Shown: one piece after another, positions 1 to 26,352 of the stretch
Layout of the letters: each line of letters starts with the position of its first letter
Position numbering within the stretch: the stretch's first letter is position 1
DNA from: a virus
Reading direction: 5' to 3' (one strand)
Length of the DNA: 26,352 nucleotides
Virus record (IMG/VR): IMGVR_UViG_3300009788_000274
Location: 1 to 26,352 of that record
The notes under the pieces: model-generated
Told to the model about the DNA's origin: nothing
The model's database searches: none
The model's input: only the letters and a program-made list of their open reading frames with translations
Position numbers and translations under genes: made by a program

Positions 1-1148
1 TGCCAATCACATTCCTGCTCTGCTCCGTTTACCGACCAGTCCCCGTTATATTCCTCTGAGTTACCATCGGGGTCTTGAAGACTAAAGCCTGACGTGCCTA
101 AGTAAAACCCTCCGTATGTCACCGTTACAGAACCATCTGAGCTATTCTGCGCCATCCCCGCTGTAGCAGGCCCATTGGTCAAGCCCGTGATATTTACAAA
201 AGCCCCTCCAGCATCAAGCGTTATCGTTAAGGGGTTGTCATGGTCATGGAATTTCATTGCCGAGGCAGGCCCAATAGTATCCCTGAAAAGGCTCTCCCCG
301 GCAACATCCAAGGTCTTGGTGGGTGTGGCGTTTCCTATCCCAAGCCTGTTATTCACGTCATCCCAGAAGAAGTTTGCATTGTCTTCCACCGTCATACCAG
401 TGGAATTGATGAATACAACGGATCCGCTTGTGAGTAGGGGGCCGCTGAGTTCGTTGAAGTACGAGACATTGATGGGATTGACCATTATGATGCCCTCGTT
501 TGCGTTTATCCTCAGGGGAACGCCCATAAATATCTTTCTCTCGGAGCCAGTGGGCCTTACATTGGTAAGTCCTCCATCCTCATTACCGACCCAAAGGCGA
601 TCAACTATATTCCACGATTCTCCATATGGTGTTCCGGTAGTATCAAGCTCCCTGACAAGCCCAAATGTGGTGATATAACCGAAATTAGTATTATCAATAA
701 TTTCAGTTGAGAGCCCGATAGAACCTGCGGCGGCAGGAGCAGCTGCATTGGAAAGACCCCACTCAGGAAAGCTCCCCGTTCCCCCCGTTATTCTCACAGC
801 AGTTCCATTGGCTATCTCGCCGCCTGTAGTGTTCTTGCCCCGGACAACCATCTCCTGACCTATCTGGAGACAAACATTGCCACCCTTGAGGCCAAGATTG
901 TTAGTGCCATCAGTATCATTCCAGAACGTCTTGGCTTCTTCACAGGGTATGCCGTCTGTGGTATTAAACATGATGTATCCGACATCAATTATGGGATTGT
1001 CGTTTGCGTCGAGCGCACCCGCCAAGCTTGGGGTGTTGAGAATAACCCCATCTTTAGGCGTATCAGTTCCATATAATCCCACGCCCACATTAAGCGCCCA
1101 TACTGGAGAGCTTAGAAGAAGAACCAATATAAGTATAAGTATTCTCAT
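1..1148 (-). CDS. Tail-fibre-like protein with Sec signal peptide (3' end outside window)
   Basis: An open frame of 382 codons starts at ATG 1146-1148 behind a GGGGGAG ribosome site and has no stop before base 1, so the C-terminus is missing. Residues 1-18 form a signal peptide (MR, a run of Ile/Leu, then SSPVWA before Leu19). The middle part (about residues 85-205) carries phage-fibre wording: LQIGQEMVVRGKNTTG, IANGTAVRITG, ITTFGLVREL and DGGLTNVRP. Around residue 262 is DDVNNRLGIGNATPTKTLDV, a repeat common in phage fibres and beta-rich appendages. Such proteins usually lack an export signal. It follows another signal-peptide protein and the lysis genes. Likely an appendage or surface-displayed beta-rich protein; receptor binding is inference. 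Confidence 0.8.
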   Translation of the reverse strand, partial: MRILILILVLLLSSPVWALNVGVGLYGTDTPKDGVILNTPSLAGALDANDNPIIDVGYIMFNTTDGIPCEEAKTFWNDTDGTNNLGLKGGNVCLQIGQEMVVRGKNTTGGEIANGTAVRITGGTGSFPEWGLSNAAAPAAAGSIGLSTEIIDNTNFGYITTFGLVRELDTTGTPYGESWNIVDRLWVGNEDGGLTNVRPTGSERKIFMGVPLRINANEGIIMVNPINVSYFNELSGPLLTSGSVVFINSTGMTVEDNANFFWDDVNNRLGIGNATPTKTLDVAGESLFRDTIGPASAMKFHDHDNPLTITLDAGGAFVNITGLTNGPATAGMAQNSSDGSVTVTYGGFYLGTSGFSLQDPDGNSEEYNGDWSVNGAEQECDW

Positions 1149-1157
1149 ATCTCCCCC

Positions 1158-1616
1158 TTAATTGATAATGTAGACGATAACTACGCCCTCTGCTGAATTG
1201 ACGGAGTTATTGGTGATATTCAGTGTTATCGGGCCTTCGGTTATTCTGCACCCGAAAGACGTATTGATCTTTGGGACAACTTGCTCTGAGTTCGCAGTGT
1301 CTCTATTGGCAAGCTCTCCCCCCATAATGTCCACGCCTGAGGGGTCTGTGATAGTAATATCATAATTGTCTGTTGGGGCCGGACTGCCTGGGTTCGTGAC
1401 CACAAGTGCTACGCAACCGCCCTTATATTTGGGCCATTCTCCATCTGAGGAAGTCGCCGGTACTGTCGCGGCTGATGCGGCGTTTGCTATCCATGAAAAG
1501 GTTATCGTTTCGATCCCATCGTTTATGGTTCCGCGCTTGACGGTAACCGTTCCCTCCGCCCATGACATTGTAGCCATGAGCATGACGATTATTAATGCAA
1601 GTATAAGCTTTCTCAT
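1158..1616 (-). CDS. Exported beta-rich phage protein, Ig-like pattern
   Basis: 152 residues with a textbook Sec signal (MRKLILALIIVMLMATMSWA before Glu21). The mature part is about 130 residues of alternating polar and hydrophobic residues with APTDNYDITITDPSGVD and ELANRDT. I know this wording from small phage proteins that usually lack a signal peptide. Two Cys (near 69 and 123) could form a disulfide after export. ATG 1614-1616 overlaps the o-spanin stop by four bases, so the two are translationally coupled; the next gene is the fibre-like protein. Function is unknown. A virion appendage component or a secreted or periplasmic protein are both possible. Confidence 0.8.
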   Translation of the reverse strand: MRKLILALIIVMLMATMSWAEGTVTVKRGTINDGIETITFSWIANAASAATVPATSSDGEWPKYKGGCVALVVTNPGSPAPTDNYDITITDPSGVDIMGGELANRDTANSEQVVPKINTSFGCRITEGPITLNITNNSVNSAEGVVIVYIIN

Positions 1617-1858
1617 CTTTTAGCCTCCTCGGCCGCATTCGTAAACTCAATATTTAAATCAAGCTTACGTGCGTCATTTACTGTTAAACACTGAACCCAC
1701 CTGATCTCGCCATCATGCATGACGGCCTCGAAGGGTTCTGACCATTCATATTCAAAATCAGGGCTTGATACGCGGCTTCCATTTCCCAGGCTTGAGCACC
1801 CTGAAAGCGCGACTACCAATAACACCGTCATAAGCACGTTTAATGTATTTATTCGCAA
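1613..1858 (-). CDS. Outer-membrane spanin lipoprotein (Rz1-like), TTG start
   Basis: 81 residues starting with MRINTLNVLMTVLLVVALSG and then Cys21. Arg2, a hydrophobic core and the LSGC lipobox make a lipoprotein signal; the mature chain is about 61 residues. I chose TTG 1856-1858 because AAAGGTGG lies six bases upstream and because it supplies the positive n-region; the internal ATG at 1829-1831 would leave only 11 uncharged residues before the Cys. The first 101 bases lie inside the i-spanin gene in another frame, the classic Rz/Rz1 arrangement. Known role of the family: pairs with the i-spanin across the periplasm to fuse inner and outer membranes in the last step of lysis. Confidence 0.75.
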   Translation of the reverse strand: MRINTLNVLMTVLLVVALSGCSSLGNGSRVSSPDFEYEWSEPFEAVMHDGEIRWVQCLTVNDARKLDLNIEFTNAAEEAKR

Positions 1859-1994
1859 CCTTGTCCACCTTTCTGTTTGTATTAACTTTCTCCTGGCTGG
1901 CCCCCTCTGCCTTCCCGCGCCTGTATATCCAGTAAATGAAGAATATAACCGCAAGGGCGATAACAGCATAAGGGGCCATAGCCAGTGCGTTCAT
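1758..1994 (-). CDS. Inner-membrane spanin-like protein (Rz-like)
   Basis: 78 residues: short N-terminus, one membrane helix at about residues 7-24 (APYAVIALAVIFFIYWIY), then a basic, helical tail rich in Lys and Arg, ending in PGKWKPRIKP. ATG 1992-1994 lies two bases past the holin stop; a longer frame upstream has no better start and would overlap the holin. The 3' part is overlapped out of frame by the lipoprotein gene, and position plus topology point to the i-spanin. It is shorter than lambda Rz and the coiled coil is not strong, so the call rests mainly on context. Confidence 0.6.
   Translation of the reverse strand: MNALAMAPYAVIALAVIFFIYWIYRRGKAEGASQEKVNTNRKVDKVANKYIKRAYDGVIGSRAFRVLKPGKWKPRIKP
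1865..1872 (-). promoter_or_regulatory. Ribosome binding site deciding the o-spanin TTG start
   Basis: AAAGGTGG on the minus strand, six bases before TTG 1856-1858. It lies within the i-spanin coding sequence. Confidence 0.5.
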
Positions 1995-1996
1995 TG

Positions 1997-2191
1997 TTAG
2001 CCTATCTTCTTGACCGCAGTTATACGGCCCCATACGGACATGCCTGCTCCGATAACCGCTATTGCTACGTTCACAACCATGCCCTGATCGCCAATGTCAT
2101 AGCCGAAATGCATTGCAAGCATAGCAAGCACTTGGACTATTACACCCCATACTGTTTTACTCTGAATTAAGCCCTTTGTTTCCTCGTTCAC
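1997..2191 (-). CDS. Holin
   Basis: 64 residues, GTG start with a strong AGGAGG site upstream. Starts with the charged MNEETKGLIQSKTVWG, then two hydrophobic segments (about 14-31 and 39-56) separated by a short acidic turn (GYDIGDQG), and ends with a basic tail (RITAVKKIG). The size, the SKTVWG opening and two-helix topology fit small phage holins, which make inner-membrane lesions that release or activate the endolysin. It sits between the M15 endolysin and the spanin pair. Confidence 0.8.
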   Translation of the reverse strand: MNEETKGLIQSKTVWGVIVQVLAMLAMHFGYDIGDQGMVVNVAIAVIGAGMSVWGRITAVKKIG

Positions 2192-2204
2192 AATAATCCT
2201 CCTG

Positions 2205-2726
2205 TTAAGCGTTAATAAGGTCTGCTGGTCGCTTGCCAGCCGCTAACTCGTCCAGTGTAAGCCCTGCCGTGTACTGGCAGTGCGTCATATCCCTGCGTGG
2301 CGTGCCGTCTGCGGCCTTGAAATCCCCGCCCCATGTAAAGCCTACCTCCTTGGCTATGCGTCCGGCCTCGGCATAATCAGGCTCGTCATTCTCGTTTAGA
2401 TCGGCCTTGGTGCTCCACGTTATCTTACCTTCTTCGTCTAGTATAGCAAAATCAAAGGCGCATTCAAAGAAATGGATACTTACCAGCGTCCACGTTATTT
2501 TCCTGTTTTGTTTGTCGGTGATGCGGTATAGGCCTGCAATTGACCTCAGAATATTAACCTCTGAGAGCGGTCTGCGGCCCTGTGCGTAATATGCTGCCTG
2601 CACTCTTATACTTCGATCAGTCTCAATAATCTTGACATTCAGGCCAGCATCGGCACATCTGGCCTTGAACTCCTGGCACTTCTTGTAAACTACTGCGTCT
2701 AAAAGTGCTTCGTCCCTGATTGGCAT
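2205..2726 (-). CDS. Endolysin, M15 family peptidase (L-alanyl-D-glutamate peptidase type)
   Basis: 173 residues. The M15 zinc site reads SIHFFECAFD (His85 and Asp92) plus DMTHCQ near the end (Asp146, His149), with GFTWGGDF between them, as in CwlK/T5-type enzymes that cut the L-Ala-D-Glu or related peptide bond of murein. The family pattern SxHxxGxAxD has Glu88 in place of Gly, a mild departure; the metal ligands are all present. There is no signal peptide, so it needs a holin. I start at ATG 2724-2726 because GGGAGGAGG sits six bases ahead and the upstream stop is one base away; a Met seven codons earlier lies inside the previous gene and lacks such a site. Confidence 0.87.
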   Translation of the reverse strand: MPIRDEALLDAVVYKKCQEFKARCADAGLNVKIIETDRSIRVQAAYYAQGRRPLSEVNILRSIAGLYRITDKQNRKITWTLVSIHFFECAFDFAILDEEGKITWSTKADLNENDEPDYAEAGRIAKEVGFTWGGDFKAADGTPRRDMTHCQYTAGLTLDELAAGKRPADLINA

Positions 2727-2727
2727 T

Positions 2728-3141
2728 TCAGCCTCCTCCCATTTCAACTAACTTTATCAAGAAATTGCCTATGCTTAAAACAATTCCAATTATTAAGCCT
2801 GTGACAGTTATATAAGCTACTATTTGTTTTCGGCTTAATTTACTTTCTGCTGATTCTTTTACTACACCAATGGATGTGTTTATATTTTCCATATCCGTCT
2901 TTGTCGGGCGTGTGGCAAGGTCAAGCTCCATATTATCTTGCTTAGCATCCATTTCCCTTGTGCGCTGAAAGAGTATCTCATGTTCTTTTTTCCCCTGTAC
3001 CATATAGTCATCCATCTTCTGCACAAATACGGCCTGTGTCTTATCTCTTTCAATGTCAGCCTCAGAGGCTTCTTTAAGAGTATCCTTGATCTCCACTATA
3101 TCTTCTTTTAGAGAGCAAGCATCTAAGTCGCATTTTTCCAT
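2728..3141 (-). CDS. XhlA-like coiled-coil protein with C-terminal membrane helix
   Basis: 137 residues. Residues 1-105 are charged and helical with heptad-like spacing (coiled coil expected). Residues 107-131 form one membrane helix (IVAYITVTGLIIGIVLSIGN), followed by a short Gly-rich end. This layout resembles haemolysin XhlA and related lysis-accessory proteins, which help a holin act at the membrane. It directly precedes the endolysin and holin, which supports a lysis role. ATG at 3141 has AGGGGGAA upstream. Two Cys near the N-terminus (CDLDAC) are unexplained. The family call is by layout, not by a diagnostic motif. Confidence 0.6.
   Translation of the reverse strand: MEKCDLDACSLKEDIVEIKDTLKEASEADIERDKTQAVFVQKMDDYMVQGKKEHEILFQRTREMDAKQDNMELDLATRPTKTDMENINTSIGVVKESAESKLSRKQIVAYITVTGLIIGIVLSIGNFLIKLVEMGGG
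2732..2740 (-). promoter_or_regulatory. Strong ribosome binding site of the endolysin
   Basis: GGGAGGAGG on the minus strand, formed by the last Gly codons of the preceding gene. It settles the endolysin start at 2726 rather than 2747. Confidence 0.6.
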
Positions 3142-3150
3142 AGTTCCCCC

Positions 3151-3516
3151 TTAAAAGCCTATTCTTAGGCCGATAGTTAGATTGTTGGCTACCACGCTGG
3201 ATTGATGCCCGATCATTCCCACCTGAAACATGTGAGACCACTTTTCAGGAAGTGCATAAATTAATAGTGATGTAAGCCCGTAATATGCGGCGAAATATGA
3301 GTAAACCTCTCGCTCTGTAGGGTGTTCTCCTAATACTTTATTTGTTTCTGTATATGCCTCAGGCTCACGCGCTATCTGCAAAGTCTGCTGCATATCGGCA
3401 ATCATCACTATTGTTAGCGGGATGTGTAACTGTGTGTTGAGCTTATCCCATGTGAATGGTTCTGCCTGGGCGAGTGCGGGGGTTAGGCATAGTATTATGA
3501 GTATGATGTATTTCAT
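3151..3516 (-). CDS. Signal-peptide membrane protein of phages, unknown function
   Basis: 121 residues with a Sec signal (MKYIILIILCLTPALAQA before Glu19). The mature part has ETNKVLGEHPTEREVYSYF (about 57-75), followed by two hydrophobic stretches (about 76-91 and 97-117) that may be membrane helices. The ETN-x-x-LG-x-HP wording recurs in small phage and bacterial membrane proteins of unknown role. ATG overlaps the stop of the giant gp16-like gene by four bases (ATGA), so it is coupled to the ejection-protein operon and leads into the lysis genes. A role in lysis timing or superinfection exclusion is possible but only a guess. Confidence 0.75.
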   Translation of the reverse strand: MKYIILIILCLTPALAQAEPFTWDKLNTQLHIPLTIVMIADMQQTLQIAREPEAYTETNKVLGEHPTEREVYSYFAAYYGLTSLLIYALPEKWSHMFQVGMIGHQSSVVANNLTIGLRIGF

Positions 3517-6500
3517 CGTCTGCGCCTCTCTTTTATCTCGCTACCCCTACCAAACCACCAGTAATACAGCTTGCCGATAACAGGTATGCTTTCAATGGTT
3601 TTGAGCTTATCAACTGCAAAGTTTTCCTCGAAGTCGTCATAGAGCTTTATAACGTCCTTGGTTATGTCATCCACAAGCTTTGTGGGCGGGAGAATCATTT
3701 GACCTATCGCGCTTCCAAGCCCTTCTCTGCGAACCTGAAAGACGGTGTAACGGCTGAACCCTATGAGCTTGGCTACGTTATCCACTGCCAGATCATTAAA
3801 ATCTATCTCCCTGCCAAGCAATAGATCCTTTAAAATGTCTGCTGTGGCATTCATAGCCATTAAGAGGGCGGACAGTCTTATAAAGTTCCGTATAGCCTGA
3901 GTCGGGTTATCACTCATCTGGTTATATACTTCATTCCTGTAAACGTCCAGCATTTTGATAGACCATGTTTTCAGCATGTAGAATATGCGCCCGTTCCCTG
4001 CTTTCAGATATTGCTCCGGAACCTCGGAAAGTGCCACGGGCTGGAAGTTGAGTAATTCGTTAAATGAGAGATATTTCACGTTCTCAGAGATTATGCCATC
4101 CCTCAGGTCTTGCAATACGTCCTCGGTCTCGTTGCCGAATATCTCCTTGAGGTCTCTGGTGAGCCCTGCATCGTCCTGACGGGCAAGTCTCTGGTACTTC
4201 GATACCACGGAGTTGATAAGGGCTTCCTTGCCCACTCTGTCCATCTGAGTGAGTCCTACGAGCCTAAAAACCGTATCAACCATTGCAGCCATTTTTGACT
4301 TCTCTTGAACCTCTGTGGCAATCCTCTCTATTCCAATGTCTTCTTTTTTTATCACAGATTTGCCAATAATTGACTTAACGGCTGCGGGGAGAGAATCGCG
4401 TAACCCTCCGGCATATATAGCAAAAGATAGGTCTCCTATCTGGGTGATGGCGTTAAACACCGAACCCATGACCGTTAAATAGGACAAATTTTTATATATT
4501 CCAACAAGCCCTCTTGTGCCTTTTTGCTCGAATCTTGCGGTTAAAATAGTACGCACTTCCTTCTCCTGGCTGGGCTTTAACGTGCCTTCATTTATCAGGT
4601 CAAGGATATAAAAACCTAGTGAATCTTCGAGATTGTTAAACTCATCCACCTTTGAGTCCGTGGGCCTGCTCTTGCCAAAGAGTTTGCGGGCTTCTATTGC
4701 TTCATTCACGGATTCGAGATAATTGATAAGTGCTGAGTTTGAATCACTGTAAAATACGTTCATCTCAGGGGTTACGAAATCTATAATACGGTCTTTCATG
4801 TTCCCCGTGGCTGAGAGCGTTATATTCCCGCCACTGTAGCCGCGTATCATATTGTTAATAAGGTTTACTTTCTCCTGCTCGACCAAAGCCCTGCCAAGCG
4901 CAAACTCCTTACGCTTGATGGCTTCGTCTAAAATACTCCAGTCCTCACGATCTGACATGAACTCATGGAATCCGGCTGAGTCTTTGATGATCCTTGGAAA
5001 GTAATTCTCCAGGTATCCAATATCAAACCCAACCTCATTGGCGCGGGCATAGATATTGTCGAGTACTTCCTTAACCGCTTCATATTCATCGGTAAACCCG
5101 TGCTCCTCTGTAAGTTCCTGAATCTTAGTGGTGTCACCATTTTTTAACGCCATGTCCAGATCAGCGTAATTATCTTTACTGAGCTTCCCGACCTTCTCCA
5201 GATAAGGAAGGACTGCACGGTTATCCTTCTGGGTCTGAGTCAGTACAGCAAACTCAAACCTTCTAAGAGCCTGCCTGAGGGTGGGTGAGATATTAGCCAG
5301 TCTGGTAGAAATGGGGCCAAGCAATTTATCTACGGTCTTGACCGCGTTTTCGCCTACCTCCTTGGCCTTCTTGACAAAAGCAGACTTCCTGCTTGGCTGG
5401 ATATTCCGGTTAATCTCATATACCGTTTCTGGTATATCAGTGCGCTTGCTACCGCGCTTTTCAATGGCTGGCCTGAATCCCCTTGACCTCTTAAACCTCA
5501 CACGAGCTTTCAATTTCTCGGTTATCGCGTCAAGTTCTTTATCATTCATCTGGCTCAATGGCTTCTTAATATCAAGCTCAGATTTGATGTCATTTATCAC
5601 GGTCTGGTTTATCTCATTAATTTTTCTTATAAAGGCTATCTTGCTCCGCTTGCTTCCAAGGTTCTTCTTGAGCCTCTTAGCCTCCTCAAAAGCGTTGGCG
5701 GCATCCTGTATGCGCTCGGCTACGTTGCCGAACTGTGTTGCAGTTGTGGAATTGGCAATAGCTTTCAGGAATTTACCCCTCAGGGCCACGGGTAGGGTCT
5801 CGCTTGCAAGCTCTGTGAGCGTGCGCCTTGTGGCCCTCTCTATGCGTGTAACAGTCCTTGCCTGGGCCTGTTGCCTTCTAAGCGCGTTAATCTTCGTTCT
5901 CGCCTGTTCCACGGCCTCCTGACGGCCTTCTCGTCTGGCTATACGGGCAAGTTTGACCTGTTCGCCTATCTCTGAGACCAATAAGTCTACACGCTCTCTC
6001 TCCTGCTCTGTGACTTCTTCCTGCCTGAATACCTGTTGACTGCGTTCTTGTGCTACGGTTTTAAGGCGCTCTGCTTCTTTTGTGAGGGCTTGAATGGTCT
6101 CGCCCTGCTCTTTAATCTCTCCCTTGAGCAATTCGGCCCGCGTGGGCTTTGCTATTTCTTGAAATTGAACCGTATCAATAAAGTCAGAAATCCCCTGGTT
6201 AATTATCTGGTTAAGTTCGCCCTCGGCAAGGTTCTCGGTGGCGTCAAGGAAATCGCCTTTTGTGGCCTGAACTTGGGCAAAGAAAGCCCCGCCTATGCTC
6301 TCGGCAATGGCTGTAACAACCTCTTTCTCGCGGGTGTTGGTAAGGGCTTCTCCGGACTGAACCTTGTCAATTACATTGAGAATCACGGCCTTGTCTACTC
6401 CTCGGAGTTCTTCTATGCTCTCAATCTGACGCCCTCCGGCCTCAACTAAGGCCCTGAGATTAACCATTCTCTGAGATATATCAAGGATGGGTTTAAGGCT

Positions 6501-8117
6501 CTCGTCAAGTTTCAGGTCAGGGAATAACGGCCTTGCCTCCTCTGGCCCGAACTCAATTGACCCGCGCTCCTCTTTGAGCTTGTTGAAAACCCTTGTCATG
6601 AATCCCTTGAACCGCTCCCATAGATCGCCAAGCTTGGTTTTCATGCGCTCGGTGAATGTCTGCTCGTCTGTCACGCCCTCGGCTATAACGCGCCTGCCAA
6701 GGTTCTCAAGGTCTGGTAGCGCGGCCTCATCTTCGACCTGTCCCAAATTGGACAATATTTCGGTTTCTTCTGGTATTCCCTCTAAAGTGTCGGGTATTTC
6801 TTCCTCAGTTGGGGTAATTTGCCCCACTATTTCTTCTTCTGTGGCTTCTGACGCTATTAATTGCTCGAATGCCTCAGTGGTTATCTCCTCGCCCTCGGCT
6901 ACCTGAACCGCCTCCGCTTCCTCGGCTATGCCCTGTATTCTCTGCTGGAAACCTTCTATCAGGTCGGTGTCCTGAGGAGTAAGGTCTGATTCGGCCTTAT
7001 CCTGCGCGGCTGCTGTGATAATTGATACCCCGCCTCCAACTATTGCGCCCACGCCAAAAGCTCGTACAAGGTCGCCAACTGCGGGGGTGTCTCCTGTGGC
7101 AACGCCTGAAATAACCTCTTGTCCGGCCTCCTGAGTGCCTTCAAGGACTGCTCCACGAATAGCGCGGTTTATGACGCTGCCGCCCTCTGCGAATATTCCA
7201 AGTTTGTTGGTGACCACGAGCAAAGGCACGTTTAACCAGAATGTAGTGGTTGCCGCGTCCTCGGCTCTGCTCTTACTCCCTGTTTCCCTGAGTACATCCC
7301 TGTAAACCAGTCCGGCCTCTGTGGATGCTTCTAAAGAGGTCATAACGCCAGTTCCGGCCCATGCCGCGAAACGTGTGGAGGCTCCGAATAATAGCTGTGT
7401 TCCTTGCGCCACGCCGAAGCCTGGAATAAAAAATACAGCCATTGAGCCAAAGCCTCCGGCTACATCGTCCGAAAAGTCGCGCTCCTCTGCGCTTGGGGCG
7501 AGTTCTGATCTCCACACGGATGCTTGGTTAGCAAGGTCTGCGCCCATCTCGCTATCGGTTATCCATTGCACGCCTCCCGCGAGACCTTCAATGCTTCCGA
7601 GTGCTCCGGCCCCTATGCCCTTACCAAATCTCTCAATGCGCCTCAATCCCTCGCCCTCAGGGACTAATTGACGCTTGAACTCCTCAACCGATATGCCACG
7701 CTCACGGGCTTCAAGGGCTATGTTGGCCTCTGCTATGCCTGCTTCTCTCGTGCCGAACAATTGCCTGAAATATCCGTCCACTTCCTCCCATAACGTGCGT
7801 TCCGGAGCTTGTCTGAGTTCCGGTTGCCTCCTGCGCTGAACGTCAATCATGCGGGCCTGTATCGCACCTTTAAGGGATTGAGCGTTCTTGTCAGAGGAAA
7901 GTCTGCCGTTTATCTGCTCTACGTTGGCCTCTGCGTCTCCTGGCTCCATGCCGAATGAGAAGAAATTGACATGAGCGTCCGCAATGGCTTGGTTATTCTC
8001 CGGTAATGCTTCTATCTGCGGGGATTCCACGGTATCAGGAAGTCTTGTAAAGTCAAGCCCTTTTTTCTCCATTTCAACTTTATCAGGAAGTCTTGTGAAG
8101 TCAAGTTTATTCGCCAC
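3513..8117 (-). CDS. Giant internal virion / ejection protein (T7 gp16-like position)
   Basis: 1534 residues from GTG 8115-8117, overlapping the previous stop. N-terminus: two copies of LDFTRLPD with 16-residue spacing (residues 5-12 and 21-28). Residues about 165-372 are rich in Gly/Ala with several hydrophobic stretches that could insert in a membrane. Residues 373-480 are strongly acidic. A long charged coiled-coil region lies around 640-870. The C-terminal half is helical, ends in YYWWFGRGSEIKERRRR, and resembles large polyvalent phage proteins. Last in the portal to gp11-16 order, it matches the gp16 slot, whose product forms the trans-envelope DNA channel. I see no lytic transglycosylase domain, which T7 gp16 has at its N-terminus. 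Confidence 0.75.
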   Translation of the reverse strand: MANKLDFTRLPDKVEMEKKGLDFTRLPDTVESPQIEALPENNQAIADAHVNFFSFGMEPGDAEANVEQINGRLSSDKNAQSLKGAIQARMIDVQRRRQPELRQAPERTLWEEVDGYFRQLFGTREAGIAEANIALEARERGISVEEFKRQLVPEGEGLRRIERFGKGIGAGALGSIEGLAGGVQWITDSEMGADLANQASVWRSELAPSAEERDFSDDVAGGFGSMAVFFIPGFGVAQGTQLLFGASTRFAAWAGTGVMTSLEASTEAGLVYRDVLRETGSKSRAEDAATTTFWLNVPLLVVTNKLGIFAEGGSVINRAIRGAVLEGTQEAGQEVISGVATGDTPAVGDLVRAFGVGAIVGGGVSIITAAAQDKAESDLTPQDTDLIEGFQQRIQGIAEEAEAVQVAEGEEITTEAFEQLIASEATEEEIVGQITPTEEEIPDTLEGIPEETEILSNLGQVEDEAALPDLENLGRRVIAEGVTDEQTFTERMKTKLGDLWERFKGFMTRVFNKLKEERGSIEFGPEEARPLFPDLKLDESLKPILDISQRMVNLRALVEAGGRQIESIEELRGVDKAVILNVIDKVQSGEALTNTREKEVVTAIAESIGGAFFAQVQATKGDFLDATENLAEGELNQIINQGISDFIDTVQFQEIAKPTRAELLKGEIKEQGETIQALTKEAERLKTVAQERSQQVFRQEEVTEQERERVDLLVSEIGEQVKLARIARREGRQEAVEQARTKINALRRQQAQARTVTRIERATRRTLTELASETLPVALRGKFLKAIANSTTATQFGNVAERIQDAANAFEEAKRLKKNLGSKRSKIAFIRKINEINQTVINDIKSELDIKKPLSQMNDKELDAITEKLKARVRFKRSRGFRPAIEKRGSKRTDIPETVYEINRNIQPSRKSAFVKKAKEVGENAVKTVDKLLGPISTRLANISPTLRQALRRFEFAVLTQTQKDNRAVLPYLEKVGKLSKDNYADLDMALKNGDTTKIQELTEEHGFTDEYEAVKEVLDNIYARANEVGFDIGYLENYFPRIIKDSAGFHEFMSDREDWSILDEAIKRKEFALGRALVEQEKVNLINNMIRGYSGGNITLSATGNMKDRIIDFVTPEMNVFYSDSNSALINYLESVNEAIEARKLFGKSRPTDSKVDEFNNLEDSLGFYILDLINEGTLKPSQEKEVRTILTARFEQKGTRGLVGIYKNLSYLTVMGSVFNAITQIGDLSFAIYAGGLRDSLPAAVKSIIGKSVIKKEDIGIERIATEVQEKSKMAAMVDTVFRLVGLTQMDRVGKEALINSVVSKYQRLARQDDAGLTRDLKEIFGNETEDVLQDLRDGIISENVKYLSFNELLNFQPVALSEVPEQYLKAGNGRIFYMLKTWSIKMLDVYRNEVYNQMSDNPTQAIRNFIRLSALLMAMNATADILKDLLLGREIDFNDLAVDNVAKLIGFSRYTVFQVRREGLGSAIGQMILPPTKLVDDITKDVIKLYDDFEENFAVDKLKTIESIPVIGKLYYWWFGRGSEIKERRRR
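8033..8105 (-). repeat. Two direct 25-bp repeats coding for LDFTRLPD
   Basis: Copies at 8081-8105 and 8033-8057 differ by a single base and are 48 bp apart, in frame at the start of the giant ejection protein. Each encodes LDFTRLPD, joined by a short charged linker. Confidence 0.85.
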
Positions 8118-9603
8118 GTTGCGCCTCTATCTGGTCTGATATATGTGCTATGTTATTTTCTGTAACAGGGCGTCCGGCCTCAGTTAATTCTTTTATTGCC
8201 TCGGCTCTAAACCTTATCCCCTTATCATCCGAAAATAAATCAAAAAATCTATTAATGAAATCTTTTTCAGGAATTGTCAACAACTTTTCAACAAAGTCGG
8301 TGTATTCCTCTGCTTCTGCGTTGGGGTTCTCCTCTACAAAAACATCTAACGCCTGAGTAGCAGAGGCCCATGCAAACTCATTTTCTAAATCGTCACTATC
8401 ATATATTCTCTTAGTTTTAGCATCGTTAAGTATCTTGTATGCCTGTTTCTGTCCTGACTGCGCGGGCGTGTTCTCAGATTCTGTATCCTTCCTCCACTTG
8501 GTAATAAGTGTCTGGAAATCTGCTGTTGATAACCCGACCCCATGAGCGTCTATAAAATCCTGCTCTGTAAGGGTTTCGGGTGCGGTGTTGACCCTTGTGG
8601 TGAAATCAGCCTTGACCACGGGGTCGGACTTCTTGAGCGGGTCTGCATCCCTGATTATTTTAAGGGTGTCTTTCTGCTCTGAGGGGCTCATGAGTTCCCA
8701 TGCCGGAGATAGCCTGACGGATGTCTCGGTAGGCACTTCGCCGTCCACTGCGGAGGTTATGAGGGAGTTCTGGAAGTCTTGGACGCTCTGCTTGCGCGTG
8801 GCCTCATCCTCATCTTTCTGGAGCTTCCTTTGATTCCTTATATCTTTCTCCAGGCTCTTAACTACCTCGGATGGGAGCACGGCCTTTGTCTCGTCAAGTA
8901 ATGACTGTCCAGAATCGGCGTCTATCATTATCGCGCTTGTGACCGCCGATGTTATTATGCTCTCGCGGGCCTCTGTGAACCTGTCCTGTGCGTCCTCAGT
9001 GTCTATTGAGCCATTTGCCTTGTAAAGGTTTATCGTCTTAGATACGCTCTTTAGCTGATCGTTTATCGTGCCAAGTGAAGGATTATTAGAGCTTTCCTGT
9101 ACGGCATTATCGCGGGCTTGGTCGAGATTGCTTAATGTAACGCCGCGCCTTTGCTCCTGCTGATGTGTGGCAAGGTCGGTGCGGTTCTTGAGCCTTGAGG
9201 ATTCTAACCTCTGGCGCGTCAATGCTTTTATGTTATCCGGCAAATCAGCTGTTCTGGCTTGGATGAGCTCCTCTAAGAAGTCATCATATCTTTTCACGTT
9301 ATCTCTTGGGTCGGCTTTTGTGCCAAGAGTATCAAGTCCAGCCTTGCCCCGTTCATCCGCCAGAAACTTAACTGAATCCTGCTGTACCTGATTTGCGGCA
9401 TCCACGGAACGGTTAAGGGCTTCCTCGCGGGCTAGCCTGTCCTGCGCCCTGCCAAATTTAGCTGCAACCACTCCTAATCCGGAAATGGCTCGGCCCAATT
9501 GCTCTGTGGCCTCGGCTCCTGCTGTTGGAGCTGTAGTTCTGACCCGCGAGACTTCGCTTGCGTCTTCTACCTGTCTCTGCGCTCTTGGTATTTTAAATGG
9601 CAT
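8107..9603 (-). CDS. Internal virion protein (T7 gp15-like)
   Basis: 498 residues, almost wholly helical and charged with no membrane segment. The N-terminus is MPFKIPRAQRQVEDASEVSR; then long amphipathic stretches with many Gln, Asp, Arg and Lys. Late residues include PEKDFINRFFDLFSDDKGIR. The order gp13-slot, gp14-like, this gene, giant protein matches the T7-type internal core, where gp15 forms a ring of the ejected conduit. It is shorter than T7 gp15 (747 residues). The assignment rests on position, size class and composition; I see no catalytic motif. Stop overlaps the start of the next gene by 11 bases. Confidence 0.7.
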   Translation of the reverse strand: MPFKIPRAQRQVEDASEVSRVRTTAPTAGAEATEQLGRAISGLGVVAAKFGRAQDRLAREEALNRSVDAANQVQQDSVKFLADERGKAGLDTLGTKADPRDNVKRYDDFLEELIQARTADLPDNIKALTRQRLESSRLKNRTDLATHQQEQRRGVTLSNLDQARDNAVQESSNNPSLGTINDQLKSVSKTINLYKANGSIDTEDAQDRFTEARESIITSAVTSAIMIDADSGQSLLDETKAVLPSEVVKSLEKDIRNQRKLQKDEDEATRKQSVQDFQNSLITSAVDGEVPTETSVRLSPAWELMSPSEQKDTLKIIRDADPLKKSDPVVKADFTTRVNTAPETLTEQDFIDAHGVGLSTADFQTLITKWRKDTESENTPAQSGQKQAYKILNDAKTKRIYDSDDLENEFAWASATQALDVFVEENPNAEAEEYTDFVEKLLTIPEKDFINRFFDLFSDDKGIRFRAEAIKELTEAGRPVTENNIAHISDQIEAQRGE

Positions 9604-9606
9604 AGT

Positions 9607-10056
9607 TTATACCCTCGTAGAGGCTGCTTGCCCGAACCCTGAGACAAGGGTAGCAAGCGGGGCTATTGATCTTGCGCGTCTCGCGGCCCTGCCTTCTCTG
9701 CCGAATTGTTCTGCCTGTTCCAGTGCTTCTCTTGAGCCAACGTCTCCAGCCATTAAAATAGCCTCAACGTCTTCGCGTGTAACTCTCTCGGTCTCTGCAA
9801 AAACATCCTGTGCGCTTCCAGTGAGTAAAACGCCTGATTTGCCGAATGCGGCCCTTTGAGTGCTTTTAAGCTCCGCCCCTGCTTTCTTTGCCTTTTCAGC
9901 CTTCTTACGGCTCTCTATACGTACTATACGGGCATTCTCTTGTGCTCTGGCCCTGTTGACCCCTGCCGCTTCCTCCTGGGCCTCTAAAGCCTGTGTCTGT
10001 GCTCCTACTTGAAGAACTGTGCCGCCTATTAATAGCGGAAGTGCTGCTGCGCCCAT
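9607..10056 (-). CDS. Internal virion protein (T7 gp14-like)
   Basis: 149 residues. Starts with a hydrophobic Gly/Ala stretch (ALPLLIGGTVLQVGAQ), continues as an Ala/Glu/Arg-rich helix, then has a small turn region FGKSGVLLTGSAQDVF followed by more helix and a hydrophobic end (SIAPLATLVSGFGQAAS). The pattern of hydrophobic start, helical middle and a GVLLTGS-type turn is typical of podoviral gp14-like ejection proteins, which insert in the host outer membrane during DNA delivery. The start lies two bases beyond the stop of the GNAT-like gene. Shorter than T7 gp14 (196 residues). Confidence 0.75.
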   Translation of the reverse strand: MGAAALPLLIGGTVLQVGAQTQALEAQEEAAGVNRARAQENARIVRIESRKKAEKAKKAGAELKSTQRAAFGKSGVLLTGSAQDVFAETERVTREDVEAILMAGDVGSREALEQAEQFGREGRAARRARSIAPLATLVSGFGQAASTRV

Positions 10057-10057
10057 A

Positions 10058-10519
10058 TTAAGAGACCTCCTTATTATCTAACATCGCGTATATGCACATA
10101 TCCTTTTTATCGGGCGTGTAGTTTCGTAACACTCCCTCGCGCTCAAAGCCAAGGTTTTCAAGCCATTTAATGGTCTTGTCAAAGCTTGCCTCTGCCGTGC
10201 ATTGTAAGCGATGTAAGTTGTCTATTTCAAACGCATAATCAATGATGCGCTGGCATGTCTTATGGAAGTCTTTTGGGTACTTATCAACAAGCACTCCGGT
10301 AATGGCCCATATCTCCGCTACTCCGGTAACGATATTTGTTATGCCGATACATGCCACAACCTCGTCCTCGTGATAAATAGTAAATCCATAGCCTTTATTC
10401 AGGGCCTCCCAGAGCTTGCCAAGCCAGTCATCCATTGAGGAGAGCATGTCAAGGTCGCGCTCCCTGAGTTCCATTTCAAGTAAATCGCTCGTCTTCATCT
10501 TTGAGAGTGTTAATCTCAT
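10058..10519 (-). CDS. GNAT-fold acetyltransferase-like protein (gp13 slot)
   Basis: 153 residues with a GNAT-type pattern: a strand with EDEVVACIGITNI (about 51-63), a central strand AEIWAITGVLVDK (about 68-80), and the C-terminal wording of rimJ-like acetyltransferases, HRLQCTAEA followed by WLENLGFEREGVLRNYTPDK. Podoviruses related to T7 often have a GNAT-fold protein (internal virion protein A family) in this slot between the tail tubular protein B and gp14. Whether it acetylates anything is unknown; an assembly role is the usual view. ATGA overlap with the upstream gene. Confidence 0.78.
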   Translation of the reverse strand: MRLTLSKMKTSDLLEMELRERDLDMLSSMDDWLGKLWEALNKGYGFTIYHEDEVVACIGITNIVTGVAEIWAITGVLVDKYPKDFHKTCQRIIDYAFEIDNLHRLQCTAEASFDKTIKWLENLGFEREGVLRNYTPDKKDMCIYAMLDNKEVS

Positions 10520-13500
10520 GTGGTCTCAACCTCCAGTACAAGTGCCGCAACCGTGGCAGGTAGTGGTAGAGTCTGGACTATAAAGACGAATCCTTTTCTG
10601 TTGTTGCCGCCCGCGTAATCTTCAAACTCAACGTCTCCTGTAAAGAGTCCATCAGCTGCGAACGTGTAGTATTTATCCGGGTCGTCTGCGTCAACCATGT
10701 GGGACTTGGCGAGATTCAAAGGGCTTGTGTTGGATTCGATATCTCCACACTCCAGGCCAAGCGAGTTAAAGAGTCTGAGCCACACCTTATTGATACGTTT
10801 TATCTGCGCCTGAGTCGTTCCTGTCGGCCCTGGCGCATCCGTTCTCATGGTCTGGATAAGCGGTGTATAGGGGAGTCCGACCACTACATTGACAGTCGGA
10901 GCTTCGCTGAGTTCTATTTCTCCATCGCTGTCAACTGTAAGGGTTTCTATCTTATCGGGGTCTCCGTCAATAACTGCGGTTACTGTGTCTCCTATAAGAT
11001 GGGTAAGCCCTGAAACGGTGGTAGTTAATCCCGTATCTACTATAAAAGCGTCCAGTGATCGTGGGTCTGTTACAATCGCGTCAATGTCAAGCGGCTTCTC
11101 GAATTGCTCCACGAACCGGACGGTATTACCGTTAATGATGCGGTTCACTACTACCCAGACCTCATCTACCGTTTCATCTGAGATATTTGGGATGACCGCT
11201 ACGGATTCGTAGTTGTCTGAGCCATCACTAACGCCCGCTGCCGTGGCTCCGGTTTCATGGACATGCCAAGCTGAAAGGTTCTGATTTCTGATATACGTCA
11301 TGCCCACGAGTTGACCATCGTTATTCACGCCCCATATCACGGGGAATGGACGGTTTTGCACATCTATCTGCTTAAAGCCTGATGCCCCGCCAACGTCTTC
11401 TGCGAGTAAGGTCTTATCATCGGCAATATATGAGTCGGATTCGAAGTCAAAGTTTAGCTCTCTGAGTTTGTCGCCGCCTCTTTCTATGAATAATATGGAC
11501 TTCTCTGCGACTACGGACTGTATGTTCGCGCTCCCGTGTATGGTCTGACGGCGCACGAAAATGCTTGAGGGCGTGATAATCCCGTTTCTGAGTCCCAACT
11601 GCCATTCAGAGTCCTCAAGGCCTGCTATCATAATGTCGCGGCTCTCCAGCCATCGTATCAGGGATGATTGACGGGCATTGAGTGCAAAAGCGTATGAATC
11701 TGCATCGCTCGTTCCTGGCTGGAAATTCTCATACTTGTCTGCGCCAACTGCTGAACCCCAAAATACGTTAGGGAATGAGGGTGAACCCCCAAATATAAGC
11801 CTGTTTTCATGGAATACCACGGCCCCAGGGTAATCTCCTGATTTCCAATAACTTGTGCTGAGTATCCAGTTAGTTGTTCCGGTTGCCGCATCAAGAACTC
11901 GAAGCACGCGGCCCCTGACTGATGTAGCGGCTACAAAGGTAGTTATCTCAACAAGTCCACCATGTATTTGCACGAACTTGCCCTCATCTTCCTTGCGGAA
12001 TAATTCTGCTACCGAGCCAGTGGTATCTACTCTTTGAATAGCGTTCTCATCCTGAGTATTGTCCAATGTTTCTGGGTCAACATTAAGAGGCGTTCTGATA
12101 TATATGGTATTAAATCCAAGTGTGTCTACGTCTCCATAGCCCCATTCAGCCAGATTAAGGCCTCCCGCGAGTCCGCCTGAGTTCTTATTAAGGAAATCGC
12201 CATGCCAAGCAATCTCATCCGGTTCTGTTGTTGGGTTTACATTCCAATAATATTGGCTTCCTACCGCCGAAGCTACCCACGAGCCAAGCAATCTTGAAGC
12301 TGTATTGCCATTCACGTCAGACGTAAGGGTTATTATTGAGCCTACTGTACCCTCCGTGCTGGGGTTTAAGGAGCCAAATGGAGTGCCAGCTATTGATAAT
12401 TCTCCTGCGCTAAAACTTGTATCGTCTGTTATAAACTGGTCTATTATCCTGGCAGTAATAACCTGTGTCGGTGCTCCCGTGCTTACCCATAAGATTTGAG
12501 CTTTCCTTTGTCCCGCAAATAATATGCGCCCTATGTCTCCGTCTATGAATGAAAAGTTCGTATTGTCGGTATCGGAAAAGAATGCCGTCTTGCCCGCTTC
12601 AAAGGCTGCGGGTGTTGGCACCTGAGTCATTGTTGTAGGGTCATCAATTGCAAAGAAATCATCAATTAAGGGCTCAGTATTAAAATTAACCTCATGCAAT
12701 ATCCATTCATCGTCACTTATGCGGCTGAGTTTCCTTGGTGCGTGATCTGGATGGGTGATATACATAATATCGTTGGTCTGGGCGAAATCTATCTCGAACA
12801 GGTCTGCGGTTAAGTAAGGGCTGACTATCTCTACGGGTGCGTTGGTTTCGACAAATAGAACATCGTCCATTCTCCCCGCCACGGATGCTCCAGTGGTTTT
12901 ACTGTTTATTGATATTTTTGCTGTGTTTGCGGGAAACTCTATATCTTGCCCTGAACCGATGGTCTTTGTAAGTTCTGTATAAGGAACTGGAGTTGCCGCG
13001 GCAATACTTAACATGGTAGTACTTGAAATCAGAGCATCTGCACTATTATAAAAATTGATTTCTATTTCATATTCATTTGCTGACCATGCAACTATGTTAT
13101 ACCATGCATCTACTCTGTATGTTTTTGTAATGTCAATATCTATCTTATCTGATTCGGGGCCATCCTCTGCACTTCCGCCACCGACAACTGAGGCGAAAAA
13201 CCCTGAATGTACACTGCTGGTGATAACTCCATCATTCTGCGTCCATCCCGTGAAATCACCTGTTTCAAAGCCTGGGTTAGCTATTTTATTCGGGCTATCA
13301 ACTCCGCTTAACTGCTGTGCTCCCGTTTTATAAAAGCGTATATATTCATTCCCAAACTCAAGAACATAAGCCGATATTGTGGATATGACAAATGGTATAA
13401 GCCTCGCTGCCCCATTATTCTTGGTATTGGCAACGAATTTGCTACCGCTTCGAGTGATCGCTCCTCCCTGTGGAAATACTATGAAGTTCTCAAGGCGTTT

Positions 13501-13599
13501 GCAAGCGTTCCTGTACCCCTCAGTATCTACTCTACCGTCCATGCGGGGACTGTACTTACCTGAGTCAAAAGCTGTCTGTATCATTTTAACTGGAGGCAT
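10516..13599 (-). CDS. Tail tubular protein B (T7 gp12-like nozzle) with two inserted modules
   Basis: 1027 residues, TAATG-coupled to the gene upstream. The N-terminus matches gp12-type tail nozzle proteins: FDSGKYSPRMDGRVD, YRNACKRLENFIVFPQGGAI, EFGNEYIRFYKTG, then IVSPYLTADLFEIDFAQTND and ITHPDHAPRKL; further on GDYPGAVVFHENRLIFGG and DIMIAGLEDSEWQLG are equally typical. Between the RFYKTG and IVSPY landmarks (residues 100-253) is an extra region starting NPGFETGDFTGWT, with the look of a carbohydrate-binding (CBM4/9-like) beta sandwich. Residues 449-512 form a second inserted module also found in the preceding tail protein. Larger than T7 gp12 (794 residues), mainly from these insertions. 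Confidence 0.88.
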   Translation of the reverse strand: MPPVKMIQTAFDSGKYSPRMDGRVDTEGYRNACKRLENFIVFPQGGAITRSGSKFVANTKNNGAARLIPFVISTISAYVLEFGNEYIRFYKTGAQQLSGVDSPNKIANPGFETGDFTGWTQNDGVITSSVHSGFFASVVGGGSAEDGPESDKIDIDITKTYRVDAWYNIVAWSANEYEIEINFYNSADALISSTTMLSIAAATPVPYTELTKTIGSGQDIEFPANTAKISINSKTTGASVAGRMDDVLFVETNAPVEIVSPYLTADLFEIDFAQTNDIMYITHPDHAPRKLSRISDDEWILHEVNFNTEPLIDDFFAIDDPTTMTQVPTPAAFEAGKTAFFSDTDNTNFSFIDGDIGRILFAGQRKAQILWVSTGAPTQVITARIIDQFITDDTSFSAGELSIAGTPFGSLNPSTEGTVGSIITLTSDVNGNTASRLLGSWVASAVGSQYYWNVNPTTEPDEIAWHGDFLNKNSGGLAGGLNLAEWGYGDVDTLGFNTIYIRTPLNVDPETLDNTQDENAIQRVDTTGSVAELFRKEDEGKFVQIHGGLVEITTFVAATSVRGRVLRVLDAATGTTNWILSTSYWKSGDYPGAVVFHENRLIFGGSPSFPNVFWGSAVGADKYENFQPGTSDADSYAFALNARQSSLIRWLESRDIMIAGLEDSEWQLGLRNGIITPSSIFVRRQTIHGSANIQSVVAEKSILFIERGGDKLRELNFDFESDSYIADDKTLLAEDVGGASGFKQIDVQNRPFPVIWGVNNDGQLVGMTYIRNQNLSAWHVHETGATAAGVSDGSDNYESVAVIPNISDETVDEVWVVVNRIINGNTVRFVEQFEKPLDIDAIVTDPRSLDAFIVDTGLTTTVSGLTHLIGDTVTAVIDGDPDKIETLTVDSDGEIELSEAPTVNVVVGLPYTPLIQTMRTDAPGPTGTTQAQIKRINKVWLRLFNSLGLECGDIESNTSPLNLAKSHMVDADDPDKYYTFAADGLFTGDVEFEDYAGGNNRKGFVFIVQTLPLPATVAALVLEVETT
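12064..12255 (-). other. Shared insertion module, copy in gp12-like gene
   Basis: Residues 449-512 (QYYWNVNP to VDPET), including EWGYGDVDTLGFNTIYIRT. Same order of landmarks as the copy in the gp11-like gene, and DNA around 12105-12130 is nearly identical to that copy. Confidence 0.7.
12841..13302 (-). other. CBM-like domain inserted in the tail nozzle protein
   Basis: Codes for residues 100-253 of the gp12-like protein. Starts NPGFETGDFTGWT, then HSGFFASVVGG, IDITKTYRVDAWYNI, YEIEINFYNS and MDDVLFVET: the order expected in CBM4/9-type jelly-roll domains (opening NPGFE-G--GW, HSG--A, closing DDV). It separates two landmarks that are adjacent in usual gp12 proteins. Confidence 0.65.
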
Positions 13600-14528
13600 T
13601 AAGGTATCACCCTGAAATCATCGTTTAAGCGATCTATGCCATGGCCCCGCGTCTGCCATAGGCTTGATGGCCTCTGGGTCTGTAGCGACTTCTCGAACCT
13701 GATATTGGATTCTATGGCGTTATACTTCTTCGCCAATGACAGGGCATCTTTAAGTTCGGCAATCATGTCGGCCTTAATGGATCTCTTATTGAGAAGCACT
13801 ATAGCCAGCTTTGCCGCGATTGCGAATACCAGTGCATCCTCGTAAAGGATGTCAAACTTGGTTGTATCTGTGAACTGCGGCCCGTACCTCATGTTTATCT
13901 GGAGATTATTTGAAAGCACCTTTTCGCCCTGCAAGTCCCATAGTGGCACGGCGTTTGTTTGGGCGGGTGTCTTCATCTCCCATATCCTGAGTGTATCGGA
14001 TGGAATAGGGAATGCATTGCTCCATGAGAATGCGGGGGTGTCGTACACGGCCTCTAGATAGTTATTATCAGCCGCAAACTTGGTGTCTGGGTCGGTGCTA
14101 TCCGATAACCGGACGTATATGGTATTGAACCCAAGTGTGTCCTGATCTCCAAAGGCCCACTCTCCCGCGACAAGTGATCCGAGCGTGCCTGGGGTCATAA
14201 GCACATCGTTCTCATAAACATCGTCCGGTACTTCTTTGAATGACAGGGGGTTTGATGGCGGCAAGTAATATTCCGTGGCTGTGGCAGGTGATTGCGTCCA
14301 TCCCCCATCCGTGCGTAGAAGTGTAAAGCGGGAATTAGTGTTGAGTTCCCTTTGTACCCTTTTGAGGGCAAACTTCCACGGATGGGAGGATAATAGACTA
14401 TCGCGCACACTGGCGTATATCAGATTGCACTTTTCGGCCCTCTTGTTAGTATCGGTTAGGAGAGTTATCGGCTCTTCACCGAGTTCAAGTAGAGCTTTAT
14501 TGCATATTATTACATCACTTGCCGCCAT
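13599..14528 (-). CDS. Tail tubular protein A (T7 gp11-like adaptor)
   Basis: 309 residues. The first 60 residues are a standard gp11-type start: ICNKALLELGEEPIT, then CNLIYASVRDSLLSSHPWKF with a following basic ALKRVQ. The matching second landmark, PAFSWSNAFPIPSDTLRIW, appears only after residue 164; in the family these are closer. The extra residues (86-149) contain GEWAFGDQDTLGFNTIYVRL, also seen in the next gene. The rest is helical and ends in a basic region. The protein forms the ring joining portal to the nozzle. T7 gp11 has 196 residues. ATG has AAGGGGA upstream. Confidence 0.85.
   Translation of the reverse strand: MAASDVIICNKALLELGEEPITLLTDTNKRAEKCNLIYASVRDSLLSSHPWKFALKRVQRELNTNSRFTLLRTDGGWTQSPATATEYYLPPSNPLSFKEVPDDVYENDVLMTPGTLGSLVAGEWAFGDQDTLGFNTIYVRLSDSTDPDTKFAADNNYLEAVYDTPAFSWSNAFPIPSDTLRIWEMKTPAQTNAVPLWDLQGEKVLSNNLQINMRYGPQFTDTTKFDILYEDALVFAIAAKLAIVLLNKRSIKADMIAELKDALSLAKKYNAIESNIRFEKSLQTQRPSSLWQTRGHGIDRLNDDFRVIP
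14082..14273 (-). other. Shared insertion module, copy in gp11-like gene
   Basis: Residues 86-149 (EYYLPPSNP to TDPDT), including EWAFGDQDTLGFNTIYVRL. It lies between the two usual halves of the gp11-type sequence. Confidence 0.7.
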
Positions 14529-14537
14529 AGTATCCCC

Positions 14538-14867
14538 TTATGCCCCGAAATCTTTCAGGACTTCTTTTGTTTTCTTGCCAGCACTCACGAGAGTGCAATG
14601 GTTGAGCACTGCTGAGTTGGGCTTGGGGTCTTTCTTCCTGCGGGCGTTTGGGTCTGCCTTGTGCCTGCCAAGCTTTATCTCAAGCTCTACCTGTGAATGC
14701 GAGAGCCTTAAAAGGATGGGCTCTTTGGTGGTAAGGTTCACAAGGTCTACCTGCCTGCCTGCCCATGAAAAGGGGCGATTGGGCCGGAACACTGCCATCT
14801 CTTCCTTTTTCTCTTTCTTCTCTGGCTCTGTATCCGGCTCTTTTGTGTCTTTTGCTTCCTCAGTCAT
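14538..14867 (-). CDS. Hypothetical head/tail-region protein, paralogue of upstream neighbour
   Basis: 109 residues. The N-terminus is a charged, Lys/Glu-rich tail (1-24). The body has RPFSWAG (31-37), LSHSQVELEIKLGRHK (55-70) and SAVLNHCTLVSAGKKTKEVLKDFG (85-108). These line up with PFLYQG, LPHNMVMAEIELGLHDH and GLLNHCTVRKSAPESREALI in the gene just upstream, so the two look like tandem duplicates. No family recognised. It lies between the capsid genes and the tail adaptor; a small head-completion or decoration role would fit the location but is not shown. A strong GAGGAGAG site precedes ATG 14865-14867. Confidence 0.75.
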   Translation of the reverse strand: MTEEAKDTKEPDTEPEKKEKKEEMAVFRPNRPFSWAGRQVDLVNLTTKEPILLRLSHSQVELEIKLGRHKADPNARRKKDPKPNSAVLNHCTLVSAGKKTKEVLKDFGA

Positions 14868-14878
14868 GATCTCTCCTC

Positions 14879-15376
14879 TTATGCCGTGTATTTCTTGGCG
14901 GTTTTCTTTAGGGTAGCCTTGCGCTTGACCTTCTTGCGCGTGGCCTTCTTCTTTGCGGGTGCTTTGGCCTGCAAGCCTTCTGTGCCGAACTTCTCTTCCT
15001 TTACCTCTGTCTTGGTCTGCTCACCCTTCTTCGTGCCAACCCTCACGCGCCTGCGTGCTGCCTTGCGCTTCTTGACAGTGCCGTAGAATTTAATAAGAGC
15101 TTCCCTGCTCTCAGGTGCAGACTTACGCACAGTACAGTGATTCAAGAGTCCTGATATGGGCCTGCCTGTATGGTCGTGTAGGCCAAGTTCTATCTCAGCC
15201 ATAACCATGTTGTGCGGCAATTCGATCATGTCTGCACCGCTGCCTCCTGTGCCTCCTACTGATTCTTTTCCCTCAATTGCCGGGTTGTGCATAACTCCCT
15301 GATACAGAAAAGGTGTTTTTGGCTCAAAAATCGAACCTTCAAGCGCGGCAACCGCATCCTCTTCAAACTCGTGCAT
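14879..15376 (-). CDS. Hypothetical virion-region protein with histone-like basic tail
   Basis: 165 residues in two parts. Residues 1-98 form the body shared with the next gene (conserved MAEIELGLHD and LLNHCTV). Residues 100-165 are extremely basic and Ala/Lys/Arg/Thr-rich, with KKRKAARRRVRVG and a tail like APAKKKATRKKVKRKATLKK, recalling H1-type histone tails and bacterial AlgP-like domains. The tail is probably disordered and could bind DNA or acidic surfaces. It follows the cement protein after a 50-base gap holding a GC-rich hairpin. ATG 15374-15376 follows AAGGAGAG. No named family is recognised. Confidence 0.75.
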   Translation of the reverse strand: MHEFEEDAVAALEGSIFEPKTPFLYQGVMHNPAIEGKESVGGTGGSGADMIELPHNMVMAEIELGLHDHTGRPISGLLNHCTVRKSAPESREALIKFYGTVKKRKAARRRVRVGTKKGEQTKTEVKEEKFGTEGLQAKAPAKKKATRKKVKRKATLKKTAKKYTA

Positions 15377-15392
15377 GTTCTCTCCTTTTTAA

Positions 15393-15419
15393 AGGGGTGA
15401 GGCATTACACCCCACCCCT
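15393..15419 (-). terminator. GC-rich hairpin after the capsid/cement genes
   Basis: On the minus strand AGGGGTG (15413-15419) can pair with CACCCCT (15393-15399); an alternative pairing uses GGGGTG at 15408-15413 with a loop of eight. Only three T follow the stem before an A-run, so this is at most a weak or attenuating terminator, or an mRNA 3'-end stabiliser for the highly expressed capsid genes. Confidence 0.4.
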
Positions 15420-15426
15420 GTTTATA

Positions 15427-15906
15427 CTAAACGCCTTCTTCGCTTGTCTTCTCAACACCGTCCATGAGGGCGGCAAACATCTTACCAGTGGAAATGTTCT
15501 GAACTGCCACATCGTACTCTATCCCGAAGAACTCCTCATCGAGAGCATCAACGGGAAGGCCGATATCCCAAAGGATTTCTCCTATAGGCCGGGCTGTGGT
15601 GATAGTGATAAGCTTTGAATCCACAAGCGTACCACTGCCTACTGCGGCTGTGGTGTGCTTCATGAGCTTGATATCAAGCGTAGCACCACTTACTGCGGCT
15701 GCAAGTATCTCGTCTGTTACCTTGACGAGAAGCCTGAGCTTGCCAACGTTTGAAGGGTCGGCATACTTTGCAGCGGCATTAGTGTAACGTCTGTATGTCT
15801 TGCCAGTAGCCTGTTTGATAACGTTGGTACTGGTTGCGCTCTGTCCTGAGTTTATAGCAACGGTCTGTCCGTCACTAAAAACATGTTTAGCATCAATTAC
15901 TGCCAT
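15427..15906 (-). CDS. Capsid cement/decoration protein, Bbp16-like
   Basis: 159 residues. The start MAVIDAKHVFSDGQTVA followed by a Ser/Thr-rich stretch and STNVI matches the cement protein next to the major capsid gene in BPP-1-like podoviruses (Bbp16). Beta-rich: KLRLLVKVTDEI, TLDIKLMKHTT, KLITITTARPIGEILWDIGL and FGIEYDVAVQNIS. It is just downstream of the major capsid gene, with an excellent AAAGGAGG site 18 bases after the capsid stop, as expected for a protein needed in hundreds of copies. The family call is from position and the N-terminal wording. Confidence 0.75.
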   Translation of the reverse strand: MAVIDAKHVFSDGQTVAINSGQSATSTNVIKQATGKTYRRYTNAAAKYADPSNVGKLRLLVKVTDEILAAAVSGATLDIKLMKHTTAAVGSGTLVDSKLITITTARPIGEILWDIGLPVDALDEEFFGIEYDVAVQNISTGKMFAALMDGVEKTSEEGV

Positions 15907-15923
15907 TGTGGTTTCCTCCTTTC

Positions 15924-16901
15924 TTAAGTTATCTGGCTCTCCGTGAAGGTGAGTGCGTCCATGAGCCTGACGGGTGAACCGTCAATCATGGGAATTTCGC
16001 CATCGCCAAACACATCGGTGCTCAGTGTGAGGTTTACGTTTGTACGGTTAAGAGCGGCCTTTTTGATCTGGGAGAATATCTTTCTGTTGACATAGATAAT
16101 CGCGCCCTTGCCGCCGTTCTTCATTACGACCTTGAGGTCTATGATGTCCTCAAAGTTAAACAGGTTGCTTGCGCCTGCTGTCTCAATGTTGCGAATTGCG
16201 CCGATGCACTTCGGGTTCTCGACCACGAGGCCAAAGTGAGCCTTGAACTGAGTGGAGTAAACCATCAGTCTTGCGCCATCAACCGAAGCTGACCACCTGG
16301 GGATTATCCCAAGGTCTTTCTGCTGTATGCCTGCCTGTGAACCTGTGGGATACACACCGTACACCTGATTCATTCCGGGCTGCACCACAACCACGCTCGA
16401 CAAATCGCTGCCACTGCCGCCTGCGTCAAGGATGAACTCATCATCAATGACATCAAGGCGGGTAAGAATACCCGTCATCTGGTCAGGGTCAACATCGTTG
16501 TTGCCGTACATCATCCTTGAGCCTGTGGTCTGTGAGATACCTTCTACAAAAGCAGTGTCCTCACTTGACCTCAAGCCTCCAACGTCTCCGGACTGGTTGG
16601 CGAGTTCTTCGTCAATGTCCGAATAGTCCTCAAGTATCTCTATAACGTCCCTGTTCTTCTCAGTACTCGATGCACTGGGAGATACAGGCTGGTTATATCT
16701 GCGTGTCCTTCCTGCTGGCTGGCTGACACGAACGCTTGATGTATGCGTAATGTTGCTGTTAGCCTCCCTGAACGGTAAATCCAGGAGCAACGCATTGTTG
16801 TCCGTGATTACCTCGGCTATCTTCATAAGGTTTCCCTTATCGTCAAACCGTTTCATGACTTCAAGGAACGTCATGTCCTGGTTATTGTCAAATGTTGCCA
16901 T
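15924..16901 (-). CDS. Major capsid protein
   Basis: 325 residues. Starts MATFDNNQDMTFLEVMKRFD and continues IAEVITDNNALLLDLPFREAN, wording I associate with the HK97-fold major capsid proteins of BPP-1-like (Bbp17) podoviruses. Residues near 70-110 (RRYNQPV, EDYSDIDEELANQS) look like the extended loop and spine helix; later parts include NQVYGVYPTGSQAG, KDLGIIPRWSASVDG and FKAHFGLVVENPKCIGAIRNI. AAGGAGG precedes the start. Scaffold directly upstream and cement directly downstream confirm the role. Confidence 0.9.
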   Translation of the reverse strand: MATFDNNQDMTFLEVMKRFDDKGNLMKIAEVITDNNALLLDLPFREANSNITHTSSVRVSQPAGRTRRYNQPVSPSASSTEKNRDVIEILEDYSDIDEELANQSGDVGGLRSSEDTAFVEGISQTTGSRMMYGNNDVDPDQMTGILTRLDVIDDEFILDAGGSGSDLSSVVVVQPGMNQVYGVYPTGSQAGIQQKDLGIIPRWSASVDGARLMVYSTQFKAHFGLVVENPKCIGAIRNIETAGASNLFNFEDIIDLKVVMKNGGKGAIIYVNRKIFSQIKKAALNRTNVNLTLSTDVFGDGEIPMIDGSPVRLMDALTFTESQIT

Positions 16902-16919
16902 TTTTTATGGCCTCCTTGG

Positions 16920-17777
16920 TCACTCCTGTTTTTTGTCGCTGTCGTACGTCATCCTGGGTTTACCATCAAACCCAAGGAATACTTCTTCGCCGCCTCCGCT
17001 ACCCGTGCCTCCGCCAAGTGCCGTGTCCTCGGACATTCTGCTGCCGATTTCACCGAACACCTTTAAGAAAGTCGGGTGCTTTTCCAGACCGCCTGAATCC
17101 TTTAGGAGTTGGATAAACTCGTCACCGCCAAGGTCTGTAGCGGCTCTCTGAGCTTTCAGGACAAACTCATTGTAACCATCCTTTTTCTCAGCCTTGAGTG
17201 CATCCGTTTTCACCTGTAAATCCTCGTCATACGCGGCCTGTGCTTCTAAAAACATCTCTGCCATGTGAGCGTTGTAGTCATCGGTAAGAGACTTTAGCGA
17301 CTCTGCCGATATGTTGGCCTTGTGGGCCCATTGCTTAAGGTTTCCCTCAAGTTCTTCGCTACGCTCGAGGCCTTCTGGGAAGTTGGGGTCGTTGAGCTCG
17401 TAACCCTCTGCGGTTTCCGGCTTTCCCAGCTTATGAAAAAACGCCTCCCTGACATCATCGCTTGCGTCTTCGCTTGGAATGGTCAATGCCTTTTCTGGAT
17501 CGAAACTTGCCAGCTTGTCGGAGTTCTCCAGAGATTCCTTTAAGTGGCTTGAGAAATCGGAGTGCTTCCATAAAGCTTTGTTGTCTCGAAACTCTTTAGG
17601 TACTGATGTTATCCAGTCGGGGGCTGTAAGCTCATCGCCGCCCTTATCACCTGCGTTCTGGTCAGATGCGCCATCTCCTGTGTCTCCAGCGTCCAAAGTG
17701 GCTACTGGTGCGTTCCCTGCGTCTCCATCGGCTTCATACTTAATGGCCTTCGCCAAAGACTCTCTCCATGTAAACAT
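16920..17777 (-). CDS. Scaffolding protein
   Basis: 285 residues, acidic, with a Gly/Asp-rich segment near the start (DAGDTGDGASDQNAGDKGGD), a helical charged core with DLQVKTDALKAEKKDGYNEF and a Gly-rich linker TALGGGTGSGGGEE before a short C-terminal end. Composition, size and place immediately before the major capsid gene identify the internal scaffold that directs prohead assembly and then leaves. The PxxWITSVPKEFRDNK wording near residue 53 is common in podoviral scaffolds. Start ATG 17775-17777 follows AAGGAGATAAC. Confidence 0.85.
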   Translation of the reverse strand: MFTWRESLAKAIKYEADGDAGNAPVATLDAGDTGDGASDQNAGDKGGDELTAPDWITSVPKEFRDNKALWKHSDFSSHLKESLENSDKLASFDPEKALTIPSEDASDDVREAFFHKLGKPETAEGYELNDPNFPEGLERSEELEGNLKQWAHKANISAESLKSLTDDYNAHMAEMFLEAQAAYDEDLQVKTDALKAEKKDGYNEFVLKAQRAATDLGGDEFIQLLKDSGGLEKHPTFLKVFGEIGSRMSEDTALGGGTGSGGGEEVFLGFDGKPRMTYDSDKKQE

Positions 17778-17786
17778 GTTATCTCC

Positions 17787-18131
17787 TTACTCAGTTGGTG
17801 TTGTGTTGCGTTCATACTCTGCAAGCGCACTGACGAACAAGCCATATAATGATTCCAGCTTATCCGGTGTGACATGCGCTCCGGCTATCGTGTGCATTAA
17901 ATTAACACCGTAATTTCTCACGGCAAGGTCTTCCTCTGTCAGATTGGGCGAGAATACTTTCATAGCTCCCAGCATGTCCCTGAGGACAACTTGGCCCCTT
18001 TGACTGTCAAGGAATATGTGCTGATACTCCTTAATCATGTTGGGGTGCATATCGCCCAATAGTTTCTTGGCCTTCCTGATCTGATCGGCCTTGTTTGCGT
18101 CTTTACGCTTCTTCATTTCTTCCGGTGTCAT
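17787..18131 (-). CDS. Bbp19-like small morphogenesis-region protein
   Basis: 114 residues, helical. The Lys-rich N-terminus (KKRKDANKADQIRKAKK) leads to YQHIFLDSQRGQVVLRDML and a VRNYGVNLMHTIAG helix. The pattern F-x-S/D-x-x-G-x-x-VL-x-DL followed by a helix with GxxxxxxxI resembles the small Bbp19-like protein found between portal and scaffold in BPP-1-like phages. Its function is not known. ATG overlaps the stop of the 52-residue gene (ATGA). Confidence 0.65.
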   Translation of the reverse strand: MTPEEMKKRKDANKADQIRKAKKLLGDMHPNMIKEYQHIFLDSQRGQVVLRDMLGAMKVFSPNLTEEDLAVRNYGVNLMHTIAGAHVTPDKLESLYGLFVSALAEYERNTTPTE

Positions 18132-18286
18132 GCATTCCCCTCGAATGGTAAGAAATCAATGTGCATAATCCCATACATATCTATGAACGTGGTATCGTCC
18201 TTGTCGGCAAGATACCACTCGTCTGCGCTCTCCATTATTCTTGAGCCATTGTATAAGATGCCTATGTCAGTGAGTGAAACCTGCAT
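18128..18286 (-). CDS. 52-residue protein between portal and Bbp19-like gene
   Basis: Starts at ATG 18284-18286, sharing a base with the portal stop (TAATG), and stops at 18128 overlapping the next start (ATGA). The protein begins MQVSLTDIGILYNGSRIMES, then has DEWYLADKDDTTFIDMYG and ends in FEGNA. Perfect coupling at both ends and the absence of any competing frame argue that it is a real gene. No family recognised; acidic, no membrane segment. Short proteins in this slot are common in podoviral head operons. Confidence 0.7.
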   Translation of the reverse strand: MQVSLTDIGILYNGSRIMESADEWYLADKDDTTFIDMYGIMHIDFLPFEGNA

Positions 18287-20019
18287 TATCCGCCCTCCCC
18301 TGCAGCTGCTGCCATGGCCTCGGTTATAGCTCCATCGCTGTCTTTATCGGCCTTGGCAAGTTTACCCGCTGTCTCTGCCTGTAAAGCCAGTTTGTCTGCC
18401 TGCTCCTGCTCTGCTGCTATCGCTGCGTCCTGTGCGCGTTCCTCCTGAACCTCTTTAAGGGGTCTTATTCCTTTTGCGGGGAATATATTACCCTCTGCTA
18501 TTTCCCTGACAACAATGTCACTGTCAAAATTCCTTAAGGGTTCTGCGCCAAACAATTGAACAACGCCGCCAAGGTCAAATATTGTCTCGTTTATCCCCCT
18601 GGTCTGGAATAGACGGCTCTGTACCTGTGCCAGTGGGCCAAGGAATGAGATTTTAACGTTATCGCCTTCTTGTAATATCTCAGGCGGTACAGGCATTCTC
18701 CCTGCATCGTTCTCAATCTGGAACACTCTACCGAGTGCGGCGCTAGTAACTCCCTGTAAGCGGGTAATGCTGCTCATTAATATAACTACCTTCTCGCCCT
18801 CTTTAAGGGTTGCTTCCGTGGCTGTCTGCTGTCCCTGGCTTGCGTTAAGAGCTATAAAGAAGTCCACACTATATGTTTCTCTTACAGCCTGTTGCTTTGC
18901 GGCCTCTCTGTCGCGTGATACAGGGTACTCCCGTGCCATTTCAAGGAATGACGGGGGTGTTTCTCCATTTGCAATGAAGTTAATGCCTCGTGCGCCAAAG
19001 TCTGCCACGCCCTCTTGTGATGGATCTGTTATAGCAGGGGGCTCTGCGGCACGCTCTGCCACGCCTAGCAGGGTCTTGCCTATGATATTGAGTGCCATCG
19101 CGTCCGGCAGTGCTCTCATGGATGGTGAGCGTCCGTATTCCTCTCTCGTGTCCCTGTATGGTCGCCATACCATGTAAGGCATCGTGTCAAAGCCGCTCTC
19201 CTTCAAGATAACGTCCTCTGACTTGACACCCTTCTTGTTTGATTGCCCCTGAAAGGTCTTACTGTCCTGCGTGCCTGTATTATTGACTTGTCCGGTCAAT
19301 ATCCATAGAGACGCAAAGGGCTTGTTAATGGAGTCGAACTTGAACGGGTCGTAATCCTCACGCTTATAGACCGCGTGTATGACAATGCGCTCTGCAAATG
19401 GATTCTGCTCGGCGTCCTCTATGATGTCTGCTGGCACGCTGTCGCCAAACTTGCTGATGATCTGCTTGAGCGTGAAGGTTATCTTGCGGTGGAATACGTC
19501 AACAATGTTCTTATCGTTGTGCGAGAGATATGATTCGCCTGGATGAATAGCCATTGCGACTATGCCGCCGCTCTCGAAATCCTCCTCTATGTAGAACGGT
19601 GCGGTTCCTATCGTGGCCCCGTCCTGAATCATAAGCAGGAGTTCATCATAGAAGTTGGAATCGCTTAGAACTGCAAACATGGACTCCTCAACCTCTTGCA
19701 AATAAACCCTTACATCCCTGATGTCATTAAGCTCTGAGTTCTTCATGCCAAGCTTAAACCATGGCTTATCTGGCGTGGCAAAGTTCCCGAATATCCCATT
19801 TACATGAATATCAAGTGATGTCTGAGCCGTTGAATCATAGATGTCATCCCAACGCCTTTCGCCCTGGGGTTCAGTCTGGCGGATATCTGCGCGTAAGGGT
19901 GAGATTTCGCGGCCTATCTCTTCCCACGTATCCTCGTACCTTGACCGTCTCGTGGCAAGCCAAGCCTGTGTCTTGATGACATTGGATATTATTTTAGTTT
20001 CGCGTTCGTTCTCAGCCAT
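18286..20019 (-). CDS. Portal protein (head-tail connector, T7 gp8-like)
   Basis: 577 residues. The start MAENERETKIISN is followed by TRRSRYEDTWEEIGREISPLR, the usual opening of podoviral head-to-tail connector proteins. Other landmarks: DDIYDSTAQTSLDIHVNGIF, MIQDGATIGTAPFYIEED, PYMVWRPYRDTREEYGRSP, ALPDAMALNIIGKTLLGVAERAAEP and a C-terminal KEGEKVVILMSSITRLQ helix. The C-terminus is an Ala/Glu/Lys-rich helix. A dodecamer of this protein forms the DNA gate at the capsid vertex. I start at ATG 20017-20019, with GGGAG eight bases upstream; a TTG one codon earlier is less likely. The start overlaps the previous stop (TGATG). Confidence 0.9.
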   Translation of the reverse strand: MAENERETKIISNVIKTQAWLATRRSRYEDTWEEIGREISPLRADIRQTEPQGERRWDDIYDSTAQTSLDIHVNGIFGNFATPDKPWFKLGMKNSELNDIRDVRVYLQEVEESMFAVLSDSNFYDELLLMIQDGATIGTAPFYIEEDFESGGIVAMAIHPGESYLSHNDKNIVDVFHRKITFTLKQIISKFGDSVPADIIEDAEQNPFAERIVIHAVYKREDYDPFKFDSINKPFASLWILTGQVNNTGTQDSKTFQGQSNKKGVKSEDVILKESGFDTMPYMVWRPYRDTREEYGRSPSMRALPDAMALNIIGKTLLGVAERAAEPPAITDPSQEGVADFGARGINFIANGETPPSFLEMAREYPVSRDREAAKQQAVRETYSVDFFIALNASQGQQTATEATLKEGEKVVILMSSITRLQGVTSAALGRVFQIENDAGRMPVPPEILQEGDNVKISFLGPLAQVQSRLFQTRGINETIFDLGGVVQLFGAEPLRNFDSDIVVREIAEGNIFPAKGIRPLKEVQEERAQDAAIAAEQEQADKLALQAETAGKLAKADKDSDGAITEAMAAAAGEGG

Positions 20020-20270
20020 CAAACATCTCCCTCAATGTGGCATATACCACATGTACCCATGTTGTGCTGTACTACGCGCTCAAGGTAGCGTATGTCGCCA
20101 TTGAACACAAAGGCCCCCTTGGCTACAATCTTGGTGGCCTCCTGTTTCATGGAGACGCGGCCCTGCTTATATGCCCTGTAATGTGTGAAGGGCATAGCCA
20201 TAAGAAGCACCACAATGACCGCTATCAGTATCTTAGGGCTCAAGTATGCGTACCCTAAATACAACTGCAT
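20019..20270 (-). CDS. Small single-helix membrane protein ending in CGICH
   Basis: 83 residues from ATG 20268-20270. One membrane helix at about residues 15-32 (LIAVIVVLLMAMPFTHY region), a basic stretch after it (RAYKQGRVSMKQ), then a polar tail ending MGTCGICHIEGDV. CGICH fits the CxxCH haem c or metal-binding pattern but the domain is too short for a normal cytochrome c, so I do not call one. The start is uncertain: TTG 20241-20243 would give a 74-residue protein whose start sits just before the helix and overlaps the previous gene less. Its stop touches the portal start. Confidence 0.6.
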   Translation of the reverse strand: MQLYLGYAYLSPKILIAVIVVLLMAMPFTHYRAYKQGRVSMKQEATKIVAKGAFVFNGDIRYLERVVQHNMGTCGICHIEGDV

Positions 20271-21051
20271 CGTCTGCTGCTGCCGCAATAAGCGTCACAG
20301 TCAAAGTCGTGCCTGTTATCGAGGTAGAATTTGCTACTTCTGCATCAACATTTGCAAATGCAAAAGCCCCTCCCATCTCTTGTGCTCCTGATGTAACGGT
20401 AGCTGTACCACTTGTTTGTCCGGCTACAATCGGGACATTAACAAGGCTTGAATTGAACTCTGAGGCTCCGATAGCATTTGCCACTATAGTCAAAGCGCCT
20501 GAGTTGGCTATTCCAGCATCTCCGGACATGGTAACTGAATCCCAAGTACCTCCGCCTACGTTGGTGGCTACCTGTATGTTGCCGTCCGTAGCAGTGCCGA
20601 AGTCAACGGCTACATTGTCCACCTTATCGTTGGTCATTACTCCGGCATTTGTGATAGAAGAATCGCCCGTTACAGTGAATGGTGCTGCAAGTCCTGTTGA
20701 CTGTCCTATGAGTAGCTTAGTATCCGCAAGTGCAATAGTGCTTCCGATGCTCTCAGTCAGAGCCACTGTGCCGGATGAGTCGGGGAACCCAATATCGTTA
20801 TCAGCGGTGGGTTCAATTGATCGAATAGTAGTTTCAAACCCATCGCTGGTTGGGCCTTCCATTACCAGACTGTTGATATAGCCAATGCGCCATGCCTGCC
20901 CATCCTTGCCAAGTCTGCCGTTCTTATCCCCGTAGCCTGGGAGCCACTCCTGCTCTGCTGCCGCGAACCCTGCCAGTCCGAATACCAGTATCGTGATGAC
21001 TACCATTGCTATGATTCTTCCGTACTTCTTGCCTTTCTTTTTCTTAGCCAT
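20233..21051 (-). CDS. Fibre-like protein with N-terminal export signal
   Basis: 272 residues. The N-terminus is KKKKGKK followed by an 18-residue hydrophobic core (RIIAMVVITILVFGLAGF) and AAA before Glu33, a plausible Sec signal or a membrane anchor. The rest is low-complexity beta-rich appendage sequence: LVMEGPTSDGFETTIRSIEP then DNDIGFPDSSGTVALTES, and DTKLLIGQSTGLAAPFTVTG followed by DSSITNAGVMTN, standard wording of phage tail fibres. The C-terminal part (ASEFNSSLVNVP to RVRILEP) is a small beta domain. AAGGAGACG precedes the start. It sits between terL and portal, an accessory position, not with the tail genes. Confidence 0.78.
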   Translation of the reverse strand: MAKKKKGKKYGRIIAMVVITILVFGLAGFAAAEQEWLPGYGDKNGRLGKDGQAWRIGYINSLVMEGPTSDGFETTIRSIEPTADNDIGFPDSSGTVALTESIGSTIALADTKLLIGQSTGLAAPFTVTGDSSITNAGVMTNDKVDNVAVDFGTATDGNIQVATNVGGGTWDSVTMSGDAGIANSGALTIVANAIGASEFNSSLVNVPIVAGQTSGTATVTSGAQEMGGAFAFANVDAEVANSTSITGTTLTVTLIAAAADDAVVFRVRILEP

Positions 21052-21065
21052 GTCTCGTCTCCTTG

Positions 21066-21194
21066 TTATCTGTTTTTAGGTATCGTTGTCCTTGCCTTTA
21101 TCGCTTTTCTGAAAAGCGGAAAGAAGAACTGTGGGACTTTCGCTTTCGGCTTCTTGCCCTTGCCTTTAATCTTGTCTTTGCCTTTGCCCGCCAT
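21066..21194 (-). CDS. 42-residue Lys/Gly-rich basic protein
   Basis: Starts MAGKGKDKIKGKGKKPKAKV and ends with a hydrophobic-basic stretch (PQFFFPLFRKAIKARTTIPK). AGGAGGAGC lies directly ahead of ATG 21192-21194, and the gene fills an otherwise empty gap between two coupled genes. Net charge is very high; the FFFPLF patch could touch a membrane. The next gene starts with a similar KKKKGKKYG run, but that is composition rather than proof of kinship. Function unknown. Confidence 0.6.
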   Translation of the reverse strand: MAGKGKDKIKGKGKKPKAKVPQFFFPLFRKAIKARTTIPKNR

Positions 21195-21202
21195 AGCTCC
21201 TC

Positions 21203-21577
21203 CTACCTTCCTCGGCCTAATAGTGTGGTAATCGTAGTGGCCCGCCTTGCTCGTTGGGCGGTTCCCTGTCTTATTAATCTACGCCTTGCTCCGTCTATCT
21301 CTGTCTCACGCTTTTCAAGTGCTCCCGTTGCCCTGCTCTGCGTCTGACCCCTCCTTGATGAAAATCCTGCGGGGGTTGTGCGCCTCTGGTTACCTGCCGC
21401 AAATCGTGCCTCAAGCCCCTGTCGCTGCCTGCTCGTCTTCGTGCCAAGGCTCGTGAGTTCGGACAATGACAGTCTATCAAGGCTTCGCGGGGTTCCTGGT
21501 AAGCTGGGCGTGCTTGGGCCTCCACCTACTCCGAAAGCCGATGCTATCCCTCTAAATGCACTGCTTAACGCGCTCAT
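21203..21577 (-). CDS. Basic Ser/Arg-rich hypothetical protein
   Basis: 124 residues. A small hydrophobic Gly/Ala start (MSALSSAFRGIASAFGVGGG) is followed by a Ser/Pro-rich linker, then a long Arg-rich helix (GLEARFAAGNQRRTTPAGFS, GALEKRETEIDGARRRLI, GTAQRARRATTITTLLGRGR). The layout of a Gly/Ala-rich start and Arg/Gln-rich helix recalls internal virion or minor structural proteins of podoviruses but no motif proves it. ATGA overlap with the previous gene. Confidence 0.65.
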   Translation of the reverse strand: MSALSSAFRGIASAFGVGGGPSTPSLPGTPRSLDRLSLSELTSLGTKTSRQRQGLEARFAAGNQRRTTPAGFSSRRGQTQSRATGALEKRETEIDGARRRLIRQGTAQRARRATTITTLLGRGR

Positions 21578-21801
21578 GCTGATGCCCCTTGAAGTAAATA
21601 GACTATTTCATACATTCGAGCTTTGGGCATATCTTTTAAAGATTCTCCCATGCACGTTGCCTTGTCAAAGTTGATTTGCAATATCTCCCAAGCCATATAA
21701 TCGCTTGGGGAAAACTTAGAACCCTTTAAATTGCAGGCTGCTTCCTTTTTTTCTTCAAAAGTACCCATCTTTAATAGAAGTAAGTTAGCCATATTGCTCA
21801 T
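21574..21801 (-). CDS. Hypothetical protein after terL
   Basis: 75 residues. Start overlaps the terL stop (ATGA) and follows AGGAGGAG formed by the Arg codons that end terL. The sequence is mixed helical (MANLLLLKMGTFEEKKEAAC, SPSDYMAWEILQINFD) with no membrane segment and two Cys. Not recognised. The coupling to terL and to the next gene argues that it is a real gene. Confidence 0.65.
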   Translation of the reverse strand: MSNMANLLLLKMGTFEEKKEAACNLKGSKFSPSDYMAWEILQINFDKATCMGESLKDMPKARMYEIVYLLQGASA

Positions 21802-23204
21802 GCCCTTCTCCTCCTGCCTTCCGTGCGTCTGCTGCCGAAAGGATCTGATTTGGCATAGTTTGTGACCGCCACGCCTGACTTGATTCTCCGCTTGAGTTCT
21901 GATCTGACCTCATTTACCTTATGGGCCACTGCCAGATAGCGGAAAGCGTCTGCCGCATGAGTTGACCAGTCTTTAGCTGGCGAGTCTCTAAATGTCTTAT
22001 GAACGTCATCATATTTCTTATGATAGCTCTTGAGTGCCCGTATGCCGTCCTTACACTTCTCCTTATCAAACCAGCACATGGGTATTATCTGCCTCGCGGC
22101 CTCTATACCGTCTAAAATGCCTTCCTTCGGTGTCACCTTGAACTCAAAACCCATCTTACGGGCTGTTTCTTTCCTTGTTGACCCCGTGCTATATGAATGA
22201 ACCTCTATGTCATGAGGAGCCCAATGGTTGCCATAGACATAGTGTAATTCAAGTGCCTTGGCCTGTATGATGTTGAAATAGTGCTGCATTCCCTCGTTAT
22301 TGTTCTGATAGAAGTCAATAACCCTGACCTCGCGCGGGCTTCGTAGGGTCTGGACAAACCAGATGGCGGTATCATCGTTAAACCCTAGATCCCAATATGT
22401 ATCTACTGGCAAGCTGGGGTCAAACTGTATGTCTCGGATGCGTCCCGCTTCTCCCGCTGCCTTCATCTGCTTGCCAAAGTATGCGCCATCGTTCGCGGCA
22501 GTGAATGAGCAATAGAACTCTTGTAATATCATGTCCTCGCTCATGCCAGCGTCCCGTTCTTCCTGTATATCTGCGTCTGTCAGAATGCCTGTATCGTCCA
22601 CTGTGAGCAAGCTACAGAACCATTTGGGGTTATCTTTCGCCATCTCGTACAGTTCAAACCCGTGATTCTCGCCCCTGGGAGTGAAATTAAAGATAGCCCA
22701 ACCCCCGTTCTCTCGCAGAATAGGCCTGATATGATCCCATGCAGAGGGGTTTTGTAGCGAATACTCGCTGAATACGCACCCTCTGGGGTTGGTTCCCATC
22801 TTGGAATCGAACTTATCAAGCCCTATAATCTGGATGATAGAGCCATTTATAAGCGTTACCTTCATTTCTGACTTGTTCGGCACGCCCTCTATGATCTCAT
22901 CCGGTATGTGCTCAAGGAACTTGATGCCTGGGTTTCCATCTTCATCACCCTTGCCTCGACCATCCCAGATAACCATGCGGCCCTGCTTGTACGTGGGGAA
23001 GAAGTAGTAATAGTTCCCTACCTCGTGCGCGGCTCTCTTGACCATATAATTGAAGCACGACTTGTCCTTGCCATAACGCCTGTGCCACACAAGACACGCC
23101 CTCAGGTATCCCTCGTCCATAGCCGTAAAGAAGGGTAGCTGCTTGTCCCGTGGGTCAAACAGGTGGGGTACGGTTATCATGGGCTTATCGGCTATGGCTG
23201 TCAT
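21798..23204 (-). CDS. terL: Terminase large subunit
   Basis: 468 residues, the ATPase-nuclease that pumps DNA into the prohead. The ATPase half has HRRYGKDKS at 41-49 (Walker A, an R-x-x-GK-x-K-S form), RGCVFSEYS at 141-148 (Walker B with Ser-Glu in place of Asp-Glu, as in many podoviral enzymes) and IFNFTPRGENHGFELY at 171-186 (coupling motif). The nuclease half shows three Asp in order: YWDLGFND (272), APHDIEVHS (332) and HAADAFRYL (419), an RNase H-like metal site. C-terminus is a basic tail. ATGA overlap with terS. Confidence 0.93.
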   Translation of the reverse strand: MTAIADKPMITVPHLFDPRDKQLPFFTAMDEGYLRACLVWHRRYGKDKSCFNYMVKRAAHEVGNYYYFFPTYKQGRMVIWDGRGKGDEDGNPGIKFLEHIPDEIIEGVPNKSEMKVTLINGSIIQIIGLDKFDSKMGTNPRGCVFSEYSLQNPSAWDHIRPILRENGGWAIFNFTPRGENHGFELYEMAKDNPKWFCSLLTVDDTGILTDADIQEERDAGMSEDMILQEFYCSFTAANDGAYFGKQMKAAGEAGRIRDIQFDPSLPVDTYWDLGFNDDTAIWFVQTLRSPREVRVIDFYQNNNEGMQHYFNIIQAKALELHYVYGNHWAPHDIEVHSYSTGSTRKETARKMGFEFKVTPKEGILDGIEAARQIIPMCWFDKEKCKDGIRALKSYHKKYDDVHKTFRDSPAKDWSTHAADAFRYLAVAHKVNEVRSELKRRIKSGVAVTNYAKSDPFGSRRTEGRRRRA

Positions 23205-23782
23205 TGCTTGCCCTTCTCAGACTTCTTTTTACTATAATCCACCACGTTAAGCGTGATGTCGCCAGTATGGTTCACGTCCATCTTATTCTCATTCAAGAGG
23301 TTGTGGTGCTTGGCAAGAAGGTTGAGGGCTGGTACTTTGGCAGAGAGTTTGACCTTTGTTTTGAGCATATCGTTGCCATCATCAGTCTTGCTGATGATCT
23401 CAGTGACCTCTACGCTCTCCAGTGCCGCCATTGCATCATCGTCTATCTCATCTGATCGGCTAACGAATTGCATGCCGGACTCATTAAACTCGACAATGTT
23501 GTTTAACCGGGAAAAACCTATATTTTCTAGCTCCCTGATCACATCGTCACCGTTCTTGCGTGCTCTCTTTTGGCGTTCCAATGTCAATTCTGTTATACGT
23601 GCCTGAATGTGAGCATGGGTTAACAGTCGGGAGGCTTGTTCTTTGGCTGATCTCTTTGAATATCCAGCCCTGATTGCGGCTTGGGCTCCATTGAAGTCAA
23701 TAACGTATTCAAGGCAGAATTGCTCTTGCTGGCGTTCTTGTTTAGGGGTGAGCTTCCTTTTAGTCGCCGTGGCTGTACTCAT
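23201..23782 (-). CDS. terS: Terminase small subunit
   Basis: 193 residues. The N-terminal domain starts with KLTPKQERQQEQFCLEYV, then FNGAQAAIRAGYSKRSAKEQ, the helix-turn-helix wording of Terminase_2-type small subunits, followed by ASRLLTHAHIQARITEL. A central helical part would form the ring and the end is Lys-rich (SKKKSEKGKQ). The protein recognises the packaging start and regulates terL. A TAA two codons upstream in the same frame blocks any earlier start, and no usable later start lies before the helix-turn-helix, so ATG 23780-23782 stands. It has no Shine-Dalgarno site and begins only five bases after the promoter -10 box. Confidence 0.9.
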   Translation of the reverse strand: MSTATATKRKLTPKQERQQEQFCLEYVIDFNGAQAAIRAGYSKRSAKEQASRLLTHAHIQARITELTLERQKRARKNGDDVIRELENIGFSRLNNIVEFNESGMQFVSRSDEIDDDAMAALESVEVTEIISKTDDGNDMLKTKVKLSAKVPALNLLAKHHNLLNENKMDVNHTGDITLNVVDYSKKKSEKGKQ

Positions 23783-23797
23783 GGGGCATTATACCCC
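23783..23797. promoter_or_regulatory. Palindromic operator-like site overlapping the -10 box
   Basis: GGGGCATTATACCCC on the plus strand: GGGG/CCCC arms, AT/AT inside, centre at 23790, a single mismatched pair. It contains the whole -10 box and lies directly against the terS start codon. Similar in 11 of 15 positions to the second site. Confidence 0.6.
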
Positions 23798-23816
23798 ACA
23801 TATGAGGGTGTGTCAA
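23788..23816 (-). promoter_or_regulatory. Consensus sigma70 promoter of the packaging/head operon
   Basis: On the minus strand TTGACA (23811-23816) and TATAAT (23788-23793) are separated by exactly 17 bases: both boxes and the spacer are perfect consensus. It faces terS and the whole morphogenesis cluster. The predicted transcription start falls at or within a base or two of the terS ATG. Confidence 0.85.
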
Positions 23817-23823
23817 GGGAGTT

Positions 23824-23838
23824 GGGGTATTTTTACCC
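23824..23838. promoter_or_regulatory. Palindromic operator-like site upstream of the -35 box
   Basis: GGGGTATTTTTACCC on the plus strand, containing the perfect arms GGGTA and TACCC around four T. Centre 23831, which is 41 bp (close to four helical turns) from the other site, so both would face the same side of the DNA. Likely the second half of a cooperative repressor or activator site. Confidence 0.6.
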
Positions 23839-23843
23839 GATTA

Positions 23844-24074
23844 TTAGCTCTTATACCTCCATATCACACACAATAGAGCCAGATTCGCCCCGTAATTCGC
23901 TGTCAGGGGCCAGTTGCCCCATGTATAGACTATCAAACACGCTTCCCCTGCCGTCCAGAGAGCGAGAAAGTATACGTTTATCCCTTCGCTTGACTTTGTG
24001 CGCCATGACTGTAATGCCTGGGGGGCCGCGCAGATCGCTAGGCAGAATGAGCCTATCCAGCCAAGTGCTTGCAT
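23844..24074 (-). CDS. PQ-loop (SemiSWEET-like) three-helix membrane protein
   Basis: 76 residues with three hydrophobic segments: LGWIGSFCLAICAAPQALQSW (4-24), VYFLALWTAGEACLIVY (34-50) and LTANYGANLALLCVIW (57-72). The Pro-Gln pair at 18-19 inside helix 1 and the following RTKSSEGINVYFLALW are the mark of the MtN3/PQ-loop family. One such triple-helix repeat is a SemiSWEET; the family forms dimers that move sugars or other small solutes. It is shorter than bacterial SemiSWEETs (about 85-100 residues). Start ATG 24072-24074 overlaps the end of the previous gene and follows GAGGGAAAT. Substrate and use to the phage are unknown. Confidence 0.8.
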   Translation of the reverse strand: MQALGWIGSFCLAICAAPQALQSWRTKSSEGINVYFLALWTAGEACLIVYTWGNWPLTANYGANLALLCVIWRYKS

Positions 24075-24379
24075 ATTTCCCTCATATAGAACTCAGCAAG
24101 GCAAGCCCCGAATTCGCTATCATTCTCTCCGTCTACGCCCATGAAGCCGAATATCTCGTCTACTAGATGATATATCTCATGAACGAGTACGGGGTAGTCC
24201 GTGGGGTCTTTTACCCATAGCACGAAGCATCGCTTGCCATCTCCTACTAAGCCTTGGTCTCGCTCTCCTGGCAGACCATCCTCCTGTATACCAAGCTCTT
24301 TCATCTCAGACATGACGTCTTCACGCTTACCGTGTAAGAACTTGACGCGGTGCTGAAATATATCATCCTGAATTATCAT
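24053..24379 (-). CDS. HExxH zinc-metallopeptidase-like phage protein
   Basis: 108 residues. The core is PVLVHEIYHLVDEIFGFMGV with His67, Glu68 and His71 forming HExxH, followed after 18 residues by Glu89 in NDSEFGACLAEFYMREI, a plausible third zinc ligand in a gluzincin-like layout. Small proteins with this pattern are common in phages and are generally uncharacterised. I start at ATG 24377-24379, since GGAGGGG lies just upstream; the frame runs further back but only inside DUF3310. Whether it cleaves a protein is unknown. Confidence 0.75.
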   Translation of the reverse strand: MIIQDDIFQHRVKFLHGKREDVMSEMKELGIQEDGLPGERDQGLVGDGKRCFVLWVKDPTDYPVLVHEIYHLVDEIFGFMGVDGENDSEFGACLAEFYMREICKHLAG

Positions 24380-24590
24380 CTTTCCCCTCCAGCCGTGATA
24401 TGGCGTACTCCAGGTAGTGTATAGCTTTCTCCAAATCCTCTTTGGGATTATCCTTGTCCCTATGTCTGAGTATATACTTGAGCGCACAAGCAGTCCAGTG
24501 GTCTAAGTTGTATATGCTCATTATCTCCCATGGCTGGATCTTGTGCTTCTTGTAGTGGTCGCCTCCTACTTGCTTGTCCAGAACGCTCAC
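24363..24590 (-). CDS. DUF3310 (SaV-like) protein
   Basis: 75 residues from GTG 24588-24590, overlapping the previous stop (TAGTG). Diagnostic wording: QVGGDHYKKHKIQPWEI at 7-23, then LDHWTACALKYILRHRDKDN and PKEDLEKAIHYLEYAI, which is the DUF3310 consensus of a small helical protein seen in very many phages. It resembles part of nucleotide pyrophosphohydrolase-like helices but has no proven function. Its place among small metabolism-like genes is typical. Confidence 0.9.
   Translation of the reverse strand: MSVLDKQVGGDHYKKHKIQPWEIMSIYNLDHWTACALKYILRHRDKDNPKEDLEKAIHYLEYAISRLEGKDDNSG
24384..24390 (-). promoter_or_regulatory. Ribosome binding site deciding the HExxH-protein start
   Basis: GGAGGGG on the minus strand, four bases before ATG 24377-24379 and inside the DUF3310 gene. 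It favours the 108-residue form over a longer one. Confidence 0.5.
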
Positions 24591-25432
24591 TATATCACCT
24601 TCCTTTCGCCCTCAACGAGCTTTCTGTCGCGTATCTTGAACTTGAGGTATCCGATTTCCACGGGGTCAAGCTCCCATCTCTCGGCATATCCTGAGACGCC
24701 CATGTGCGGGTAGAGCCTGGAGAACGAGCCCGCGCACCCGTACCACCTTAAATCAGGGGGGATATACTTGGCGTTCTGCTTGGCGTGCGTGTAATTGTCC
24801 TTTATCTTGCTCCCGTTATCGGTTAAAAATAGCTCTCTGGTTGGCTCAGATAGTACGAGCTTGTGGTTGTGATGGCGGGTCATAAGATAGGCATCCGCGC
24901 ACTTACCCTTGAGCTTGTCCTTATTCTGCTTCTTGATATTAGCATCTCTGGTTAATGGATCTGCTGCCGTGCTGCTGATGCTCTTAAAGCCGTGTGTTGT
25001 GTAGTGCTTGAACTGTAGCCCGTTCTTATCCCTGTAGCTTATCTTGCAGGTAAACGTGCCGTATGGTATCCCAAGCTCTCTGCATATATGCTCGGCAAGC
25101 TTAACATGTTTGCGTATCTTCCACTCGTGATTACCCTCAAGCGATACCACTATCTTGTCCTTGATGGGCTTAAATAGTTCAATAACGCGCCTTGCCTGTT
25201 CTCCGGCTGTGGTGGCCTCAGGGTCGAGTGCTTCAAGCTGAAAGCGGAAATCGTCAACCGCTATACACTCTATCAGGTCACCACCTAATACAACGCGGGC
25301 GTCCTTGTTCTCTATGATCTCCTCTCTGGCCTCAAGTAAAGCGTCCTCGTGAAAGCTTGATGAGCCTATATGTAGGTCTCCCATGTCGTACAAATCCCAG
25401 TTTGCGGGTACTGCGTGCATTAATAGTTCCAT
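24590..25432 (-). CDS. Calcineurin-like metallophosphoesterase
   Basis: 280 residues with the two-metal phosphoesterase motifs in order: MGDLHIG (Asp19, His21), VLGGDLIE (Asp52), LEGNHEWKIRKH (Asn101, His102), TTHGF (His147) and RHHNHK (187-190, in place of the usual GHTH). The middle has a helical insertion and the C-terminus a beta-rich end with PVEIGYLKFKIRD. Such phage proteins may act on nucleic acids or nucleotides; the substrate cannot be read from sequence. Start TAATG-coupled to the zinc-ribbon gene. Confidence 0.87.
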   Translation of the reverse strand: MELLMHAVPANWDLYDMGDLHIGSSSFHEDALLEAREEIIENKDARVVLGGDLIECIAVDDFRFQLEALDPEATTAGEQARRVIELFKPIKDKIVVSLEGNHEWKIRKHVKLAEHICRELGIPYGTFTCKISYRDKNGLQFKHYTTHGFKSISSTAADPLTRDANIKKQNKDKLKGKCADAYLMTRHHNHKLVLSEPTRELFLTDNGSKIKDNYTHAKQNAKYIPPDLRWYGCAGSFSRLYPHMGVSGYAERWELDPVEIGYLKFKIRDRKLVEGERKVI

Positions 25433-25725
25433 TATCTATACGGCCTCCCTTCGTTAGCGTGCATACGACAGTTCATACATTTTACCAATGTCTTGTCGTC
25501 TCTTTCTCCTCCACACCCTGTACATAAGCCCTCGGCTCTATATCTAGCTGTGAATACAGGATTATTTATCTCATTCCGCTTGTCTCGCTTGCCCCTGCAA
25601 ACCTCGCAGAATATTGATACTGTACACCTTTTCTCTCCGCAAGCCGGACATTTACCAAGTGCCTTTCTGCCTATATATCGTTTTTTATCATAAGCTTGAC
25701 GCTTCTCCTTAGTGGAGTATGGCAT
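25432..25725 (-). CDS. Zinc-ribbon protein with two CxxC pairs
   Basis: 97 residues. Two metal sites: CPACGEKR (22-29) with FCEVC (38-42), and CTGCGGERD (67-75) with KCMNC (82-86). Between them is a basic linker (RGKRDKRNEIN). The N-terminus is basic (STKEKRQAYDKKRYIGRK). Several phage proteins with repeated CxxC ribbons bind nucleic acid or partner proteins; no HNH catalytic residues are present. Function unknown. Confidence 0.7.
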   Translation of the reverse strand: MPYSTKEKRQAYDKKRYIGRKALGKCPACGEKRCTVSIFCEVCRGKRDKRNEINNPVFTARYRAEGLCTGCGGERDDKTLVKCMNCRMHANEGRPYR

Positions 25726-25798
25726 CGCACCCTCTCATAACAAAGACGGTCATGATTGCGGATAGAATGCATGTGTATACAAGACTTATGTTGGTCAC
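25709..25798 (-). CDS. Possible 29-residue membrane peptide
   Basis: GTG 25796-25798 overlaps the upstream stop (GTGA) with GGAGGG nine bases ahead. The peptide MTNISLVYTCILSAIMTVFV plus a short MRGCDAILH end is one likely membrane helix. It would fill the 69-base gap before the zinc-ribbon gene, overlapping that gene by 17 bases. The coupling and site support it, the very small size and GTG start count against it. Confidence 0.4.
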   Translation of the reverse strand: MTNISLVYTCILSAIMTVFVMRGCDAILH

Positions 25799-26091
25799 TT
25801 GTCCGCATCCCTCCGAGCCACACACTCGCTATTCTTCCTCACAAGTGCTGATGCTTTCATGTAAGGGCTGAGTATGCGGGGTTTGGTGTATGGGCGTTTA
25901 ATCTTGCATCCCCATGACCTTAGAAGGTTTATTAGATCCTTCCCGTCAAAGGTGTTGGTTGGATTGCTTGTTGTTTTTATGTTTGCTATTCTTGTAATAT
26001 GTCTCCCATCATCTGCGCCTGGGCAAGTCGTGCAATCCTCATGCCCGTACATTTCATCATCTTTGTCAAAGCATCTTCTGTCGCAACTCAT
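25795..26091 (-). CDS. Hypothetical protein with Cys-rich N-terminus
   Basis: 98 residues. The N-terminus has five Cys in 23 residues (MSCDRRC, EDCTTCPG), which may bind a metal, followed by a polar region and LINLLRSWGCKIKRPYTKPR. The C-terminal part is basic. No family recognised. Four-base overlap (ATGA) with the previous gene. Confidence 0.65.
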   Translation of the reverse strand: MSCDRRCFDKDDEMYGHEDCTTCPGADDGRHITRIANIKTTSNPTNTFDGKDLINLLRSWGCKIKRPYTKPRILSPYMKASALVRKNSECVARRDADK

Positions 26092-26324
26092 GGCTCTACC
26101 CTCCTCCGGTCAAGCTTGGCTACCATATCAGCAAACCCGCTGCCTATCATCTCTGAGTCTCGTATTGCCTCAGGAGTCATGAGCCTTGCGAAAACTACGT
26201 CAATAACACATTTATCCTCGCAGTCCTCGCAAGCGTAACCCTCGTAAAAGCAGCCCTTACTCACCTCTACGAGCTTTTCGGGCCATTCCGTCTTTTCGCC
26301 TGTCTTTGGGCAATATAGCTTCAT
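26088..26324 (-). CDS. Hypothetical zinc-finger-like protein
   Basis: 78 residues. Cys at 5 (LYCPKTGEK) and a cluster CFYEGYACEDCEDKC at 25-39 suggest a small metal site. The rest is helical (VFARLMTPEAIRDSEMIG, ADMVAKLDRRRVEP). No family recognised. Start ATG 26322-26324 follows GAGGGTG. Confidence 0.65.
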   Translation of the reverse strand: MKLYCPKTGEKTEWPEKLVEVSKGCFYEGYACEDCEDKCVIDVVFARLMTPEAIRDSEMIGSGFADMVAKLDRRRVEP

Positions 26325-26352
26325 CCGTTCACCCTCATAGCGTACCTGTTAA
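26321..26352 (-). CDS. 3' tail of an upstream gene (mostly outside window)
   Basis: A frame open at the window edge ends NRYAMRVNG then TGA, with the TGA overlapping the next ATG (ATGA) as at many junctions here. Only nine residues are visible, so the identity cannot be judged. Confidence 0.3.
   Translation of the reverse strand, partial: NRYAMRVNG

Follow-up and report, generated by a model that had tools for sequence, protein, structure and literature searches.

Tail-fibre-like and probable head-decoration proteins with predicted Sec signals in tailed phages, and their possible late docking on virions

The structural proteins of phages are taken to stay in the cytoplasm, which raises the question of why a tailed phage should carry two consecutive genes whose virion-type products seem to be addressed to the host Sec pathway. 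The two genes lie at one end of a 26,352-base virus record (the window, meaning the whole stretch of DNA that was analysed), an incomplete, podovirus-like contig from IMG/VR whose minus strand carries the structural and lysis genes. These comprise terminases, portal, scaffold, capsid (15924-16901), tail and internal virion proteins (the head and tail genes, the portal excepted, being named from sequence character), together with an M15 endolysin without a signal (2205-2747) and a holin (1997-2191), both assigned by family matches, and an overlapping i-spanin/o-spanin pair (1613-2033). Within the pair, the Rz-like ORF (1758-2033) matches the PHROG Rz-like spanin weakly (E=0.025), and its partner within 1613-1969 has a lipobox (...LVVALSGC); a spanin-type pair of this kind implies a diderm host. 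Directly behind follow ORF152 (1158-1616; 152 aa, MRKLILALIIVMLMATMSWA followed by EGTVTV) and ORF382 (3-1148; 382 aa so far, MRILILILVLLLSSPVWA followed by LNVG), the C-terminus of the latter being lost where the contig ends. All of these genes are on the minus strand, and a preliminary description of this DNA had rightly placed the two ORFs immediately behind the lysis genes.

Signal peptides were called with a heuristic of our own based on hydropathy and an AXA rule, which takes a positive n-region, a hydrophobic core and an AXA-like site at residues 18-32 as type-I Sec features. Both window proteins have strong signals of this type. The best 11-residue hydropathy is 3.6 in ORF382 and 3.5 in ORF152, and cleavage is predicted after residue 18 of ORF382 (signal MRILILILVLLLSSPVWA, 1095-1148) and, as a type-I site, after residue 20 of ORF152 (signal MRKLILALIIVMLMATMSWA, 1557-1616), at an AXA-type site in each case. 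Proper ribosome sites precede the signal-bearing starts of ORF152 and ORF382 (GGCCGAGGAGGCTAAAAG-ATG and ATCAATTAAGGGGGAGAT-ATG), and the claim of two consecutive ORFs with classic Sec signals thus held. We saw no lipobox, outer-membrane barrel or autotransporter on either protein. A lipoprotein or outer-membrane exclusion protein of the Lom/Llp/Cor type was rejected for want of a lipobox or barrel and because the model of ORF152 is a soluble beta-sandwich. Judged from their sequences, both proteins are very probably exported and cleaved. Given a diderm host and the lack of a lipobox, barrel or autotransporter, they should then remain periplasmic until lysis. This weakens the earlier proposal that they serve as surface masks, receptor decoys or superinfection blockers on living cells, for which the outer membrane must be crossed and no route was seen; masking of the cell surface ahead of lysis is unlikely, the least likely of the readings.

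The mature part of ORF382 (3-1094) is a tail-fibre-like body. In tblastn searches, residues about 46-322 matched annotated tail fibre or tail proteins in 13 phage records at ~31% identity (best E 3e-22), among them the tail fibres of Pseudomonas phage Rollin (WNV50591.1) and Nitrincola phage 1M3-16 (orf113). All three of the best-covered annotated matches start without a signal, as expected of tail fibres made in the cytoplasm, whereas ORF382 has one. A profile of the body found at least 567 viral stretches encoding a relative; among the best 80 of these, 75 had an intact 5' end and none of the 75 was called as signal-bearing. Because the heuristic called about 3% of internal Met starts (81/2704) and none of these fibre relatives, the window signals are not attributable to chance, and a chance hydrophobic start was discarded for the same 0/75 and for the conservation of signals across orthologues. 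One relative does have a signal. This closest relative of ORF382, a 542-aa protein of the phage L014, is 76% identical over 244 aa and begins with its own signal, unrelated in sequence to that of ORF382 and followed by a module of ~80 residues that ORF382 lacks. That so rare a trait should occur on one body with two signals of unrelated sequence suggests that export has been selected for, and ORF382 is a predicted exported tail-fibre-like protein. Structure prediction of the fibre yielded nothing informative (mean pLDDT 29). As to a C-terminal tip or chaperone, that end of ORF382 is missing, and the exported 687-aa fibre of another locus, L033, has a C-terminal Peptidase_S74 chaperone.

ORF152 has 69 further viral relatives, with which it forms a hitherto undescribed family of beta-sandwich proteins. 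Pfam and PHROG gave no match for ORF152 itself and no family common to more than one of the 69. When the 70 non-redundant members were compared, 52 had no signal, most of them beginning with MAGTVT or similar behind ribosome sites, and 18 had one; these signals differ from one another, and those of the 17 relatives are non-identical to that of the window. In the window protein and its close kin (e.g. L019, L020, L023, L026, L033 and L077) cleavage at the predicted site would leave xGT(V/L), which is the N-terminus that signal-free members have after Met removal; the distant signal-bearing members L004, L062, L074 and L083 have diverged at the mature N-terminus. A tree of the mature part requires at least nine changes of signal state, five of them forced by well-supported branches, the exact number being soft because the tree rests on 126 columns and its bootstrap is unsettled. 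Nearly all of the family is viral: one scan gave 80 viral loci and 3 in genome contigs, and capture of ORF152 from host secreted genes was ruled out on this ground.

AlphaFold (AF2) modelled ORF152, whose mature part occupies 1158-1556, as a confident beta-sandwich (mean pLDDT 93). Foldseek matches in the PDB were weak (E 2e-3 to 7e-3, TM below 0.45), the top one being the capsid entry 7eel_H of cyanophage Pam1 (E 2.3e-3, TM below 0.4), with the Helicobacter phage KHP30 capsid entry 7dn2_1 also listed; two unnamed viral models matched well (TM of target 0.86 and 0.79). Head decoration or cement proteins such as these are likewise small beta-sandwiches, and the signal-free kin of ORF152 lie beside head-tail adaptor, major head protein and terminase genes. 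ORF152 differs from them in its Sec signal and in lying behind the spanins, outside the head operon; the exported members L019-L021 and L023 are also beside head genes. From gene position and the weak fold matches, a role in head decoration is likely for the family. The view that the mature parts are of virion type and cytoplasmic in relatives is thereby upheld, the body of ORF382 being that of signal-free tail fibres and the kin of ORF152 being mostly signal-free in head operons. As to whether signal-free homologues sit in tail operons, those of ORF152 are found among head and head-tail genes. One family copy per contig was present in 9/9 signal-bearing viral contigs and one MAG tested, contigs that may be incomplete, which suggests that the exported form replaces the cytoplasmic one and is not added to it. 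Cysteine content does not differ between exported and cytoplasmic forms, with no hint that the exported ones are adapted to an oxidising environment. In the phage of L014, an unrelated 148-aa signal-bearing protein that looks beta-rich (L094, 433-879) stands behind the spanins where ORF152 does in the window; it was considered as a homologue and dropped, as hhalign detected no homology.

Two more clear Sec-type starts occur in the window, at 20233-21051 and 3151-3516, both on the minus strand. The first belongs to a fibre-like protein of 272 aa (MAKKKKGKKYGRIIAMVVITILVFGLAGFAAA followed by EQEW) with a long charged n-region, predicted to be exported from its Sec-type start and its orthologue in L014. 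L014 is the closest relative of the window that we found (capsid 90% and portal 74% identical) and has three fibre-like genes between terminase and portal, one of 633 aa without a signal and two, of 427 and 542 aa, with signals. The 427-aa product is the orthologue, at 44-50% identity in two stretches, and codon-position differences of 10/3/19 indicate that the signal region of the window gene is translated. All three L014 fibres contain the module EQ..PG..GD..G..G....WR....(F/M)EG.TSD, which is at residue 8 in the signal-free 633-aa protein and comes immediately behind the signal in the exported 427- and 542-aa proteins and in the 272-aa protein of the window. A scan with the 20233-21051 protein found nothing, and portal-based and N-module scans recovered only L014 and one distant contig.

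Predicted exported appendages are not confined to these two phages. Genes beside signal-bearing ORF152 members were themselves signal-bearing in 28/79 cases, versus 12/241 beside signal-free members (loci not fully independent), and this large excess suggests that the unit is an exported appendage cassette. The 687-aa fibre of L033 with its Peptidase_S74 chaperone is one of these exported neighbours, those in L019 and L020 match PHROG tail-fibre families, and six consecutive signal-bearing genes occur on G004, a 49-kb phage contig (L074, L098), encoding an ORF152-like protein of 151 aa and then proteins of 1140, 67, more than 1437, 346 and 565 aa. Two MAGs of one class (the first of them named Desulfatibacillaceae) have orthologous exported cassettes and a third MAG has another, host assignment of such contigs by binning being uncertain. 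The predicted exported state thus recurs in several tailed-phage lineages. In L019 (3497-7545) and L020 (5810-9859) a conserved cassette lies between capsid-like and head-completion genes, in the order exported fibre, multi-span membrane protein (356/375 aa), single-span protein (~103 aa), exported ORF152 and exported fibre (471/473 aa); the 473-aa fibre of L020 had no isolate-phage match.

What, then, would the exported proteins do? Our preferred explanation, to which we assign a probability of roughly 0.4, is that virion appendage proteins are re-routed through host Sec and dock late on particles. ORF152 would represent, in exported form, a small beta-sandwich protein which stays cytoplasmic in most relatives and probably decorates heads, and ORF382 and the product of 20233-21051 would be exported tail-fibre-like proteins. 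Made late, they would cross the inner membrane through Sec, lose their signals to signal peptidase I and take up their fold in the periplasm. Once the holin opens the inner membrane, particles would mix with the periplasm and the exported proteins would bind finished heads and tails before the spanins break the outer membrane. The preliminary description had argued that virion proteins sent through Sec would be lost to assembly. This does not follow, as fibres and decoration proteins are known to join finished particles in classical in-vitro work (T4 fibres, P22 tailspike, T4 Hoc/Soc). The single family copy per contig, the kept mature N-termini, the kept docking-type modules and the positions in structural operons together favour the same job done by another route. 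A virion-type function is accordingly the better supported part and is fairly probable; docking at lysis is put forward tentatively. That tailed phages have repeatedly evolved assembly in two compartments, with heads and tails made in the cytoplasm and Sec-exported cement and fibres added between holin opening and outer-membrane rupture, is a bolder proposition that we consider less likely than not.

The main rival to late docking is that the proteins, still folded as fibre or cement, act off the virion, either released from the periplasm at lysis as decoys on debris or competitors, or blocking incoming phage within the periplasm. Signals and cleavage sites typical of soluble periplasmic proteins fit this idea, as does the closeness of the window genes to the lysis genes. 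L014 has exported fibres together with a signal-free one, so the exported fibres may do another job. Against it, the exported form is the sole family copy in each contig tested, the genes lie inside the head operon in several phages, and the N-terminal module, through which docking on the virion would be expected, persists after the signal; action before lysis, moreover, would have no outer-membrane route. We consider such free agents less probable than late docking.

The signals might instead be inherited baggage without function, either because the genes derive from secreted host genes or because trimers fold before Sec can engage them, the proteins reaching virions as usual. Some exported neighbours carry beta-helix and PKD domains, which occur in secreted bacterial proteins too. 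This is nevertheless improbable for a family that is essentially viral and has changed signal state repeatedly. The signals, furthermore, drift in sequence with all their features retained: between orthologues of L019 and L020 they are identical at 2/23 and 4/20 positions, the mature parts at 63% and 72%, and all are still signals. In the MAG pair, the signal codons of ORF152 gave a dN/dS near 0.4, though over just 25 codons, and the signal of the fibre was too short for a judgement.

Slightly less probable still is that an uncleaved hydrophobic start tethers the proteins to the inner membrane, where they would hold particles or act in the envelope. Small single-span membrane proteins in the cassettes and the long charged n-region of the 20233-21051 product would suit an anchor. 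The good AXA-type sites speak against it, and the coincidence in close kin of the predicted cut with the signal-free N-terminus is expected of cleavage and not of an anchor; the suggestion that the hydrophobic starts are membrane anchors is therefore disfavoured. Misplaced starts, with translation beginning downstream (in ORF152 at the internal ATG of residue 17, MSWAEGTVTV, which would yield a protein like the signal-free members), are very improbable, since a GGAGG ribosome site with a 7 nt spacer precedes the first ATG of ORF152 and none was seen at internal ones, and since the signal region of 20233-21051 is under protein-coding constraint. Homologues do align without a signal (52/70 members of the ORF152 family lack one, as do all 75 fibre relatives), in part the outcome that the preliminary description had named as a refutation, but the corollary that the starts are wrong is contradicted by the ribosome sites, the codon-position pattern and signals that have diverged and yet been kept.

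Coat proteins of filamentous phages are inserted or exported by host machinery before joining the particle, which is built in the membrane. Export of virion parts ahead of assembly is the common element, and the phage of the window differs in being tailed and lytic, with holin, endolysin and spanins. Lambda Lom (PMC12309495) is a signal-bearing phage protein encoded beside tail genes, as here, and is an outer-membrane beta-barrel made during lysogeny; it is not related to virion proteins, whereas the window proteins are homologues of fibres and, probably, of cement proteins, and carry type-I signals. Our search of the open-access literature, mostly at the level of titles and the openings of abstracts, returned SAR or secreted endolysins, Lom and unrelated matches, and nothing on tail fibres or cement proteins of tailed phages being exported by Sec; one phage paper states that no signal peptides were predicted (PMC12989515).

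Because the same protein occurs with and without a cleavable signal at matching gene positions, these phages form a natural comparison set in which the site of appendage assembly is testable. If late docking is true, lysis becomes an assembly step; if there is no docking, soluble relatives of fibre and cement proteins are being set free by phages as decoys. Either outcome would change how annotators should see 'tail fibre' genes with a signal; such genes are readily written off as host genes or mis-called starts.

Several minor features accompany these genes. Between the exported fibre and the portal of the window, a small single-span membrane protein (20019-20288, minus strand) has a C-terminal G-x-CxxCH-x-EG, a motif of haem-c or metal type that is kept in the L014 orthologue (7372-7692) at 35% overall identity; an exported fibre of L021 (6636-7784) ends in ...SDCIGCH. 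The 121-aa protein at 3151-3516 (MKYIILIILCLTPALAQA followed by EP), identified by its signal call, had no family match; it has more hydrophobic stretches (ETNKVLGEHPTEREVYSYF) beyond its Sec-type start, and its gene lies behind that of a large internal protein. Large internal virion proteins (window 3513-8117, minus strand; L094 2470-6639; L062 6416-7981) carry short tandem-duplicated peptides at their N-termini (LDFTRLPDKVEMEKKGLDFTRLPDTVE; DTSRLPNQ..DLTKLPDQ; SILDEALGNEQSSILDEAL), which are perhaps binding motifs.
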